Virus record (IMG/VR): IMGVR_UViG_3300033816_000828
Span: 16,156-80,155 of that record
Source of the DNA: a virus
Strand: one strand, 5' to 3'
DNA length: 64,000 nucleotides
Within the stretch, counting starts at the first letter, position 1; each line of letters starts with the position of its first letter. The translations under genes were made by a program, and so were the position numbers. The notes below the pieces were generated by a model, which was not told where the DNA came from, searched no databases, and was given only the letters and a program-made list of their open reading frames with translations. Of the stretch, positions 1 to 64,000 are shown piece after piece.

Positions 1-536
1 ATTTCAAAAAAATTATCATCAATTTGTGTGATTAAATCTATCGTGCCTTTTAAGGCTAAATTTCCTTCTAGTACTCCATCTTCAGTATCATATGAATATT
101 TTGCCCAAGGCTTATCTATGATAAAATCAAAATGTTGTTCTGGACAAATTATATTCCGATTGCGAGGATCAAACATACCATTATTAAATTCTAATGTTTT
201 ATTAACCCACTTTAAGCAATCTTCCTTATCTTTATCTTTCCATTGATGATGACTATTATTTTTTGTGTAATGGTTATATACGATATCAAATATATCTGAT
301 ATACTATAATTATTAATATTAATTATTCCAGCAATATCATCAGTAAAAAGAGTATTTTTATTTTGTTCTGTTTGTTTAATAAATGCTAGTATTTCTAGTA
401 CTTTATGTACTATGGTTCCCTTATCTGCTTTTTGATTTGATGGACCTCTCCACCCAAGCACATACTCTATAAAGTATTGCTGCTCACATAAGCTATGAGT
501 ATTGAATGACGAGCTACGAAAATATGTTATTATAAT
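1..536 (-). CDS. PD-(D/E)XK (Cas4/RecB-like) nuclease, 3' end cut by window edge
   Basis: This frame is open from about 536 down to base 1 and runs off the window. The N-terminal part has a Ser-rich segment followed by a Cys-Glu-Gln-Gln-Tyr-Phe pattern and a GTIVHKVLE motif, which is the typical opening of Cas4/RecB-type exonucleases. Near the edge, the KGTIDLI segment would supply the metal-binding Asp. Such enzymes trim DNA ends in phage recombination, which fits the recombinase and replication genes upstream. No ATG, GTG or TTG lies in frame before the conserved motif. The likely start is an ATT or ATA codon at 536-530, just after the AAAGGG at the end of the dNMP kinase gene. The family call is by motif only. 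Confidence 0.6.
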   Translation of the reverse strand, partial: MIITYFRSSSFNTHSLCEQQYFIEYVLGWRGPSNQKADKGTIVHKVLEILAFIKQTEQNKNTLFTDDIAGIININNYSISDIFDIVYNHYTKNNSHHQWKDKDKEDCLKWVNKTLEFNNGMFDPRNRNIICPEQHFDFIIDKPWAKYSYDTEDGVLEGNLALKGTIDLITQIDDNFFE

Positions 537-1126
537 TGTAATAACCCTTTCTTTTTTAGAAAAGTGAGTATAGCATAATTTTTATCTGATACAGATAAAT
601 TGTGGTTATAGACAACCAAGTCAAAATTTTTATGGTTATAGTTTGTTTGGTCTAATGCTGTTTCACTATCATGGTCAGAGTTGTGTGGATTAAGCATAAG
701 CTTGATAACAATGCCACCAGCCTTTTTAACGGCTTCAACCTCATTAGGAAATCGACAATCTGCAATAATAGCTAATTTAGGATTTTCTGTCTTAATCTTA
801 TTAATAGTGGCTTCGGCCCAGATATTTGGTTTCATTTTTCTAAAAATATCGGTACCGACAAACTGCATCACCTCTCTGGCGGTCATTTGTTTTCCGTCCC
901 ATTGCAAATCTGTGATTTGATTTTTAAAATTATCATCGCCATAACATTGTTCGTGTGATAATCCTAAAATTTTCATACAAATATCATTTTTTAACGGATC
1001 GGCAAAGTTATATATTTTAATTCCTGTACTATTACCAACAACTTTATCATAAAAGTCAAGAATCATTTCTGATGATGATGTTTTACCGGATTGTTTTCTT
1101 CCGGCAAAAGCAATTATCTGTGTCAT
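530..1126 (-). CDS. Deoxynucleoside monophosphate kinase (T4 gp1-like)
   Basis: A 198-residue P-loop kinase that phosphorylates dNMPs to dNDPs for phage DNA synthesis. Walker A, GRKQSGKT, is at residues 9-16, and a middle LAIIADCRFPNEVEAVKK segment is typical of phage dNMP kinases (the DxRFPNE region). Its length fits T4 gene 1 relatives. The ATG overlaps the stop of the primase gene by a few bases, so the two are probably translationally coupled. It belongs to the nucleotide and replication operon with primase and helicase. Fold and family are well supported; base specificity cannot be read from the sequence. Confidence 0.85.
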   Translation of the reverse strand: MTQIIAFAGRKQSGKTSSSEMILDFYDKVVGNSTGIKIYNFADPLKNDICMKILGLSHEQCYGDDNFKNQITDLQWDGKQMTAREVMQFVGTDIFRKMKPNIWAEATINKIKTENPKLAIIADCRFPNEVEAVKKAGGIVIKLMLNPHNSDHDSETALDQTNYNHKNFDLVVYNHNLSVSDKNYAILTFLKKKGLLQL

Positions 1127-2247
1127 AAAAATACCTTTATTTCTTTTTCTATTTCTGTGGATGTCATTTCGGCTATATCATTTTTTGATATGGTAATATT
1201 TTTAATATTGTATGTTTTATGGCATTTATCATGAATTAATTTAGCTGCTTTAATACCAGCATCATCATTATCCATAATAGTAATTATAGTCATTGCGCCA
1301 CTCATATCCAAAATAGTTTTCTGTCTATCTGTTAGATTTGAGCCGAATAATGCCACACTGTTATGGATATTATTTTCTTCAAGTTTCCATACATTACCAG
1401 GACTTTCTACCAGTATAACAGTGCTTGAATTCATTATATATTTTTTAGCATACCAGTAATTGTATAAATGGTCTTGAGTTTTAAAGCCAAAATTATGTCT
1501 CCATTTACTGTGTTTCCAACTGTTTTCTTCATCTGGACATTCACCATCATGATAAGATTTACATTGGGTGCATTTTTCAAAAATACTACGTCCTGTACAC
1601 CCTACCATAAATTTATGATCAATATCGTATACAGGTACCACAGCCCTGTTAAACATTTCTTTATTGGCATTCAAACAATCGCCAACATCATATTTATCTA
1701 GTATGTTTTTAGCAAAATTTCTTGATAAGAAATATTCACTAGGAACACGTAAATGATTCCTAATATCTTGTCGTAGAATACCCTGTTTATTATTAATGGT
1801 AGTTTTTTGAAGAAGTTTAACATTGTTTACAAAAGTATTCTTGTCTTTTGTATTTTTATTGATTTTAATATCATCAAGAGATACATTTAGAAAATTTGTA
1901 GCATAATCCAGAGCCTCTTTAAACGAACAGCCCTCGTCGCCATCTTTAGACCAATTATGATTTCTGTTAGATAATATTCCACGAATAAAACCAATAATCG
2001 ATCCCTTAAACGTTTCCTCACAGTGATGTGTGCGACACTTCCAATTGCCCCTATAAAAATCTCCTACATGATACAAATTTAATGCGCTATTATTGTCACC
2101 GCCATGTATGGGACAACTCATGGAGATAAATTTACCATTAGTCTTAAATTCGAGATTAAAATGTTCTAATAAATCTTCTATACGATCACATAATTTATCG
2201 CAAATAATTTTAATTTTATTTTGATCAAATGAAGTCGATTTTTTCAT
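1123..2247 (-). CDS. DNA primase (DnaG/T4 gp61-type, zinc finger plus Toprim)
   Basis: Makes RNA primers for lagging-strand synthesis with the replicative helicase encoded just upstream. An N-terminal CPIHGG and downstream Cys/His cluster form a CHC2-like zinc finger. The central part holds a second Cys-rich patch (CTQCKSYHDGEC). The C-terminal half has a Toprim core with VILVESPG and the metal-binding IMDNDDAG. ATGs at 2298, 2280 and 2247 are all possible starts. 2247 gives an N-terminus close to family length and the smallest overlap with the helicase gene, while the GGAGG before 2280 also makes that start plausible. The function call is firm; the start is not. Confidence 0.85.
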   Translation of the reverse strand: MKKSTSFDQNKIKIICDKLCDRIEDLLEHFNLEFKTNGKFISMSCPIHGGDNNSALNLYHVGDFYRGNWKCRTHHCEETFKGSIIGFIRGILSNRNHNWSKDGDEGCSFKEALDYATNFLNVSLDDIKINKNTKDKNTFVNNVKLLQKTTINNKQGILRQDIRNHLRVPSEYFLSRNFAKNILDKYDVGDCLNANKEMFNRAVVPVYDIDHKFMVGCTGRSIFEKCTQCKSYHDGECPDEENSWKHSKWRHNFGFKTQDHLYNYWYAKKYIMNSSTVILVESPGNVWKLEENNIHNSVALFGSNLTDRQKTILDMSGAMTIITIMDNDDAGIKAAKLIHDKCHKTYNIKNITISKNDIAEMTSTEIEKEIKVFL

Positions 2248-3691
2248 TTTCTGTTTGTTGTGAGCCAAATTGCTTATCATTAGTAACAAATCCTCCATTA
2301 TTATTCATAATTTCTATTCTTGTTTTACCTTCTATAATTTTTGCACACCAACCCTTCATATGACAATTAATATAGTCATTATCCTCTATTCCTGGTCCGT
2401 GTCTACTAATTACAGGAATCAGTTTTCTGTTTCCAGAATCAGAACCATCATCCGCTATTTCTTCATCGGATTTACGTTTAAAAATGGTAAAATTGCTACA
2501 CAACCATATAATTCTGTCTGATCCTGATGCTGTGTCGGTTGTTTCTTTTGTAATACCATCCCTATTTAATTGAACAAATGCGACAATTGGTAATTGATAT
2601 TTACACGCAAAATTATGTAAACTCGTCATCATAAAACCCAAAACTTGATATTCTTTCATATCTTGACCAATGCCCTGACTATCCATAAGTTTCAAATAGT
2701 CATAAAAAATCACACAAGGTTTAGCAGATCCATCAGTATTTAAGCCGACCTCCTTAACTATCCATCTTTTCATAATAGATAATTGTTCATCAAACGGCTT
2801 ACCCGCTATCGGTTTATAAAACAAAGGAGTCTCTTTTAATTCTTCAACAGCTTTGTTTACTTTATCTATCATTACAGTAGAATCTGTAAATTTACCAGTT
2901 TCTATTTTTGATATTTCTATTTCTGTAATCATGGCTATTAGCCTGTTTAGATGATCTTCTTTTGTCATTTCTGTATCAAGATTTAAAACTGGAATTTTTA
3001 ACTTATTAGCAATATAAAATCCCATATTATCAGCTAATAGCGTTTTGCCTGTTTTTGGTCTAGCTGCTATGACATTGATTGTGCTTTTTCTTAATCCTCC
3101 ACCTATAGCAGAATCATATACTGGGAATCCAGTTGAAATACCAACTTGTTTAATCGGATTATTAATTAGATTGTCTATATAGGCTTCTAAATCTGTGGCG
3201 ACGTGTGCTGGACCATTATCGCTGTCTGTTAATTTAGAAGAAAAATTGAAAATACCATCCTCTGCAATGCTTAAGATTTGAGTGATACTTTCTTGTCCGG
3301 ATACTTCTAAGATTTTATCTTTGGTTTCTTCTAATTCATTATAAAGCTTTCTGGCTATCTCTAGTTTTTTAATTTTTGCGGCGAAAGTTGTTGCATTGGC
3401 TTTATTGGCTGGAAAATCTAATATAGCCTTCAAGTGTTGAACTTCTTCTTTTCTTTGAAGAATATGATCAACGCCAATATCTTTAGCTGCTGAGTATAAA
3501 ATACCAATATCTATAATAGTATTGGCATTTTGTTCTAGTATATGCTTTAGGCACTGAAATATAATTTTATTACTATCTATAGTAAATGTGGTTTCAGAAA
3601 TTAGATCAGAAATTTCTAAAAATACAGATTCTCCATATTGACATATGGTAGATAGTAAGGCTCTTTCAGCGGAAGGGTCTGATAGTATCAT
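2225..3691 (-). CDS. Replicative DNA helicase (DnaB/T4 gp41-like)
   Basis: A hexameric 5'-3' helicase that unwinds the fork and works with the neighbouring primase. The N-terminal helical domain begins with a DPSAERALLSTI segment, as in DnaB proteins. The RecA-like domain has Walker A ARPKTGKT after the STGFPVYDSAIGGGLRK linker, followed by an aspartate-rich Walker B strand (PCVIFYDYLKLMD). A C-terminal QLNRDG segment resembles motif H4. The ATG at 3691 is chosen because the earlier in-frame codon at 3751 would overlap the upstream zinc-ribbon gene, which ends at 3699. The 3' end overlaps the primase gene by 23 bases. Confidence 0.9.
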   Translation of the reverse strand: MILSDPSAERALLSTICQYGESVFLEISDLISETTFTIDSNKIIFQCLKHILEQNANTIIDIGILYSAAKDIGVDHILQRKEEVQHLKAILDFPANKANATTFAAKIKKLEIARKLYNELEETKDKILEVSGQESITQILSIAEDGIFNFSSKLTDSDNGPAHVATDLEAYIDNLINNPIKQVGISTGFPVYDSAIGGGLRKSTINVIAARPKTGKTLLADNMGFYIANKLKIPVLNLDTEMTKEDHLNRLIAMITEIEISKIETGKFTDSTVMIDKVNKAVEELKETPLFYKPIAGKPFDEQLSIMKRWIVKEVGLNTDGSAKPCVIFYDYLKLMDSQGIGQDMKEYQVLGFMMTSLHNFACKYQLPIVAFVQLNRDGITKETTDTASGSDRIIWLCSNFTIFKRKSDEEIADDGSDSGNRKLIPVISRHGPGIEDNDYINCHMKGWCAKIIEGKTRIEIMNNNGGFVTNDKQFGSQQTENEKIDFI

Positions 3692-3698
3692 TATGGTC

Positions 3699-4067
3699 TC
3701 AACCTGGAGATGAGGAACACCTATTACATTTATATCTGTCTGGCGACTCATACAAAACAGCAGGATTTATAGACTCAGATCTTCCACAAACCCTGCACTT
3801 GACATCTATTGTTTTAAATTGTCTATTGCGTGGTGTTGGAGGATTTTTTTGTAGCATCTTATCTATTGCTACGTCTTCCTTATGTAAATTATGAAAACCC
3901 AGAGAAATGAACTTATTTTCTGTCTTTGGTTCATTTCGTTTAATGGGTTTGATCTGATGTTCTAAATCTGATTGTGTTGGTGTCGTAGGGCTAGTCTTAT
4001 TTTCAGAAGACAATCCTTTTTGTAATATAGCGATTAATTGTTTAATATCATCATTATCAAGAGGCAT
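3699..4067 (-). CDS. Hypothetical protein with C-terminal zinc ribbon
   Basis: A 122-residue protein whose C-terminal 30 residues carry two CxxC knuckles (CRVCGR and CNRC) about 24 residues apart, enough for one structural zinc. The first 80 residues are polar and low in hydrophobics, probably a flexible linker. It sits between the helicase and the possible UvsY gene. A role in helicase loading or ssDNA binding is possible but nothing in the sequence proves it. Its start overlaps the upstream gene by 11 bases. Confidence 0.6.
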   Translation of the reverse strand: MPLDNDDIKQLIAILQKGLSSENKTSPTTPTQSDLEHQIKPIKRNEPKTENKFISLGFHNLHKEDVAIDKMLQKNPPTPRNRQFKTIDVKCRVCGRSESINPAVLYESPDRYKCNRCSSSPG

Positions 4068-4563
4068 GTTTCACCTTTATTTTTTGTACTGAAAGTATAA
4101 CATCAGATAAGTTTTTAATACCATTAGCCAGATATGATAATCTGTCCATTCTCTGTTTTGCGTATTTTTGTATTTTATGCAATGACTGTGCCTTGTCATT
4201 ATGTTTAATTGCTTGGTAAGATTTTTCTAAATACCCATAACCTTTATAATTATTAATCTCGTCCGCAATCGTCTCCTTCACCGTTTCTTCTGCCCAATTA
4301 TATCTAGCGATTTCTCTATTTAATGTTCTTTGTAAGTAAAAAGAGTATTGTGCTAGTCTATAAGATATTTGAGCACAATCTTCAGGAGTTAATTTTTCAA
4401 TTTGATCCCTACTCATTGTGAAATATATATTGAGTTCTTGATCATTAAATCCGTGTGTGTTTTGATATTGACCAAGACCTATTGATGACTCATATTCATC
4501 TAATACTTTATCCCATTGTTCGACTTGTTCTTTAGTTGTTTGCAACGATATGCTCCCATTCAT
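4057..4563 (-). CDS. Possible UvsY-like recombination mediator (unproven)
   Basis: A 168-residue, mostly helical protein. The central segment (RLAQYSFYLQRTL, then an aromatic Tyr-Gly-Tyr turn, then a long basic helix ending in IKNLSDVILSVQKIK) resembles the arrangement in T4 UvsY. UvsY loads the UvsX recombinase on ssDNA. The gene lies two genes from uvsX, where a mediator would be expected. No short diagnostic motif exists for UvsY, so this is inference from helix pattern and context; it may be another small replication protein. It overlaps the nuclease-like gene upstream by 32 bases. Confidence 0.4.
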   Translation of the reverse strand: MNGSISLQTTKEQVEQWDKVLDEYESSIGLGQYQNTHGFNDQELNIYFTMSRDQIEKLTPEDCAQISYRLAQYSFYLQRTLNREIARYNWAEETVKETIADEINNYKGYGYLEKSYQAIKHNDKAQSLHKIQKYAKQRMDRLSYLANGIKNLSDVILSVQKIKVKHAS

Positions 4564-4933
4564 TAATAGTATTATAAGCTAGTTCTATATATGATATACC
4601 ATTAACACGACACCATTCGCATTTATCTTTATCTCTCTTTTGTGCTTTTAAGAAAGACAATTTATTATTATGATAAAAGGATGAAAATGCGTAATGCTGT
4701 TCACCATGCACTTCTATGCATTTACGATTTAGTGGTAAATAAAAATCTAAATATAAAACTTCTGATTTTCTGACATGTACTGGAACTTCCTCTAAAATTT
4801 GCATTGTGGGATATATTTTTTTAAGTACTTCTCTGGCTTTAATATGATAACTAGACTTATGCTGATAAGATTTACTCATATTACCAGTTAATTGCCAAAT
4901 AGAACTATTACCGTCCAAATCAATCACATTCAT
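4532..4933 (-). CDS. Small PD-(D/E)XK-like endonuclease
   Basis: A 133-residue protein with the pattern YLDFYLPLNRKCIEVHGEQHY. Asp in the first strand, Glu in the next and Gln-His just after fit the core of small Vsr/DUF559-type nucleases of the PD-(D/E)XK fold. A following Lys/Asp-rich helix (KRDKDKCEWC) is also usual there. It is wedged between uvsX and the possible uvsY, so a repair or recombination nicking role is likely (inference). Its ATG abuts the stop of uvsX. Other readings, such as a homing nuclease, cannot be excluded. Confidence 0.6.
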   Translation of the reverse strand: MNVIDLDGNSSIWQLTGNMSKSYQHKSSYHIKAREVLKKIYPTMQILEEVPVHVRKSEVLYLDFYLPLNRKCIEVHGEQHYAFSSFYHNNKLSFLKAQKRDKDKCEWCRVNGISYIELAYNTINEWEHIVANN

Positions 4934-5943
4934 TATATACCCATAGTCTTTTTGACTTCCTGATAAAGATTTTCATAAATATCTTTATTTTCAATTAGAA
5001 AGTTTCTGACCTTTTCTGTTCCTTGAAATTTGTTCTTATCGTCATTCATAAACGATAGTGTGTACCAAGCTCCACCCTTATTAATTAGTCCTATATCCAC
5101 AGCAAGATTGATAAGCTCCATTTCTTTATCAATACCTTTACCATATCTAATAAAAGATGTGATATTACCACCGGGAGGACCTAATGCTGAACACATAGTT
5201 TGCCATTCAACTTCTTGACCTATTTGAGTATTGTCTGTACCTAATAACCAAGGTTTAAAACTTTTGGCCCTAAGCTTAATATCTGTTTGATAAGCTATTG
5301 CCTGCCCACTCTTTTCTTTAAATTCTGCACCATATCCAGTTGGATTACCCATAAGATGGGTTATGCCAATAACAATATTTTTATTAACAGGAATCACATT
5401 GGCAACTTTTCTACAAAATTTTGCTAATAGTTTTGCCCCATCTGCTCTTTGCATCTTATCCATATCACTGGTAATTTCTGCCTCAGTACACAAAGCTGAA
5501 TAAGAGTCTATTATTAGTACAGATCCAGGATCTTCATTAATAATTCTTTCGCCAATTTGTAGATATTCTTCTGCGTGTAAAATTTTACCTGTTTGAGACC
5601 CTATAACATCAAATTTATCTAAATTTAGATTCGGTATGCCCTCAATATCTCTTTTTTTCAATCTTCCTTCAATATTCAAGTAATATACATTTCTAGGCTC
5701 TGAACCAATTGCATATTCTTCTCTTTGTGAGGTAGCGGCGAAGTCTAAACTCGTTGTTGTTTTTCCGCACTTCGGTTGACCTGTTAATACAACAAAACTA
5801 CCTTCTGGAATACCTCCATTTAATATTAAGTCTAGTGCTGGACTTACTGGTATAACTATATTTTTTTTATCAATAATGCTATTAGCTGATAAAATTATAT
5901 CATTACCAAAATCTTTTTTTATACTATCTTGAATTGCTACCAT
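4933..5943 (-). CDS. uvsX: UvsX/RecA-like recombinase
   Basis: A strand-exchange ATPase that coats ssDNA and drives phage recombination-dependent replication and repair. Walker A GQPKCGKT is at residues 55-62, and a Walker B-like strand GSVLIIDSYSALCTE follows. The NIVIGITHLMGN segment matches the RecA sensor region that ends in a polar residue. At 336 residues it is close to RecA and somewhat short of T4 UvsX (about 390). It overlaps the gene at 5924-6358 by 20 bases and precedes nuclease and UvsY-like genes in one transcription unit. Confidence 0.9.
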   Translation of the reverse strand: MVAIQDSIKKDFGNDIILSANSIIDKKNIVIPVSPALDLILNGGIPEGSFVVLTGQPKCGKTTTSLDFAATSQREEYAIGSEPRNVYYLNIEGRLKKRDIEGIPNLNLDKFDVIGSQTGKILHAEEYLQIGERIINEDPGSVLIIDSYSALCTEAEITSDMDKMQRADGAKLLAKFCRKVANVIPVNKNIVIGITHLMGNPTGYGAEFKEKSGQAIAYQTDIKLRAKSFKPWLLGTDNTQIGQEVEWQTMCSALGPPGGNITSFIRYGKGIDKEMELINLAVDIGLINKGGAWYTLSFMNDDKNKFQGTEKVRNFLIENKDIYENLYQEVKKTMGI

Positions 5944-6358
5944 TGTCTATGTCCTTTAATTTGTCTAGAATATTTTTTTTATGGCCGGAGTTTTGCTTAC
6001 CTTCTTGAAGAAAGTTTCTATCAACAGGTGGTTTGTGCGTATGATCTTTTTGCGAAAGCTCTTTCTTCGCTTGCCTATCTACTATATCGATCAGGTGAGG
6101 CGCTCGCAATGAATAAATTTTTACGCCATCACTAGTGGATAATGCGCTAATTATAGTTTTTGGATTATATTTTTTTAATAACTTATGCGCAGTAGCAATT
6201 TGTCCTTTATATTCTTTTTCCCATTCTGATGAAACCCAAAATCTATAATGTAAATCCTTTTTATTTTTTTTTGCTATTCTTTCACATATAATCTCAGTAA
6301 TGAATTGGGCAGCAGTGACAGTTTTACCATTAGAATACTTAGATGGATACTTGTTCAT
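5924..6358 (-). CDS. Hypothetical protein upstream of uvsX
   Basis: 144 residues, basic and helical, with no recognised motif. The first half (a TAAQFITEIICERIAKK helix, then WVSSEWEKEYKG) suggests a small folded domain. The last 40 residues are rich in Lys, His and Asn and look disordered. Its ATG overlaps the stop of the HTH-like gene upstream by four bases and its end overlaps uvsX, so it is translated with the recombination genes. A DNA-binding accessory role is a guess from charge and position. Confidence 0.5.
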   Translation of the reverse strand: MNKYPSKYSNGKTVTAAQFITEIICERIAKKNKKDLHYRFWVSSEWEKEYKGQIATAHKLLKKYNPKTIISALSTSDGVKIYSLRAPHLIDIVDRQAKKELSQKDHTHKPPVDRNFLQEGKQNSGHKKNILDKLKDIDNGSNSR

Positions 6359-6684
6359 TTATTTGGCTTAAAAATATGATCCTGTGATCTTCCTTGATGA
6401 TTAAATTTCTTTTTTGCATTATCATTGAATGCTGACGCTTCTCTAGTCATAATAGAGACATTATTGGTTTGTTTGTCTCTGGTGTGTCTTATCATTAATT
6501 CTTTAGATGATTTTACAGGTTCACTTTTGGTTGCAAGTGTATTTGTATTTTGCACATGATGTTTTTCTATATGCTCTTTTACGGTATCAATTTGTAAATT
6601 TAATTCTTCTGCTATTTCGTCGATTGATTTATTATTACTATATAGCCAATTAATAGCATATGTCGTTGATTTAGATAATTTCAT
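6355..6684 (-). CDS. Small helix-turn-helix protein
   Basis: 109 residues. The N-terminal SIDEIAEELNLQIDTVKEHIEKH is a clear helix-turn-helix pattern of the kind in small sigma-4-like or MarR-like DNA-binding domains. The C-terminal half is basic and probably unstructured (DNAKKKFNHQGRSQ). It may bind DNA as a small regulator or as a replication accessory. It lies directly between two unknown genes with one-base gaps or overlaps, so it belongs to the same operon. Confidence 0.55.
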   Translation of the reverse strand: MKLSKSTTYAINWLYSNNKSIDEIAEELNLQIDTVKEHIEKHHVQNTNTLATKSEPVKSSKELMIRHTRDKQTNNVSIMTREASAFNDNAKKKFNHQGRSQDHIFKPNK

Positions 6685-7059
6685 TTAATTTAACTCCCTT
6701 TCGGCATTGGTTAGCCAAGCCCTATTTTTTGTTCTTAAAAACGTCAAATACATCTCAAATACTTTGGCATTGACTTGTTTAAAGTCCCAAGCCTTTTTGC
6801 CAGTTTTTGCTAAAAATTTAGCACCTGTTCCTTCTGAGTATAGTCCGATTGGATCATAGATCTTACCGTATAATCCGGTTTTGATAAAAAATTTGGTAGA
6901 TTGATCACCTATAATTTTTTTTGCACACACGTTTGGTTTTTCACTATTGAGTCTAGGATTTTTATCTTCGTCTATATATTCGTGTTGTCCAATCATAGTA
7001 AAATATTCTATGGTATTATTTGTATTATCTTTTGGCCTTACAAAAAAATCTTGATTCAT
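6685..7059 (-). CDS. Hypothetical protein
   Basis: 124 residues with an even mixture of charged and aromatic residues and no motif I recognise. It begins with a DFFVRPKDN segment and ends in a helix (VFEMYLTFLRTKNRAWLTNAEREL). Start and stop are packed against neighbours: the ATG overlaps the zinc-ribbon gene by four bases and the stop is next to the HTH gene. No membrane segment or signal peptide is visible. Confidence 0.5.
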   Translation of the reverse strand: MNQDFFVRPKDNTNNTIEYFTMIGQHEYIDEDKNPRLNSEKPNVCAKKIIGDQSTKFFIKTGLYGKIYDPIGLYSEGTGAKFLAKTGKKAWDFKQVNAKVFEMYLTFLRTKNRAWLTNAERELN

Positions 7060-7439
7060 TTTTTAATATTCCTTCTTTTTTTATTTCCAGATGTTCCTGG
7101 CCATTTTATTTTTGGTTGTTTTTTTACCCTAGACATTCCAGAAGGTAAAGGTTTTTTATATTGATCATCTTTATAGGCATTGTGTTTACTGTATAAGGCT
7201 TGTTTTTCATCATCGCTCATTCTTTCTGAGTTTCTCAATGCTAGGTCACCAATTGTTTTTAGTTCTGTATCAGATTTTTTTACAGAAGTATTTAATGTGA
7301 TAGCATCTTTGGTTATGTTTCGCTCTGTTGAACCAGATTGACATACTACACATGATGGATTTGAAATATAATCTTTAATATAGAAAAATAGCTCAAATTC
7401 AGAATGGCATTTATTACAAAAATAAGAATATGTTGGCAT
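7056..7439 (-). CDS. FmdB-family zinc ribbon protein
   Basis: 127 residues opening with PTYSYFCNKCHSEFELFF, then a second CVVC knuckle about 25 residues on. That is the FmdB/CxxC regulatory zinc ribbon. The remaining 85 residues are basic and low complexity, ending in Lys/Arg-rich sequence that may contact nucleic acid. Phages often carry such proteins near packaging or replication genes, but their function is unknown. The ATG abuts the HNH gene stop. Confidence 0.65.
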   Translation of the reverse strand: MPTYSYFCNKCHSEFELFFYIKDYISNPSCVVCQSGSTERNITKDAITLNTSVKKSDTELKTIGDLALRNSERMSDDEKQALYSKHNAYKDDQYKKPLPSGMSRVKKQPKIKWPGTSGNKKRRNIKK

Positions 7440-8020
7440 TAATAGTTAGATAATTGAGGCAAGTAGTTGACCCATTCTTCTGGCATATCGTCTTTTATTT
7501 TATTCAAAAGCTCACACACAGGCAAGTATTTCAAATGTTTATTGGGTTTTATTGGGATATTGCACAATGGCATATTGGCCTCTTTGGGTGTTCTATTTCT
7601 TTTTTTTCTATTACATTCTATACAGGCTGTTACTATATTTGTCCAACATGTTGCTGATCTATTATCATCATTCCATTTAGATTTCGGTATTACATGATCA
7701 TATGTTAAAGTATTTATATCATATTTTTTATTACAATACTGACATGTATAATTATCTCTTATATAAATATTTTTTCTAGAAAATGTCACCAGTTGGTGAT
7801 TGATCTTAAAAAATCTTTGAGTCTTGGCTATTGCCGGTATAGGGTATTTTTTATCGACCCCATTAATATAATCATTTTTGTAAAAGTCTAATATTTCTAT
7901 GCCATACTTTGGATTATGTTCAAATCTCATAGACCATATCATAGCTCTTTGCCATGATATAATATTTAGAGGACTATAATCAGCATTTAATAATAAACAT
8001 TCTTTATGCTTGTGTTCCAT
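7439..8020 (-). CDS. HNH endonuclease
   Basis: A protein of about 193 residues with a full HNH core: CQYC zinc knuckle, the LTYDHVIPKSK catalytic His strand, then NIVTACIECNRKKRNRTP with the second knuckle. The N-terminal part (PLNIISWQRAMIWSMRF) matches the LNADYSPL domain of phage and bacterial HNH proteins often found next to replication genes. It cuts DNA, possibly as a free-standing homing or repair nuclease. The ATG at 8020 is preferred over the TTG at 8026; both overlap the PhoH gene. Confidence 0.8.
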   Translation of the reverse strand: MEHKHKECLLLNADYSPLNIISWQRAMIWSMRFEHNPKYGIEILDFYKNDYINGVDKKYPIPAIAKTQRFFKINHQLVTFSRKNIYIRDNYTCQYCNKKYDINTLTYDHVIPKSKWNDDNRSATCWTNIVTACIECNRKKRNRTPKEANMPLCNIPIKPNKHLKYLPVCELLNKIKDDMPEEWVNYLPQLSNY

Positions 8021-8732
8021 TTTCAAAAGTGTCTAATCTTGATAAGATCTTGGCTATAATAGGATTTCTGACAATATCTGAAGATTCTAGTTTACAATTT
8101 CCAATACCTTCAATTCCGTCCAAAGCGTTGATCATATTAATAAAACCTCCTTGTAGATGTCGGCTCAAGTCGGACTGACCTATATCTCCAGTAAGAATAA
8201 GTTTACTGTCATGACCTACTCTTGTCAATAACATTTTTAATTGCTCATATGATGCATTTTGGCATTCGTCAGCAACTATAAAACAATTATGAAAATTACG
8301 ACCTCTCATAAGCCCTAATGGGACAACTTCGATTTTATTATTTAGTTTTAGAGACGCATATTGTGCCATACTGATAAAATGATTAATTTCATCAATAATC
8401 GGCAATAAATAAGGATGTAATTTTTCTTCTGCTGTTCCTGGTAAATATCCAATTTTTTCCCCAGCTTCTATAACTGGTCTTGTAATAACAATTCTATTAA
8501 CTTTCTGGTCCAATAAATATTCTAACGCCATACCAATTGCTATATGAGTTTTACCTGATCCGGCCAAACCTTGACAAAAAGTTATGGTATTTTCAGCAAC
8601 AGTTCTTATATACTCTTTTTGATTATCGCTTCTTGGTTTTAATTTATTTCTAAATATATTACCAATTTGGGTATGATTATCAATATTATTAGTTAAATCA
8701 ACAGCTTTTTTCTTTTTGTTATTTTTTCTCAA
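8004..8732 (-). CDS. PhoH-like ATPase
   Basis: A 242-residue P-loop ATPase of the PhoH family. Walker A is CQGLAGSGKTHIAIG, the RPVIEAGEKIGYLPG segment that follows is diagnostic for PhoH, and Walker B is FIVADECQNASYEQLKMLLTR. Cellular PhoH is linked to phosphate stress and RNA handling, and many large phages carry it, though its role in infection is not settled. N-terminal Lys-rich residues 2-9 may be a nucleic-acid contact. It lies between HNH and the RNR gene and overlaps HNH by 17 bases. Confidence 0.88.
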   Translation of the reverse strand: MRKNNKKKKAVDLTNNIDNHTQIGNIFRNKLKPRSDNQKEYIRTVAENTITFCQGLAGSGKTHIAIGMALEYLLDQKVNRIVITRPVIEAGEKIGYLPGTAEEKLHPYLLPIIDEINHFISMAQYASLKLNNKIEVVPLGLMRGRNFHNCFIVADECQNASYEQLKMLLTRVGHDSKLILTGDIGQSDLSRHLQGGFINMINALDGIEGIGNCKLESSDIVRNPIIAKILSRLDTFENGTQA

Positions 8733-8754
8733 TGGTTACCCTTTATGAATAAAG

Positions 8755-10947
8755 TTAAATTAGACATGCACCACCAGCGCAACTAATTTCCTCTATTCCG
8801 ACCGTGTTATCCTCCGTTTCAGATAGTTGCGTATAATCAACCTTCTTAAAACTATTAAACAGATCGCAGTATATTTTCCAATTATATACATCTTTCATAC
8901 AGTAAGTTAATCTTCTAGTATCCCCATCAAAATATTTACCGGCAAAGTTTTTCATTTTTGTCACAAATATTAATTTGGATTCGTGATGATCTTTGCTTGC
9001 TTGATTCAAAGTTACATAATCACAAGCTGCCCATAGATTATTATTGAATGCATTAAGAGCTAATTCAATTAAACCAGAGCACCATAATGCAGCATCCCCA
9101 TACTCTTTAACAATTTCACGACTTGTATAAACTGTTGTAAATGGTGCTTGTGGATAGTCTTTGTCTCCACTTTGTGGGATTAAACTAATACCAGCAAAAT
9201 ATTTACGATTATCATAAATAAATTTGGTTACATCAGTCCACTCTTCTGGTTTAACTGTGACAGTGTTGCTCACATTATGGCTAAGATATTCTTGGGTACA
9301 TAATGATTTATTTTTACCAGAATAGACCCAATTTTTTTGAGTATCTTTTACAATAGATAACATTTCTACTGCTGGTAATTGATTCTTTAATTTAGCACCG
9401 TCTGGTACTTCTATTGGGAATTTAATTACCTCATCAGTATTATTGGCTGACCAACTAGACTTCTCACAGGCTTGCGGGTTTAGTTTTTTAAAGTGCTGAT
9501 ATGGTGCTTCTAAAATATTGGCCTGTACATGTCTTATATATCGTTTGGCGTGATGAGGATGAATACCAGAACTTGTTCCCAGCATACTTGAACTGGTGCC
9601 TTCTGGCTTTAAACAGGTCACTCTAGCGGCCTGATTGATATTGATCTTTTTTGATAAAACCTTATTAGTTTCAACGGCCACTTTAGCTCCTGTTCTTAGG
9701 ATCTTTTCTGATAGTACAAGGTCATGCTTTTCCATAGTGCCAGTTAGAGAAACTCCTAATAAGGCCTCTCTTGCAAAGATTTTGCAACTGGTCTCTCCGA
9801 GATAGTCTAATTTAGTAAAGCCAGCTTGTAAAGTACCAATAATTGCTGCCGCTTTGCATCTTTCATAAAAGTCATTTTCGTCTTCTATTGATGAACAATT
9901 AATAGTAGAAAGATTGCATCCTTGCCATCCGCTTTTTCCGCTTTCCTCATCTACTGGCCACATACCTACCTCAACACATGGATTAAATGTCATTTCAGTA
10001 GAATCACTCCAAATAAATCCTGGTTCTCCAAATTCTTTAACAGACTCCATAAGTGTGTTGAATTCTTCAAACGTAACACTGTCTCTGAGTAAAAGGGCTG
10101 AATTGTTGCTTCGTGCTCTTTGGGGATTATCTATATACCAATTGCCAGTTTTAGCTTTTGCCATTTCTTCGTCATCATGACTAAACAATGCAAGACTAGC
10201 AGATCGTCTAACTCCGCCACTCAATACAGCGTCGCTACTATGCATAATAATATCATAAGCATCAATTGGACGTAATTTTTTTTGTCCATTAGCAATACAA
10301 CGGTCTAGTAGGGTTCGTATTTTTTCTAAGCCGTTCGCTAATGGTTCATAACCAGGAGCCTTACCTACTCCAGAAGCCAAAGAAGATCCTTTTGGTCTAA
10401 TATTAGAATAGTCAAATAATATGTGACAATTTTTATATTGTTGGAATTCTTCGATAGGTTTACTAAAGTAACTACTCAATAAAACACCTAAAGCGTCAGA
10501 CCAACCCTCAATACTATCATCAATTACATATTTAGTGCCTATGTCCTCTGGAGGATTGTGTTCTAATGTTGGTAATTTAGAAACATGGTGTTTTTGTACA
10601 CTAAACCCCGTACCACTACCACACAATAATAGCCAGAAACACTCTTGAAAAAATCTTAATCTGTCACAATAAGAACTTGTACAATTATATATTTTGGCAT
10701 GTCTTTTTAAAATTGGTTCGCCACCAAATTGTAATGCTCTTTGGCTTCCAAGAACTTTCTTTTTATACATCATATCATAAGCCCAATCTATATCGTCTTT
10801 TATATCAAACCCACCATAAACAGTGTGCATCATATTGCGAACCCTGTCTACTGCTTCCTTCCAAGTTTCACGACGATTTTTTTCTTCGATCCAACGAGCA
10901 TATTTACTGACAAATGTATAATTCTGTAGTTCTTGAAGCGAGGACAT
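8755..10947 (-). CDS. Adenosylcobalamin-dependent (class II) ribonucleoside-triphosphate reductase
   Basis: 730 residues, close to the 739 of the Lactobacillus leichmannii monomeric RTPR. It reduces NTPs to dNTPs with coenzyme B12. The central FNPCVEV supplies the active-site thiyl Cys, ISCAGGACLI at the C-terminus carries the swinging redox Cys pair (C723 and C728), and YNCTSSYCDRL matches the N-terminal active-site disulphide strand. The gene has an AGGAG ribosome site. It sits next to dCMP deaminase, so this is the dNTP supply unit. Unlike the T4 NrdAB pair it needs no separate small subunit, but the host must provide or import cobalamin. Confidence 0.93.
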   Translation of the reverse strand: MSSLQELQNYTFVSKYARWIEEKNRRETWKEAVDRVRNMMHTVYGGFDIKDDIDWAYDMMYKKKVLGSQRALQFGGEPILKRHAKIYNCTSSYCDRLRFFQECFWLLLCGSGTGFSVQKHHVSKLPTLEHNPPEDIGTKYVIDDSIEGWSDALGVLLSSYFSKPIEEFQQYKNCHILFDYSNIRPKGSSLASGVGKAPGYEPLANGLEKIRTLLDRCIANGQKKLRPIDAYDIIMHSSDAVLSGGVRRSASLALFSHDDEEMAKAKTGNWYIDNPQRARSNNSALLLRDSVTFEEFNTLMESVKEFGEPGFIWSDSTEMTFNPCVEVGMWPVDEESGKSGWQGCNLSTINCSSIEDENDFYERCKAAAIIGTLQAGFTKLDYLGETSCKIFAREALLGVSLTGTMEKHDLVLSEKILRTGAKVAVETNKVLSKKININQAARVTCLKPEGTSSSMLGTSSGIHPHHAKRYIRHVQANILEAPYQHFKKLNPQACEKSSWSANNTDEVIKFPIEVPDGAKLKNQLPAVEMLSIVKDTQKNWVYSGKNKSLCTQEYLSHNVSNTVTVKPEEWTDVTKFIYDNRKYFAGISLIPQSGDKDYPQAPFTTVYTSREIVKEYGDAALWCSGLIELALNAFNNNLWAACDYVTLNQASKDHHESKLIFVTKMKNFAGKYFDGDTRRLTYCMKDVYNWKIYCDLFNSFKKVDYTQLSETEDNTVGIEEISCAGGACLI

Positions 10948-11036
10948 TATTTCTCCTAATAGAAAAGAATATGGCTATATCGCCAATTGATTGTGTAGAT
11001 TATTTTTCATTTTAGCGATACCGTTATTAGTTATTA

Positions 11037-11504
11037 TCATAATACACCACCCAAGTCTTTAAGCCAAGAAAGATTAGGTTGTATATAAATAATTTCTATT
11101 CCGCTCATTGAAACGAAATTTTTAAAAATATTTTTTGCTTCTTCATCGAATAAATGTGTGCCATGATTATTTGACATAACTACTTTCTTGATACCTTCTT
11201 GCCATAGTGCCATAATACAATCATTACAACTTTGACCAGTAACATATGCTATTCCATTATCTGGTCTTACAACACAGTTTGATAGAGCATTTCTTTCGGC
11301 ATGAATCATCCACGGATATTTTTCTGGCCGTGTTTTAGGTAATAAATCATCATCAAGTCCGCGAGGAAAGCCATTATATCCTACGCCTAGAATTCTATCC
11401 CTAGAATCTGTGATAACACAGCCGTGCTGTGTTTGCATATCGTGACTACGTTGAGAAACAACTTTAGCCAAACCTAAAAAATAATCTGTCCACGATGGTC
11501 TCAT
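11037..11504 (-). CDS. Deoxycytidylate (dCMP) deaminase
   Basis: Converts dCMP to dUMP for dTTP synthesis. Zinc ligands: His-Ala-Glu in MIHAERNALSNC gives the catalytic His and Glu, and SCNDC gives the two Cys. The length (155) and C-terminus fit T4 Cd and bacterial ComE-like deaminases. The ATG at 11504 is only six bases below a TATAAT hexamer (see the promoter), so its mRNA is probably leaderless. No Shine-Dalgarno site lies before the ATG. Confidence 0.9.
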   Translation of the reverse strand: MRPSWTDYFLGLAKVVSQRSHDMQTQHGCVITDSRDRILGVGYNGFPRGLDDDLLPKTRPEKYPWMIHAERNALSNCVVRPDNGIAYVTGQSCNDCIMALWQEGIKKVVMSNNHGTHLFDEEAKNIFKNFVSMSGIEIIYIQPNLSWLKDLGGVL

Positions 11505-11510
11505 GGAACT

Positions 11511-11538
11511 ATTATAACAAAATGGATGGTCTGGTCAA
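11511..11538 (-). promoter_or_regulatory. Sigma-70-type promoter for dCMP deaminase, probably leaderless
   Basis: A TTGACC hexamer (11533-11538), 16-base spacer, then a perfect TATAAT (11511-11516). Counting seven bases from the end of the -10 puts +1 at 11504, the A of the deaminase ATG. The next gene downstream of the promoter therefore has no 5' leader. Strength is judged from the hexamers only. Confidence 0.6.
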
Positions 11539-11541
11539 GTT

Positions 11542-11790
11542 TTATTTTGTTGTGAGCTTGTTATATAAAACTAGAGATAAAACGCCACCAGCAACACCCA
11601 TAATTACTCCTGCTGGAGAAACAGCTTCGTAACTTCCTAGTAGATAAAGTATGGCACCTCCCATATATGAGCCAGCAACACCTAATGCTACTGTTTTTAC
11701 AAAACCAAAATTTTCTTCACCGGGTACTATACTTTTGGCGATAGAACCCACAAATAAACCATATACGCACCACACTAGAATATTAAACAT
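11542..11790 (-). CDS. GlsB/YeaQ/YmgE-like small membrane protein
   Basis: 82 residues with three Gly-rich hydrophobic segments (about 3-20, 30-50 and 58-75). The KSIVPGEENFGF and GVAGSYMGG pattern is typical of the transglycosylase-associated membrane family. The name is historical; the molecular function is unknown. In a phage it could alter the inner membrane. It overlaps the next gene upstream by eight bases. Confidence 0.65.
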   Translation of the reverse strand: MFNILVWCVYGLFVGSIAKSIVPGEENFGFVKTVALGVAGSYMGGAILYLLGSYEAVSPAGVIMGVAGGVLSLVLYNKLTTK

Positions 11791-12175
11791 TTGCTGCCTC
11801 CACTAAGGTTATGACTTCATCATCCTTGAGATCTGCTCCTGTATCTAACATAGCATTTAATAATTGCATACCATATTTAGCATATTGTTCTTTTGATAAT
11901 TCTCGTCTTAATATTCTTTTTATTCTCATTTTTGTAAACATACCACGACGAGAACTATATTCTTTGATTTCTGATCCATAAAGATTGTATTTATCTTGAG
12001 CAGTATACTCGCCAGATAGTTTATTTTTATTGCACTCTTGTAGTACTCTGATAACTGTTAGAATAATACTAATCATCATAAGTATAGCAATAACACTACC
12101 AAATTTTTCGTCTTCGGGTACTCCAGCTTTATTTAAAACTTTGGCAGAAATAGCTTTTAACTTTTCATTATTCAT
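11783..12175 (-). CDS. Hypothetical membrane-anchored protein
   Basis: About 130 residues from the ATG at 12175, which overlaps the upstream stop as ATGA. One clear transmembrane helix lies near residues 28-48 (GSVIAILMMISIILTVIRVL). It is followed by a basic segment (MFTKMRIKRILRREL) and an acidic C-terminus. No family recognised. It lies in a run of small membrane proteins before the papain-like peptidase. Confidence 0.6.
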   Translation of the reverse strand: MNNEKLKAISAKVLNKAGVPEDEKFGSVIAILMMISIILTVIRVLQECNKNKLSGEYTAQDKYNLYGSEIKEYSSRRGMFTKMRIKRILRRELSKEQYAKYGMQLLNAMLDTGADLKDDEVITLVEAANV

Positions 12176-12498
12176 TTTCGTATTACTCTGCATCCATTTG
12201 GAGTACAAATAGTACCACTTTTAATTACACCGGCTTGAGGAAGACTCTGCATATGTGTTCCTGTTTCTGGTTCACAATATCCACAATCAACCATCTTGAT
12301 ACCGTCGCCACTAAGATACTTACCAGTACCCTTGCATACTGGACAATTTTTTCTCTTATATTTTGTATCTGGCATTTCGATATGTGTTGATTTGATTATT
12401 CCACCAGCCAGAACAACAGATGCTGTAGTAGATCCTTTGTATTGAGATGATCCAAATAATACGGTTGCTATTAGTACCAACCCTAATAATTTATTCAT
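12172..12498 (-). CDS. Exported protein with a DnaJ-like CxxCxG zinc pair
   Basis: 108 residues. Residues 1-20 form a signal peptide (MNKLLGLVLIATVLFG), so the protein is probably exported or membrane-attached. Residues about 51-75 hold CPVCKGTGKY and then CGYC, the two halves of one DnaJ-type zinc module. The C-terminal ICTPNGCRV has one more Cys pair. Role unknown; redox or structural zinc binding outside the cytoplasm is possible. Its start overlaps the 55-residue gene at 12491. Confidence 0.6.
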   Translation of the reverse strand: MNKLLGLVLIATVLFGSSQYKGSTTASVVLAGGIIKSTHIEMPDTKYKRKNCPVCKGTGKYLSGDGIKMVDCGYCEPETGTHMQSLPQAGVIKSGTICTPNGCRVIRK

Positions 12499-12658
12499 TT
12501 TTTACTCTTGGAAAGATTCTTTTTCTTTTTGGTTTTGGATGATCCACGCTATCATCAGCTTCTGTCTTTTCTGGTACTATTAATTTAAGTACCGCCAAGA
12601 TAAAAGTTAATAGCATACTAATTAGTCGTTGCAAAGCGATTCTATCTATTAGTCTCAT
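12491..12658 (-). CDS. Small membrane protein (55 residues)
   Basis: The ATG at 12658 opens a 55-codon frame ending at 12491, where its TAA overlaps the next gene's ATG region. Residues 7-28 are hydrophobic (IALQRLISMLLTFILAVLKLIV), and the tail is charged, ending in a basic KPKRKRIF stretch. This is the form of a small tail-anchored membrane protein. No family recognised. It fills the gap between the zinc-pair protein and the peptidase gene. Confidence 0.5.
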   Translation of the reverse strand: MRLIDRIALQRLISMLLTFILAVLKLIVPEKTEADDSVDHPKPKRKRIFPRVKNE

Positions 12659-12669
12659 TATTATACACC

Positions 12670-14712
12670 TTATAAGTAATCAAACCCATAATCTGGTAAT
12701 TTTTGTACAGGAAATCCATTAAAATTACTAAAGGCATAAGTTCCATTTTGTTTAATCATGCCTTCTGCTACGTCACTATGAATTAAGAATGAACCATCTG
12801 GAATTGGACCCCATTCTGGATGACCACCATCATTCCACTTGCCCCAACTGTTTTGTACTAAAAATGCTGTTTCACCATTGGTATCATCGCAGGCTATCCA
12901 AGCCATACAATGAGCCCAACTACCACTAGTTCTAGCAAAACCCTTACTATCTCTTTTATTACTAAAACCATAATTAGAACAGACTGCTAATCCGTAGCCA
13001 TTCGCTAATGCGTCTCGTGCTTCTTCGACACTTTTAATAAGTGATGTGGTTCTAATTTGATGGTCATTAGCTAAATCTAATACTTTATCTGGAACACCAC
13101 GACCACCCCATCCGGCACCTAGCATTCCGTCATATTTACTCAGATCAACAACACCCTTATAATTTTTACGAACAAGTACTCCGCCAATCTTATTAACAAA
13201 TTCAGCAGCTTTACTGCCTGTCATACCTTGACCACTCCAACCACGAGCACCATAAATGGCTTCGGTTGCTCCTCTTGCTACCCAACTTTCCTTTTCACCT
13301 AATATATCAATCTCTACTGCTCTACTAATATCACATGCGTTTCTTGTGCCGTGTGAGACACAGTTGTGTGAAATTATTCCATTTGCTATAAAAGAATGAT
13401 CATCTTTAACGTTTATACAATAAACATTATTGGTATAAGTTTCTTTTATTATTTTACTTATGGGAGCTAATAGACCTAAACTACAAGTTAACCGATTTTG
13501 TTTAGAACGCACTTTTGTCATCGTTGATAGTTCGGGATAAATCTTATATACCTGATCCCCATATAAATCTACCTGATACGCTTCTTTGCTTTTGTTTCTT
13601 GGAGGTCTAATTGTAATGGTATGTTGAATTTGTAAAGAAATTAATATATCTGAAATATTATGTATCAGTGTTTTAGATACCGATACTCCTACTAATTTTC
13701 GTCTTTTTTCTGTGGTAACACTACCATCTCCATCAGACCAGCCTCTTAAAAATGATAGCTTGTGCCATTTAGAAGAATTAAGAATTTCATTATCGAGATT
13801 TTTGGTCCATTGATTACCTTTAACAAAGTGAGCAAATAGTCTGGCTACAATAATATTGGAACATCTCACACAACAGACATTTTGATCAACACGATTAAAA
13901 ATACTAGATTTAGCACCAAATATATCAGATAACAAATATACTATACGGTCTCTGAGTTGAGTTTCTTTGATATTTAGATTAAATGTTATTCTTTCTTTAT
14001 TTGCTCCATCAACACCTCCTTCTGCGGCATAAAGTCCTATAAGCCACATAAGATCATTAGAAAGTTTGATAAATCTTTTAAGTTTATTCTTACTAAATTT
14101 AACTCTAATAGTATCATTAATAATTTCATATTTTAAATCTGAAATATAGTTACTTAGATCTAAGATTTTATCATCGACCGAATTATTATTTTGTTTTGGC
14201 AAAACTAATAGATCGCCTTCCTTTAAAGATTTAGCTTCTATCCATTCATAACCACTATCATTAAATACCATGACTTTGTGATCATTTGTCATAGATAAAA
14301 TTTTATCATACTTTTTAATATGTACATGGTTAATTTGTTTTTCTGTTGGCAATTTATTAATTAGTTCATAAACCGGTTTAGGTCTGTTATTGTGTGTAAT
14401 AACGCTTTCTCCAATTTGTATATCTTCGATATTTTTAAAAGAACCATCAGACATTAATACTTTGGTACCTTGGATTAAACAATCACCAGTAACTTGTCGT
14501 TCTTCATAAGGTTTTTTATCAAACTTCAATACGCTTTTGTATGGTGTTGATAATTTACCTTTACCACTATTTGTTATTCTAGAACTAGCATCACCAAAGT
14601 ATGGATATTTTAAAATTTCCATTAAGTGATCAAATTCTAGTTGATTCCAAATAGCTCCTTGAAAGCCTTGTCTATAGTTATTATAAAGATCAATTGGTGA
14701 TAGTCGAGCCAT
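12670..14712 (-). CDS. Papain-like (C1A-type) cysteine peptidase carrying an intein
   Basis: The 680-residue precursor is a peptidase of about 307 residues split by a 373-residue intein. The host protein has the papain triad: the nucleophile C451 (GD then CVSHGTRNAC), His601 in WAHCMAW, and Asn621 in QNSWG, with Gln73 placed as the oxyanion-hole residue. Before splicing, residue 78 (intein Cys1) stands at the nucleophile position and the true nucleophile is the +1 residue of the C-extein. Activity should appear only after splicing (inference). There is no signal peptide. Neighbours are small membrane and exported proteins; a role in host wall or protein digestion is possible. Confidence 0.85.
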   Translation of the reverse strand: MARLSPIDLYNNYRQGFQGAIWNQLEFDHLMEILKYPYFGDASSRITNSGKGKLSTPYKSVLKFDKKPYEERQVTGDCLIQGTKVLMSDGSFKNIEDIQIGESVITHNNRPKPVYELINKLPTEKQINHVHIKKYDKILSMTNDHKVMVFNDSGYEWIEAKSLKEGDLLVLPKQNNNSVDDKILDLSNYISDLKYEIINDTIRVKFSKNKLKRFIKLSNDLMWLIGLYAAEGGVDGANKERITFNLNIKETQLRDRIVYLLSDIFGAKSSIFNRVDQNVCCVRCSNIIVARLFAHFVKGNQWTKNLDNEILNSSKWHKLSFLRGWSDGDGSVTTEKRRKLVGVSVSKTLIHNISDILISLQIQHTITIRPPRNKSKEAYQVDLYGDQVYKIYPELSTMTKVRSKQNRLTCSLGLLAPISKIIKETYTNNVYCINVKDDHSFIANGIISHNCVSHGTRNACDISRAVEIDILGEKESWVARGATEAIYGARGWSGQGMTGSKAAEFVNKIGGVLVRKNYKGVVDLSKYDGMLGAGWGGRGVPDKVLDLANDHQIRTTSLIKSVEEARDALANGYGLAVCSNYGFSNKRDSKGFARTSGSWAHCMAWIACDDTNGETAFLVQNSWGKWNDGGHPEWGPIPDGSFLIHSDVAEGMIKQNGTYAFSNFNGFPVQKLPDYGFDYL
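13363..14481 (-). mobile_element. Intein with LAGLIDADG homing endonuclease
   Basis: Residues 78-450 of the peptidase precursor. Splicing blocks: CLIQGTKVLMSDGSF (block A), TNDHKV with the conserved His145 (block B), YCINVKDDHSFIANGI (block F), and the end ISHN followed by Cys+1 (block G). Two LAGLIDADG-type motifs lie between them: residues about 221-232 (LMWLIGLYAAEG) and 321-332 (FLRGWSDGDGSV). It should excise itself and join the exteins between Asp77 and Cys451. The nuclease could drive copying into intein-free alleles. Insertion is exactly before the catalytic Cys codon of the host peptidase. Confidence 0.93.
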
Positions 14713-15210
14713 TTATTTTGCTCCTTGTGAACAAGCCCACGCCAATGCTTTAAAACCCTCAGCAGCCTGAATGCGGGATTCTCTATTTAATGCTACACTA
14801 TCATCGCCAATAGCCTCAACTATTACAGCCTTACAAGCTTCTGCTAATTTAGGATATTTATTTTTAATATCCAGTTTGAGCATAGTTCCCGCTAATTTGT
14901 TGGCTTGTCTAATTTCTTCTGTATTTTTAATAACCTCATCATCACCATCTAAGGTTACAAGAGTTGCTAAATCTACATATAAACTAGATAATCTTTTACC
15001 ATCAGTTTTACGATCAGGATCACCGTCTTTTAAAACCCTAACAACCTCATCAGCTTTAGCTTTTAAGCCTTCTCTAACCGGTGCAGATAATTCTGCAATA
15101 TCAACAACAACAGGTTGTGGACGATCTACCAATGATCCAAGATCAGGTTTGAATAATCCAATTCCTATTAGTATAAAAGCTAATGCTAATAATAATGTTT
15201 TAGTATTCAT
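14713..15210 (-). CDS. Exported or membrane-anchored hypothetical protein
   Basis: 165 residues. The N-terminal TLLLALAFILIGIGLF is a signal peptide or anchor. The rest is helical with many Ala, Lys and Asp, without a catalytic motif. It lies directly upstream of the peptidase gene and follows two other membrane proteins, so it may belong to the same envelope-facing unit. No family recognised. Confidence 0.55.
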   Translation of the reverse strand: MNTKTLLLALAFILIGIGLFKPDLGSLVDRPQPVVVDIAELSAPVREGLKAKADEVVRVLKDGDPDRKTDGKRLSSLYVDLATLVTLDGDDEVIKNTEEIRQANKLAGTMLKLDIKNKYPKLAEACKAVIVEAIGDDSVALNRESRIQAAEGFKALAWACSQGAK

Positions 15211-15584
15211 GTTGACTCCTTATCTCCACAAACAACAGGACTTAAAAATGGAAACATTTGATCAGCAACTTCAACCGCTTTGTCGCAGCCACATTCAGAC
15301 GCTAAATCTCGTGTTTGTTTCCAACTTACAATGAGCTTAAAAAATATATCCTCTTTAGTTGTAACTACAGGTTTGACTGATGGAACAACTACAGCAACAG
15401 GAGTTACAGGTTTTAATGGAGATACATTCTTAAATTTTTCTACTAATCCGCCTAGAAATGTTTGAACAGGGCTTAGTTTATCCTTAAATAATACCCATAG
15501 TATTAAACCAACACCGGCATACAGGGCCAAATCCATTGGTCCAACCTTGCTAGCAAACTCTTCAAAAGTTTCTGTGTAATTCAT
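15207..15584 (-). CDS. Hypothetical membrane protein
   Basis: 125 residues with one membrane segment near residues 17-35 (LALYAGVGLILWVLF). A Val/Pro-rich stretch (PVTPVAVVVPSVKPVV) follows, then a C-terminal soluble part with a CGCD motif. The start and stop overlap neighbours by four bases each, so it is coupled to genes on both sides. Function unknown. Confidence 0.55.
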   Translation of the reverse strand: MNYTETFEEFASKVGPMDLALYAGVGLILWVLFKDKLSPVQTFLGGLVEKFKNVSPLKPVTPVAVVVPSVKPVVTTKEDIFFKLIVSWKQTRDLASECGCDKAVEVADQMFPFLSPVVCGDKEST

Positions 15585-15967
15585 AGTCCAGCCTCTCTTT
15601 TAATAAAAACCCCAGTATTTCTAAAAATTGTAACAGTAGCATCAATAGTAGCGCCCACCATAATCATGAGGATATTTTTGATGTACTTATGTATAATAGG
15701 CTCAACAAGATTAGGAACAAATGGAACATCTACCACTAAAAATACCTTATCGTAAAAACTATTTAATAGTTCTAATGCTATGGCCTTTTTATCTGGACCA
15801 CTCAAATCATTAGCTACTTTTTCTATAATTTGAACTAAACTTGCCGTGGCCAATTGTAATAGTTTCCACGCTTCACCAATCGCTATATTTTTAATGCCTG
15901 ATATTGAATTTTTTGTTTCTTCTGTAATCTTATTAAATTCTACTAAAATTAATTCTTTCGGTGTCAT
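15581..15967 (-). CDS. Hypothetical protein with C-terminal hydrophobic segment
   Basis: 128 residues, helical. Residues about 92-112 (YIKNILMIMVGATIDATVTIF) are hydrophobic and may be a membrane helix. The first half is amphipathic (EEFNKITEETKNS type). It overlaps the large FN3 gene by four bases. Nothing identifies its role. Confidence 0.5.
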   Translation of the reverse strand: MTPKELILVEFNKITEETKNSISGIKNIAIGEAWKLLQLATASLVQIIEKVANDLSGPDKKAIALELLNSFYDKVFLVVDVPFVPNLVEPIIHKYIKNILMIMVGATIDATVTIFRNTGVFIKREAGL

Positions 15968-18729
15968 ACAATAGTTTCTCCAGTATTGATATTTATAGTA
16001 CCAAGATTTTTAGGTATTGGTAAATTTGTTTCTTTGCACATACAGTTCATACGCATTCTAGATTGAGTATGATCAACATCATAAATTCTCGTACTATTGA
16101 CCTCTGGATCGCCTTCACTAGCACCAGGATTAATTTCTGTGTATCCTAAATCTACTAAATGTTTTAATGTTAATCTGCTTAAAACTCGTTTCTCATTTGG
16201 CTCTGGAGCGTATCCAATCATCAATTCGTCCCAAACTCCATAATAAAATGGTTCTGTAGATTGTTGTAATCTCAATCCATCTTCCCAATGACTATCAACA
16301 GTAGTTATATTGCCCTGAGCGGCTCCTCTATTTTCGAGAGGTGTTTTTGTTCTTGATAATCCAGTTATACTATTATAAGCGGTTTGTGTTTGTGAATATG
16401 CTGTACCATTTAATAAGTGATTAATTGGTCGAACACCACCAGATAGAGTGCTATATTCATAATTCCAATAAACTCCCAGCCCTAATGCATGACACAACTC
16501 GTGCGCAAAAATATCTACCCAATTTGAATGATTATATCTATTTTGATAAAAGGTATTTACTCCCATAACATAAGAAATTGTATTGGCTTTTACCCCTGGC
16601 AATCCATAAACCTGAGCAAATGAGTCGATGCCAGCATATGCAACGAATGGACCATCTTCTTCATAATGAAAATCAATATAAATTGGAAAAGCTCCACTCC
16701 ATTCAGCACCATAAAAATTACGTATAGCCTGTACAACAGTATCATCATATTTAATGTATTTAGATAATCTATTAGTAGCTTCTAATATATATTCTTTCCA
16801 TGGAGATATGGCTGTTATATTATTATAGTCTGCATGAAATTGTAATATTTCATCTAATTGACTATTATCAAATAATATTGGAGGAGTTTTAGGCGTGACA
16901 ACATTACTATTATCAGAATATGGGCCAGTTCCAACAGAATTAATAGCAGCAACCTTAAATATATAAGATGTGTTATTAGTTAAATTATCTACTATATAAC
17001 TAATTTTATCACTATTTATAGTAGCAACATCTGTCCAAATTGATCCACTATTTGTCGATTTTTGAATTTTATATGAAATAATTGTTGAGCCACCATTGTC
17101 TGATGGTTGTTTCCAATTTAATACAGCCTTGGAATCTAATGGTTCAGCTTTAAGATTAGTTGGTTTTTGCGGCACTGTTGGCTGAGGAGTAACGCTAGAA
17201 CTTGCAGAACTATATGGGCTGCTACCAATAAGATTTGTGGCTGATACTCTAAATTTATATGAGGTTCCATTTGTAAGTCCTGTTATTAATACGCTATTTG
17301 ATGCCACTGCTGATCCATTATTTGATAATGACCATGAAGCGCCATTATTTGATGATTGCTGTATTGTATAATTTAATATGGGTAATCCACCAGTATTAAC
17401 TGGAGCATCCCATGATAATAATACTGATTTATTTTTCGATACACCCTGCACATTAGATGGAGCATCTGGTGGTGGTGAACCAGGAACAACAGGGATAGAA
17501 TTATCGCTATATGAACTAGTGCCAATATTATTCACTGCTGCTACTCTAAAAACATATGATTGTCCAACTGTGAGATTTTCTACTGTCATTGAAGTATTTG
17601 ATGTAATTGAAGCATAAGTAATCCAATTACTTCCATCATTATATTGAATTAAATAATATAATATTGGAATATTTAATCCTCCGGTATTTGTTGGTGCTGT
17701 CCATGATATGGAAACTGAACTATTACCCAAACCAGTTATTTGCATATTTGTTGGACTGCCGGGAACACTTGTTGGTCTAATAATAATTTTATTACTCCAA
17801 ACACTACTACCATCTGGTATATTATATTTTTCACTACCAAATACATTGAATGCTCTTATTGTTAATGCATAATATAATCCGTTAGTTAAATTAGAAACTG
17901 TAAAACTATTAATATTATTAGTATTATTAAATCTTCTTCTAGATAGTTCAAAAGGAGTAATGTTTTGAGGTGTTGGTATATATTTTTGTGCTTCTGCTAG
18001 TGTTTTAAATCCAGCACATCTAATAGCATACTCAACTATATTTTTTCCACCATTATTGGTTGGAGGTGTCCAATTAACTAAAGCGGCACCACCGCCACTA
18101 GCAGGACTACCAACAAAAGATGTTGGTGGTGATGGTGGAGCAAATACTAACACAGAAATAGGAGAGGTTGTTGGACTCCAGCCGTTTTGGTTTTTTGCTG
18201 AGATTCTGCATAAATACGTTGTACCATTTGATAATCCTGATATAGTATAACTAAATATATTAGAAGATATACCTGTTATTGGTGTCCATGAACTGCCACT
18301 ATTGCTAGAATATTCAATTTTATATTCACTAATTGGTGTGGCTCCAATATTGGTAGGAGATTTCCAATTAACTAAAATACTATTGATATTATTTAAAGCG
18401 GTTACATTTACTGGTACTGATGGAGTTACAGTTAATGGTTTTACCGGAGATGTTTGTGGGCTGTATGGACCAATACCAAAAGTATTCGTTACAGCTATTC
18501 TAAATATATAAAATAGATTGGGATTTAATGATGATATTGTGGTTGTTGTTACTGTGCCATTTATTCTTCCTGGTGGTGTGGGGAACGTTGTCCATGATGA
18601 GCCACTATTTGTACTATATTGTATTGTGAAAAAACTTCTACTAGGAACACCAGGAAGCTTATTCCATCTTAAAACTATAGATAAGATTTTGGGAGTAACA
18701 GAGGTAATAACTGTTGACTGTGTGCTCAT
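15964..18729 (-). CDS. Six-FN3-domain protein with C-terminal zinc metallopeptidase
   Basis: 921 residues. Six fibronectin type III domains are visible from residue about 10 to 620. Each has the Pro-start, a W in the core and a NxTSYxFRVxAxN-like strand, for example VLLSWDAPVNTGG and KAVLNWKQPSDNGG. The C-terminal 300 residues hold HELCHALGLG, with H743, E744 and H747 as zinc ligands and catalytic Glu, so this is a zincin peptidase. FN3 modules in phages bind surface glycans or virion surfaces. The protein may therefore be displayed on the particle and cut host or surface protein (inference). No signal peptide is seen. Confidence 0.8.
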   Translation of the reverse strand: MSTQSTVITSVTPKILSIVLRWNKLPGVPSRSFFTIQYSTNSGSSWTTFPTPPGRINGTVTTTTISSLNPNLFYIFRIAVTNTFGIGPYSPQTSPVKPLTVTPSVPVNVTALNNINSILVNWKSPTNIGATPISEYKIEYSSNSGSSWTPITGISSNIFSYTISGLSNGTTYLCRISAKNQNGWSPTTSPISVLVFAPPSPPTSFVGSPASGGGAALVNWTPPTNNGGKNIVEYAIRCAGFKTLAEAQKYIPTPQNITPFELSRRRFNNTNNINSFTVSNLTNGLYYALTIRAFNVFGSEKYNIPDGSSVWSNKIIIRPTSVPGSPTNMQITGLGNSSVSISWTAPTNTGGLNIPILYYLIQYNDGSNWITYASITSNTSMTVENLTVGQSYVFRVAAVNNIGTSSYSDNSIPVVPGSPPPDAPSNVQGVSKNKSVLLSWDAPVNTGGLPILNYTIQQSSNNGASWSLSNNGSAVASNSVLITGLTNGTSYKFRVSATNLIGSSPYSSASSSVTPQPTVPQKPTNLKAEPLDSKAVLNWKQPSDNGGSTIISYKIQKSTNSGSIWTDVATINSDKISYIVDNLTNNTSYIFKVAAINSVGTGPYSDNSNVVTPKTPPILFDNSQLDEILQFHADYNNITAISPWKEYILEATNRLSKYIKYDDTVVQAIRNFYGAEWSGAFPIYIDFHYEEDGPFVAYAGIDSFAQVYGLPGVKANTISYVMGVNTFYQNRYNHSNWVDIFAHELCHALGLGVYWNYEYSTLSGGVRPINHLLNGTAYSQTQTAYNSITGLSRTKTPLENRGAAQGNITTVDSHWEDGLRLQQSTEPFYYGVWDELMIGYAPEPNEKRVLSRLTLKHLVDLGYTEINPGASEGDPEVNSTRIYDVDHTQSRMRMNCMCKETNLPIPKNLGTININTGETIV

Positions 18730-19034
18730 TTTTTAATATTCTTTCTTTTGGTGGTTGTAGTTTTCTTTTTTGTTGTTACTGGTTTAATATTATTTTCTTT
18801 ATTATCTGTATTGATATATATTTTTTTAATTTCTGTTCTGCCTTTTATATATCTAAATAATACACTTAATTGTCCAATAATTAGTATCAAAGCCTCAAGA
18901 CCTCTACTAGTTTCTTGAATAAGATCTTCTTTTTGAGAATGATCATTTAATATGCCTAATAAATATAATCCACTAAATAAGAAACTTACTAATGTAAACC
19001 AGAATTCACTAGTCTTGTATCCTGGTTTTATCAT
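18726..19034 (-). CDS. Small two-segment membrane protein (holin-like)
   Basis: 102 residues. Two hydrophobic segments lie at residues about 10-30 (EFWFTLVSFLFSGLYLLGI) and 45-62 (LEALILIIGQLSVLFRYI). A strongly basic Lys/Thr tail follows. Size, topology and charged tail fit phage holins, but the same form occurs in other phage membrane proteins. It sits just upstream of the large FN3 peptidase gene, with its stop overlapping that ATG. Confidence 0.5.
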   Translation of the reverse strand: MIKPGYKTSEFWFTLVSFLFSGLYLLGILNDHSQKEDLIQETSRGLEALILIIGQLSVLFRYIKGRTEIKKIYINTDNKENNIKPVTTKKKTTTTKRKNIKK

Positions 19035-19246
19035 CAGACATCACCACCATCTACGCCTGAGCTACCGTAGTAATAACTAGGATCATCAAATCTATTATCG
19101 TATTTAGATTCTATATCAGCAATGACAGGAGTATTTTTTACATAAGTATTTAGAACAGAATATTTACCGGTATTAGAGCATGTAACAATGGCTGTGCCAT
19201 TTTTTAATAGATTTTCTGAAATTGCTTTAGTAATATCATTAGCCAT
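19034..19246 (-). CDS. Small hypothetical protein
   Basis: 70 residues, no membrane helix and no known motif. The C-terminus is acidic and Tyr/Gly-rich (DPSYYYGSSGVDGG). Its stop overlaps the holin-like ATG. Function unknown. Confidence 0.4.
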   Translation of the reverse strand: MANDITKAISENLLKNGTAIVTCSNTGKYSVLNTYVKNTPVIADIESKYDNRFDDPSYYYGSSGVDGGDV

Positions 19247-19279
19247 AATATTTTCCTTATTTTAGAAGATATTTAATAT

Positions 19280-19606
19280 TTAGTTTATTGTGACAGTACC
19301 GTCTTGATTCATAGTAAAATTACCGATTACTGAATTGCCTTCGGCTATTGCTTCTGGTTTTACTGTTGCCAAGAGTTGACCTAGTTTGTAATGTAACTCA
19401 AAAACCTCTTTAGCATCAGTTCCTAATTCAGCAGCAATTTGTTCTGGAGTTGCACCAGTACCGTTTTGCCAAAATGTGTTTGATCCACGATTAAATGCGT
19501 TGACCATTTGTTGATATGTTTGTCTTGTGGTTTGAATTAGTCTATTAGCGGCCAACTTTGCTGGCGACATTGGGGCTGGAACATTATTTTGATCTAATAT
19601 ACTCAT
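19280..19606 (-). CDS. Conserved-looking hypothetical protein
   Basis: 108 residues, mostly helical. The central ATPEQIAAELGTDAKEVFELHYKLGQLL segment has the look of a small winged or helix-turn-helix-like unit, but no family is clear. The C-terminal strand GNFTMNQDGTVTIN may be a virion-facing beta strand. It lies next to the sulfotransferase gene, near fibre genes. Confidence 0.45.
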   Translation of the reverse strand: MSILDQNNVPAPMSPAKLAANRLIQTTRQTYQQMVNAFNRGSNTFWQNGTGATPEQIAAELGTDAKEVFELHYKLGQLLATVKPEAIAEGNSVIGNFTMNQDGTVTIN

Positions 19607-19607
19607 T

Positions 19608-20408
19608 TTAATTTCTCCATATTTCTAGATTTTTGTACTTATCACTCAAAAATTTACCAAGAGTTTTTTCACTATCATGAGGTACAGGATTTACTATTGG
19701 GCGAATAGAGTGTAGATTGGGAATTCTATGAACACCTTCATCGTCCTCTTTAGTATACTGTTCAACATTATTAAAATTGTGATTAAAGTAAGGCAATTCT
19801 AAATAATCATACACCAACTTCATAGTTTGTGCTGGCGTTGATGTTAATGCGTCAAATTCCAAAAAAAATAACTTATTCTTATAACCACGACTTATAGCAT
19901 CTTTGACTCTGTTGTAGGCTAATCCTACTGGCTGACTTTGATTTGACCATATTTCACACCGACCTTCCACAGTTTGAGCTTTAAAATAATCACTTTGTTC
20001 AAAATTCCATTGAGAAAATCCTGTGCTTTTTCTCCATAATTTTTCAAAACTACTTAATATTTCATTTAAATTACGTACCGGAACAATAATTTTAGGAGTA
20101 TATCCCAAAATAAATTCCATCATTTCTATTAAGCTTAACCAGCCCCTGCCCTTATCTATTAACAAGTTTTTATCTGTAGTATGATAATTATTAAGAACAG
20201 ATGTTAGTACTCTTTTTAATTGATCGTAATCCACACCTTCTGCTTGATGTTCAATTAAACGATCCCACTGATTGCGTATATTAAATAAAATGTCGTGGCA
20301 TCCGCTTGTAGCTTTGCTAACAAACAAATTATCATTTTGAGCCAATATGTTGCAAAGTAGTGTGCTTCCTGATCGTGGAAGTCCGCTAATAAAAAAGAAA
20401 TTTTTCAT
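19608..20408 (-). CDS. Sulfotransferase-family protein
   Basis: 266 residues. The N-terminal FISGLPRSGSTLLCNIL is the 5'-phosphosulfate binding loop of PAPS-dependent sulfotransferases. The later VPVRNLNEILSSFEKLWRK segment matches the 3'-phosphate binding region. The enzyme moves sulfate from PAPS to a sugar, lipid or protein. The gene lies beside fibre genes and near the glycan island, so it may sulfate a surface glycan (inference). Confidence 0.75.
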   Translation of the reverse strand: MKNFFFISGLPRSGSTLLCNILAQNDNLFVSKATSGCHDILFNIRNQWDRLIEHQAEGVDYDQLKRVLTSVLNNYHTTDKNLLIDKGRGWLSLIEMMEFILGYTPKIIVPVRNLNEILSSFEKLWRKSTGFSQWNFEQSDYFKAQTVEGRCEIWSNQSQPVGLAYNRVKDAISRGYKNKLFFLEFDALTSTPAQTMKLVYDYLELPYFNHNFNNVEQYTKEDDEGVHRIPNLHSIRPIVNPVPHDSEKTLGKFLSDKYKNLEIWRN

Positions 20409-20422
20409 AATATTCTCCTATG

Positions 20423-20451
20423 ACTATACTATATTATAGCCAAGCGATCAA
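20423..20451 (-). promoter_or_regulatory. Possible promoter upstream of the sulfotransferase gene
   Basis: TTGATC (20446-20451), 17-base spacer and TATAGT (20423-20428) lie just above the AGGAG ribosome site and ATG of the sulfotransferase. The -35 overlaps the stop of the fibre gene. The hexamers are only fair matches. Confidence 0.35.
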
Positions 20452-21674
20452 CCATACGCAATTTCTACACCATCAACATGAGCAACCCAGCGAATAGTTT
20501 CACCAGTTTGCCCGATCACATTAATTTGAAGAGCATCATTTGTATCATCGGCTGTTATTGATACATCATAAGAAGCGTCATCTTCAACATCTGTGCCTAA
20601 TATACTAACTGTTCCTATAAGGCTTGTGGTTCCGCTTATGTTTTTAATTGCTACTTTACGAATATAATGAATGGCTTTGCTACCACCATTAATAATACCA
20701 GCAATAGAAACTGTAGCAAATAAAGCCTTGCCAGACGGAATAGTTAATCTTATACTGTTACTATCAAGAAAGAGTTCTGTTGGTGTGTCATCTGACGTAA
20801 TTTGACGTAGAATAAAATTTACTCTTTGTGCATCACCGTCAGATGCAAAACTTCCGGCGGAATATGCTTGCATTCCGTACCTGTCGGCTTTAGCCTGTAA
20901 CCCGCCGCTTATGGTGCTGCCGATGGCGCTAGCATTGTTGTTATTGCCGCCACTCACAGTGCTGTAGTACGCGCTGGCGGTATTACTGCCGCCGCCACCA
21001 ATCGCAGAAAGGGGGCCACTGGCCGTGTTGCTGTTACCGCCGCAAATGCTGGCATAAAAATTTGTGGCGCTGTTGTAATTTCCGCCACCAATAGTGGCAT
21101 ACAAAGCACTGGCGGTGTTATGCGAACCGCCGCCAACAAAACCTTCGTTTTCCGCCGTGTTGTAACGACCGCCGCATACAACGGAATAAGGAGCGATAGC
21201 GGTGTTGTTTTGACCGCCGCCGATAAACGCGTAGTCGCTCCCGATAGGAATTGAATTGTAAGATCCGGCGCTAATTCCGGCGTATGTGCTTTCAACAGTG
21301 TTCTGATAGCCGCCGCCGATAAACGAGTAGTCGCTGAACTGAGCGTTGTTATTTTTACCACCTCCAACCACAGCATACGAACCGCTAACCGTATTGTTGT
21401 CTCCACCACCAACAACGCTACTGCCAGCGTTAACACCTACACTATTGCCGCCATTAGTTGGTAAAATATTAAAATTTTCGTCAAGTATATATGGAAATGC
21501 TGGAAATAGTCCGCTAACACTACTATTAAAATCTGTTATATTTGAACTGGTATGAGTATGTCCACTAACGCTAACAAATACATTATTTAATGTTAAGCCT
21601 GTTGTAAAATTACCACTAGAGGCAATAAGATTGCCGCTTGTTGTAACATCATTATTACTATAATTAATTGCCAT
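20448..21674 (-). CDS. Fibre/adhesin with trimeric-adhesin-like head repeats
   Basis: 408 residues. The N-terminal 60 residues have a SGHTHTSSNITDFNSS segment shared with the larger fibre gene next to it. Residues about 85-260 hold roughly twelve GGGxxNTA-x-xYSxI repeats, like the left-handed head coils of YadA-type trimeric adhesins. The last 130 residues are homologous to the C-terminus of the 1512-residue protein (both end with a GETIRWVA or GKTIRWVA strand). It is probably a tail fibre or a decoy-type adhesin tip. The repeat DNA is much richer in GC than the flanks. Confidence 0.75.
   Translation of the reverse strand: MAINYSNNDVTTSGNLIASSGNFTTGLTLNNVFVSVSGHTHTSSNITDFNSSVSGLFPAFPYILDENFNILPTNGGNSVGVNAGSSVVGGGDNNTVSGSYAVVGGGKNNNAQFSDYSFIGGGYQNTVESTYAGISAGSYNSIPIGSDYAFIGGGQNNTAIAPYSVVCGGRYNTAENEGFVGGGSHNTASALYATIGGGNYNSATNFYASICGGNSNTASGPLSAIGGGGSNTASAYYSTVSGGNNNNASAIGSTISGGLQAKADRYGMQAYSAGSFASDGDAQRVNFILRQITSDDTPTELFLDSNSIRLTIPSGKALFATVSIAGIINGGSKAIHYIRKVAIKNISGTTSLIGTVSILGTDVEDDASYDVSITADDTNDALQINVIGQTGETIRWVAHVDGVEIAYG
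20880..21440 (-). repeat. GC-rich repeat cassette in the fibre gene
   Basis: The stretch encodes the tandem GGG-N repeats. It is rich in GCC/GCG codons and looks well over half GC by eye, against about a third in most of the window. Units are about 14-16 codons long and imperfect. The switch in base use at both ends points to exchange with another fibre gene. Confidence 0.6.
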
Positions 21675-21709
21675 TTAACTTCCCCCCATGTTTATAATAA
21701 TTAATAAGA

Positions 21710-24700
21710 TTATGGACTACCAGTACTAACCTGACTAATATCAATTACTGCCACCCAACGTATAGTTTTGCCACTTATTCCAGTAACATTTATGTCGAGT
21801 GTTTCAGTGGTATCATTAGCAACAACTGTTATATTTGCTGAACTAAGAGAGCTTTCCGCAAAACTTTCAGTAATTAACCCACCAATTAATGATGTTTGAG
21901 CCGATGCATTTCTTCTTATTCCTCCTCTGAATATCCACCACCCTCCCTCGTTATCAGTATCATTATATGCGCTGACTTTAATTTCGAATGTCCATGTTGT
22001 TTTGGGTGGAACCGTTATTGGTCTTAATGAGCCATCAAGATATAGTAACGCCGGTGTATTTGTATTAGTGCTTCTACGAGCCACTAAAATCATATGTTGT
22101 GCATCTCCGTTAGCAGCAAATTTGCCAGCGGCGTGACATAATGCTCCATAATGACTAGTTTTGCCATTAAAACCTCCGGGTATAGTAGCATAATTACTAT
22201 TATAGGATTCATTTTGATATCCTCCGCCTATAGTATTGTGTGATGCATACCAGTGTATGTAATTGCTTTGTCCACCACCAATCGAACTGTATGGAGAATA
22301 ATCTTCTACTATATTCGAACTACCTCCAGCTATAGTATTGGCGCTGGAATTAGCGCTATTTTGTTCACCACCACCAATAACAGTGTATGTTCCCCCAGCA
22401 TAATTATTAATGCCACCAACTACCACATTATAATTACTTGTAGTCTCATTATCATCACCACCACCAATAAATGAATAGGATCCATCTGATATGTTATTTG
22501 CTCCGCCACAAATTACACTATAGTCTCCTTTAGCAACCATGGTTCCTGTTGATCGTACAGTTTGCCAATCATTAGCATATTCACCCCTAACATTTCCACC
22601 GCTATCTCTCTGTATGGATCCTATACCAGAAGGTTGAATAATTATATTTCCATTAGAATTTTGACTACTAATAGTATTACCGTCTAACCTCAAATTATCG
22701 ATATCAATAATTCCACTAACCGCTAGTATAGTTCCGTCAAATGTTAAATTGGTTTCGGCATTAATTTCATTAGATGTTCCAGTACTAGTCAACACCCGAT
22801 TATCTGTATAATTTGTTATTATTATTCCGCCACTAGATGCTATGGTATAGATTCCACTATTTGTAGATACTAATATCCCACTACCAGAAACAATATCTTT
22901 AACTGGTAATAAACCACTAACAGAATTACTAAAATCTGTAATATCGGCAGAAATGTGGTTATGGATAGAGTTAGCATAACTTCCGCTGGGTTGTAGACCA
23001 GTAACACTTATCGTATAGATATTATTAACGAATGATGTTGTGACATATCCACTACCACTAATACTAGGTAACAGACCACTAACACTACTATTGAAGTCAG
23101 TAATATTACTACTAGTATGAGTATGTCCATTTAGACTAACACCAGTACCATTAACATTTAATGATGTAAAACTACCACTAGCAGCACTTAATAATCCACT
23201 GCTAATTGTTAAACCATTAGTAAAAGTATGAACAGCATCAATAGAACGAGCCTCATTGATATGAATATATTGATAGTGGTCATCATCACCTAATCCGAAT
23301 AAGTTGCCGTGATCATTTTGACTAACACCATAAGTTGCCGTAATAATACTTTTGCGTAAATCTAAGATACTTTGTAAACTACTCTTGGGAGTATTGGTAA
23401 ATGTATCATTAGTAACAAAGATTAATCTGTATAATGGTCTTAATTCATTTGTTGGAATATTTGTGAGATTAATATCACTCCAATTATTATTATTCTCAGC
23501 GGACTGTAAGCTACTATCTTCTCGTTGACCCATAATAGCTAATATAGGATCATTAATATCATTAGTACCAACAATCCACATGGCAAAGTATCTATTATTA
23601 GTAACATTTGGTGTTGTCCATGTTCCACCAGAATATAAATTATACAATGCTCTAGTACCATTATATTTTAATGGATATGTTGTCGCGACATCTCTCACCC
23701 ACTGTCCAGTAGATCCAAGATGATAATAAACTGGAATATAAGCTATTGGATTTAGCTGTTGAATAAATGCTCCAGCGCCTGTTCCATTGGTGATATTAAT
23801 AATAATATCTTCTTGATAAAGAGTACCATCACTAATATCAATTTGAGCATGGCTGTTAGAGCTTCCATTGCCAAGAAGAGTATATCCACCAATACTTAAT
23901 CCGTCAATATATTGCATACCGAAAGTGTTATGTATCCACTTATGGGTGCTACTATCCATTCGTATGCCGTGACGCTCTTCACCAAAGAATGTGCTTTGAT
24001 TAATGTCGCTATTCCAATGAATATAGGCGATTGGAACGTCGGTATCAAAATTAAAGCCTGTGGTTTTATTGCTTAACAATCCAGTACTAGTATCAAAATG
24101 AAGATAATTTAGTGCTGTGCCGCTTCCTATAACAATGCTTTCACCCAATGTTTTGGTAACTTTAACGCCTTCAATATAAATATCATAACTAGAACCCGTA
24201 GGAGCAATTGTAAATGTTCTTGAAGAATCATCAAAAGTTATAACACTATCAACTCTATTAACAAATCCTTGAGGTTCTAAACTAAGCTCATTAATTTGAG
24301 TATGAAGATTATCTAATGTTAAGGTGTTAGCGGCGTCATTATAGGTTAATTGAACACCTGTTCCGGCCACTAAAAAACCACTACCCAAATTATCTTGAAT
24401 AGTTTCTAGAATTACACCACTAACATCAGCATTAATGGTATAAACACCACTAGTTGATGATACGGCTATTCCGCTACCAGCAATTATATCCTTAACTGGC
24501 AGTAGTCCACTAACACTACTATTAAAATCTGTAATATCTGTACTAACATGAACGTGTTCACTAGGATAACGACTAAGTTCAACGTATGGACCAATTAAAT
24601 TATACACTCTAACATGGCCACTATCATAATCAGTATTACCATCATTGAAAATAGCTCCTATAGCTAAAATATTACCATCGCTATTTAAGCTGACGCTGAT

Positions 24701-26248
24701 CCCACTATTATCATTAGCTGCTTCGCCATCAATATCGCTTGCCAATTGAATCCATGAGCTTCCATCCCAATAGTATACTCTAACATGGCCACTGTCGGCG
24801 CCATTATCATCATTACCATTTGCGCCAACTGCTAGAATATTACCATCACTATTTAAACTAACACTATATCCGCTAGTATCATTAGCAGCTTCACCATCAA
24901 TATCATTTCCTCGCTGAATCCATGAGCTTCCATTCCAAGCATAAACTCTAACGTGACCACTATTGCTACCATTACCATCATTATAGATAGCTCCTATAGC
25001 TAAAATATTGCCATTGCTATTTAAACTAACGCTATACCCACTAAAATCATTAGTTGCTTCACCGTCTATATCGCTTCCTCGTTGAACCCACAAAATACCG
25101 TTCCAAACATATACTCTAACATGGCCACTATTACTACCGTTATCATCATTGCGAGTTGCCCCTATCGCCAAAATATTGCCATCACTACTCAAACTAACAC
25201 TATATCCACTCAAATCATCCGCTGCTTCGCCATCAATATCTACTCCTAGTTGAATCCATGAACTTCCGTTCCAGCTATATACTCTAACATGACCACTATT
25301 ACTTCCATTACCATCATTAAAATATGCTCCTATAGCTAGAATATCACCATCACTATTTAAATTAACACTAATACCACTATAATCACCAATAGCTTCACCA
25401 TCAATGTCTGTGCCTAATTGAGTCCATATAGTTCCATTCCAAGAATAAACCCTAACATGACCTGTGTTAGTATTATTGCCATATGCTCCTATGGCTAAAA
25501 TATTGCCATCATTATTTAAAGCAACACTATATCCACTATAATTGTAAGAGGCTTCTCCATCGATATCGCTTCCTCGTTGAATCCATGAATTACCATTCCA
25601 AACATATACTCTAACATTACCACTATCATTACCATTATCATCATTATCAGGCGCACCAACAGCTAATATGGTACCATTACTATTTAAACTAACTGACGCA
25701 CCACTAAAATCGCCAGCCGATTGACCATCTATATCATTTCCCAACTGAACAGAATATGGCGATGAAACATATCGATAAATTTTATTGGTATCTAATGTAA
25801 CATATATTGTACCACTAGTTCCAACCGTTGCTAACAATGCTCCATAATCAGCAACTTCTACTACATCATTAACACCGTCCAAAGCATTTTGTAATCCAGA
25901 AACATCAGAAATAATATGACTATGACCATCAAAACTAACACCACTAGTACTAATAGTTAAACTATTTGCTAAATCGTTATAATTAATATTAATACCAGTT
26001 CCAGCAACTAAAAAACCATCTCCTAAAATATCTTCAATATCTTCAGGATCAATAGTAGCACCCGCATTAAAGTAAGCTAAACTATTCCATGGAGTACTTC
26101 CATCTCCAATTTTTAATTTACCAGTATCTTTTTCATATCCTGGTTCACCCAATCGTAAAACTTCACCACCGGGTTGAGGTTCACTTGCTGTCCATTCTGC
26201 TGCTGTTCCACGACGTAATCTAATAATACCATGTTTGTTGTTTGACAT
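21710..26248 (-). CDS. Large tail fibre with seven propeller-like repeats
   Basis: 1512 residues. The N-terminal IIRLRRGTAAEW and KIGDGSTPWNSL are typical of phage fibre and hyaluronidase-like head parts. Residues about 168-555 hold seven repeats of about 55 residues, each with DIDGEA, SGxSVSLNSDGNILAIGA and HVRVYxWNG, like FG-GAP beta-propeller blades. Central residues carry a Ca-type loop series and more SGHTHTSSNITDF linkers. Residues about 1240-1370 carry head repeats related to the gene at 20448, and the C-terminal domain is shared with it. Probably the main receptor-binding fibre. No signal peptide. Confidence 0.75.
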   Translation of the reverse strand: MSNNKHGIIRLRRGTAAEWTASEPQPGGEVLRLGEPGYEKDTGKLKIGDGSTPWNSLAYFNAGATIDPEDIEDILGDGFLVAGTGININYNDLANSLTISTSGVSFDGHSHIISDVSGLQNALDGVNDVVEVADYGALLATVGTSGTIYVTLDTNKIYRYVSSPYSVQLGNDIDGQSAGDFSGASVSLNSNGTILAVGAPDNDDNGNDSGNVRVYVWNGNSWIQRGSDIDGEASYNYSGYSVALNNDGNILAIGAYGNNTNTGHVRVYSWNGTIWTQLGTDIDGEAIGDYSGISVNLNSDGDILAIGAYFNDGNGSNSGHVRVYSWNGSSWIQLGVDIDGEAADDLSGYSVSLSSDGNILAIGATRNDDNGSNSGHVRVYVWNGILWVQRGSDIDGEATNDFSGYSVSLNSNGNILAIGAIYNDGNGSNSGHVRVYAWNGSSWIQRGNDIDGEAANDTSGYSVSLNSDGNILAVGANGNDDNGADSGHVRVYYWDGSSWIQLASDIDGEAANDNSGISVSLNSDGNILAIGAIFNDGNTDYDSGHVRVYNLIGPYVELSRYPSEHVHVSTDITDFNSSVSGLLPVKDIIAGSGIAVSSTSGVYTINADVSGVILETIQDNLGSGFLVAGTGVQLTYNDAANTLTLDNLHTQINELSLEPQGFVNRVDSVITFDDSSRTFTIAPTGSSYDIYIEGVKVTKTLGESIVIGSGTALNYLHFDTSTGLLSNKTTGFNFDTDVPIAYIHWNSDINQSTFFGEERHGIRMDSSTHKWIHNTFGMQYIDGLSIGGYTLLGNGSSNSHAQIDISDGTLYQEDIIINITNGTGAGAFIQQLNPIAYIPVYYHLGSTGQWVRDVATTYPLKYNGTRALYNLYSGGTWTTPNVTNNRYFAMWIVGTNDINDPILAIMGQREDSSLQSAENNNNWSDINLTNIPTNELRPLYRLIFVTNDTFTNTPKSSLQSILDLRKSIITATYGVSQNDHGNLFGLGDDDHYQYIHINEARSIDAVHTFTNGLTISSGLLSAASGSFTSLNVNGTGVSLNGHTHTSSNITDFNSSVSGLLPSISGSGYVTTSFVNNIYTISVTGLQPSGSYANSIHNHISADITDFSNSVSGLLPVKDIVSGSGILVSTNSGIYTIASSGGIIITNYTDNRVLTSTGTSNEINAETNLTFDGTILAVSGIIDIDNLRLDGNTISSQNSNGNIIIQPSGIGSIQRDSGGNVRGEYANDWQTVRSTGTMVAKGDYSVICGGANNISDGSYSFIGGGDDNETTSNYNVVVGGINNYAGGTYTVIGGGEQNSANSSANTIAGGSSNIVEDYSPYSSIGGGQSNYIHWYASHNTIGGGYQNESYNSNYATIPGGFNGKTSHYGALCHAAGKFAANGDAQHMILVARRSTNTNTPALLYLDGSLRPITVPPKTTWTFEIKVSAYNDTDNEGGWWIFRGGIRRNASAQTSLIGGLITESFAESSLSSANITVVANDTTETLDINVTGISGKTIRWVAVIDISQVSTGSP
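22165..22535 (-). repeat. AT-rich GGG-N head repeats in the large fibre
   Basis: About seven to eight units with GGxxN then YSxI-like strands, the same protein pattern as the GC-rich cassette at 20880. The DNA here is AT-rich like the rest of the window, so the two repeat arrays have different origins or histories. Confidence 0.6.
24584..25747 (-). repeat. Seven tandem propeller-blade repeats
   Basis: Seven repeats of about 165 bases (52-57 codons). Shared strands are DIDGEA, SGYSVSLNSDGNILAIGA and GHVRVY. The third is the FG-GAP-like ending; the seventh ends in HVRVYNLIG and is the most different. Seven blades match the number that closes a canonical propeller. Confidence 0.7.
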
Positions 26249-26249
26249 A

Positions 26250-26570
26250 TTATGTTCTTTCTATTCTATCTTCTAAGGCTTCTAATGTTTTACCTAAGGT
26301 TGCTATTTGAACTTTTAATTCATTCATCACATCAGTATTTCTTTGTAGTGCTGATGCAAAAGCTGCCTGTGTTTCTTTATTACTAGCTAATCTTTCCATA
26401 ATAAATTGACGATCAATAAGATATGGACTATCATTTTTAACAATTTCTAATACTTCACTTTTGGTTACCATTTTTCGGCCTATTGTTACCCAAAATCCTA
26501 ACATCGTAACAATTATACCAATACTGGTTGTTGCAATATTTTCCCAAAAATGAATAATAGTATCACTCAT
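26250..26570 (-). CDS. Small membrane protein with coiled coil
   Basis: 106 residues. Residues about 8-28 form a membrane segment (ENIATTSIGIIVTMLGFWVTIG). The C-terminal half (FIMERLASNKETQAAF to LGKTLEALEDRIE) is a coiled coil. It lies two bases from the large fibre ATG on the upstream side, so it is translated with it. Function unknown. Confidence 0.5.
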   Translation of the reverse strand: MSDTIIHFWENIATTSIGIIVTMLGFWVTIGRKMVTKSEVLEIVKNDSPYLIDRQFIMERLASNKETQAAFASALQRNTDVMNELKVQIATLGKTLEALEDRIERT

Positions 26571-26587
26571 AGATAGTGTCTTTCTGT

Positions 26588-26628
26588 AAAAAAATATAAG
26601 CTAGCGATATATTTACCACTAACTTATA
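26588..26628 (-). terminator. Possible intrinsic terminator
   Basis: On the minus strand TATAAGTTAG and CTAGCTTATA can pair with one G-U, with a loop of about 14 bases, followed by seven T. The stem is AT-rich, so it is weak by energy rules. It lies between the 195-residue virion gene and the small membrane gene. Confidence 0.4.
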
Positions 26629-26663
26629 TTACACTAAACTTTTAATTGAGTATCAGAAATTGA

Positions 26664-27251
26664 TCAGCCGGTTTTCTTTTTATAAGCATCCGTAACAATC
26701 TCAGGACTAGATGTTTTATATGTTAATTCACCAGGAACATCTCGTGTTGGACGAGCAGCATCATCTTGACTAAATGTATCAATAGCAACAACAGGATAAC
26801 CAACATCAAATTCCCCACTATATTCATTCCAGTGACCTTCTCTAATAGCTGTTGTTAAGCGACGAGTTCTAACTCCGTCGTTACAGCCCATTCCACAAGC
26901 TTTAATATAATGAATACTTTGGATTAGGTCTGGTTGTGATGCTCCACTTAATAGAACACTATTTGCTGATCCATTAAGTTCTGTTGTTACTTTTTTAGCA
27001 ATTGGACCGGGATTATTATAGGCTAATATGCCACCACCGTAAACTTTTTCGATATCGTTTGTATCAACAACTGATGAACCAAACACACCAGCATCGTATC
27101 GTGATACACTAACGCCATCTAAAAGATTGGTATTTGAAGCTTTGGCAACTGAACCACCATTACCACCAGCACCACTACCACTAACATTTGGAGGTACTGT
27201 ATTATAAGGACTACCATCGGTTTTGACTGCGACTACTTGTGAAATGGCCAT
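26664..27251 (-). CDS. Hypothetical virion-region protein
   Basis: 195 residues with no known motif. The N-terminal third is Gly/Ser/Asn-rich (SGSGAGGNGGSVAK). A later Met-Gly-Cys-Asn segment and many beta-type strands suggest a structural protein. It lies among the fibre genes and is followed by a possible terminator. Confidence 0.45.
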   Translation of the reverse strand: MAISQVVAVKTDGSPYNTVPPNVSGSGAGGNGGSVAKASNTNLLDGVSVSRYDAGVFGSSVVDTNDIEKVYGGGILAYNNPGPIAKKVTTELNGSANSVLLSGASQPDLIQSIHYIKACGMGCNDGVRTRRLTTAIREGHWNEYSGEFDVGYPVVAIDTFSQDDAARPTRDVPGELTYKTSSPEIVTDAYKKKTG

Positions 27252-27331
27252 TTTATTTCTCCATATTATATTAGTAAAAAGATCAATATTCTTTTACACC
27301 AAATTTAAATGATATTTTATTTATTATTATA

Positions 27332-28015
27332 TCAAGGTTCAGGTGTTGGGGTTGGCGTAGGAGTTGTATATGTTGGCGTAGGAGTTGTATATGTTGGCGT
27401 AGGAGTTGTATATGTTGGCGTAGTGTTGTAACAGGGATCAACACCTGTTTCTTCCAAACATTGTGAATATCCTTCACATAGCTGTTGTGTAAAAGGTACG
27501 CACGATACCGTCGTTGTTCCTGTCTCGCATTCGCCGGGGCCTATTATAGGATCAGTGGTTACACATTCAGAACAATCATCAACAACACGATAACGATAAT
27601 ACCATTGAGAGCGAGCGGCCGCTGCTCCTGTCTCACGAAATGGTTCGGACGAATTATAACACGCTGTTCCAGGATAATTAATATGATCTTGAAAAATACC
27701 AGAAGTACCAACACATCCACCAAAAGTGTCACCAACAACATAAAGAGTTCCGTATGGCTGTTCAGACGGAACAAGCTCTGAAGTCATAGGACTAGCATTT
27801 CCTCCTTCTGTCCATGTTACGTTATAATAACCATCTACTTTCTCAGTGCATAGGAAGCGATTATAAGAATCGCATATGCACGGATTGATTGTTGGTGTTG
27901 GTGTAGTTGGCGTAGGTGTTGGCGTGGTCGGTTCAAAAATAACACATTCTTCACAAACATTATCTATTATTCTACGATTAAATCGATTATAATTTATTAT
28001 TAATCTTTTAGACAT
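27332..28015 (-). CDS. Cys-rich virion-region protein with Pro/Thr linkers
   Basis: 227 residues. It has many Cys pairs (CEEC, CICD, CETGTTTVSC) and a Tyr/Trp-rich middle. Two low-complexity linkers of Thr-Pro repeats are seen: residues about 29-44 and the C-terminus, which repeats YTTPTPT. Such linkers join virion domains. The C-terminal repeat is encoded by a 21-base direct repeat. No function known. Confidence 0.5.
   Translation of the reverse strand: MSKRLIINYNRFNRRIIDNVCEECVIFEPTTPTPTPTTPTPTINPCICDSYNRFLCTEKVDGYYNVTWTEGGNASPMTSELVPSEQPYGTLYVVGDTFGGCVGTSGIFQDHINYPGTACYNSSEPFRETGAAAARSQWYYRYRVVDDCSECVTTDPIIGPGECETGTTTVSCVPFTQQLCEGYSQCLEETGVDPCYNTTPTYTTPTPTYTTPTPTYTTPTPTPTPEP
27351..27431 (-). 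repeat. 21-base tandem repeat (Thr-Pro linker)
   Basis: Three full copies of a 21-base unit from 27351 to 27413 and a partial fourth. Translated, each copy gives a seven-residue Tyr-Thr-Thr-Pro-Thr-Pro-Thr unit. It is spaced as a coding minisatellite and may change copy number. Confidence 0.7.
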
Positions 28016-28037
28016 AATATTTATTCATCATATTTTT

Positions 28038-29879
28038 TTAAAATGGATTATCTAATGCTTGTAATATAAATTTTTTATTTATACTCTCTTCTAAACCATC
28101 AGCTTCTGCTTGTTCATCAAATAAAATAACTGGATATAAATATTTTGATGGTGCTATTCCGCCAACATTTGTTGCGCTATTAATTTGACCAAGATCAATA
28201 ACCTGATTTATATTGTATACATTCCCACTTGCCGGTATCAAATCACCATTACCAGAAACAACAAATCCTGGAGCATGATTATAATTTTCACCGCCATTAT
28301 ACCAACATGCCCACCCTTTTTCAGATCTTGGAGGTTTATCATTACTTTGTATAATGACTTCTTTCATTAATGCCATATCATCAAGAATTAGATCCGGTGC
28401 TGATTCATTGTTTGGCATTACACTAGTTATTGCGCCAGGAGCATTTGGAACATAAAATGCAGGACTTATTGAACGTCCAGACCTGATTGGTCTGGCATAA
28501 GTATTAGCACTATTCGCATCTCTGCCTTTTAAAGTATAAGGCAACATCATTAATCTATTATATGAATCTGTAAAGCCAGGATCGGTTGCATTCTCATTAG
28601 GTTCAAAATATATTCTTAATGTTCTGTTAATTGGCTTGCCACCCACTATAACTGCATATGTTAAATTTATATAATCTATATAACAATCATATTTATAGTC
28701 TATATTATCAACTTCATATCTGTATCCTTGTGGACACGGACATCCGTCTTTACATTTAAAATTAGCTGTACCATGAATTTTATTAATAAGATTTTGTAAC
28801 GTATTAGCTGTTTCTACAATTTTATTATCAATACTTGTGGTTGAATCCTTAATATAGTCATTAATAGTAAAATTATATGAAAATTTATCTGCTAGTGATC
28901 TAGCACTAAGACTATTATTAGGAATATCCAATATTTCTGACATATGATCGTACATATAATTTATAGTGAATTCTCGTGCTACTTCATTTCGTCTTGCCTG
29001 CCACTCTGGCGTGTCAGCACGAATACGTCCTAGTTTGGCATCTTTCTGTATAGCCTGCTGTAGATCAAGAACGTAACCTGGAGGCATTGTAAGAGTTCCA
29101 AGATCATCGGACACATATTCGACTTCTGGAGGTTTATCTTTAAAATCAAATACTGATGCACTATAATGATATTTCAGTTTTGTTGTTTCATTTGTTTGAT
29201 TATTTATTCTATTAATATGAAAAACTATATCAAGACGATCTTTTACTTTTATACCAATTCTTACATTTCTTGTGGGTGCGTCCGGATCAGTAAGATTATT
29301 AAAACTAAATTTCATAGTGGTATAATGCTCGTCTCCTGGATGACCATTAGGATCACCAGAATCAGTTCCAATCATAAAAGGTCCAAAAGTATCAAAAAAT
29401 AATTGTAATTTACATAAGTCAAAAAAATCAATATTGATACTAGCGTTAGTTTTTTTATTAATAGCAACCAGCTTTAAATCTGTTAAGTATGTCAATGCAC
29501 TAAAATCAAAAGTATCTATTTTCCCAGATGATGTTGTAAAGACTATTTTAGTAATAGATTTTTCTGTAAACAATTTATATAATACATTATTTAATGGTCC
29601 ATTGTATTGTAATAATGAAGTGCCAAACACAATAGGATTATAATTTTTGGCGAATCTTGGAAGCGGTTTCCATAGATCTAAATTACAATCATCATCATTG
29701 ATTTGTAGTCTTTGAGTTTCTGATGTTCCTTTTGGTGCTTCGTGCCAAAATTTTACAGTATCATACCTATACTTATCATGTCTTGGTTCATCATCTCCAT
29801 TCCAGTCTGATCCGTCATTAAGAATGATATTTTTAAGTCTTTTAAAATCATCCAACTCATTAGTTGTAAAATTTGGCAT
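28038..29879 (-). CDS. Large hypothetical virion protein
   Basis: 613 residues, no signal peptide, no membrane helix. It is rich in Asn, Asp and Tyr. A middle Cys cluster (CKDGCPCPQGYRYE) and a C-terminal Gly/Asn-rich part suggest a structural protein. It starts one base from the 91-residue gene and lies under a possible late promoter. No family recognised. Confidence 0.5.
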   Translation of the reverse strand: MPNFTTNELDDFKRLKNIILNDGSDWNGDDEPRHDKYRYDTVKFWHEAPKGTSETQRLQINDDDCNLDLWKPLPRFAKNYNPIVFGTSLLQYNGPLNNVLYKLFTEKSITKIVFTTSSGKIDTFDFSALTYLTDLKLVAINKKTNASINIDFFDLCKLQLFFDTFGPFMIGTDSGDPNGHPGDEHYTTMKFSFNNLTDPDAPTRNVRIGIKVKDRLDIVFHINRINNQTNETTKLKYHYSASVFDFKDKPPEVEYVSDDLGTLTMPPGYVLDLQQAIQKDAKLGRIRADTPEWQARRNEVAREFTINYMYDHMSEILDIPNNSLSARSLADKFSYNFTINDYIKDSTTSIDNKIVETANTLQNLINKIHGTANFKCKDGCPCPQGYRYEVDNIDYKYDCYIDYINLTYAVIVGGKPINRTLRIYFEPNENATDPGFTDSYNRLMMLPYTLKGRDANSANTYARPIRSGRSISPAFYVPNAPGAITSVMPNNESAPDLILDDMALMKEVIIQSNDKPPRSEKGWACWYNGGENYNHAPGFVVSGNGDLIPASGNVYNINQVIDLGQINSATNVGGIAPSKYLYPVILFDEQAEADGLEESINKKFILQALDNPF

Positions 29880-30154
29880 TAATAGTATCTCCTAATAGGA
29901 TAGTTAGGAGCAAAAGTAATTGGTTCATTATTTGCTATTCCAAAAGATGGATCACTATGAATAATATATGATCTCAGATCATTCATATCCAATACGGTAT
30001 AATCGTTTTGAATACTGGTATTAATACTTTTATGTAATTTTATTTGAATATTATTTTCTAGAATTGGTAAAGGATGATCCATAGGATCATTATATATATT
30101 ATATCTAATAATATTAGAATCTATTGTAAATGAATAGATAGTATGTATGCTCAT
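29879..30154 (-). CDS. Small hypothetical protein
   Basis: 91 residues with a beta-strand pattern (IYSFTIDSNIIRYNIYND) and no known motif. It is the first gene after the possible late promoter at 30184 and is followed by the 613-residue virion gene, so it probably belongs to the particle. Confidence 0.45.
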   Translation of the reverse strand: MSIHTIYSFTIDSNIIRYNIYNDPMDHPLPILENNIQIKLHKSINTSIQNDYTVLDMNDLRSYIIHSDPSFGIANNEPITFAPNYPIRRYY

Positions 30155-30183
30155 AATTAAATAGTCTTTTTTACTTAATTTAA

Positions 30184-30191
30184 TATTTATA
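30184..30191 (-). promoter_or_regulatory. Possible T4-type late promoter (TATAAATA)
   Basis: The minus strand reads TATAAATA just after the stop of the GT25 gene, with a run of A/T below it. T4 late promoters use this octamer and a gp55-type sigma. It would start a transcript about 25 bases ahead of the 91-residue gene. A single octamer is weak evidence in AT-rich DNA. Confidence 0.3.
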
Positions 30192-30193
30192 TA

Positions 30194-30919
30194 CTACACC
30201 GTTTTAAATAGATTATTCCAATTGTCATACGCTACACACTGAATATTATTCTTACAGCTATCAGATCGTTGTGTTTTAGAACCAAAACTAGAGCTAGCTG
30301 ATACTAATTTAGTATTGGAGCAATAAACTTTGAATTTATTAAGATTGGCCGATATACTACTATCAATCTGTTTGTTTAATGGAAAAACTGATAATAATTT
30401 TTGAGCACCAGACGGTGTGACTATGTATCCGTATGTTCCTGTAATCAATCCTGACGGTTTAGCAATAACATCATCTATTGTGACTTTTCTAAATCCTGGA
30501 ATTTCATTATATCCAATATAGAAAATATCATAAGATAAATTTGGTAATATGGTATATAGCTTATTAAAAATATTATTAAAATTTTTATGAGGTATAATAT
30601 CATCTTCAAAAATTAAATATGGATTTTTAGCTTGTGAACATTCTTCCCAAATTTTTTTATGAGAAAGTGCGCATCCTAAAGATCCGTATGTTAATGATAC
30701 GCCATAGATTTTTTGTTTTTGAGATGTTATAGATTTACGACCATCATTAGTAATAATGCTATCATCAATAGTATTTATATCGATAGTTTTTCCATCCACC
30801 CCAACAAATCTTTCACACTTATCCTTAAAAATAGTTTTATTTATTTGCTGTATAAAAAAAACATTTTTTTTAGTATCACAATCCAAATTTACATAATAGA
30901 TTTTATCAAAATATAACAT
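30194..30919 (-). CDS. GT25-family glycosyltransferase
   Basis: 241 residues. The N-terminal KIYYVNLDCDTKK with the later GSLGCALSHKKIWEEC and LIFEDDIIPH segments matches LPS biosynthesis GT25 enzymes (EDD binds the metal and sugar nucleotide). These usually add galactose or glucose to lipooligosaccharide. First of a run of sugar-transfer genes. Substrate cannot be told from the sequence. Confidence 0.85.
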   Translation of the reverse strand: MLYFDKIYYVNLDCDTKKNVFFIQQINKTIFKDKCERFVGVDGKTIDINTIDDSIITNDGRKSITSQKQKIYGVSLTYGSLGCALSHKKIWEECSQAKNPYLIFEDDIIPHKNFNNIFNKLYTILPNLSYDIFYIGYNEIPGFRKVTIDDVIAKPSGLITGTYGYIVTPSGAQKLLSVFPLNKQIDSSISANLNKFKVYCSNTKLVSASSSFGSKTQRSDSCKNNIQCVAYDNWNNLFKTV

Positions 30920-30920
30920 A

Positions 30921-31832
30921 CTATTTAACCAAATTATATACGTAGATTTTATCTGTTAATTGTTCTTTTACGAATTCTTCTTTGCCCCAATTGTCCCAAT
31001 CTATTATAATTTTATTACCAGTTATTTTAAAACTACCATGATCATCATTATTAATATTATATAATCGATTATTTCTTTTATTTAAATATATATATGATTG
31101 CCATTTGTGACTGCGAAATTGAGCAATGCAGCAGTGTTCATTTTGAATTGTAGTAACATCTTGATCTAATAAAAAAGCAGAAGATGTATTTTTATTATGT
31201 ATATTATATGTAAAAGGCTCGAAATCTTCTATAATTTTACTTTTTAAGTTATGCTGTCTCCAATATGTTCTCCATGAACCGTCTTCAAAATGATGAATTT
31301 TTTTAGCTTGTGCCAGTGTTATATTTAAAATAATATCGCAGGCTTTTCTATTAAAAATATATGTTGGTGGCATTCCAAATTTGATAGAACTTTCGGTGTC
31401 AGGCCCCCACACCCCAATAGACCGAATAGAGTCTTTAATTTTATTATTATTAATATGATGTTTTGGTATATAAGATAATATATCGCAATCTGATGAGCTA
31501 TAGTATTCTATAGATTTTTTAATATAGTCTTTATGATATATATCATCATCATCAATTTTAATGAATAAATCATAATCTAAACTATTATATGATTTTATAG
31601 CATTCAAATAATTAGTATGTTGATCTTTATTACTATTATAGATAATTTTTAATCGTTGATCAGATAAGAAATCTTGTAATAGATTATTATATAATAATTT
31701 TTCTTGATTAGAATTAATATTAATATTTAATCCATAATGAATATCAATATATGATTGATGCAATATAGTATTTATGGCATTATATATATAATAAGGTCTA
31801 TTATAGGATGTAGTAAAGCATAGGATTTTCAT
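30921..31832 (-). CDS. GT2-family glycosyltransferase
   Basis: 303 residues, GT-A fold. It opens with the nucleotide-binding strand ILCFTTSYNRPYYIYNAINTILHQSY, followed by the DxD-type LFIKIDDDDIYH. The C-terminal part has a GSWRTYWRQHNL segment seen in GT2 enzymes. Its stop is one base from the GT25 start codon region, so they are coupled. Acceptor and donor unknown. Confidence 0.75.
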   Translation of the reverse strand: MKILCFTTSYNRPYYIYNAINTILHQSYIDIHYGLNININSNQEKLLYNNLLQDFLSDQRLKIIYNSNKDQHTNYLNAIKSYNSLDYDLFIKIDDDDIYHKDYIKKSIEYYSSSDCDILSYIPKHHINNNKIKDSIRSIGVWGPDTESSIKFGMPPTYIFNRKACDIILNITLAQAKKIHHFEDGSWRTYWRQHNLKSKIIEDFEPFTYNIHNKNTSSAFLLDQDVTTIQNEHCCIAQFRSHKWQSYIYLNKRNNRLYNINNDDHGSFKITGNKIIIDWDNWGKEEFVKEQLTDKIYVYNLVK

Positions 31833-33085
31833 AGATTAATAATAATTTTATTAGACCACCCACTATTAGATAATGGAATTATCACACAGCGAAATGGACG
31901 TTCTTCTGTATAAACAGTGGATTTAATTTTATTAGTAAATTTTTTCAAGTATTTTTCTTCTTTAAGATCTTTACGATATAGTAATTTTCCATCTTTTGTT
32001 TCAAAACCAAAAAAGAACATACTATAATTTTTATTATCTGGTATCTGATTTAATGGCCACTCAATATCAAACTCATATTTGTCTAACATACCAGATGTCC
32101 ATTCTTGGTGTGTCATAATGTGTGGCTCTAAATATTCTTCTCTAGGATCGTAGGCGGATTTATGAACTCTTTGGTTTTTAAAATCCAAACCCACATACAA
32201 TTCATAATCATGTAAGGATCTCACATTTCCAAAACCATATTGTTTAAAATCAATATCATTATGATCAATACCAAATAATTTACGCTGTCTTTTTTTAGAT
32301 GATGCGTTTCTATGCTCTCCCTCCTCTACAAATCCATTTTTTTTAACATGATCAATCCAATGTTTGGGGCTTTTTTCTCTTAAATATTCATGCCAAATAA
32401 CAGTATAAGACGGATGAAAAAAATCGTATCCATGAGTATACGCTCTGGCACTTAAAGATAATTCTTCGCCCCTAAAATAAAAATTAGGATCGTACATACA
32501 CTCATTAACAAAATTACCGTGCGTAAATATAAAATGGCCAGATAGTAATCTAGCTTTAATTAGTTTTCTTTCTTTATTAACTGCTATATGATTTTTTATA
32601 TATATAGGGCGAGAAATAATATCTCCATCAGTTCCAAACGATTCAAATGTGCTTATCCTATAAGGTTCATTTTTTAATGGAATATTTTTTTCTGGCCAGA
32701 ATGTTGTACCATATGTTCCAATAATAGGCTTACTGGAACTATTTAATGCTTCATTATACAGGGCGAAAAGGTGTTCGTCCCAATCGTTGATGAATCTATG
32801 ATGACTATCTAGTTGAAGATAAAAATCTTGATTATCGTATAAATGTTTCTGTATAGAATGTCTTGCCCAACAAGCACCCTTACTTTCTCTCCAATCATAT
32901 TCTTCTATCTTAATATTAGATAATTTATTAATATCTGATATATCTTCTGATTCGTCTCTTTGCCAATTAATACCAAAAAATAAATTATTTGGATATTTAG
33001 CTTTACTAATACAGTCTAAAACTGTGGGAACTAATTGTTTATCTCTATATGATGCTATGCTAATAAAAATATTTTTAAAAGTCAT
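31829..33085 (-). CDS. GlcNAc-transferase-like (GT60) glycosyltransferase
   Basis: 418 residues. IFISIASYRDKQLVPTVLDCISKAKYP and LQLDSHHRF with a later FRGEELSLSARAYTHGYDF segment fit the GT60 family of Skp1-type GlcNAc-transferases. These use a DxH metal site. In phages such proteins occur in glycosylation clusters. The ATG overlaps the DeoC-like gene by four bases. Family is well supported; the acceptor is unknown. Confidence 0.8.
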   Translation of the reverse strand: MTFKNIFISIASYRDKQLVPTVLDCISKAKYPNNLFFGINWQRDESEDISDINKLSNIKIEEYDWRESKGACWARHSIQKHLYDNQDFYLQLDSHHRFINDWDEHLFALYNEALNSSSKPIIGTYGTTFWPEKNIPLKNEPYRISTFESFGTDGDIISRPIYIKNHIAVNKERKLIKARLLSGHFIFTHGNFVNECMYDPNFYFRGEELSLSARAYTHGYDFFHPSYTVIWHEYLREKSPKHWIDHVKKNGFVEEGEHRNASSKKRQRKLFGIDHNDIDFKQYGFGNVRSLHDYELYVGLDFKNQRVHKSAYDPREEYLEPHIMTHQEWTSGMLDKYEFDIEWPLNQIPDNKNYSMFFFGFETKDGKLLYRKDLKEEKYLKKFTNKIKSTVYTEERPFRCVIIPLSNSGWSNKIIINL

Positions 33086-33711
33086 GGTATTAATTTAAGA
33101 GCTAGAATATTATTACAACTAAATCCATACATATTAGATTTAAGAATCTGTTTAATATGTTGTTGGGTCCAGACATTTCCATTAATAATAGTATTTATTG
33201 ATGTTTTATTATGCAAGTATCCGCATGCTACTATATTATCATCTAAGGAATCTAGAAAAAAACCAGAGGATGGATATACTATGTTAATGCCTGACGATAA
33301 TAATATTTCACAAGCCTTAGCTAAAATTTGATGATCAAATTTCCTGTATTCTAATATATATCTAATTTCTCTATTTTCACATATGTCTAAGTTTTTTTTT
33401 ATATCTTCTCTGATTTTATCGTATTTTCTATTTACTAAATAATAAAAAGGTAATGTTATAGCAATATAGTCTATATTATATTTTATAGCGTCTTGAATCA
33501 TAGAATGCCTATGATAACTTTCACAATTAGCTACAGGATAATCTATAAATGCTCCGACCGTTAGATTTGGAAAATTTTTTTTTATTAATTTAGCACAGTG
33601 ATGGGTGGCTATAATTTTTCTAATAGAAGTATTATTAATTAAATCTTCTAGATTTTTTTTTATATCTATATCTTTCTCATCAATAGTATTGATATAATAT
33701 TCTATATTCAT
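33082..33711 (-). CDS. DeoC-like TIM-barrel protein, catalytic residues altered
   Basis: 209 residues that follow the deoxyribose-phosphate aldolase (DeoC) pattern: a GAFIDYPVAN strand, then HSMIQDAIKYNIDYIAITLPFYYL, then YILEYRKFDHQ and ILAKACEILLSSGINIVYPSSGFF. By this alignment the Schiff-base Lys of KTSTG is a Tyr, and the active-site Asp of VDVVFP is an Ala. It is likely not an active aldolase and may have another role. It sits inside the glycan island. The alignment is by eye. Confidence 0.45.
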   Translation of the reverse strand: MNIEYYINTIDEKDIDIKKNLEDLINNTSIRKIIATHHCAKLIKKNFPNLTVGAFIDYPVANCESYHRHSMIQDAIKYNIDYIAITLPFYYLVNRKYDKIREDIKKNLDICENREIRYILEYRKFDHQILAKACEILLSSGINIVYPSSGFFLDSLDDNIVACGYLHNKTSINTIINGNVWTQQHIKQILKSNMYGFSCNNILALKLIP

Positions 33712-34376
33712 TTATTTAATTTTCTTTTGATAGCTTCTATCGATCCGTATTGGTTTTGACCATATATACCATCAGCGAATCCGTTGTGTACAGCCTCTGA
33801 AGCGTTTAGAATCCAATCTGATTTTTGAGATAATTGTGATGATATATACTTTTTTACACTAGATTTTTTCCATTCTCTCTCTTTTGCTAATGGAGACTCC
33901 AAACATTTATCAGTAAAAATATCTAACATTTTTTTGGCTTCTTTTTCATTCCATTGAATATTACTAATGGCCGCTTTGTGTTCTCCGTCTAGTGAGAAAA
34001 AACCATAATGAATTAATAGATAACTATTTGGCATTAAAATTCTTAATTTAGCAGCTTGGAATATTACGCCGCTAGATGACTCTGCTTTAGCATATGCTAA
34101 AATACCAATAGGGGCTTTGGATTGGATGATGGTGTCATATATACCCAAACAATCTGTCCAATCTCCACCCGGTAAATGCATGTGTACAATAATAGGATCA
34201 GAAGATATAATATTAAGATATCTTATATTTTTTTCAAAATTAATGGCTACCCTATAATCAACACCGCCCTCCTCTTCTCCACTATCTATAAAAGAATGAA
34301 GATAAACTTCTCTATTATCAACATCTAATCCATATTCATGGATATAATTTAATCTATTTTCTTGTCCGTTAATCAT
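33708..34376 (-). CDS. ClpP-like serine peptidase
   Basis: 222 residues of ClpP/crotonase-fold type. HMHLPGGDWTDCLGIYDTI gives the Gly-Gly oxyanion strand, AYAKAESSSGVIFQAA the catalytic Ser, and SYLLIHYGFFSLDG the catalytic His. An acidic residue further on would complete the triad. It could be a phage head-maturation protease or an ATP-dependent chamber; no Clp ATPase or capsid gene is in the window. Overlaps the next gene by eight bases. Confidence 0.72.
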   Translation of the reverse strand: MINGQENRLNYIHEYGLDVDNREVYLHSFIDSGEEEGGVDYRVAINFEKNIRYLNIISSDPIIVHMHLPGGDWTDCLGIYDTIIQSKAPIGILAYAKAESSSGVIFQAAKLRILMPNSYLLIHYGFFSLDGEHKAAISNIQWNEKEAKKMLDIFTDKCLESPLAKEREWKKSSVKKYISSQLSQKSDWILNASEAVHNGFADGIYGQNQYGSIEAIKRKLNK

Positions 34377-34761
34377 TGGTTATATTAAAAATTGATGTTA
34401 TTATTGTATTAATATTATTCATAACTTCTCTATCTATAAATGCTTTACCAAAACCAACCCTAAAGCGATATCTAGTAAAAATATCCAATGTTTCTACACC
34501 ATCAACTTCCTGAATTATAGTAGCTATTCTATTAGACAGATTAAAGTTAGTATGGCCTATCCAAAAATTAAAAATTTTCGAACAATCAGTATATTCATTA
34601 TATGGAATCATTCCCATATTTGTTAATAATACTTTGTGATATTTTACTGAATCGTCTACAGTCTCCTTTTCTATGTCTTCAAAATAGTTTGTATCATCGG
34701 TATCATCTTTACCAAATGGATCAGACCATTTTTCCCATATAATTTTAGGACTATCTAACAT
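34369..34761 (-). CDS. Hypothetical protein
   Basis: 130 residues, acidic at the N-terminus (DPFGKDDTDDTNYFEDIEKETVDD). A WIGHTNFNLSNRIATIIQEVDGVETLDIFTRYRFRVGFG segment has the look of a small beta/alpha domain. No family recognised. Between the ClpP-like and sigma-factor regions. Confidence 0.45.
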   Translation of the reverse strand: MLDSPKIIWEKWSDPFGKDDTDDTNYFEDIEKETVDDSVKYHKVLLTNMGMIPYNEYTDCSKIFNFWIGHTNFNLSNRIATIIQEVDGVETLDIFTRYRFRVGFGKAFIDREVMNNINTIITSIFNITND

Positions 34762-35059
34762 TTTGTTTGAATGTTAATAAAGGATCTATCATTGGTTTAT
34801 GTTTATCATTTAAATAGTTTGTTGCCCAAGAACTTAATATATAATCAACAATATGTTTATTATTGCTATTTTTGATTGACTTTAATTTATCTATTATATC
34901 AGCACTAATCGGACTATTATACATCAACAAATGAAGAAATGAACCTATATGATTCGCGTCTATTTCAGACACATTCTGTTTTGGTAGACATATATTATAG
35001 TCCCCATTACTATAGTATTCAATTGAAAATATTGACTTATTACGCTTTTTAAAGAACAT
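34751..35059 (-). CDS. Hypothetical protein
   Basis: About 102 residues from the ATG at 35059, chosen because earlier in-frame starts would overlap the sigma-factor gene. A basic N-terminal stretch (FFKKRNKSIFSIEYYS) is followed by a helical C-terminal part (ADIIDKLKSIKNSNNKHIVDYIL). No known motif. It overlaps the next gene by 11 bases. Confidence 0.5.
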   Translation of the reverse strand: MFFKKRNKSIFSIEYYSNGDYNICLPKQNVSEIDANHIGSFLHLLMYNSPISADIIDKLKSIKNSNNKHIVDYILSSWATNYLNDKHKPMIDPLLTFKQNVR

Positions 35060-35063
35060 ATTA

Positions 35064-35708
35064 TTATATGAGTCTTTGAATTTTTTCAATAGATTTTTTA
35101 ATATTTTGTCTGACTGCTTCTCTAGTAATATTAAATTTTTTACCAATTTGTGCAAAAGTCTGATTTTCAAGATAATATAATCTTAAACATTCTCTTTGAC
35201 GATCAGATAAAATATTGTTATTATCTGATAATATTTGATCAATCATATGTTTATTTTCAGAACCACTTTCCTTGTCTAACAAAATATCTAATGGGGATTT
35301 GCTAGAGTCTGGTATAATGTCTAATAATGATAAATTTTCATCATTAAATTTAGTATCAATATCGACAGAATGACCTTTATTTTTTTTATACTTCTTTCTT
35401 GTCATATAGCTTTTTATGGCCCAAATGGCACATTGATTTCTATAAGAGTATTTATTCTTTTGTTGTCCACTTTCTCCTTTACGTTCTTTATCCCATCTCC
35501 AATCGGCCATCATGATACAATTAGCTACATTAGCTATAGCGTCTTCACTTTTTAGCATTTCCTTGCCTAAACTTGGAGAAAAGTTTTTAGCAAATTTAGA
35601 TATAGTTTTTTTAGCTAAATCTAGATATACAGATAATGACTCAAATTCAATTGTAGAATGGTCTTGATATTTAATTTTTTGATTACCAACAGATACAATA
35701 TCTATCAT
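35064..35708 (-). CDS. Sigma-70-family RNA polymerase sigma factor
   Basis: 214 residues. The C-terminal LSDRQRECLRLYYLENQTFAQIGKKFNITREAVRQNIKKSIEKI is a clear sigma region 4 (helix-turn-helix that reads the -35). The middle YSYRNQCAIWAIKSYMTRKKYKKN resembles the region 2 basic helices. It is short for a primary sigma, as for phage-type factors such as T4 gp55. It could direct a later gene set (inference), in line with the TATAAATA site ahead of virion genes. Confidence 0.75.
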   Translation of the reverse strand: MIDIVSVGNQKIKYQDHSTIEFESLSVYLDLAKKTISKFAKNFSPSLGKEMLKSEDAIANVANCIMMADWRWDKERKGESGQQKNKYSYRNQCAIWAIKSYMTRKKYKKNKGHSVDIDTKFNDENLSLLDIIPDSSKSPLDILLDKESGSENKHMIDQILSDNNNILSDRQRECLRLYYLENQTFAQIGKKFNITREAVRQNIKKSIEKIQRLI

Positions 35709-35757
35709 GTTTTTCCTTTTTAAAAGTCCTAGTAAATATATTCTTAACTAATTTTAG

Positions 35758-36339
35758 TTATTTAGTTAATTTTTTCCATTGCTTTGGATCTGGTCGATCC
35801 GGGTCTCCGGGCTTTGCTGGTCTATATTTTTTTCCTTCTCTTTCTTTCTTTTTTCGTATATTTTCCCATAGTCCAGGCTTATCCTCTGACATTGTTTCTT
35901 CAACAGGTGCCGTAACTATACTATCGTCCTTTGAGGGCTGAAAAGTATAGTGCGGAAGATTTTTTATTTTAACTTTTTTTTTATGTTCTGCTGCTTCTGT
36001 GTCAGTTTCTGTGCGTCCAAACATAACAAAATTATGAATTGTTAACATATAATCTTCAGTAATAGCAATTTTACCCTGTAGCCAGCTTTCTGTCAAGGCT
36101 TCTCTTACGGACGGATTATCTAATGCTTGTAATATAACATTAGCGTGTGTCATTATTGACTTTATGGATCCAATGCTCATTTGATAAAAATCATTTTTAT
36201 ATTCCATCATTTCCATTTCTGGACTTTCAACTTCCATTTCTTCAATTTTGGTAAAATCTCCATCTTCTGATTTGGTTTTGAGATTTTCATTTACTGAATT
36301 TAATATATCTTTAAAACGTTCGCTCATTTTAATATCCAT
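35758..36339 (-). CDS. Conserved phage protein, function unknown
   Basis: 193 residues. The N-terminal half is acidic (EEMEVESPEMEMMEYK). The middle MSIGSIKSIMTHANVILQALDNPSVREALTESWLQGKI segment and the C-terminal GLWENIRKKKEREGKKYRPAKPGDPDRP look like a domain pair found in large phages. The Pro/Lys-rich tail is typical of small phage proteins of unknown job. No catalytic motif. Its ATG overlaps the endonuclease VII-like gene. Confidence 0.55.
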   Translation of the reverse strand: MDIKMSERFKDILNSVNENLKTKSEDGDFTKIEEMEVESPEMEMMEYKNDFYQMSIGSIKSIMTHANVILQALDNPSVREALTESWLQGKIAITEDYMLTIHNFVMFGRTETDTEAAEHKKKVKIKNLPHYTFQPSKDDSIVTAPVEETMSEDKPGLWENIRKKKEREGKKYRPAKPGDPDRPDPKQWKKLTK

Positions 36340-36812
36340 TCTTTATAATTAAGATAAAATTGCTTTAAGTGTTCTTCATCTCTTATCATTCCTTCAATTA
36401 TATTACACTGTACGCATAAAATTCCTCTAATCTTACCTGTATCATGATTATGGTCAATTACTGCGGCATTGCCCCTATTTTTTGAATGATGACGAACCTC
36501 AATACCACAGATGCTACAATGTGATATAAGTCTTAATTCTTTTAGTTCTTTATGATCAATGTTATATTTCGTTGTAAATTTATAACAAGTAGTACATAAT
36601 CCTGAATTAAAATAAATGTGTCTAGTTTGATAACATGACTCACATTGACCAATATTTCCCTTGCTCATTCTGCATAATTTACAAAACTTATGTTTTTTGG
36701 ATTTAAAACCAACGCCACATTCACACGTTTGAGATTTTATTTTACATTGATCGCAAAATTTTCTAAAATTTTCTGATACTTGATTTAATTTACATTTTCG
36801 GCATTTTCTCAT
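36324..36812 (-). CDS. Endonuclease VII-like HNH nuclease with Cys-rich N-terminus
   Basis: About 162 residues from the ATG at 36812 (a TTG at 36824 and GTG at 36821 are also in frame). The C-terminal AAVIDHNHDTGKIRGILCVQCNIIEGMI is the His-Asn-His core of T4 endonuclease VII-type resolvases. The N-terminal 80 residues hold at least five Cys pairs (CRKC, CDQC, CECG), probably zinc knuckles. It may resolve branched DNA or act as a free-standing homing nuclease. Confidence 0.75.
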   Translation of the reverse strand: MRKCRKCKLNQVSENFRKFCDQCKIKSQTCECGVGFKSKKHKFCKLCRMSKGNIGQCESCYQTRHIYFNSGLCTTCYKFTTKYNIDHKELKELRLISHCSICGIEVRHHSKNRGNAAVIDHNHDTGKIRGILCVQCNIIEGMIRDEEHLKQFYLNYKEWILK

Positions 36813-36817
36813 TATTA

Positions 36818-37327
36818 TCACCAACTCTTACATGCCCAATACCGACTTTTCCAACGAGGACCAGGATTATCACAATTATGTCTTGCTCTGAAACTTCTAC
36901 GGCGCTCAGGAATATTTTTCTTAATTGTCATGTTAGGATCACCAAATCTAACTATAACAACATTACCACTTTCATTTTTTACATATACCGCAAATTTCTT
37001 AGGACCATCTGGTGTTCTAAATGGCTTATTAAGAGTTACTTTGCGTCCTTGATATTCTGAAGCAATAACTTTACCGTCTTCATCATAAATTTCGTTAACT
37101 TCAACTTCATATACAAATTCATTCCATTCATCATCCCAAGTATAATTTTGTGCAAATAATTCGTCATGTACCTCTTCTAATAAATTTCCTTTTGTACGGG
37201 TTTGTCCGAGACAAATAGCTACTCTTTGTTTATTATCTGGATATTCTTTTTTCATAGTCTCATTACCCATGCAACGAGACACATAAGCATTTTTATCTTC
37301 GTTTTGTTTTCTTTTTGGAATAGGCAT
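36818..37327 (-). CDS. Conserved phage protein (RSFRARHNCDNPGPRWKSRYW motif)
   Basis: 169 residues. The end, RRSFRARHNCDNPGPRWKS followed by RYWACKSW, is a motif I recall from large phage proteins (DUF6321-like). The N-terminal VSRCMGNETMKKEYPDNKQRVAICLGQ segment is a second conserved block, and the middle KPFRTPDGPKKFAVYVKNESGNVVIVRFGD is a third. It has an AAGGAG ribosome site. Virion-related in other phages by context, but its role is not established. Confidence 0.6.
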   Translation of the reverse strand: MPIPKRKQNEDKNAYVSRCMGNETMKKEYPDNKQRVAICLGQTRTKGNLLEEVHDELFAQNYTWDDEWNEFVYEVEVNEIYDEDGKVIASEYQGRKVTLNKPFRTPDGPKKFAVYVKNESGNVVIVRFGDPNMTIKKNIPERRRSFRARHNCDNPGPRWKSRYWACKSW

Positions 37328-37357
37328 ATATTATCTCCTTGTAATTAGATACACCAA

Positions 37358-38425
37358 TCAATTGATCATATTAGAATATATGATATTGGCTGTATTATGC
37401 CAGGATAAATTATTGGCTGTTTTTAATCCATAAGAATTATCTCTTATATTATTTTTATAAACATATCTCATATGTTCGATAAATTGATCGATTTGTTTTT
37501 CTTCTATGGATGCCCAATTTCCACTACCATTAAACCATATACCGTCGTTTGCTGGTACGGTAGTATCTATATCAACTAAATAAGCATTGTCTTTATTGCA
37601 AAACTGTGTGTGTGCAGAATAGTTTGTGATGATAATTGGTTTATCCATAGCCATCATTTCTATTGCTTCATTATTCCATCCTTCTGCCCTTGATGGAAAA
37701 ATACCACAATCAGCATAGCTCATAATTTGTGCCAATGATATTTGATCAGGAATGCGTGGAAAAAATCTTATTTTAGATGATAGTTTAGAGTTATTATATA
37801 AATTTATCCATTGTTTAATTTGGTCTTGATTTAAAAATGGATTATGATTGATCATCCATAGTTCCACATCGTCATTTTCATTAAATGCATTATTAAATAA
37901 ATCCACTAAAATATCATGACCTTTTCTAATTTCAAACTTACCAATATTGATAAATATGTATGTATTTTTATTTTTTTTATCTTCCGGTTTTTGAGCATTA
38001 AAAATGCTAGTATCAACTCCCATAGGACACACGATAATGTCTTTTTTTATTCCGTTATTTTGTAAAACATTTTTTGCCCATTCAGAAGGCATAAATATAA
38101 TATCAGCAATATTATAGCTTTGCTGTTCGATCTCTGTTAATTTATCTATTTCAAAGAAAGATAATACTCCGTATTTACCATCTCCATGAGTTTTAGTAAA
38201 GAAATCATTAGCATGCCATAATTTAAAAGAGGGTGCTGATTTATCAAAATGGCTTCTAGATCCTATGCCATTTTTTATGCATTCTATATCCCATCCCTTT
38301 TCAGCATTAATATTACCTATTGGAAAAAGCAAACTATTATTATTTAAATAATAAATTTGACGCCATATATTATATCCGGTAATCCCATAGCCTGTATAAC
38401 TATCTACTGGTGAAATTATATTCAT
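37358..38425 (-). CDS. GT4-family glycosyltransferase
   Basis: 355 residues, GT-B fold. The C-terminal half has the donor-binding pattern: TYIFINIGKFEIRKGHDIL, then IMSYADCGIFPSRAEGWNNEAIEMMAMDKPIIIT with the catalytic Glu (EGxNxE). The N-terminal ICPMGVD-type IVCPMGVDTSIFN is usual for GT4 enzymes. It transfers a sugar from a nucleotide sugar to a glycan. Overlaps the GMP reductase gene by four bases. Confidence 0.88.
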   Translation of the reverse strand: MNIISPVDSYTGYGITGYNIWRQIYYLNNNSLLFPIGNINAEKGWDIECIKNGIGSRSHFDKSAPSFKLWHANDFFTKTHGDGKYGVLSFFEIDKLTEIEQQSYNIADIIFMPSEWAKNVLQNNGIKKDIIVCPMGVDTSIFNAQKPEDKKNKNTYIFINIGKFEIRKGHDILVDLFNNAFNENDDVELWMINHNPFLNQDQIKQWINLYNNSKLSSKIRFFPRIPDQISLAQIMSYADCGIFPSRAEGWNNEAIEMMAMDKPIIITNYSAHTQFCNKDNAYLVDIDTTVPANDGIWFNGSGNWASIEEKQIDQFIEHMRYVYKNNIRDNSYGLKTANNLSWHNTANIIYSNMIN

Positions 38426-39546
38426 TTTTCATAAACCTTATTATGTGTATTATTGACTTGTATAAATGTTGTTTTCTTGCCGAAATCTTTAATTTTATCA
38501 GCACCTATATATGTACAAGCGCTTCTAAGGCCACCATAGATATCATATAGTATTTCTTCTGCTGGTCCTTTATATGGAACAGTAACGCACTTACCTTCTG
38601 CTGTTCGATAATTAGCTACTCCATTATGATGTTTATCCATAGCGTTTTTACTACTCATGCCATAATACTTTAAAGATATTTTTTTGTTAGGAGTAGAATA
38701 TCCTGGATTTAGTGTTTGCCAAAATCCCGGAGCAGAGGATCCTGCCTCAACATAATACTCATACTCCCACTCTCCTTCGCATTCTTCAGTTCCTGCAAAT
38801 ACGCTTCCTAGCATTACAAAATCACTATTACCACCAAAAGCCTTACAAATATCTCCAACTACTTTGCAGCCACCATCAGAACATATGTGTCCACCAAGAC
38901 CATGAGCAGCGTCAGCACACTCCATCACAGCACTCAACTGTGGATATCCAACGCCAGTTTTTAAACGGGTAGTACAAACACTGCCTGACCCTATACCAAC
39001 TTTGACTATATCAACTTTGCCATGAAGTATAAGTTCTTCGACCATTTCAGGAGTAACCACATTACCAGCCATAATTATAACTTCTGGAAAAGTTTTGCGT
39101 AGGTGTGCTGCTGTTTTAACAAATTGTTCTGTATATCCATTAGCAACATCAAGACATATATTAGGCAGTAACATATGATGTTTGTGCAACTTATCGAAAA
39201 CATTATTAATTTTTTCTAAATCTTTTTGTGATGTTCCTGTTGAATAAAAAACATAATCTTTTAGATCAGGGTATTGTCTATAAAAATCTACTAATGATTC
39301 TATAGAATAGTGTTTATGTAAACATACTATACTTTTATGTTTACTAACAACTTTTGCCATATCAAAAGTACCAACAGTATCCATGTTTGCAACCATTATC
39401 GGTATGCAATTTAGGTGTCTAGGAGAATGAACGAAATGAAAATCTCTTAATAAAGAGACTTGTTTTCTACTTGTTAGAAAAGATCTCTTGGGCCTAATAA
39501 GAACATCATCAAAATCTAGTTTAGTTTCATTAATTATTTTTTGCAT
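38422..39546 (-). CDS. guaC: GMP reductase (GuaC, IMPDH family)
   Basis: 374 residues, IMPDH/GMPR TIM barrel. The opening LDFDDVLIRPKRSFLTSRKQVSL is the GMPR/IMPDH N-terminus. The catalytic Cys is in VGIGSGSVCTTRLKTGVGYPQ. The GGHICSDGGCKVVGDICKAFGG segment binds the phosphate. It converts GMP to IMP with NADPH, which can feed adenine pools during infection. The C-terminal AMDKHHNGVANYRTAEGKCVTVPYKG flap favours GMPR over IMPDH. No CBS domain is present. Confidence 0.88.
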   Translation of the reverse strand: MQKIINETKLDFDDVLIRPKRSFLTSRKQVSLLRDFHFVHSPRHLNCIPIMVANMDTVGTFDMAKVVSKHKSIVCLHKHYSIESLVDFYRQYPDLKDYVFYSTGTSQKDLEKINNVFDKLHKHHMLLPNICLDVANGYTEQFVKTAAHLRKTFPEVIIMAGNVVTPEMVEELILHGKVDIVKVGIGSGSVCTTRLKTGVGYPQLSAVMECADAAHGLGGHICSDGGCKVVGDICKAFGGNSDFVMLGSVFAGTEECEGEWEYEYYVEAGSSAPGFWQTLNPGYSTPNKKISLKYYGMSSKNAMDKHHNGVANYRTAEGKCVTVPYKGPAEEILYDIYGGLRSACTYIGADKIKDFGKKTTFIQVNNTHNKVYEK

Positions 39547-40069
39547 TGAAGAAGTACCATCTTTTGTGCGTGTCTATATTTTCTGAAGTGTGTATATGTT
39601 CTAAATAGTTTTTAATCTCATCCCAGTTGGAAAAAATCATTTGGTGAGGAATTGTTCCAAACAGCCAATCTGGAGTTTTATTTTTACCTTGAACCATATG
39701 TACTATAATAGGCTTTTTCTGGCGGTTTGCCCAAAAAATTTCTTCATAGGTTCCACAAGGATGAATATCTAGATCCAAATTGACTATAAGAAAATCACTA
39801 ATATCTACGAGACGTAAATCTACAGCACGAATAGTTTTCATCATTGCACTTAGCTCATCATATCTATTCATCTGTTTGAGCTTTGTTTTTATTTGGTGAG
39901 TATCATGATCTTCTAATCCAATATCTGTTGGTTTACTAATTGGATTAAATACTACTATACCTAAATCTTGTAGGAACGGAGTGATATTATCCCTCCATCC
40001 TGTTCCACGATCTGCTACTCTGTCCATGGCTCCAGCAAGATAAACTCTTTGATTATTTAGTCTCTTCAT
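39530..40069 (-). CDS. Nucleoside 2-deoxyribosyltransferase-like protein
   Basis: 179 residues. The start RVYLAGAMDRVADRGTGWRDNITPFLQDLGIVVFNPISKP and the later SDFLIVNLDLDIHPCGTYEEIFWANRQKKPIIV segment are typical of the nucleoside deoxyribosyltransferase-like fold. The Glu in GTYEE would be the nucleophile. It may swap or cleave nucleobases for salvage or base modification. It overlaps GMP reductase by 17 bases. Specificity unknown. Confidence 0.7.
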   Translation of the reverse strand: MKRLNNQRVYLAGAMDRVADRGTGWRDNITPFLQDLGIVVFNPISKPTDIGLEDHDTHQIKTKLKQMNRYDELSAMMKTIRAVDLRLVDISDFLIVNLDLDIHPCGTYEEIFWANRQKKPIIVHMVQGKNKTPDWLFGTIPHQMIFSNWDEIKNYLEHIHTSENIDTHKRWYFFNAKNN

Positions 40070-40844
40070 TAAAACTCCGCAGTGTCATTCTATACTCGTT
40101 CAAATATTTAATATACAAATTTGGATAGTTTGGTAATGGAATATCTCCCTTTTTCCATCTCGTACTATCCTGTTTTGTAGCAACAGCAAATTGACATCTT
40201 TTAAATCTCGAAATGGATGATAAGATATTATAATATTTAAATGATAATAATAATACTGTTTCTGGATTAGGGTTATGTTTTTTTGATATCTCTTGAAATC
40301 CAATATCAGAATCCATATATTCTACCACACCAAGCATTTGGTGAAAAATTTTAGATGGGAAAATATGATGTCTGTCTGTGATCCCCCCATAATCCTCTCC
40401 TTCTGGTATCCATATTTTATCATTAGGTAGAACTGGATGTTTATATTGATAAAAATGATCCGATCTTGTTAGGATAATTCTATCATATTCATTTATAATA
40501 TTATAGCAATTCTGTTTAAGAAAATGTCTAAATGCAAATATAATAGCTCCAGATCCGTTATATTTGTTTAATCCTCCAGCTAAACCATGACGCTGTCCAC
40601 AAAGAAATGATTTTTTCCAAAAATTATGAAAAAACTGCTCATAGTAATCTGTCCAATCATCATATTCATCTATTTCAAATATATATTTTGCTATCTTGTA
40701 TAGACTAGATGATGCGTTAATAGTTTTACCAAAGCATAACAATAAATCTGCATTATAAGGATCTATAAGATTATTATACAGTGTATTCCATGCGGTTTCA
40801 CCACCACGAGCATTACCTATTAAAATTATTAATGTTTTTTCCAT
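40053..40844 (-). CDS. Possible glycosyltransferase-like protein
   Basis: 263 residues. An initial LIILIGNARGGETAWNTL strand and the RIILTRSDHFYQY motif in the middle suggest a GT-A-like nucleotide-sugar fold. WIPEGEDYGGITDRHHIF is another conserved-looking loop. The family is not clear to me. Its place between GT15-FkbM and the nucleoside gene suggests a sugar role. It overlaps the next gene by 17 bases. Confidence 0.45.
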   Translation of the reverse strand: MEKTLIILIGNARGGETAWNTLYNNLIDPYNADLLLCFGKTINASSSLYKIAKYIFEIDEYDDWTDYYEQFFHNFWKKSFLCGQRHGLAGGLNKYNGSGAIIFAFRHFLKQNCYNIINEYDRIILTRSDHFYQYKHPVLPNDKIWIPEGEDYGGITDRHHIFPSKIFHQMLGVVEYMDSDIGFQEISKKHNPNPETVLLLSFKYYNILSSISRFKRCQFAVATKQDSTRWKKGDIPLPNYPNLYIKYLNEYRMTLRSFNEETK

Positions 40845-40845
40845 A

Positions 40846-42939
40846 TCAATTATGATTTATTATATGCGGTTCTAGCAGATATTTTTTTTGTTCAAATAAT
40901 ACTGGCGACACCCACCAATAATCCCATGAACGAACCTTATCTTTTGGTACCCAGTTAACATAAGACGGATCATTACTTTTATCAAATGGATTTTTAATCT
41001 TAATATATCCATTAGAAATTAAAATTTTATTATTGTGTAAATTTTCTGCACTAATTAATAGAATTTGTCTTTTATTAAAATCAATACCTTCAATCACTGA
41101 TTCTTCAACTCCTTCAACATCAAGTGATAAATAATCTATTATATATGGCGCATCAATTTCATCTAATAATGAATTTAATGTTTTTTGAGATAATTTTTTA
41201 ATTATTTTATTTTTCACCGCATTATCATAAAGTACAATAATATCTTTTCTACCCATAGAATCTTCTGTTGATAATTTATTGAAGGATTCTTGAGTACAAG
41301 ATAATTCATGATAATCTTGATTAGTAAATTCAATAAAATCAACACTATCACAATTAGAATTGCCCAAAACACAATTAATATTTTTTGAGTTAGGTCTATT
41401 TTTATTTAAAAAATTAAACTTACTTGTTGGTTCAACAAGCACCCCTGTCCAACCTAATATATTTTCTAAAAAATAAGTATTAGAACTATTTTTTCCGTCA
41501 CAAGCACCAGCTTCTATATAATATCCTTTATGGGTATTACCAAATATATAATGTACAAACTGATCGTTATGTGTTATATTGGAGGTATAATTCAATACTT
41601 TTTGTGATTTTGTTATAAATAAATCTTTAGATACAATAAAAGAAGTAATATCATTAGATTCATTAGGATTTTGTTTAATTAATTTTTTATTATTAATAAC
41701 ATATAACTTTTTATCAGAATTAAACCAAACAAACGCTATTGGTGTTTTATAATCAAACTGAATAGCTCTTTGTGTATTAGTATGACAATTTATCCAATAG
41801 TCATTAATAGCTAAATATATATCTTCTATACAATCATATGATCCAATAAAATAGCAATCATTATTATTAAATGGCCTAAAAGTATTTATACTCGGTATAT
41901 CTTTAGATAAGATATTAGTATTAGTTTTAATCAAGCAGTCTTTTACATCTAATGTATCAAAAGTATTTTTATAATATAAATTATATTTTTTAATCCATTT
42001 TTCTACATAATTTGTTACTAGAACATTGGAATTTTTAACTGCTGGATATAATCCACCCCAAGAAAGAGAATTTTTACTATCATAATGTCCACTAAAGGTG
42101 GCATGTTCATAACACCAATCGTTAAAGTGATATACTTTGTTTCTATCCATAAATATCTGTATAGTAACAGCTTGACTAATTAGATCATTCCATCTACGAG
42201 TATATTGATATCCGCTATTATCATAATTTTGAAGAAATTTTTGTACATCATCTCTCATCCAAAAACTTAATTTACTAATCAAGAAATTATTATAATAACC
42301 TAAAATATTATGTTTTTTAGTTGTAGAAATTTCATTATATAATCCATATCTATTTAAAAATGTTGGCGTAATATTATTATTATCACAATAATTTTTACAA
42401 AATTCTATTAATCCACGAGATACAGATATGTGATCGTTACAATACGAGCGAAATCCATATTCATATCCATTGTCATACATGAATTTAAATAAATCATATT
42501 CTATTCTAGAATGTAATAATGAATCATCGTCCATCCTCATGTACCATTCATATCCCAAATTAATTAAATATTTATAAATTAGTATACCATACCATCTCAT
42601 CATATTACGATACCCAACAGAAAATTTCGGGTCTGCCCACAATTTAGGATCCGGATTATTTTTGAGCTCATCACATTGTGGAGGACACCATAGTTCATCT
42701 GGAATTAATTGAAATTTAATTTCTTTTCTGTCTTTAGTTATCTCCCTAATATCTGATTCTGTAAATGGATATTTTTTATCATAAAAAATAATAATATCAT
42801 GTTTAAATTCATTGTTATAATTTAGATATAAAGTATCTAAACTTTTTTCTAACATACTTCTTGAGTCTCTACCATAAGATTCATCTCTTTTGGTATTCAT
42901 GGCTAAATATACAATTACCGTTTTATCTTTATTATACAT
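40846..42939 (-). CDS. GT15-like mannosyltransferase fused to an FkbM-type methyltransferase
   Basis: 697 residues. The N-terminal 300 residues resemble GT15 (Kre2/Mnt1) mannosyltransferases: FSVGYRNMMRWYGILIYKYLINLGYEWYMRMDDDS has the metal-binding acidic triplet. The middle of about 150 residues is not assigned. From residue about 460 on, GNTHKGYYIEAGACDGKNSSNTYFLE, then LDEIDAPYIIDYLSLDVEGVEESVIEG, is the FkbM SAM-binding methyltransferase. The one protein may add a mannose-type sugar and O-methylate it. The ATG overlaps the epimerase gene by eight bases. Confidence 0.75.
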   Translation of the reverse strand: MYNKDKTVIVYLAMNTKRDESYGRDSRSMLEKSLDTLYLNYNNEFKHDIIIFYDKKYPFTESDIREITKDRKEIKFQLIPDELWCPPQCDELKNNPDPKLWADPKFSVGYRNMMRWYGILIYKYLINLGYEWYMRMDDDSLLHSRIEYDLFKFMYDNGYEYGFRSYCNDHISVSRGLIEFCKNYCDNNNITPTFLNRYGLYNEISTTKKHNILGYYNNFLISKLSFWMRDDVQKFLQNYDNSGYQYTRRWNDLISQAVTIQIFMDRNKVYHFNDWCYEHATFSGHYDSKNSLSWGGLYPAVKNSNVLVTNYVEKWIKKYNLYYKNTFDTLDVKDCLIKTNTNILSKDIPSINTFRPFNNNDCYFIGSYDCIEDIYLAINDYWINCHTNTQRAIQFDYKTPIAFVWFNSDKKLYVINNKKLIKQNPNESNDITSFIVSKDLFITKSQKVLNYTSNITHNDQFVHYIFGNTHKGYYIEAGACDGKNSSNTYFLENILGWTGVLVEPTSKFNFLNKNRPNSKNINCVLGNSNCDSVDFIEFTNQDYHELSCTQESFNKLSTEDSMGRKDIIVLYDNAVKNKIIKKLSQKTLNSLLDEIDAPYIIDYLSLDVEGVEESVIEGIDFNKRQILLISAENLHNNKILISNGYIKIKNPFDKSNDPSYVNWVPKDKVRSWDYWWVSPVLFEQKKYLLEPHIINHN

Positions 42940-43942
42940 GATTACCTTTGATATTATTTAGTTGATTATTTATCCATTCATATGTTTGTTTAAGTCCATT
43001 AATCAATGGTAATGATGGTTGCCATGATAATTTTTCTGCAATTAATTTATTATCAGAATTTCTACCATTAACACCAACAGGGCCACTAATATTAGATATA
43101 CCAATATTTTTACCAGAAATATCTATTATCATTTTAGCAAATCCATTGATACTCACCATTTCTTCTGATCCAATATTTACTGGTCCTATAAAATCTGATC
43201 TCATTAATCTAATAGATGCTTCAACGCACTCGTCTATAAACAAAAATGATCTAGTTTGTTGTCCATTTCCCCAAACTTCTATAGATGTATTATTAGGTGC
43301 CAATATAACTTTTCTACATAATGCAGCAGGGGCCTTTTCTCTTCCTCCGTCATATGTCCCTTCTGGACCAAAAATATTATGATATCTAGCAATCCTTACA
43401 TTCAAATTATAGTTTCTCATAAAGGATAAATATAATCTTTCACTAAATAATTTTTCCCATCCGTATTCACTGTCTGGTGCTGCTGGATACGCTGAATCTT
43501 CTGAGCATTTTGGATTATTAGGATCTTCTTGATTATATGCTGGATAAATACACGCACTACTACTATAGAAAAGTCTTTTTACAGATTTAAGCACAGCTTC
43601 CTTGGCAACATTAATATTAATTAAAGCGGAGTTATGCATAACATCGGCATCATGTGTGCCAGTAAAAATATATCCAGCACCACCCATATCTGCTGCTAAT
43701 TGATAAACTTCATCGAAACTATTTGAATAGTCATCTTGACTAGTTTGTTTTGGAGCAAACATAGCTCTTGAAACTAGTGATTGGTCTCTTAGATCTCCAA
43801 TTATAAAATCATCAGCTTTTGTTTCGGAAAAATCTGGATATTTTAAATCAACTGATCTTACCCAAAATCCTTCTGATTTAAGCCTTTTGACTAAATGAGA
43901 ACCTATAAATCCCCCGCCTCCACAAACTAATGCTGTTTTCAT
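42932..43942 (-). CDS. NAD-dependent epimerase/dehydratase (GDP-mannose 3,5-epimerase-like)
   Basis: 336 residues, extended SDR. The N-terminal GGGGFIGSHLVKRLK binds NAD. The catalytic Tyr-Lys is in YGWEKLFSERL and the Ser in SSSACIYP. The whole YPAYNQ to EDSAYPAAPDSEYGWEK region matches GDP-mannose 3,5-epimerases. It would make a GDP-sugar for the transferases around it. It could also act on a related GDP-hexose. Confidence 0.82.
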   Translation of the reverse strand: MKTALVCGGGGFIGSHLVKRLKSEGFWVRSVDLKYPDFSETKADDFIIGDLRDQSLVSRAMFAPKQTSQDDYSNSFDEVYQLAADMGGAGYIFTGTHDADVMHNSALININVAKEAVLKSVKRLFYSSSACIYPAYNQEDPNNPKCSEDSAYPAAPDSEYGWEKLFSERLYLSFMRNYNLNVRIARYHNIFGPEGTYDGGREKAPAALCRKVILAPNNTSIEVWGNGQQTRSFLFIDECVEASIRLMRSDFIGPVNIGSEEMVSINGFAKMIIDISGKNIGISNISGPVGVNGRNSDNKLIAEKLSWQPSLPLINGLKQTYEWINNQLNNIKGNHV

Positions 43943-44577
43943 ATAACCTCAACTATATGTTTATATCGTGTATGATATTTAAAATCATGAAATCCAAAAG
44001 AATTATTAATATTTATATCGCCAACTTCAGTAGAAAATGTATAGCCTATTTTAGAATTAGCATATTTACATCCCAATGATTCAAACTTTTGTCTCAATAC
44101 TATACACAATTCAACATCTTCATTATGTTGTATATTATGCTTTTCGCATATTGTTTTTTGACAGCTTAAAAATTGCTTACTTTTTAAGCAAAATCCACCA
44201 TTGCCAACCATATGATTGAACCAGGGCCAAGGAGCACCAATATAATCATATTCCAAAAATTCATCTCTCCAAGCATCAGGATTTACTATAAAACCATCCC
44301 AATTAATACACAAGAAATGACCGCTAAACTTTGGATCAACATTGGATAATATTATTTCTGGACTTTCATAAACAATAAATTTTTGATATTCTTTTATAGA
44401 TGGTATATTTTTTATTAAAATATGTCTAATATTTGATTCGGTAATTATACTATCTGTTAGATATATAGTGTCATAAAATTTTACTAACTTCTGACAATAA
44501 TTGATTGCCTTGATGGTTTCTGGTACTTTTGTTGATCCAAAAGCCACTAGTATAACTTGGTTAGATAAATCTAACAT
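43939..44577 (-). CDS. DUF5672-type glycosyltransferase
   Basis: 212 residues. The pattern FLCINWDGFIVNPDAWRDEFLEYDYIGAPWPWFN, then VGNGGFCLKSKQFL, is the DUF5672 transferase core (WDG metal site). NEDVELCIVLRQKFE completes the active site. Such proteins transfer sugars in LPS-type glycan clusters. Overlaps the epimerase by four bases. Confidence 0.75.
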   Translation of the reverse strand: MLDLSNQVILVAFGSTKVPETIKAINYCQKLVKFYDTIYLTDSIITESNIRHILIKNIPSIKEYQKFIVYESPEIILSNVDPKFSGHFLCINWDGFIVNPDAWRDEFLEYDYIGAPWPWFNHMVGNGGFCLKSKQFLSCQKTICEKHNIQHNEDVELCIVLRQKFESLGCKYANSKIGYTFSTEVGDININNSFGFHDFKYHTRYKHIVEVI

Positions 44578-44578
44578 A

Positions 44579-44710
44579 TTATTTACCTAACCAATAATTT
44601 ATCATACTTTTATTTGGTATTCGATGAGTACAATTCTTTAATTCTATTATAGATTTAGTATATCCTACAGTTAAGCCAATAAATAAAAAACAAATTAATA
44701 GAAAATACAT
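44579..44710 (-). CDS. Small membrane protein (43 residues)
   Basis: An ATG at 44710 opens a 43-codon frame ending at 44579, one base ahead of the next gene's ATG. Residues 2-16 are hydrophobic (YFLLICFLFIGLTVG). The rest is polar with a Cys and ends in WLGK. It fills a gap otherwise without a gene. No family known. Confidence 0.45.
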   Translation of the reverse strand: MYFLLICFLFIGLTVGYTKSIIELKNCTHRIPNKSMINYWLGK

Positions 44711-44715
44711 AAGTA

Positions 44716-45246
44716 TTATTTTTTGATATAAACATATACTGGAATATTATTCCATATATCTTTAATCAATTCTGAGATAAATTGCCAATCTCCACCAGCT
44801 AATCCGCTACCAAATTTTGGGCAATGTATTTCGGTTTCTGTAGTAATATCACGAGATTTCAGATCTATAGTTTTACTTTTAATATCGTTCATACAATTAG
44901 CTAGTGCAAAATAGTTAAGTGGTCTCGAATTAGATTTACTAATGAGTCCATTTTGTGCTATCATATTTGCAATAAAAATTTTATTACCGGTATTTTTATT
45001 AATATACGCTTCAACAAATTGAGTATACCCTAATTTGGCTTTGTTGCCAAGCATATGAAAATTTTCTTTAACTGATGGAAACATATTGCTGATATAGCCA
45101 GCAAATCCAGCACCAAAACCATTTACATTATTGCATACATGCGGTATAATAATATTATGTGTAGAGGTTCTATCTTTAGCAAGATCAATTATGTCTTTAT
45201 TTTTAATTAAAACGTAACATTTGTCTTTGTGTTGTGTACTATACAT
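44716..45246 (-). CDS. Macrodomain protein (ADP-ribose binding or hydrolase-type)
   Basis: 176 residues. The NIIIPHVCNNVNGFGAGFAGYISNMFP segment carries the Asn/Gly-rich ADP-ribose loop of macrodomains. HCPKFGSGLAGGDWQFISELIKDIW is the second substrate loop. Such proteins bind or remove ADP-ribose or process Appr-1''-p. A phage could use it against ADP-ribosylation-based defence or to recycle nicotinamide nucleotides (inference). It overlaps the zinc protein by eight bases. Confidence 0.75.
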   Translation of the reverse strand: MYSTQHKDKCYVLIKNKDIIDLAKDRTSTHNIIIPHVCNNVNGFGAGFAGYISNMFPSVKENFHMLGNKAKLGYTQFVEAYINKNTGNKIFIANMIAQNGLISKSNSRPLNYFALANCMNDIKSKTIDLKSRDITTETEIHCPKFGSGLAGGDWQFISELIKDIWNNIPVYVYIKK

Positions 45247-45487
45247 TTTCTTTAGTCCATTTATTTAGTGGGCATTCCTGATCAGCCCATGCTAGTTTAT
45301 TCATGAAAATTTTTTTATTATTAACATTACATCCACACTGTAAACATTCTTGATGTTTAGTATCATAACTATCACAGGATAAGCATATATTGTATCTGTA
45401 ATCAATTTGTTGCTGATTACACTTTGGAAGTCCAGATGCAATATGAAAAATCAATGATTTAATAAATACTATTATTTTAGTTAACAT
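45239..45487 (-). CDS. Small zinc-ribbon protein
   Basis: About 82 residues from the ATG at 45487, chosen because earlier in-frame codons would lie inside the gene upstream. An N-terminal hydrophobic stretch (LTKIIVFIKSLIFHIASGL) is followed by CNQQ, CLSC, CLQCGC and CP, a zinc-binding Cys set. Its stop overlaps the macrodomain gene. It may sit on the membrane. Function unknown. Confidence 0.5.
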   Translation of the reverse strand: MLTKIIVFIKSLIFHIASGLPKCNQQQIDYRYNICLSCDSYDTKHQECLQCGCNVNNKKIFMNKLAWADQECPLNKWTKENV

Positions 45488-45488
45488 A

Positions 45489-45686
45489 TTATTTATCTGT
45501 CTCCCACTCTTTCCATGAGTCATCATCTTCAATAATTTGTTTTTTGCGTTGTTTAAATTGTTTGTTTGCTGCTTTATTATTAGATGTTTCATCATCTAAA
45601 AAATGTTTTTGAGTTTTTTTGTGAGAAAATTTTTGTTTTCTATTGAATTTTTCTTGAAATTGATCGTCATTCATGTACATATTCAT
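45489..45686 (-). CDS. Small basic/acidic hypothetical protein under a strong promoter
   Basis: About 65 residues. The ATG at 45701 lies inside the -10 of the promoter, so the likely start is one of the later ATGs (45686, 45680 or 45674), with almost no leader. The chain is Lys/Gln-rich with an acidic end (DDDSWKEWETDK). No fold can be named. It precedes the zinc-ribbon gene by one base. Confidence 0.45.
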   Translation of the reverse strand: MNMYMNDDQFQEKFNRKQKFSHKKTQKHFLDDETSNNKAANKQFKQRKKQIIEDDDSWKEWETDK

Positions 45687-45699
45687 AGCCTCATTAGTC

Positions 45700-45728
45700 A
45701 TTATATATGGCCGTATTTGGTGTGTCAA
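45700..45728 (-). promoter_or_regulatory. Near-perfect sigma-70 promoter (minus strand)
   Basis: TTGACA (45723-45728), 17-base spacer, TATAAT (45700-45705): both hexamers match consensus. It drives the small gene at 45489 and on to the zinc and macrodomain genes. The start codon of the first gene is within or right after the -10, so the leader is very short. Confidence 0.7.
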
Positions 45729-45752
45729 GCACTGAAATAAAAAAATATTTTC

Positions 45753-45781
45753 TTGACTACGACGAATACTACAACTATAGT
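45753..45781 (+). promoter_or_regulatory. Plus-strand promoter facing into the subtilase gene
   Basis: TTGACT (45753-45758), 17-base spacer, TATAGT (45776-45781) on the plus strand. Its spacer shares the GACGA-ATACTAC element with the minus-strand promoter at 57430. It points toward the subtilase coding region from its 3' end, so it would make antisense RNA. No plus-strand gene is seen after it. Confidence 0.45.
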
Positions 45782-45800
45782 ATTATTCAGACGGTTGATA

Positions 45801-46715
45801 TTATATATTAGGTAATCTCAATATTCCGTATCCTTGATACTCTTTTGTTCTAAATTTCTTGTTTTTTAATTGACTTGCACACTGTGAAAATATACTGATA
45901 TAATCAGCTGTATTATTTAGTTTCAAAGATTTAGTTTGTCTACTATAAGATAAAAGCAGACTTGCACAACCAACAGCAAATGGATTAGCCATACTAGTAC
46001 CACTCATTGCTGCGTAGGAATTATTCGGAACACAACTGACTATATCTTGTCCTGGAGATAAGAAATCCAGTTCATTACCCTTACATGTAAAGCTAGATCT
46101 GTTTAAATTTCTATCAATAGATCCAATAGCTATTGTTTCATCGTATTTTGCCGGATACATAATTGGACTAGTTTCTCCGCTGTTTCCAGCAGCACAAAAA
46201 ATTACGCATCCTTTTTTTATAGCGTATTTAATTGCATTATATATATCTTTAGAGTTACTTGGTGATCCTAATGACATTGTAATAAAATCACACTTATTAT
46301 CAGCAGCAAAAACTATTCCTTTTGCTATATTAATATTGTTGCCATTACCAGAACCGTCTAGAGCCTTAATTGGTAATACTTTGGATTTTGGAGCGATACC
46401 AACCATTCCATAACCATTATTTTCTCCACAGATTGATCCCGTAACATGAGTACCATGACCATGATCATCATAGGGATCTTGTTTTTTATTTAGTAGATTA
46501 ATTCCTTGTAGAATATTATTTTTCAGATCAGGGTGATTATAGTCACACCCGGTATCAATAACTGCTATCTTTGTATTTTCTCCTTGACTTTTCTTCCAAA
46601 ATGATTGTATATTAAATAATATAATTTCCCAGCCTAATATCTGACTACTTTGTGGAGATAATCCATAAATATTTTCTCTATAATGCGGTAATAGAGAGCA
46701 ATCATTCTTTAACAT
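45801..46715 (-). CDS. Subtilisin-like (S8) serine peptidase
   Basis: 304 residues with the S8 triad: Asp in IAVIDTGCDYNHPDL, His in DHGHGTHVTGSI, Ser in MSGTSMANPFA, and the oxyanion Asn in CAAGNSGE. No signal peptide or propeptide is clear; the N-terminus (MLKNDCSLLPHYR) is short, so it may act in the cytoplasm or after lysis. The length fits a minimal subtilase. Its start overlaps the trypsin-like gene upstream by 14 bases, and the two are likely coexpressed. Confidence 0.85.
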   Translation of the reverse strand: MLKNDCSLLPHYRENIYGLSPQSSQILGWEIILFNIQSFWKKSQGENTKIAVIDTGCDYNHPDLKNNILQGINLLNKKQDPYDDHGHGTHVTGSICGENNGYGMVGIAPKSKVLPIKALDGSGNGNNINIAKGIVFAADNKCDFITMSLGSPSNSKDIYNAIKYAIKKGCVIFCAAGNSGETSPIMYPAKYDETIAIGSIDRNLNRSSFTCKGNELDFLSPGQDIVSCVPNNSYAAMSGTSMANPFAVGCASLLLSYSRQTKSLKLNNTADYISIFSQCASQLKNKKFRTKEYQGYGILRLPNI

Positions 46716-47451
46716 ATCTATTTTCTCTTATCCATGATACAAATTTTGATACTCTAGTATGACAACCCTCATCCATATATGACGAGTCTGGTTTTTTGTC
46801 CACTGCCATGACACAGGAGTTGATTCCTGCCAGTTTGCCGTCAATAAATAAACCTCCACCGCTGTCACCACTAGAAATTAAAAATTCAAGTGCTGTGTGA
46901 TTTTTGGAGCCTCTGCGTGTTGGTGAACATACTAACAAATCCTTTTCAAATGCGTCTACTTTATTTGATCCAGCTCTTCTATTATTATCTGATTTTTTAG
47001 CTCCTGTAAGAAATGTTCCATGTATTCCAAAACCAGATATACAACATACTTTATTTAACTCATCTGTATTTTCATATAATTCAGGATAAAAATCTATATT
47101 AAATGAGGTATCAGAGTGTCCTATAGCAATATCAGAATTTCCAATTTCGCTATTGAAATCTTTATGTATAATAATTTTTTTCACAATAATAGTTTTATCT
47201 TTATCTAATTTAATAAGAGCTAATTTATGATCTTTAACTACATGGGCTGCGGTTAAAAAATTATGATTATCTATTAATACCGCAGACGCACAGAACTGAG
47301 TATCGTCATTATATACTCCACATAGTCGTGTAACGTATTTAAATTTTGATCCATATTCTATATATTTAGAATCTTCCACACTTGGATCTGTCGTTCCACC
47401 AAAACAAGATAATGATGTAAAAAATAAAATCAAAAAGAGGAATTTTTTCAT
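46702..47451 (-). CDS. Exported trypsin-like (S1) serine peptidase
   Basis: 249 residues. Residues 1-18 are a signal peptide ending near Ser-Cys (FLFLILFFTSLSC). The triad is His in LTAAHVV, Asp in SDIAIGHSD, Ser in SSGDSGGGLFIDGKLAGI. An extra Cys pair (LCGVYNDDTQFCAS) would close a disulphide, as expected outside the cytoplasm. It is the only peptidase in the window with a clear signal. It lies upstream of the subtilase gene, and a promoter candidate and GGAGG ribosome site precede it. Confidence 0.85.
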   Translation of the reverse strand: MKKFLFLILFFTSLSCFGGTTDPSVEDSKYIEYGSKFKYVTRLCGVYNDDTQFCASAVLIDNHNFLTAAHVVKDHKLALIKLDKDKTIIVKKIIIHKDFNSEIGNSDIAIGHSDTSFNIDFYPELYENTDELNKVCCISGFGIHGTFLTGAKKSDNNRRAGSNKVDAFEKDLLVCSPTRRGSKNHTALEFLISSGDSGGGLFIDGKLAGINSCVMAVDKKPDSSYMDEGCHTRVSKFVSWIRENRYVKE

Positions 47452-47464
47452 AGTATCCTCCAGT

Positions 47465-47492
47465 GTTATATGATCTTATTTTAATACACCAA
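47465..47492 (-). promoter_or_regulatory. Possible promoter for the trypsin-like gene
   Basis: TTGGTG (47487-47492), 16-base spacer, TATAAC (47465-47470), then GGAGG and the ATG at 47451. The -35 is weak. It is the only reading in the short gap before the peptidase pair. Confidence 0.35.
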
Positions 47493-47493
47493 A

Positions 47494-48495
47494 TTATAAT
47501 ATTTGTGATGCTATTAAGCATCCTTTAGAAACCGCATGTAATGGATCTGATGCGTGTTTAATTTGTTTAATTTCTAGAGGAAAATTATTTTCTACTAGTT
47601 TTTCTGAAAATTTTTCTATATAACCGCTGGCCTGCGATGTTCCTCCAGCAATTACTATTGTTAGTGGATTTTTAAATTTAGGTAAAGATTTATGGCCAAT
47701 TAATGCTACACTCAATTGTTTAGTTGTATAGTCAATTAATCTTTCATAATAGGCTGACACCGCCCCCAAAATAGGATTATCATTTGATTCTCCTATTCTA
47801 AAACCTCCATTCTCCTTCTCTGCCTGCACAACGCTATCAGTCTCTCCTGTTGCTACAGCACTCATACGATCTACCCAATCTCCAGACTTTGTTGTGCTAA
47901 ATACTACTGTTGGTTCACCATTAAGCATGACACAAACATTTGTCATACCAGCACCACAACTAATACCTATCCCAGTATATTCCTCATTCTCTAATTCAGC
48001 ATAACATAGAGCCTCCGCTTCATTAACCGATCTTGCTTCATACCCACAACTTGCTAATACTGTTTTGACAACATCTTCATGATAACCAACATCGAAATCA
48101 TCATCTTCTTGATCAACAGGTTGTGCTGGTACACAAAATACTAATTTTTCATTTGGTTCTGATGCTTCTCCGACTACTTCTTTTAGAATAAATGCTAATA
48201 TTCTTTTAGCGTCTTTTTCTTTAGATGATACAACTCCCCTATACATAGGTCGTTTGGCAGTATCATTTCTTTCGATAGCTTTTTCTATAGCGTCTTTTCC
48301 TAAAAGGATAAATGAATTATCGGTATCTTTAATGAATACTTTTCCAGATAATCCTTTCTCTATCATCTTTATAGCGACCGGCGTTGTTGGCTTGATGATA
48401 TAAAATGCGTCTCTAAAATCTTTATATTCAATACCTTTATCTGTTTGTTGAGATAATACTATGAAACTTGTTCCAACGTCTAAACCTTTTGCCAT
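47494..48495 (-). CDS. Actin-like ATPase (ParM/MreB-type fold)
   Basis: 333 residues with the actin/Hsp70 nucleotide-binding set: phosphate-1 GLDVGTSFIVL, phosphate-2 GIGISCGAGMTNVCVML, adenosine motif LTIVIAGGTSQASGYIEKF. Such phage proteins form filaments that place DNA or virion parts in the cell (by analogy to plasmid ParM and phage homologues). The gene directly follows a small membrane protein that may anchor it. No tubulin-type PhuZ gene is seen in the window. Confidence 0.75.
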   Translation of the reverse strand: MAKGLDVGTSFIVLSQQTDKGIEYKDFRDAFYIIKPTTPVAIKMIEKGLSGKVFIKDTDNSFILLGKDAIEKAIERNDTAKRPMYRGVVSSKEKDAKRILAFILKEVVGEASEPNEKLVFCVPAQPVDQEDDDFDVGYHEDVVKTVLASCGYEARSVNEAEALCYAELENEEYTGIGISCGAGMTNVCVMLNGEPTVVFSTTKSGDWVDRMSAVATGETDSVVQAEKENGGFRIGESNDNPILGAVSAYYERLIDYTTKQLSVALIGHKSLPKFKNPLTIVIAGGTSQASGYIEKFSEKLVENNFPLEIKQIKHASDPLHAVSKGCLIASQIL

Positions 48496-48498
48496 AAC

Positions 48499-48789
48499 TT
48501 AACCTTTCATATTTTTTAGTTTATTTATTGATGATGATATATTTTCATCTGATACTGTTTTGGTTCCTAGAGTATTAAATTTTTTTTCTAGATTATCTAT
48601 CTTAATTTCTGTAACAACTTTCTTATCATCTATGGTTATTTTTTCGTGTTCTTTTTGATTAAAATAAGATTTCGGCTTACTAATAGATACACCGGCACCA
48701 ACACTATTTAGCCTACCCAATATATAACCAATTAATAAACATATTATATTAATACTTAATGATAATACTATATAATTAATGTCTTGCAT
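48499..48789 (-). CDS. Small membrane protein next to the actin-like ATPase
   Basis: 96 residues. Residues 7-27 are a single membrane helix (IVLSLSINIICLLIGYILG). The C-terminal 60 residues are soluble and helical (KKVVTEIKIDNLEKKF). It is three bases from the actin-like ATG and overlaps the thioredoxin gene by 14 bases. A membrane partner or adapter for the filament is an inference from position only. Confidence 0.5.
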   Translation of the reverse strand: MQDINYIVLSLSINIICLLIGYILGRLNSVGAGVSISKPKSYFNQKEHEKITIDDKKVVTEIKIDNLEKKFNTLGTKTVSDENISSSINKLKNMKG

Positions 48790-49162
48790 TATTTAACCAT
48801 TTTTTATATTTGTATTTATTAATGAAGCCTATAATGTTTGATATTTCTACATTTCTTCTTATTATACGAGAATCTGGTATTTTGTGAACTTTATATTCTT
48901 TTATTAAGTCTGGTCGACTATCATAGTCTACAATACAAACTATCGTATCATCAATTGACGGATCATTAGAATCCAAAAATTCGCTCTTTAATAATTTACA
49001 GTTTTTACACCAATCAGCACTAAATACAACCAATATATCTTTATTAGAGGACTCTGCAAGGGCCACAGCATCTTCAAGACTATTAACAAAAACGGGGCTT
49101 TCAGCAGCCCCGTTTATTGCAAAGATCATAATAAATATACATAATATTATTTTTTTTAACAT
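48776..49162 (-). CDS. Exported thioredoxin-like protein
   Basis: 128 residues. Residues 1-19 (KKIILCIFIMIFAINGAAE) form a signal peptide. The mature part is a thioredoxin fold: VVFSADWCKNCKLLKSEF carries the CxxC site, and HKIPDSRII carries the cis-Pro loop. It would reduce or form disulphides outside the cytoplasm, perhaps in exported phage proteins. It overlaps the RuvB gene by seven bases. Confidence 0.8.
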   Translation of the reverse strand: MLKKIILCIFIMIFAINGAAESPVFVNSLEDAVALAESSNKDILVVFSADWCKNCKLLKSEFLDSNDPSIDDTIVCIVDYDSRPDLIKEYKVHKIPDSRIIRRNVEISNIIGFINKYKYKKWLNNARH

Positions 49163-50049
49163 ATTTTACCTATTATTCTACCTTTAGATGTTCTGTGTAT
49201 GAAGCCTTTACGAACAAGGTATGGCTCTATACTATTTTCAATAGTTTCTATTGATATGCCTGTTAATGATGATATTGTTTTTAATCCTAGTGGTGTTCCT
49301 TTGTGTTTTTTCAGAATTTCAATATATGATTTATCATACATATCAAAACCATTACTATCAATACCCTGAATATTAAATATATCATCTATATTTTTAGTAT
49401 TCGATTCGTCGCACAGTTTATAATTTTTATACCATTGCAATCTAGAATTTAATATTCTTGGTGTTCCTTTGCTTCTTTTGGCTATTTCCAGTAGGTCTTT
49501 TTCATCAATCATTAGTCCGAGTTTTTCGGCGTTCAATCCTGCTAGTTTGGCTAACTCATCGTCAGTATAAAACGACAAATGTTCCTTAATAATAAACCTA
49601 TCATAGAATGGCTGACTAAGACTTCCTCCACTAGTAGTTGCTCCGACTAATGTGAATTGTGGAACATCAATAGTTTCTGCATTTCCATCAATAACAGTAC
49701 TTAATTTAAAGTCTTCCATCACTGGATATAAAAATTCTTCTACTAATTTTGGAAGTCTATGTATTTCGTCTATAAACAAAATAGATTTTGGTGCCATTCC
49801 AGTTAAATAAGGTAGTATGCTTTTGACACTCCTTAAATTGGCAGCATTACATGTATATAGATTAACGCCCATCTCATTAGAGATAGCACTTGCTATAGTT
49901 GTTTTTCCAAGACCAGGAGGCCCATCAATTAAAATATGAGGCAGTACCGATTGTGAGTGCTTGCAACCCATAACAGATACTTTTAATCTTAAAATTACAT
50001 CAGACTGACCAATGATTTTATCAAAACTATTAGGGCGTAAACTATTCAT
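49156..50049 (-). CDS. ruvB: RuvB-like Holliday-junction helicase
   Basis: 297 residues. Walker A GPPGLGKT is at residues 43-50 and Walker B FIDEIHR near 92-98. The FTLVGATTSGGSLSQPFYDRF segment is the RuvB sensor and arginine-finger region. The C-terminal GTPLGLKTISSLTGISIETIENSIEPYLVRKGFIHRTSKGR is the RuvB winged helix. Residues are shorter than in bacterial RuvB (about 340). In cells RuvB needs RuvA and RuvC; neither is seen here. It could assist branch migration or act with the host RuvA. Confidence 0.85.
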   Translation of the reverse strand: MNSLRPNSFDKIIGQSDVILRLKVSVMGCKHSQSVLPHILIDGPPGLGKTTIASAISNEMGVNLYTCNAANLRSVKSILPYLTGMAPKSILFIDEIHRLPKLVEEFLYPVMEDFKLSTVIDGNAETIDVPQFTLVGATTSGGSLSQPFYDRFIIKEHLSFYTDDELAKLAGLNAEKLGLMIDEKDLLEIAKRSKGTPRILNSRLQWYKNYKLCDESNTKNIDDIFNIQGIDSNGFDMYDKSYIEILKKHKGTPLGLKTISSLTGISIETIENSIEPYLVRKGFIHRTSKGRIIGKIC

Positions 50050-50443
50050 TATTTTTTGAATCCTTTATCCAAAATACAAAGTCATTAGATTTATTATCAA
50101 ATGCGGTTTCAATCATACCTTTATTTACCAAAGAATTTAGTATATTGCTGATCATTCTATCATTCAAAGATTGAATAATCTCATAGTATAGACTATCTGA
50201 TATTAAATATCGTATTTTCTGATTTTTTTTATTAGTCTGTTTTTTAGCTAAACTTTTAACTATCACTAATGATTCATCATGTGATAAAACAGTATCAAAT
50301 TCTTCTTGATCTTCTGGTTTAATTTCATCTAGTAATATATCAATATCTGTTGATTTATCGCTACCAAAATTATTAAATATTAATGTGCGAGTTTTATCAA
50401 CAAATTCTATTATATCTTTAATTATATACCATTCTTCGTTCAT
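50042..50443 (-). CDS. Hypothetical protein, possible winged helix
   Basis: 133 residues. The first half is acidic (DIDILLDEIKPEDQEEFD). The C-terminal MISNILNSLVNKGMIETAFDNKSNDFVFWIKD looks like a winged-helix strand and recognition helix. It overlaps the RuvB gene by eight bases, so the two are coupled. A RuvB partner role is possible but unproven. Confidence 0.5.
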   Translation of the reverse strand: MNEEWYIIKDIIEFVDKTRTLIFNNFGSDKSTDIDILLDEIKPEDQEEFDTVLSHDESLVIVKSLAKKQTNKKNQKIRYLISDSLYYEIIQSLNDRMISNILNSLVNKGMIETAFDNKSNDFVFWIKDSKNNE

Positions 50444-50450
50444 ATTTTAT

Positions 50451-50870
50451 TTAGTTCAGTATATCGAACAGTCCTTTATAGTAAATGGGCTGACTAACAA
50501 AATATTTGGCATGTGCTTGTAAGTGTAATTTATATTCGTTATTTATAGGATCAGAAATAAAGTATTTCTTTTTCCATATTGGATTACCACCATAATTGGA
50601 TCCCAAATACTGGAAGGAGTTACCCTTACCAGTATCGGGATTCCAACTATTCACAGGTAACGAAACAAACGGAAAGCCAGGAATATTATTTAATGGTATA
50701 GAAGGTATTTGATTCCAATCTATATCATTAAACATATCAGTTAACCATTTTGATAGCGGGCTATCTGCCGACACATCAAATTTAAAGTAATAATGATAAG
50801 GATCTAATGATGGATGATCATAGTCATAATCATCTTCATCGTATTCATTATCGTCATAATCTTCGTGCAT
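50451..50870 (-). CDS. Hypothetical acidic protein
   Basis: 139 residues. The first 20 residues are a run of Asp, Glu and Tyr (DYDDNEYDEDDYDYD). The rest holds Pro/Trp-rich loops and no motif. A like acidic run forms the C-terminus of rIIB just upstream. Function unknown; acidic regions of this kind can mimic DNA or bind metal. Confidence 0.5.
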   Translation of the reverse strand: MHEDYDDNEYDEDDYDYDHPSLDPYHYYFKFDVSADSPLSKWLTDMFNDIDWNQIPSIPLNNIPGFPFVSLPVNSWNPDTGKGNSFQYLGSNYGGNPIWKKKYFISDPINNEYKLHLQAHAKYFVSQPIYYKGLFDILN

Positions 50871-50884
50871 TGAATTATCTCTTA

Positions 50885-50972
50885 AAAAATGGGAAGGAAT
50901 CGAACCTTCTCACATAGCGTTTGTCGAATTTCCCAACCAGAGGCTATGATCTTAGTCACCAGACTCCATTTT
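50885..50972 (-). tRNA. tRNA-like element with a 24-base central loop
   Basis: On the minus strand, a seven-pair acceptor (AAAATGG with CCATTTT) and a canonical T arm (GAAGG TTCGATT CCTTC) are complete. A three-pair D-like stem (TCT/AGA) follows the acceptor. The anticodon arm is replaced by a six-pair CATAGC/GCTATG stem (50943-50948 with 50913-50918) around a 24-base loop, so no seven-base anticodon loop can be drawn. It might be a tRNA with a small insertion, a decayed tRNA, or a tRNA-like RNA. It lies just after the rIIB stop. Confidence 0.5.
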
Positions 50973-50982
50973 CTTTTAACGA

Positions 50983-51861
50983 TCAATACTGATCGTCGTA
51001 ATCATCCTCATCTTCATCGTCAGCATCAGCGTAGTAATCTTCATCCATATCTTCTTCATCGTCATTCCATGCCCAACTATACTCATGATCATAATCATCT
51101 TCGTCATCATTATAGTCATCTTCAGCAAAGTTAGATGAATAAAGAGGCTTGAGAAGTTCGCCTTGATACTCTCCAACAACTTCATATTGGCAAGTACGAA
51201 GTTTCTCACAATTACAATCACTAGGAACGCTAACAACGTCACAAGGATTAATCTTCACAATAACAATACGGTCACCAGCATCGACGCTGCCGTAACCAGC
51301 AACATAGTTCAATGCTCCAGCATGAAGTCCCTGAGAACAACCGCGACCACGATTATCATCAACTTTTGATCGGGTCATCTTGCAAATATCGCCAACCTTG
51401 TTACGAAACTTTCCAGCATACTTGTCCATATAATCACCACGAACAGCCTTATATGCTAGAAAGCATCCATCCTCAGTAATTGGCAGATGCTCATGCTCAA
51501 GGAAATCATAAAGTTCCTGCTGACTCTGCATACTAGGATTATCCATAAGATTATTCAGAAAGTTAACGAGGGGCTGAAATGGCAGACCCTTGCTCATAAA
51601 CTCCAGAATTCTCTTACTAATACTACCATGAACTTCGTCACCATCATAGAACACCTTACCTTCCTTAATATCCACAAGACCATCGCTAAATACTGCGACT
51701 GCCTTTTGAATATCAACAATCTCAAGTAATTCATCAGCGGTCGCTGTGGGCAAACGCTCAAGAATCATCTTGTAATTAATATGATCCGGCAAAACCTGAT
51801 AACTCTGGTTATTAAGAACCAGTGTCAAATTACCATCAACAAACATAAACGGAACAGCCAT
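50983..51861 (-). CDS. rIIB: rIIB-like protein with a long acidic tail
   Basis: 292 residues. The N-terminal half (DHINYKMILERL, then EFMSKGLPFQPLVNFLNNLMDNPSMQSQQELYDFLEHEHLPITEDG) is the rIIB family pattern. The partner rIIA lies directly upstream, as in T4. In T4 the pair blocks host RexAB-type exclusion; its activity elsewhere is unknown. Residues about 245-292 are nearly all Asp, Glu and Tyr, a long acidic tail not in T4 rIIB. It has an AGGAG ribosome site. Confidence 0.8.
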   Translation of the reverse strand: MAVPFMFVDGNLTLVLNNQSYQVLPDHINYKMILERLPTATADELLEIVDIQKAVAVFSDGLVDIKEGKVFYDGDEVHGSISKRILEFMSKGLPFQPLVNFLNNLMDNPSMQSQQELYDFLEHEHLPITEDGCFLAYKAVRGDYMDKYAGKFRNKVGDICKMTRSKVDDNRGRGCSQGLHAGALNYVAGYGSVDAGDRIVIVKINPCDVVSVPSDCNCEKLRTCQYEVVGEYQGELLKPLYSSNFAEDDYNDDEDDYDHEYSWAWNDDEEDMDEDYYADADDEDEDDYDDQY

Positions 51862-51887
51862 TGTAAAACTCCTATTGTTACCTGTGA

Positions 51888-54557
51888 TTACTTAACTAAA
51901 CTACCAATTTGCTTTCTAAATGCTTCCACATCATTTAGACTTGTTAACCATGTTTTAGTATTACCGCTGTAGTAATGCCTGTCATCAAGTTGTTTAATCG
52001 GTTCATTTGAACCAGATAGTTCTCTTAGTTCGCCAGACACGGCACGACTACCAACAATATACTTCAAAACGGGATTGTTGTCAAGTTCGGCTTTAATATC
52101 TTTTCTAACATCTTCCATTTTGGCAAGATTATATTTCTTTGAAACATCTGGCTTAATAATAGCAAGACACTCCTTCATCATATCTTCGTTATGAATATAC
52201 ATTCTACTCTGAATATATGATACCAAAGAATTATATGCAATATTACTATTACGAACCTTCTGACTATCAAGACCATTGATCCCAATATCACTTAATAGTT
52301 TTGTTATGTGACCAAAATAATCGGCCGCCTTGAATCGCTTGATATCAAAAGAAGGACGATGAACAGTATCAACAAAGAACTCAATAATTAGACAATAATT
52401 GATAGCATCAACTAGTTTCTTATTACTGATATGTTTCTCATAGTCCAAACCAAAAATATTAAGCATATGAAAAGTAAATTGCTTTTCCAGAGTACCATAT
52501 CCATAGTAAGTGTCGCTATTCTTAGCAGAATAATTATTCTGAGTTCTGCTAAATTCAACAATACCATTGTATTCTGACAACTTGTTCAGACTATCTTTGG
52601 CAACTCTTTTGAGTTGCTTCTTGAAGAAAGTATTAAAGTCAATCAGCGTATATCCCTGCTTCTTGAGTTTATCGACAAAAGCACTCTTGATAGCATAAAT
52701 CTTATTAGATCCAAACAAATCCTTGACTAATGATGTTGCAGTAACATCGTTTATCATTAGGTTCAAATCAGAAATTGATGGATATTCATTAGAAGCACTA
52801 GCATAGCGAATGATTGGAACATAAATAATCTCATCACTATCTTCAAAAGCCTCTAATTCATCTTCTGTCAAAACCCTGAGACAAGGAGCATCGTTATAAG
52901 GATTGCTAATTTTGCCGCTATCCTTAGATTCTCCATAGATAAAAAATACATCTTGGTCACTAACAGCACCATTAGAAGATCGACTACTTTGCTTACGAGG
53001 ATTATTACTCTTAATCAAGTCCTTGTAGTCAGAAACCTTCTTGATTTTGTCAGCACCAACATCAGAGATAAGATCGTCAAAACCTTCATCTGCCTTAGTA
53101 TGATCCTTGGTATCAATCATTAGATACGCAAAACAATTATTGTCGTTGCAATATCTAGTAACGATCTTCTTTGCTGTTTCTTCTGTTTTAATATCGCAAA
53201 CAAAGAATGACAGTTCGCCCGTCTTTTTCTGACTATTCCAATAGTATTCCCCCTTACCAGTAAGAGTATTGTGATGAATACTGTTTGTCTGATAAACCAT
53301 GCGACGAGAACGATAGCCAGCAGTACGATAATTAAAAACGTACATACTCTTTCCGGCAGGAATTTTATATTCTAGATCCTGTCCAGAATTAATATTGTGC
53401 TTCTTACCCTTACTGTCAGTCCATTCAGCACCAACTCCCCAACCACCAGCAAGATCGTTAAGGGTATAATAAAGCGTGATTGCTTCTACCTTGGTTTTGG
53501 CAGCAGCGATTTTCTTGCTAAATTGTTCCTTCATCTCAAGATAAATCTCTTGAGTCTTTTCACGCAAGGTTCTAATTACATCTTTGGTATACTGCAAACC
53601 TTCTCTGGAAACGTCCATTTCAAGTTCGCCAATACCAAAGTCAAGTTCAAGATAAAGATTCTGGTTAATAATCTCATTAACAAAACTTTTCCAACTGTCA
53701 ATATCGGCCTTTTGAAAAGCACGATTCCAACGCTGAATAGCATCATTAGTGGTTTGCTTATCCTCACCAACAATCTGACTAGCCTTAACGGGGTACGCAA
53801 TATTGCCCATTAGTGCAACAATGCCACTATCAATATGGTGATGAACATTAGGATAATAATTAGTATCATTATTCAGGCGGCAAACTCTCCAACCATCACC
53901 GCTCAAGATGATGTTTTTATTGCTATATTTATGATCTTTTAGATTAGTTAGAACACCACCCTCAATAATAGGCTTCATCTTAAAGTAATGGAAAATACGC
54001 ATAGACTTGCTACTAAATTCAGCAAAGTCATACTGCTTTACAGCAAAACTAATCTCAAGACCATTAGGTTCGTCGGTTTCGCTGACACTAAAAAGATTCA
54101 GAGTAGGAACGCCACTATCATCAATAGCAGCAACATAAGTATACTTTTGTCCATTGTAATAAGAACTAGTAGTAAAACTCTTGGTATACGCAAAAGGACT
54201 CTTAGAACCTAGACCAAGACAACCAACAAAATCGTTACTAGTATTCTTATTACTAGCACCATAGGTTGTATAAAGATTCTCCATATCGGCCTGACTAAGA
54301 CCAGTGCCATAATCACGCACCACAAAATTAGGATTACCAGCACTAGGCAATACTACCTTAAAAGGATTCTTATTACCAGCAGCAATATGACTGTCATAAG
54401 CGTTAGTGGACAACTCACGAACAACTGCCATCACCTTGTCAGAATAAAGAGAGTCTGACAAAATCTTAAACATTTTACTGGTTTGGGCGATAGTGAATCC
54501 TGCTTCACTCTTAACACCAGCACTGTGAGTCTCAACCGTCCTGTCTGCCAACTTCAT
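51888..54557 (-). CDS. rIIA: rIIA-like protein with GHKL ATPase domain
   Basis: About 889 residues from the ATG at 54557 (a TTG at 54569 is also in frame). The N-terminal GHKL ATP-binding site is clear: N box RELSTNAYDSH, then VRDYGTGLSQADMENLYTTYGASNKN with DxGxG, and the G2-type GLGSKSPFAYTK. The rest matches the rIIA length. In T4 the product works with rIIB at the membrane and shapes exclusion and lysis. A GGAGAAG ribosome site and a near-consensus promoter lie above it, so it is likely an early gene. Confidence 0.85.
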   Translation of the reverse strand: MKLADRTVETHSAGVKSEAGFTIAQTSKMFKILSDSLYSDKVMAVVRELSTNAYDSHIAAGNKNPFKVVLPSAGNPNFVVRDYGTGLSQADMENLYTTYGASNKNTSNDFVGCLGLGSKSPFAYTKSFTTSSYYNGQKYTYVAAIDDSGVPTLNLFSVSETDEPNGLEISFAVKQYDFAEFSSKSMRIFHYFKMKPIIEGGVLTNLKDHKYSNKNIILSGDGWRVCRLNNDTNYYPNVHHHIDSGIVALMGNIAYPVKASQIVGEDKQTTNDAIQRWNRAFQKADIDSWKSFVNEIINQNLYLELDFGIGELEMDVSREGLQYTKDVIRTLREKTQEIYLEMKEQFSKKIAAAKTKVEAITLYYTLNDLAGGWGVGAEWTDSKGKKHNINSGQDLEYKIPAGKSMYVFNYRTAGYRSRRMVYQTNSIHHNTLTGKGEYYWNSQKKTGELSFFVCDIKTEETAKKIVTRYCNDNNCFAYLMIDTKDHTKADEGFDDLISDVGADKIKKVSDYKDLIKSNNPRKQSSRSSNGAVSDQDVFFIYGESKDSGKISNPYNDAPCLRVLTEDELEAFEDSDEIIYVPIIRYASASNEYPSISDLNLMINDVTATSLVKDLFGSNKIYAIKSAFVDKLKKQGYTLIDFNTFFKKQLKRVAKDSLNKLSEYNGIVEFSRTQNNYSAKNSDTYYGYGTLEKQFTFHMLNIFGLDYEKHISNKKLVDAINYCLIIEFFVDTVHRPSFDIKRFKAADYFGHITKLLSDIGINGLDSQKVRNSNIAYNSLVSYIQSRMYIHNEDMMKECLAIIKPDVSKKYNLAKMEDVRKDIKAELDNNPVLKYIVGSRAVSGELRELSGSNEPIKQLDDRHYYSGNTKTWLTSLNDVEAFRKQIGSLVK

Positions 54558-54599
54558 TTTCTTCTCCAATATGTTTCGTTATCGACCTGTGATTAGCGT

Positions 54600-54627
54600 A
54601 TCATACCATACTGTTATCGGTTGTCAA
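54600..54627 (-). promoter_or_regulatory. Sigma-70 promoter for rIIA
   Basis: TTGACA (54622-54627), 16-base spacer, TATGAT (54600-54605). It shares the GTATGGTAT stretch with the DNA ligase promoter at 60834. The leader before the rIIA ATG is about 36 bases. Confidence 0.6.
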
Positions 54628-54865
54628 GCCTCGCGTCTTTAGATTTTGTTGCAAGGTACGCACAATATATCGGCAATAATCCTAGCCAGCGAATAGGCGT
54701 AACAAGAGTTAATATCCACCATAATCCATATATCGCACAAAATATAGATAAGAATTGAATTATAATCTTTGGAAAAATATTGAGTTTATTTATTAGTAGT
54801 AATAATGGGCCAAACAATATCATACCCAAGAATATTATTGTAACTAATAATGCTAAACTAGCCAT
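54614..54865 (-). CDS. Small membrane protein
   Basis: 83 residues with three hydrophobic segments: about 3-22 (SLALLVTIIFLGMILFGPLLLL), 30-50 and 55-70. No family seen. Its stop lies in the rIIA promoter region. It is adjacent to the coiled-coil gene at 54865. Confidence 0.5.
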   Translation of the reverse strand: MASLALLVTIIFLGMILFGPLLLLINKLNIFPKIIIQFLSIFCAIYGLWWILTLVTPIRWLGLLPIYCAYLATKSKDARLDNR

Positions 54866-55176
54866 TAACTTTCATCTTCTCTACTATTCCAATCATCATC
54901 TTCATCTGGAACCCATGTTTGATCAGTATCATAATCTTCTTCAATATCTTCTGATTCGTCCAGCATTATGGTGAAACTATTAAGTATTTCTAACATCAAA
55001 TCAACTTTATAACCAATATCTCTAACTTCTTTTTTAATTTCACTAATATCTTTAAGTAATTTATCTTGATCTTTTTTTAGTACACATATGTCTTTTGCAT
55101 TTTCTACATCTTTTTTATATAGATCCTTATGAGATTGATCAATTTTCTTACGGATATCATCAAAATCTCGTGACAT
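54865..55176 (-). CDS. Coiled-coil protein
   Basis: 103 residues. Residues about 1-70 have a heptad pattern (IDQSHKDLYKKDVENAKDICVLKKDQDKLLKDISEIKKEV). The last 30 are acidic (DESEDIEEDYDTDQTWVPDEDDDW). Its stop shares a base with the membrane protein gene. Function unknown. Confidence 0.5.
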   Translation of the reverse strand: MSRDFDDIRKKIDQSHKDLYKKDVENAKDICVLKKDQDKLLKDISEIKKEVRDIGYKVDLMLEILNSFTIMLDESEDIEEDYDTDQTWVPDEDDDWNSREDES

Positions 55177-55186
55177 AATAGGCTCC

Positions 55187-55498
55187 TTATTTTAGTTTTT
55201 TATACTCTTTTATGTCGCCATTCTGGATAATTTTAATATCTTCATATGGAGCAGCAATTCTTCTATAGAATTCTTGTTTCACATTTTCTAATACACCAGT
55301 AATCATAGCGATCTTATTATATGATGGTTGTTCCATTAAGCCCGATAATATACGAGAAAAACAATAATTTATTCGACCTAAATAAATACTAAAGTCGTGC
55401 GGATTATTCAATGAATGTTTAATATCACGAATACAAAGGGTTAATTGGTCAATACAATGATCTAACTCTAGCCTATCATCTTCACTTATATATGGCAT
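55187..55498 (-). CDS. Hypothetical protein
   Basis: 103 residues, helical, with no motif. The opening LDHCIDQLTLCIRDIKHSLNN and the MITGVLENVKQEFYRRIAAPYE middle are amphipathic. Preceded by a GGAG-type site and followed closely by the coiled-coil gene. Function unknown. Confidence 0.4.
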   Translation of the reverse strand: MPYISEDDRLELDHCIDQLTLCIRDIKHSLNNPHDFSIYLGRINYCFSRILSGLMEQPSYNKIAMITGVLENVKQEFYRRIAAPYEDIKIIQNGDIKEYKKLK

Positions 55499-55507
55499 AA
55501 TATTCTC

Positions 55508-56035
55508 CTAGCATTTACAATTATATTTTGAACAATATCCGCATCTAGGCCCAGGATCAACATTCCCCCAAGCATTAGCATTACCATCAAAACTTTCTTT
55601 GCCAGTGTCAATACAAACTAATTTTTTAGAGCGGCCTCTTTTTACTAGGCCCACATTATACCAATGACAATCCCAAAATTTTAAACCAGTTTTTTCAAGA
55701 ATATCATCAACTAAATTCTGAATTTCTTTCATACTAATAGTAGTATTGGCTTTACAAGTTTTAGCATATTCTGTTATAAATCCCCAATCACTACTTTCAT
55801 AAAATATGACGCCCTCTTCTTCTGCAAAATTTAATTTGCAAACTTTACTAAATATTTTTGGGGCAAGGTCGAATTTGGCTAATTTTTTTTGAATAGAATA
55901 TGCTTCACTGGCTTTCTTTTTGTTTCTAAACTCTTTAAATACCGAACCTTTGTGATTTTTAATAGGATATACTTGGCAGCATCCTCCCTCATCAAACCAA
56001 TCACTATAATCAATTTCAAATTCAGTATTTATCAT
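55508..56035 (-). CDS. Protein-kinase-like fold protein
   Basis: 175 residues. GGCCQVYPIKNHKGSVFKEF has a nucleotide loop and a candidate Lys, WGFITEYAKT the hinge region, WDCHWYNVGLVKRG a His/Asn catalytic loop, and LVCIDTGKES a DFG-like metal site. It ends in a Cys cluster (CGYCSKYNCKC), which may bind zinc. It is much shorter than a full kinase domain, so activity is uncertain. Phages use such proteins to alter host proteins. The match is by motif order only. Confidence 0.5.
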   Translation of the reverse strand: MINTEFEIDYSDWFDEGGCCQVYPIKNHKGSVFKEFRNKKKASEAYSIQKKLAKFDLAPKIFSKVCKLNFAEEEGVIFYESSDWGFITEYAKTCKANTTISMKEIQNLVDDILEKTGLKFWDCHWYNVGLVKRGRSKKLVCIDTGKESFDGNANAWGNVDPGPRCGYCSKYNCKC

Positions 56036-56036
56036 T

Positions 56037-56363
56037 TTACTCTGTCGTTTCTATAATAGAATTACCCATAATAGATTCAGCAATTAATATTGCTTCTTTA
56101 AGACTAAATGTTTCGCTAATCTTCAGAGTATTTCGTGGAATATCTATCCAATAGGAGCCATATACTCCATAAAAAGAATCGCCTTTGTCTGGATTATGAA
56201 AAAGAAAATCTTCGTAAGTATTAAATGAATCGGTATAATATTCGCCGTTTTCATCCTGTTTCTCGTATACCGTATCCACAATTAAAAATCTAAAATTAGG
56301 ATGTTTAGGATTCTTAGGACTATGAACTATGCCACGATAAAATTTATTTGGCAGAGCGACCAT
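56037..56363 (-). CDS. Hypothetical protein
   Basis: About 108 residues from the ATG at 56363, which has a good GAGAGG site nine bases ahead; another ATG lies at 56384. Mixed beta and alpha composition with Tyr-rich loops (GEYYTDSFNTYEDFLFHN, FYGVYGSYWIDIP). No family recognised. It abuts the kinase-like gene. Confidence 0.45.
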   Translation of the reverse strand: MVALPNKFYRGIVHSPKNPKHPNFRFLIVDTVYEKQDENGEYYTDSFNTYEDFLFHNPDKGDSFYGVYGSYWIDIPRNTLKISETFSLKEAILIAESIMGNSIIETTE

Positions 56364-56640
56364 ATTGGTATCCTCTCCAATCATCTTTTAGAAATTCTTC
56401 TCTATTAGAATATAGAGGAACAACAGTATCTTGGTTTAAATATGGATTATGATTAATGCTCAATCCATACAGATCATGTTTGTCATTAATCCTGCCATAC
56501 GCAACAATTTTAAAAGAGCCTAATTTTTGTCTTAGTTTTTCTAGTTCGTCTTTAGCATTTTGAACTGTGAATAGTTTTGGTACAAGACCTTGTTCAGTAC
56601 AATTCAAAACATAGTCTAATGGATCAGAATATTCGTTCAT
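56344..56640 (-). CDS. Hypothetical protein
   Basis: 98 residues with no motif seen. The first half (YVLNCTEQGLVPKLFTVQNAKDELEKLRQKL) is helical; the C-terminal DDWRGYQYGRSAK is basic. It overlaps the next gene by 20 bases and the one upstream by four, so translation is coupled. Confidence 0.4.
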   Translation of the reverse strand: MNEYSDPLDYVLNCTEQGLVPKLFTVQNAKDELEKLRQKLGSFKIVAYGRINDKHDLYGLSINHNPYLNQDTVVPLYSNREEFLKDDWRGYQYGRSAK

Positions 56641-56855
56641 GAAACAAATCCGATTTTGGTTTTCTCAACTACTGTAACTTCTAGTTCGTTTGGTGCAAAA
56701 TGTTCAGTGGAATAACTACGACCATTCCACCAACCACACTTATACGAGATACTATTGTCAGCACTAATAGTAGCACTAACTATAGTTCCATAAACATCAT
56801 CAGTCAACTTAACTTTACTGCCGATCTTATATAGTTCCAGAGAATTTTTACTCAT
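56637..56855 (-). CDS. Small SH3-like hypothetical protein
   Basis: 72 residues. The IGSKVKLTDDVYGTIVSATISADNSISYKCGWWNGRSYSTEHFAPNEL pattern looks like a small beta-barrel similar to phage SH3-like or KOW folds. The WWNGRSYSTEHF end is common in phage small proteins of unknown role. It has an AAGGA ribosome site. Confidence 0.45.
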   Translation of the reverse strand: MSKNSLELYKIGSKVKLTDDVYGTIVSATISADNSISYKCGWWNGRSYSTEHFAPNELEVTVVEKTKIGFVS

Positions 56856-56890
56856 GATTGTATCCTTATAGAATTAAGTTAATCAATAAA

Positions 56891-56963
56891 TAGGAGTGGT
56901 GGGAGTCGAACCCACACTTGAGGCATTTTAAGTGCCTTGACTCTGCCTTTGGTCTACACTCCC
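56891..56963 (-). tRNA. tRNA with UAA anticodon (Leu-type) but class I shape
   Basis: Acceptor GGGAGTG pairs with CACTCCT (one G-U), T8 and A9 are normal, the D arm is GAC/GTC with a GG loop, anticodon stem AGGCA/TGCCT with loop CTTAAAA gives anticodon TAA (reads UUA), variable loop is five bases (CAAGT), and the T arm is GTGGG TTCGACT CCCAC. Discriminator is A. Bacterial tRNA-Leu normally has a long variable arm; this one does not. The charging identity is therefore uncertain. The anticodon would suit a genome rich in TTA codons. Confidence 0.8.
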
Positions 56964-57070
56964 ATAAAAACAACCGACTACAAAAACCATTGACTTGAGG
57001 TTGATTATCTTGTTGTGCCTCTGTCATTTAAATTCTTGTAGCCGATTGCCTATTGGTTTTAAAAACCCTC

Positions 57071-57352
57071 TCAGCCGTTAGCGTGAGCCTTTAGGCGACG
57101 AACAAAGTCGGCCATAGCCTCAACATTATCCACTGTCTTAGATGGCTTCGCACGTTCCATAGTTGGTAGTTCTTCACCCTTCTTAGCAAGAGCCGCTTTA
57201 GTACGAGCAAAACGAGCCATTGTGGTAGCAACCTTCTGACCCGTCTTGCTGGCAATTTCAGCATAAGTCTTAGACGAAAAAACAGCCTCAAGAAACTGCT
57301 CATCAGAGCAACGAACACGCTTCTGCTTCTCAACAATATTTACATCAGCCAT
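57071..57352 (-). CDS. Small DNA-binding-type hypothetical protein
   Basis: About 93 residues from the ATG at 57352, which follows a GGAGG site; the earlier ATG is less likely. The middle FLEAVFSSKTYAEIASKTGQKVATTMARFARTKAALAKKG is a helix-turn-helix-like pattern in which TYAEIASKTG is the probable recognition unit. The rest is basic. Higher GC than most neighbours. It is the first gene behind the promoter at 57430, so probably early. Confidence 0.55.
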   Translation of the reverse strand: MADVNIVEKQKRVRCSDEQFLEAVFSSKTYAEIASKTGQKVATTMARFARTKAALAKKGEELPTMERAKPSKTVDNVEAMADFVRRLKAHANG

Positions 57353-57429
57353 AATCAACCTCCAATTCAATCCAAAATCCACAAAACAGTACCGATCACG
57401 CGATCAGTTCAACCCTGCTTTGTATTACC

Positions 57430-57457
57430 ATTGTATCCTGTAGTATCGTCTTGTCAA
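57430..57457 (-). promoter_or_regulatory. Sigma-70 promoter for the small HTH-type gene
   Basis: TTGACA (57452-57457), 16-base spacer with AGACGATACTAC, then TACAAT (57430-57435). It shares the AGACGATACT spacer element with the promoter at 58773. The leader to the ATG is about 70 bases and holds GATCGCGTGATC, a short palindrome. Confidence 0.65.
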
Positions 57458-57480
57458 GACCGCAACTTGAATTTTTAAGT

Positions 57481-57645
57481 TCAAACAGTCTGAATTTCAT
57501 GTTCTTCTAAATCATCTATAATCTTTTTCAGATTTTTATTTTCATTTTCTAATATTGATATGATTTCTCTAGCCTTTTCCAGAGCCTTATGAAGATGATA
57601 CACCTTATTGCTTAATTCATCAGCAACATAATTTTTCATTATCAT
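57481..57645 (-). CDS. Small coiled-coil protein
   Basis: About 54 residues from the ATG at 57645, which has an AAGGAG site seven bases ahead. A continuous heptad pattern (LHKALEKAREIISILENENKNLKKIIDDLEEH) makes it a coiled coil. Function unknown. It ends 23 bases before the promoter's -35. Confidence 0.5.
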   Translation of the reverse strand: MIMKNYVADELSNKVYHLHKALEKAREIISILENENKNLKKIIDDLEEHEIQTV

Positions 57646-57683
57646 ATCTATCTCCTTTTGAGTTAGCGATATAATAATATACA

Positions 57684-57965
57684 CTATATATTGTTAAGAA
57701 ATACTTTTAATTCATCTATTTGATTTTTGTGCAATATGATTTGATCGGTATATGGTTTTCCGTTCTTTAGTATTTGATAAATGTATCGTATTTTTTGCCA
57801 AAGAGACATTTTAGAAGAAATCAAAGAACTAAATACTGATAGTTCTATCATCTTAAATGTTGCATCATAGTCTATAACTAAAACTTCACTATGACAGTCA
57901 CATCGTATGAAAAGAGTTCGATAGTTATTTATTTTTTGGTCTTTTTTTACCAAAGATTCGTTCAT
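57684..57965 (-). CDS. Hypothetical protein
   Basis: 93 residues with no motif. A FIRCDCHSEVLVIDYDATFKMIELSVF strand-like part is followed by helices. It overlaps the 36-residue conserved gene by about 40 bases and ends 38 bases before the coiled-coil start. Function unknown. Confidence 0.45.
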   Translation of the reverse strand: MNESLVKKDQKINNYRTLFIRCDCHSEVLVIDYDATFKMIELSVFSSLISSKMSLWQKIRYIYQILKNGKPYTDQIILHKNQIDELKVFLNNI

Positions 57966-58035
57966 AGTTTTTTTCCCATGTTTTTTGATCTACGCTTTTT
58001 GGTCTTTGTTTAGAACCCTTACCATTTTGGCTCAT
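57925..58035 (-). CDS. 36-residue protein with GKGSKxRPxxVD motif
   Basis: An ATG at 58035 opens a 36-codon frame ending at 57925. The sequence has GKGSKQRPKSVDQKTWEKNY and then ERIFGKKRP, a pattern I recall from short proteins in other large phages. It is highly basic. It overlaps the start of the 93-residue gene. No function known. Confidence 0.5.
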   Translation of the reverse strand: MSQNGKGSKQRPKSVDQKTWEKNYERIFGKKRPKNK

Positions 58036-58037
58036 AA

Positions 58038-58742
58038 TTAGTCCTCAAGAACAAAACTCCAATAACGACTATCTTCTTTCTTTTGCAAATTATCCCAATA
58101 CAAGCAGCGGGCAATATATGATGGAATTTTTTGCTTGCCGCAATTTACCACCCAGTGACGTTCAGCCTTTTTATAAATGGTTGAGCCACTCTTACTCTTA
58201 TTATATTTCAAATCTTCCATATCGTAAAGGCGAAGCATATGAACATCCAAACACAATGCTCTGGCCTCATTAGGATGGATCATTTCTAAGGCAAAACTAA
58301 CCTTAGCCAAACCAATGCCACTAATTTTATTTACAATAGAATCACGCTTCTTAACATGACCCTTCTTGGAGGTAAAATAAAAGTCTTTAGGATTAGCCCA
58401 AAACTTACTAGCAAAGTCCCAAATATATTTTGTACGATTATTGTGTAGGCCAACACCACTCTTATGCAATTTATCTCTCAGAATATTTTCATTATCAATC
58501 CACTCATTAAAATTCTTAATAGCATTATATCCCTTAACATTACCTTGCCAAGTGGTATGAACGCTGGTATATGCAAAGAGATAACGACGAAAAATATCTT
58601 CAACATTCTGAGGACGAACACTCTCCCAATATTCTCTATATGCTACAACCTTATCTTTGGGGAATGTAGAGAAGAAAATATCGGCCTTACTCTTGCTCAT
58701 TTCAACAGTATTATTTTCGGCAACAGTGTTCAAAACAATCAT
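58038..58742 (-). CDS. HhH-GPD-like DNA glycosylase-type protein
   Basis: 234 residues. ISGIGLAKVSFALEMIHPNEARALCLDVHMLRLYD has the helix-hairpin-helix (GIG) and the catalytic Asp of the endonuclease III/HhH-GPD repair family. It may cut damaged or modified bases. No FeS Cys cluster is seen. Higher GC than the average of the window. It has a TTGGAG site and a promoter above. Confidence 0.55.
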   Translation of the reverse strand: MIVLNTVAENNTVEMSKSKADIFFSTFPKDKVVAYREYWESVRPQNVEDIFRRYLFAYTSVHTTWQGNVKGYNAIKNFNEWIDNENILRDKLHKSGVGLHNNRTKYIWDFASKFWANPKDFYFTSKKGHVKKRDSIVNKISGIGLAKVSFALEMIHPNEARALCLDVHMLRLYDMEDLKYNKSKSGSTIYKKAERHWVVNCGKQKIPSYIARCLYWDNLQKKEDSRYWSFVLED

Positions 58743-58772
58743 AAAAACTCCAATGTTAGCGATGATGCTACG

Positions 58773-58801
58773 ATTCTACACTACGAGTATCGTCTAGTCA
58801 A
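58773..58801 (-). promoter_or_regulatory. Sigma-70 promoter for the HhH-GPD-like gene
   Basis: TTGACT (58796-58801), 17-base spacer with AGACGATACT, then TAGAAT (58773-58778). The leader is about 25 bases with a GGAG site. Confidence 0.6.
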
Positions 58802-58812
58802 TACGGTAGACT

Positions 58813-59517
58813 TTAGTCAAATCTATATGGTTGAGACTTGTCCCATATCTGTTGATATCCAACCATATTTTCTGTTTTCCATTGAGTAGAATTATTAATT
58901 TCATTAATATAGTGATTAGATAATTTATATAAATGTATTTTACTTCTATCGCTATTATATCTATTTGATATTTTTCTAATTTTATACATATCAGAAATTA
59001 TATCTAAAATAGCCTCTGTATATTCAATTAAATCTTCATATCGAATAAAAATATAATTATCTACTAAATATGGCATATACAGGTATAAAAATTGTAATTT
59101 ATTAGATCTCATATCAAAAATATCTTGATATTTCTCTTTTGTATACCAATGAGAATCACAAAATTTGTGATAATCAGATAAACCTCTGGCAGATTGCCAA
59201 GGTTTAATATCTAAAATATTGGATGTATCTAAATGATATGGAGTTTTTTTCATACCTCCTATCCAATTGTAAATATTTCTAACAATGCCTATAAATAAAG
59301 TATTGTGTGCTGTATTTAAATTACTCCATTGAGAACAACCAAAAAAATGCTTATGACCATAATCCCAAGTGATTGGAATATGAAATACATCTTTGATTAA
59401 TTTTTCTACCCAATTAGTACCAGAATGTCTTTCCCCATAAATAGTAAAATTTTGGATGGAATAATTATCTATTGTAGAATAGAATTGGTTATATTTAAAT
59501 AGTTCTATTGCAACCAT
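58813..59517 (-). CDS. Sulfotransferase-like protein
   Basis: 234 residues. FTIYGERHSGTNWVEKLIKDVF is a P-loop of the sulfotransferase type (compare SGTNW), and LFIGIVRNIYNWIGGMKKTPYH resembles the second binding loop. YIFIRYEDLIEYTEAILDII matches the YEDL segment of sulfotransferases. PAPS use is implied by motif only. It overlaps the ligase gene by 23 bases. Confidence 0.55.
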   Translation of the reverse strand: MVAIELFKYNQFYSTIDNYSIQNFTIYGERHSGTNWVEKLIKDVFHIPITWDYGHKHFFGCSQWSNLNTAHNTLFIGIVRNIYNWIGGMKKTPYHLDTSNILDIKPWQSARGLSDYHKFCDSHWYTKEKYQDIFDMRSNKLQFLYLYMPYLVDNYIFIRYEDLIEYTEAILDIISDMYKIRKISNRYNSDRSKIHLYKLSNHYINEINNSTQWKTENMVGYQQIWDKSQPYRFD

Positions 59518-60808
59518 GAAGTATTTTAAATGTTGGAAATCTTAGACTAATACCACCATCTTGGTTTTTGGTTTCCTCAAAATACTGGACTGTGATAATC
59601 TTTCCAAGAATCTTTTTAGGATGCTGATAAAATTCTTGTCTTTGGTCAATAGCGAAACCGCTACCAACCCTAACAATATGTTCCTTATGCTTAATCATCA
59701 CACAAGATAGCATAGTTTCTTCATGCTCTCGACCATTCAAGACATATCTAAATGGCCCCATTTCAACATCAACAACCTCATACTCGTCATCAAAAAACTT
59801 CTTAACTTTCAGAAGGTCTTTGCTACGCTTGCCCTTATATGGCTCGTCTGCTCGCAGCATTATTCCTTCCCAACCATAATCAGCGGCTTCTTTAACCCAC
59901 TCTTGAAAATGTTCGTCATTATGAATCAGTTCTTGTTCCAGCAGAGTAAGGCATGGACATTCGTTCTTGCTCATAGTCTCTGTCAGATTCGCCAAGCGAA
60001 TAGAATACGGACGATTCTTCTCGCCCTTCTTGCTATAAAATTCATCGTGCGTAATCATATCAAAAATCTTAAAAGATGGATTAGGAATAGTATGATCCTT
60101 CTTCTTTAGTTGTTTCATCACTCCCTGAAAGTCCTCATTACCATCATCATCAACAAGACAAAGTTCTCCATCAAATACTACATTAGTAATGTTAAGAGCC
60201 TTAATACCATCCCTAACGATGCCAAGAGTATCAAACTCTTTTCCCGTGCGGGAATAGAAGGTAGTATCACCATTACTATCAACAATCCCAATACATCTAG
60301 CACCATCAATTTTTCTGCTAACATACCAGCCATCCTTCCAATCTACCAGTTTAGGCTCGTACTTATCTGCCAGAGCAACACTAAACTCTGGAATATGGTC
60401 AGGAATAGCCTTGTTGATAATCTTGTCACCAGCACGGGTTTTCAAATCCTTGTCGATAATACAATGAATCAGTTCCTCGTATTCAGAGTAGTGTTCGATA
60501 AAACTATTCACAGCAGAGATAGCATCATGTCCAGTAATCTTTCGACTCTTTAGAGCATCCAACAAATCAAAGAAATTTTTATATTCGTTCTTTCTGGCTA
60601 CAAGATGATTCTTCTTCTTCAAATTATCGCTGGTCACATTATATTGCCACAACGGATGATAAGTATAAAGTAAAATATTTTTAGTGAAAGATGCTGCGGC
60701 ACTGTTATGTCCGCAATAATCCAAAATAATTCCTTCCTTATCTTTAGTGCTGCTCGTAGCACGAAGATCACGAACCATTCCCATAACATAATTAAAATCG
60801 TGAATCAT
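59495..60808 (-). CDS. ATP-dependent DNA ligase (T4 gp30-like)
   Basis: 437 residues. The adenylated Lys is K166 in YVSRKIDGAR (motif I). VVFDGELCLV is motif III, and EGIMLRADEPYKGKRSKDLLKVKKF holds motifs IV and V. It joins nicks in replicated and recombined phage DNA, and its length is close to T4 gp30. A strong promoter and AGGAG site precede it, so it is likely early. Higher GC than average here. Confidence 0.9.
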   Translation of the reverse strand: MIHDFNYVMGMVRDLRATSSTKDKEGIILDYCGHNSAAASFTKNILLYTYHPLWQYNVTSDNLKKKNHLVARKNEYKNFFDLLDALKSRKITGHDAISAVNSFIEHYSEYEELIHCIIDKDLKTRAGDKIINKAIPDHIPEFSVALADKYEPKLVDWKDGWYVSRKIDGARCIGIVDSNGDTTFYSRTGKEFDTLGIVRDGIKALNITNVVFDGELCLVDDDGNEDFQGVMKQLKKKDHTIPNPSFKIFDMITHDEFYSKKGEKNRPYSIRLANLTETMSKNECPCLTLLEQELIHNDEHFQEWVKEAADYGWEGIMLRADEPYKGKRSKDLLKVKKFFDDEYEVVDVEMGPFRYVLNGREHEETMLSCVMIKHKEHIVRVGSGFAIDQRQEFYQHPKKILGKIITVQYFEETKNQDGGISLRFPTFKILHGCNRTI

Positions 60809-60833
60809 CCAAAGTTTCTCCTGTATTTAGCGT

Positions 60834-60862
60834 AGTATACCATACGCTATCTGTATTGTCAA
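60834..60862 (-). promoter_or_regulatory. Sigma-70 promoter for DNA ligase
   Basis: TTGACA (60857-60862), 17-base spacer, TATACT (60834-60839). The leader is about 19 bases and carries the AGGAG site. It shares GTATGGTAT with the rIIA promoter. Confidence 0.7.
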
Positions 60863-61236
60863 GTATCGTCAATACGGGTCTTGCTTCTTAAATTATTTAT
60901 TTTAGCAGCAAGTAAATAGTTCATGGCTTTCGTGATACTCTCAAGAGTATCTCCTAATTGTCCTAGTCCCCAATTGCAGTTTTCACAAATCCATCCTCTG
61001 AAACTATTATCATCATGATCATGATCTAAACACCATTTATTCTTAAAAGGAATTCTTCCACAGCATTGACAAACATCTGGTTTTGGTGGTGCTTCTTTAT
61101 GAAGTTGATTTCTCAATCTAGAATGTTTTTTGAGACATTGTTTGCATCGTGTATCTAATCCATCAACACGATTTTTATGTTTAGAAAAAGATTTTTTATT
61201 TTTTCTTTTTCCACAATAAATGCAAACTTTTCTCAT
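60859..61236 (-). CDS. Endonuclease VII-like HNH nuclease
   Basis: 125 residues. CIYCGKRKNKKSFS and CKQCLKKH form an N-terminal zinc pair. KNKWCLDHDHDDNSFRGWICENCNWGLGQLGDT is the endonuclease VII HNH core. It may resolve branched DNA or be a homing nuclease. Its ATG overlaps the 39-residue gene upstream. Confidence 0.75.
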   Translation of the reverse strand: MRKVCIYCGKRKNKKSFSKHKNRVDGLDTRCKQCLKKHSRLRNQLHKEAPPKPDVCQCCGRIPFKNKWCLDHDHDDNSFRGWICENCNWGLGQLGDTLESITKAMNYLLAAKINNLRSKTRIDDT

Positions 61237-61352
61237 TTATGTTTCTTGAGTTGTTTCTTTAATTTTTTTAGATATCTATCTTCTGCTAATTCTTCAGGAT
61301 TTTTCTTTTCCTGCTTACGCAGTTTTTTATATATCTTTTTCCAGAAACTCAT
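61233..61352 (-). CDS. Small basic coiled-coil protein (39 residues)
   Basis: An ATG at 61352 opens 39 codons and ends as ATGA with the next gene. The sequence is Lys-rich (SFWKKIYKKLRKQEKKNPEE, then DRYLKKLKKQLKK) with a helical heptad look. It may bind nucleic acid. No family known. Confidence 0.4.
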   Translation of the reverse strand: MSFWKKIYKKLRKQEKKNPEELAEDRYLKKLKKQLKKHK

Positions 61353-61353
61353 A

Positions 61354-61896
61354 TTATACCTTTATTGATTGACTAACGTTTTTACAAAAATCTATAACTT
61401 GTTCATCAGAAAATCTGTTTCTGGCATAGTTAAACATAAGAGCAACAAAACGAATATTCCCTTTAATATAACCTTTACTATTATCTATTCTATCAACAGA
61501 TGCAGAATATGGTGCTGAAATATTATCGTCACTATATTTTTTTAATACCAGTTTTTGTTTTGTGAATGGACAAATACCGCCTTGTTGTTTCCAAAGCATT
61601 TCCAAGTATTCTATATCTACATCATAGAACTGGTTTCTCTTTTTGGAACTTTTTTTGATTACTTTCATATACCATCTAAAACCAGCATATTTATCTCTTT
61701 GTCTTGTATATTGTGTATTTAAAAAATTATTTTTAAATTTTGTTAGATGTTGTAAATTATTTTTATTTTTCCCAGCACATTTAAGACTACAATAAAATTC
61801 AGTTTTACCCCTTTTTTTCTGTCTTTTTATTTCTGCTGCTGGTTTTTCTGTTTCCTTAGCACATACAGCACATATTATCTTAGTTTTAGTAATCAT
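61354..61896 (-). CDS. HNH-type endonuclease
   Basis: About 180 residues from the ATG at 61896, which has an AAGGAG site; the frame extends further up into the tmRNA but that is not coding. CAVCAKETEKP and YCSLKCAGKNKNN form a zinc pair. GGICPFTKQKLVL and SASVDRIDNSKGYIKGNIRF form an HNH-like core. Probably a homing or free-standing nuclease. It lies directly downstream of the tmRNA. Confidence 0.65.
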   Translation of the reverse strand: MITKTKIICAVCAKETEKPAAEIKRQKKRGKTEFYCSLKCAGKNKNNLQHLTKFKNNFLNTQYTRQRDKYAGFRWYMKVIKKSSKKRNQFYDVDIEYLEMLWKQQGGICPFTKQKLVLKKYSDDNISAPYSASVDRIDNSKGYIKGNIRFVALMFNYARNRFSDEQVIDFCKNVSQSIKV

Positions 61897-61920
61897 TTGT
61901 ATCTCCTTAGTTGGTAATTT

Positions 61921-61948
61921 ATAATACACCAAAAATGGAGATGAGCAA
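61921..61948 (-). promoter_or_regulatory. Possible promoter for the HNH gene below the tmRNA
   Basis: TTGCTC (61943-61948), 16-base spacer, TATTAT (61921-61926). The leader holds the AAGGAG site. It lies just below the tmRNA 3' end, so it could let the HNH gene be expressed on its own. Confidence 0.45.
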
Positions 61949-61956
61949 GTATTTAA

Positions 61957-62311
61957 TGGAGGCGGGCAGAGTCGAACTGCCGTGCTATCATATTTCAAAT
62001 TACATTTTCTACAAGTTTATTTTATTCATAGATTAAATAGGAGTACAGAATAAACAAGACTAATCCTATCTTACCAACTGCTCTTAACCTACAACCCGTT
62101 GGATATTGTAAGTGCAGAGGGATTTAACGACAGACTTTTGATACCTACCCTCAATCGGTATCGCAGTCTGTTACTGCCGTTTTTTATTAGGCAGCAAGGG
62201 CTAACTGATTTGTGCCAGTTAAAGCATTTGGTAGATTTTTAAAGTGGCCCTTCCACCAACCACTACTTGCCAATATAATAATCTTTATGTAGTCGAAACC
62301 TTTACGCCCCC
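61957..62311 (-). ncRNA. ssrA: tmRNA (ssrA) with phage-specified tag
   Basis: The 5' end GGGGGCG with GTTTCGACT after it, and the 3' part with T arm GGCAG TTCGACT CTGCC and CGCCTCC then A, form a seven-pair acceptor (one G-U). The two ends are 355 bases apart, near usual tmRNA size. An internal frame reads PNALTGTNQLALAA and ends in TAA TAA inside a GCTGCC/GGCAG hairpin, as in tmRNA. The resume codon is inferred (CCA). No CCA tail is encoded. The RNA rescues stalled ribosomes with SmpB. The membrane-protein gene above ends at the very first base of the RNA. Confidence 0.92.
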
Positions 62312-62536
62312 TTATTTCTTAAGTACACTTTTTGTATTATCTTCCCAATTTTCTAGTCTCTCAATCTCATTTTTAATCTGCTGAAATTCCATTTGACTAG
62401 TTCCACAACGCCAGAAAACAGAATCAAATTCTAGTTTCTGTAATCTACTATAGAAATGTATATTAAATAGAAAAGACAGTAGTAGTAACCCAATTAAGAA
62501 CGTATAACTTGCTAAATGATTTGAACGATTAGTCAT
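62312..62536 (-). CDS. Small membrane protein ending at the tmRNA 5' end
   Basis: About 74 residues from the ATG at 62536 (AAAAGGAA ahead). Residues about 9-28 form one membrane helix (YTFLIGLLLLSFLFNIHFY). The C-terminal part is a coiled coil (QIKNEIERLENWEDNT). Its TAA is next to the first G of the tmRNA, so the two are probably on one transcript. Function unknown. Confidence 0.5.
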   Translation of the reverse strand: MTNRSNHLASYTFLIGLLLLSFLFNIHFYSRLQKLEFDSVFWRCGTSQMEFQQIKNEIERLENWEDNTKSVLKK

Positions 62537-62541
62537 AAATT

Positions 62542-62571
62542 TTGTTCCTTTTAGACGAAATGGTGTATGAT
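62542..62571 (+). promoter_or_regulatory. Plus-strand promoter for the HNH gene
   Basis: TTGTTC (62542-62547), 18-base spacer, TATGAT (62566-62571), then an AAGGAG site and ATG at 62604. The -35 is weak but the position is right. It faces away from the minus-strand membrane gene. Confidence 0.45.
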
Positions 62572-62603
62572 ACTTTATCAAGTTTTAATCAAGGAGTTCG
62601 ACT

Positions 62604-63113
62604 ATGAATCATTGTGCTAATTGCTTTAAAAAAACTAGTAATGCTAAATTTTGTTGTTTGTCTTGTAGTGCTACTTATACTAATAAAACTCATCCAAAAC
62701 GAAAACCTCAATCAAATAATAATGCTAAATGTCCTAATTGTAAAAAGAATTTTCATACTGATTATGCTACACAAATTTGTTGTTCCAAACAATGCTCAAC
62801 CGAATATCGCAGACTCCAGAGTGATAAAATTATTGAACAAGAAGGTTTTGGCGATGGGCATTATCATAATCTTAGAATTAGAAAATATCTTATTAGAAAA
62901 CATGGAAATAATTGCATGATTTGCGGGCAATCTGGAGATAATTGGAATGGAAAACCCATTACTCTTATAGTAGATCATATTGATGGCAAATCCAATAATA
63001 ATAAACTTAATAATCTCCGTATAGTTTGTCCAAATTGCGATTGTCAACTTCCAACATACAAAGCAAAAAATAAAGGTAATAGTTCTAGGAAATATTTTAT
63101 AGTTCAAAAATAA
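62604..63113 (+). CDS. HNH endonuclease, the only clear plus-strand gene
   Basis: 169 residues. Three zinc knuckles lie at the N-terminus (CANCFK, CCLSCSA, CPNCKK). CMICGQSGDNWNGKPITLIVDHIDGKSNNNKLNNLRIVCPNC is an HNH core with a second knuckle pair. An AAGGAG-like site precedes the ATG. It ends just before the 3' end of the convergent tRNA-Ile and faces the rest of the genes. This lone orientation suggests a mobile, free-standing homing nuclease. Confidence 0.75.
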   Translation: MNHCANCFKKTSNAKFCCLSCSATYTNKTHPKRKPQSNNNAKCPNCKKNFHTDYATQICCSKQCSTEYRRLQSDKIIEQEGFGDGHYHNLRIRKYLIRKHGNNCMICGQSGDNWNGKPITLIVDHIDGKSNNNKLNNLRIVCPNCDCQLPTYKAKNKGNSSRKYFIVQK

Positions 63114-63114
63114 A

Positions 63115-63190
63115 TAGGGGATAAAGGAGTTGAACCTTTCTCTTGAACTGCTTATAAGACAGGTGACCACTACCGGCGGTCGCATCCCCC
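63115..63190 (-). tRNA. tRNA-Ile (UAU anticodon)
   Basis: Acceptor GGGGGAT pairs with ATCCCCT (one G-U). D arm GACC/GGTC, T arm AAAGG TTCAACT CCTTT. The anticodon arm is CTGT/GCAG around loop CTTATAA, giving anticodon TAT that reads AUA; the top pair is a mismatch. Variable region is seven bases. The promoter at 63199 starts a transcript at or just ahead of its 5' end. AUA is a common Ile codon in this AT-rich genome. Confidence 0.85.
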
Positions 63191-63198
63191 GTGTTTGT

Positions 63199-63227
63199 AT
63201 TGTATACTATCGACCGATCCCTGTCAA
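63199..63227 (-). promoter_or_regulatory. Sigma-70 promoter for tRNA-Ile
   Basis: TTGACA (63222-63227), 17-base spacer, TACAAT (63199-63204), with +1 expected near 63192, the 5' end of the tRNA. A strong match in both hexamers. Confidence 0.65.
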
Positions 63228-63769
63228 CTCTTGAGATATTTTTCGTAGTAGTTGCGATAAATACTCATAATAATACCACTAGTTGTTCCAACATTTAAAG
63301 ACCGTACACTTCCATAAGTAGGAATAGTTAGAACACAACTACAAGCCATAAGAATTGTTTCTGATAAACCAGCATTTTCTTCTCCAAAAATAAAAATTGG
63401 TTCATCAATATTAGAAAAATCAAAACTAAAAGGATCGAATGTGATTTCTTTGTATTCTGGAATATTATTCTCAATAGCAATTAATGGTCGGCCAGTAGAT
63501 TTAATTACTTTAATAAACTCTTCTTCGGTTTTATAATGAAACATTGGAGTGTAGTGATGGGTTCCTACGCTACCTCTTTTATCCCATTTCTTTTTACCAA
63601 CATAATGTACGCTACTAAATCCAAAAAAATTAGCATTACGAACCATTGTGCTGAGATTAAAATCTCCACCAATATTAATCATAGCAACACTTGCTGGAAT
63701 ACTATTTTTATGACAATAGTTTCCGATTTCTGGCACACTCAACTCTTTAAGACTGTCTATCACGTTCAT
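63224..63769 (-). CDS. SpoU/TrmH-type RNA 2'-O-methyltransferase
   Basis: About 181 residues from the ATG at 63769 (a TTG at 63775 is also possible). The SPOUT knot is clear: VAMINIGGDFNLSTMVRNANFFG (motif 1), IFIFGEENAGLSETIL (motif 2), LTIPTYGSVRSLNVGTTSGIIM (motif 3). It methylates ribose in tRNA or rRNA. It lies next to the tRNA-Ile gene, with the -35 of that tRNA promoter in its last codons. The target is unknown. Confidence 0.88.
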   Translation of the reverse strand: MNVIDSLKELSVPEIGNYCHKNSIPASVAMINIGGDFNLSTMVRNANFFGFSSVHYVGKKKWDKRGSVGTHHYTPMFHYKTEEEFIKVIKSTGRPLIAIENNIPEYKEITFDPFSFDFSNIDEPIFIFGEENAGLSETILMACSCVLTIPTYGSVRSLNVGTTSGIIMSIYRNYYEKYLKS

Positions 63770-63920
63770 TTTCAAGTTCTTTAAGTTTTTGTTCCCAAAT
63801 TTCTCTTTGTTTATACATTTCTATACAATTATTACAAAAATCCGAACTGATATATTCTCTAATATCTGCTAGTTTATTTTTTATCTCCCATATTTTTGTT
63901 TCTAGTTCGTGATTTAGCAT
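63747..63920 (-). CDS. Coiled-coil hypothetical protein
   Basis: About 57 residues from the ATG at 63920, with an earlier ATG at 63995 in the same frame. LETKIWEIKNKLADIREY and EIWEQKLKELENERDRQ form a coiled coil; CNNC in between could bind metal. It overlaps the methyltransferase start by 23 bases. The partner reading frame at 63874 overlaps its N-terminus, so the true start is unsure. Confidence 0.45.
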   Translation of the reverse strand: MLNHELETKIWEIKNKLADIREYISSDFCNNCIEMYKQREIWEQKLKELENERDRQS

Positions 63921-64000
63921 TTGGCTTCTTCTCTTTCTTAGTTTCTTTTTGCCAGAAAACCATTTCGTTGACTTTATCATCCCAAGCACATTCAATCAAG
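63874..64000 (-). CDS. Partial gene, 5' end outside the window
   Basis: A frame open from the right edge down to a TAA at 63876-63874. The visible 41 residues (IECAWDDKVNEMVFWQKETK, then a Lys/Pro/Arg-rich basic tail) look like the natural end of a gene. It overlaps the coiled-coil gene by 47 bases. The domain type cannot be judged. Confidence 0.4.
   Translation of the reverse strand, partial: LIECAWDDKVNEMVFWQKETKKEKKPNAKSRTRNKNMGDKK

Follow-up and report, generated by a model that had tools for sequence, protein, structure and literature searches.

A one-piece tmRNA gene with a QLALAA-type tag in a group of large uncultured phages

Described phage tmRNAs and the gene in the window

A tmRNA is present in 402 of 18,146 phage genomes surveyed, with 133 unique structures, 53 two-piece, and that of the OM43 phage Melnitz is two-piece, with a circular permutation and a link to a glutamine riboswitch (PMC9004378). 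A tmRNA gene is reported in mycobacteriophage IkeLoa (PMC9670876), and mycobacteriophage DS6A encodes a tag-less tmRNA-like RNA that inhibits the host tmRNA (PMC11915505).

The window, i.e., the whole stretch of 64,000 nucleotides analysed here, comprises bases 16156-80155 of the 80,155-base IMG/VR virus record IMGVR_UViG_3300033816_000828. Genes for a replicative helicase, a UvsX-like recombinase, a ribonucleotide reductase, tail proteins, RIIA and an ATP-dependent DNA ligase are found in it, which agrees with the description of the carrier as a phage in the initial annotation. ARAGORN identifies a one-piece tmRNA at 62311-61957 on the minus strand, with the tag GTNQLALAA followed by two stops, and Rfam gives a match to RF00023 at 62311-61954 that covers the full model (1-374) with 112.9 bits and an E value of 2.6e-43. 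The coordinates of the complete tmRNA proposed in that annotation are exact, and the strand, which had been left unstated, is minus. The covariance score, on which the proposal had been made to depend, is not low, since the gathering score of RF00023 is 47 bits; among the bacterial tmRNAs sampled, it lies at the low end.

The paired ends described earlier form a 7-bp acceptor stem (GGGGGCG/CGCCUCC) with G-U as the third pair, and the T arm is of the standard kind, with the sequence GGCAG-UUCGACU-CUGCC. The tag frame reads GGC ACA AAT CAG TTA GCC CTT GCT GCC TAA TAA, and the UAA stop sits in the loop of the UUGCUGCC/GGCAGUAA hairpin, so that the frame ending in LALAA with its stop inside a hairpin is confirmed. 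Downstream, UUA comes directly after the discriminator A, and CCA is therefore not encoded in the gene. The positions of all of these elements and of the neighbouring genes are listed in Table 1.

A comparison with standard-form bacterial tmRNA (ssrA, RF00023) reveals a full-length covariance match, the G3-U70 acceptor, the T arm, four pseudoknots, the resume codon, the tag and the stop in a hairpin as shared features, whereas the present gene is phage-borne, does not encode CCA and lies in a record with no smpB match. Like the Melnitz tmRNA, it is virus-encoded and belongs to a large aquatic-type phage group, but it is one-piece and unpermuted: its ends are in the standard order in both the ARAGORN and the Rfam match, and Rfam gives no riboswitch match in the window. 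With other one-piece phage tmRNAs, such as that of IkeLoa, it shares a complete structure, a position among tRNA genes and a large phage genome, but it forms a separate lineage with a tag family of its own, G-x-[NT]-QLALAA. The DS6A RNA is likewise a phage-encoded member of the tmRNA family; however, the tag frame in the window is complete and conserved, and the tag-less class does not apply to it.

Table 1. Positions of the tmRNA gene, its parts and neighbouring genes in the window
Feature	Position	Strand	Basis and remarks
tmRNA gene, one-piece, 355 nt, CCA not encoded	61957..62311	-	ARAGORN, RF00023, covariation in 35 relatives
Acceptor stem, 5' strand; pairs with 61958-61964, including G3-U70	62305..62311	-	95.9% paired, 4/7 compensated (helix 1)
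Pseudoknot 1	62230..62264	-	97.7% and 100% paired, 8/11 pairs compensated (helices 5, 6)
Resume codon GGC	62216-62214	-	GGC and QLALAA kept in relatives
Tag frame GTNQLALAA and two stops	62184..62216	-	ARAGORN, coding part 96-128 of the gene
Hairpin UUGCUGCC/GGCAGUAA, tag stop codons in loop	62171..62197	-	94.6% of cells paired in relatives (helix 7)
Pseudoknot 2	62117..62170	-	10/17 pairs compensated (helices 8-10)
Pseudoknot 3	62074..62113	-	10/13 pairs compensated (helices 11-12)
Pseudoknot 4	62021..62070	-	9/14 pairs compensated (helices 13-15)
T arm	61965..61981	-	5/5 pairs compensated, 98.3% paired (helix 16)
SpoU-type RNA methylase gene	63224..63775	-	PF00588, 7.6e-24; 20/80 loci
tRNA-Ile(UAU), conserved neighbour	63115..63190	-	ARAGORN; under the Rfam gathering score in this window
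HNH endonuclease gene, between tRNA-Ile and 74-aa ORF	62604..63113	+	PHROG 10822, 1.1e-20; sporadic, 9/80 loci
74-aa ORF, hydrophobic N-terminal stretch	62312..62536	-	Homologues in 16 related loci
HNH/endonuclease VII-like gene, directly downstream of tmRNA	61354..61896	-	PHROG 3322, 1.8e-20; sporadic, 8/80 loci
Endonuclease VII gene, conserved neighbour	60859..61236	-	PF02945, 7.4e-11; 62/80 loci
ATP-dependent DNA ligase, conserved neighbour, comparison anchor	59495..60808	-	PF01068, PHROG 114

Distribution and structural conservation among relatives

A search of IMG/VR with the ligase yields 321 encoding stretches, from which 80 loci were kept, a set picked without regard to the tag. Of the related loci, 41 extend 3000 bases or more upstream of the ligase; in 39 of these, the tmRNA is present in the same place, and L033 and L081 are the two loci truly without a tmRNA beside the ligase. 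Its apparent lack in many other related loci is mostly due to contig truncation or to ARAGORN misses. The tag-region pattern occurs in at least 119 stretches in IMG/VR, and a full-length tmRNA is found in 72 of the 75 new tag-pattern loci examined, the other three being cut by contig ends. These counts in the ligase and tag-pattern loci indicate that nearly all members of a large phage group have the gene; the group includes records of 180-224 kb, although the records are metagenomic and may be fragments. No nucleotide relatives are found among 50,697 phage records. Phage tmRNAs as such are already known; what is new here is a lineage of one-piece phage tmRNA.

To assess selection on the RNA, the structure was written from the window sequence and counted on 35 distinct tmRNAs of the relatives (alignment A1). 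In this alignment, 96.0% of cells pair, compared with 39-47% when the partners are slid by 1-3 columns; taking the structure from one member sequence favours this percentage but not the compensatory changes. Such changes are seen in 57 of the 96 base pairs versus 32.0 +/- 2.5 in shuffles, and the covariation score is 0.357 versus 0.148. The compensated pairs cover both tRNA-like stems, P2, the stop hairpin and pseudoknots 1 to 4, and the G3-U70 alanine pair is invariant (35/35) although neighbouring pairs change. Judged by these alignments, chance can be excluded as the source of the structure, and the gene is to be regarded as a selected, functional-type tmRNA because the compensated pairs extend across all domains and G3-U70 does not vary. 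The resume codon and the tag hairpin, the other two elements on which the initial annotation had staked its proposal, are both supported in the relatives.

The tmRNA genes also look mosaic, with types of the 5' half shuffled against types of PK2-PK4. In alignment A1 (35 phage tmRNAs), the correlation of pairwise distances between the 5' half and PK2-PK3 is r 0.14, that between the two TLD-bearing halves is 0.50 and that between PK2-3 and PK4 is 0.81. Recombination inside the tmRNA gene is a likely cause of this pattern, and the adjoining endonuclease genes could drive it.

Taken as a whole, this is a widespread uncultured group of large phages whose tmRNA is nearly universal and strongly selected and carries a degradation tag of the host type, and in which no SmpB is detected. 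Such a group supports the view that ribosome rescue, beyond tRNA supply alone, is worth encoding for a phage, and its tmRNAs provide a deep alignment in which selection on the tag can be tested.

Host factors, the tag and the function of the phage tmRNA

The gene is very probably a true tmRNA gene of the standard form, belonging to a large tailed phage, that is kept by selection and acts in trans-translation via host factors, as judged from its sequence and conservation. By analogy with established tmRNA biology, the tmRNA would be cut from a polycistronic transcript by the tRNA-processing enzymes (RNase P and 3' trimming), receive its CCA from the host and be charged with alanine by the host AlaRS. 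Host SmpB, which is assumed here, and EF-Tu would then bring it into ribosomes stalled on broken mRNAs, where it would add (A)GTNQLALAA, after which translation would end and the ribosome would be freed. The tagged product would pass to a host protease, also assumed, that reads an LAA-type C-terminus. The benefit to the phage may be, as a guess, the recycling of ribosomes while host genes and transcripts are destroyed in the takeover or cut by RNA-cutting defences.

The initial annotation had pointed to smpB elsewhere in the genome as a companion to look for. This record and 17 related ones, among them records of 224, 187, 187 and 180 kb (possible fragments), give no match to smpB (PF01668), and for this reason the phage tmRNA most probably relies on the SmpB and the proteases of the host. 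A phage that borrows SmpB from its host is expected to lack the gene, so that smpB is not a defining feature of a phage copy. With no phage SmpB found, the tmRNA would have to share that of the host, and this also fits an unlikely alternative in which the phage RNA blocks trans-translation in the host by tying up SmpB, EF-Tu or ribosomes as a competitor or decoy, as an RNA of the DS6A kind is reported to inhibit host tmRNA (PMC11915505). Unlike in DS6A, however, the tag frame, the resume codon, the stop hairpin and all pseudoknots are intact and under selection.

The tags of the 35 distinct tmRNAs are GTNQLALAA (14), GETQLALAA (9), GVNQLALAA (6), GNNQLALAA (3), GNTQLALAA (1) and GKTQLALAA (1), and the remaining one has an altered resume codon. 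The consensus is G-x-[NT]-Q-LALAA, in which positions 2 and 3 vary among the phages and QLALAA is identical in 35/35 distinct ligase-anchored relatives. The last three codons of QLALAA also lie in the stop hairpin, and part of the conservation may therefore come from hairpin pairing rather than from selection on the tag. The altered resume codon is that of L073 (9238-9592), where AGC in place of GGC would give a Ser-initial tag.

To find counterparts, the genomes of 84,980 bacterial and archaeal species were scanned with a G..Q[LF]ALAA-type pattern with TAA/TGA stops only, which yields 38 stretches, 34 of them ARAGORN tmRNAs. The matches are mainly from SAR202/Dehalococcoidia and other Chloroflexota (GNKQLALAA, GDKQLALAA, GETQLALAA and GNNQLALAA); the others include Phycisphaerae (GNTQLALAA) and Bacteroidota (GENQFALAA and GENQLALAA). 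The tmRNAs of SAR202/Dehalococcoidia, Phycisphaerae and Bacteroidota share with the phage tmRNA a 9-residue tag, a Gly resume codon and the QLALAA end, but are only about 50% identical to it in sequence. Exact GTNQLALAA is not found in the genomes of these 84,980 species with the TAA/TGA-stop pattern. The earlier description of the tag as unusual thus holds for the exact peptide but not for its type, which is ordinary because GETQLALAA, GNTQLALAA and GNNQLALAA are shared by the phage group and bacterial tmRNAs. By its sequence, the tag is best described as a degradation tag of the host type, rather than a foreign one, in which only the middle is private. The related suggestion that the phage would tag stalled proteins on its own terms is not borne out, given the constancy of QLALAA among the relatives and the lack of a detected phage SmpB.

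The absence of exact GTNQLALAA from the scan and the variation at positions 2 and 3 would also fit a tag altered such that ribosomes are freed without the product going to the host protease, or such that a different protease is used. This reading is less probable still than a decoy, as the degradation-type LALAA end is invariant in the ligase-anchored set and QLALAA also occurs in bacteria.

Several routes to the host were followed. The tag is not decisive, as G..QLALAA is common to Chloroflexota, Planctomycetota and Bacteroidota, and protein searches with the ligase, the polymerase and RIIA name no host because the matches are distant and spread over many unrelated phages. Shine-Dalgarno-like sites precede 15 of 40 genes versus 10% at random positions, a moderate frequency that does not decide the host. 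The phage tmRNAs group in a single deep clade (0.999 in one tree, 99 in another) and are about 52% identical at best to the sampled host tmRNAs, and the Chloroflexota tmRNAs form a separate clade (95) without phages. The phages are nearest to Bacteroidota in the tmRNA tree (0.76-0.96), and a joint clade is not rejected (p-AU 0.78), but a Bacteroidota host is not relied on here, given the program's warnings about long branches and dissimilar base composition. Phages are known to pick up ssrA fragments after integration (discussed in PMC9004378), but a recent capture of host ssrA or a decaying, functionless remnant is highly improbable here in view of the deep clade, the low identity, the synteny across the group and the heavy compensatory change, and neither a near-identical host tmRNA nor broken pairs in the phage copies were seen.

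Neighbouring genes and an interrupted tmRNA in a relative

On the minus strand, the order is SpoU methylase, tRNA-Ile(UAU), the 74-aa ORF, tmRNA, endonuclease VII and DNA ligase, with tRNA-Leu(UAA) later. The stop codon of the 74-aa ORF abuts the first base of the tmRNA, which suggests that the two may be co-transcribed. Similar small ORFs sit before the tmRNA in several relatives. Two different HNH-type genes flank the tmRNA, each in only 8-9 of the 80 loci, and the neighbourhood therefore seems to be a recurrent site for endonuclease genes of this type. Of 50,697 phage records, only 4 contain relatives of the SpoU-type methylase. Left of the window, at bases 11375-15654 of the same virus record (L003), lies a split DNA polymerase (PHROG 405): one gene at 13780-15654 covers profile positions 42-615, a second at 11375-12907 covers 623-1077, and a further ORF separates the two.

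In the relative L051 (IMGVR_UViG_3300042907_001518), a 625-nt insert breaks the tmRNA at 7942-8921 within the loop of pseudoknot 1. The insert follows the pseudoknot-1 strand CCACU and separates a 5' part (7942-8010) from a 3' part (8636-8921), with both stems of pseudoknot 1 and the tag intact; a 436-nt tmRNA given by ARAGORN at this locus was rejected, as its 5' end is mis-called because of the insert. The insert is bounded by a terminal inverted repeat of 26 nt that includes 19 consecutive exact pairs, and it folds much better than shuffled sequences do (z -9.6). It also encodes a 179-aa endonuclease VII (PF02945, 2.2e-19), whose stop codon is located within the loop of the tmRNA. Those tmRNA introns that have been described to date belong to group I and sit in the T-loop (PMC11915505). 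The insert has no intron match in Rfam. The arrangement is that of a single metagenomic contig: no tmRNA match is found beside 20 relatives of its endonuclease, and it is absent from the 75 tag-pattern loci. The closest analogy is presumably with the intervening sequences of bacterial 23S rRNA. On that analogy, a tentative reading, which we consider possible but doubtful, is that a mobile insert inside a phage tmRNA is processed like an rRNA intervening sequence, with RNase III cutting the stem, to give a non-permuted two-piece tmRNA. L051 is a more surprising lead than the tmRNA in the window, and its tmRNA, should the interruption prove real, would be split in a new way.
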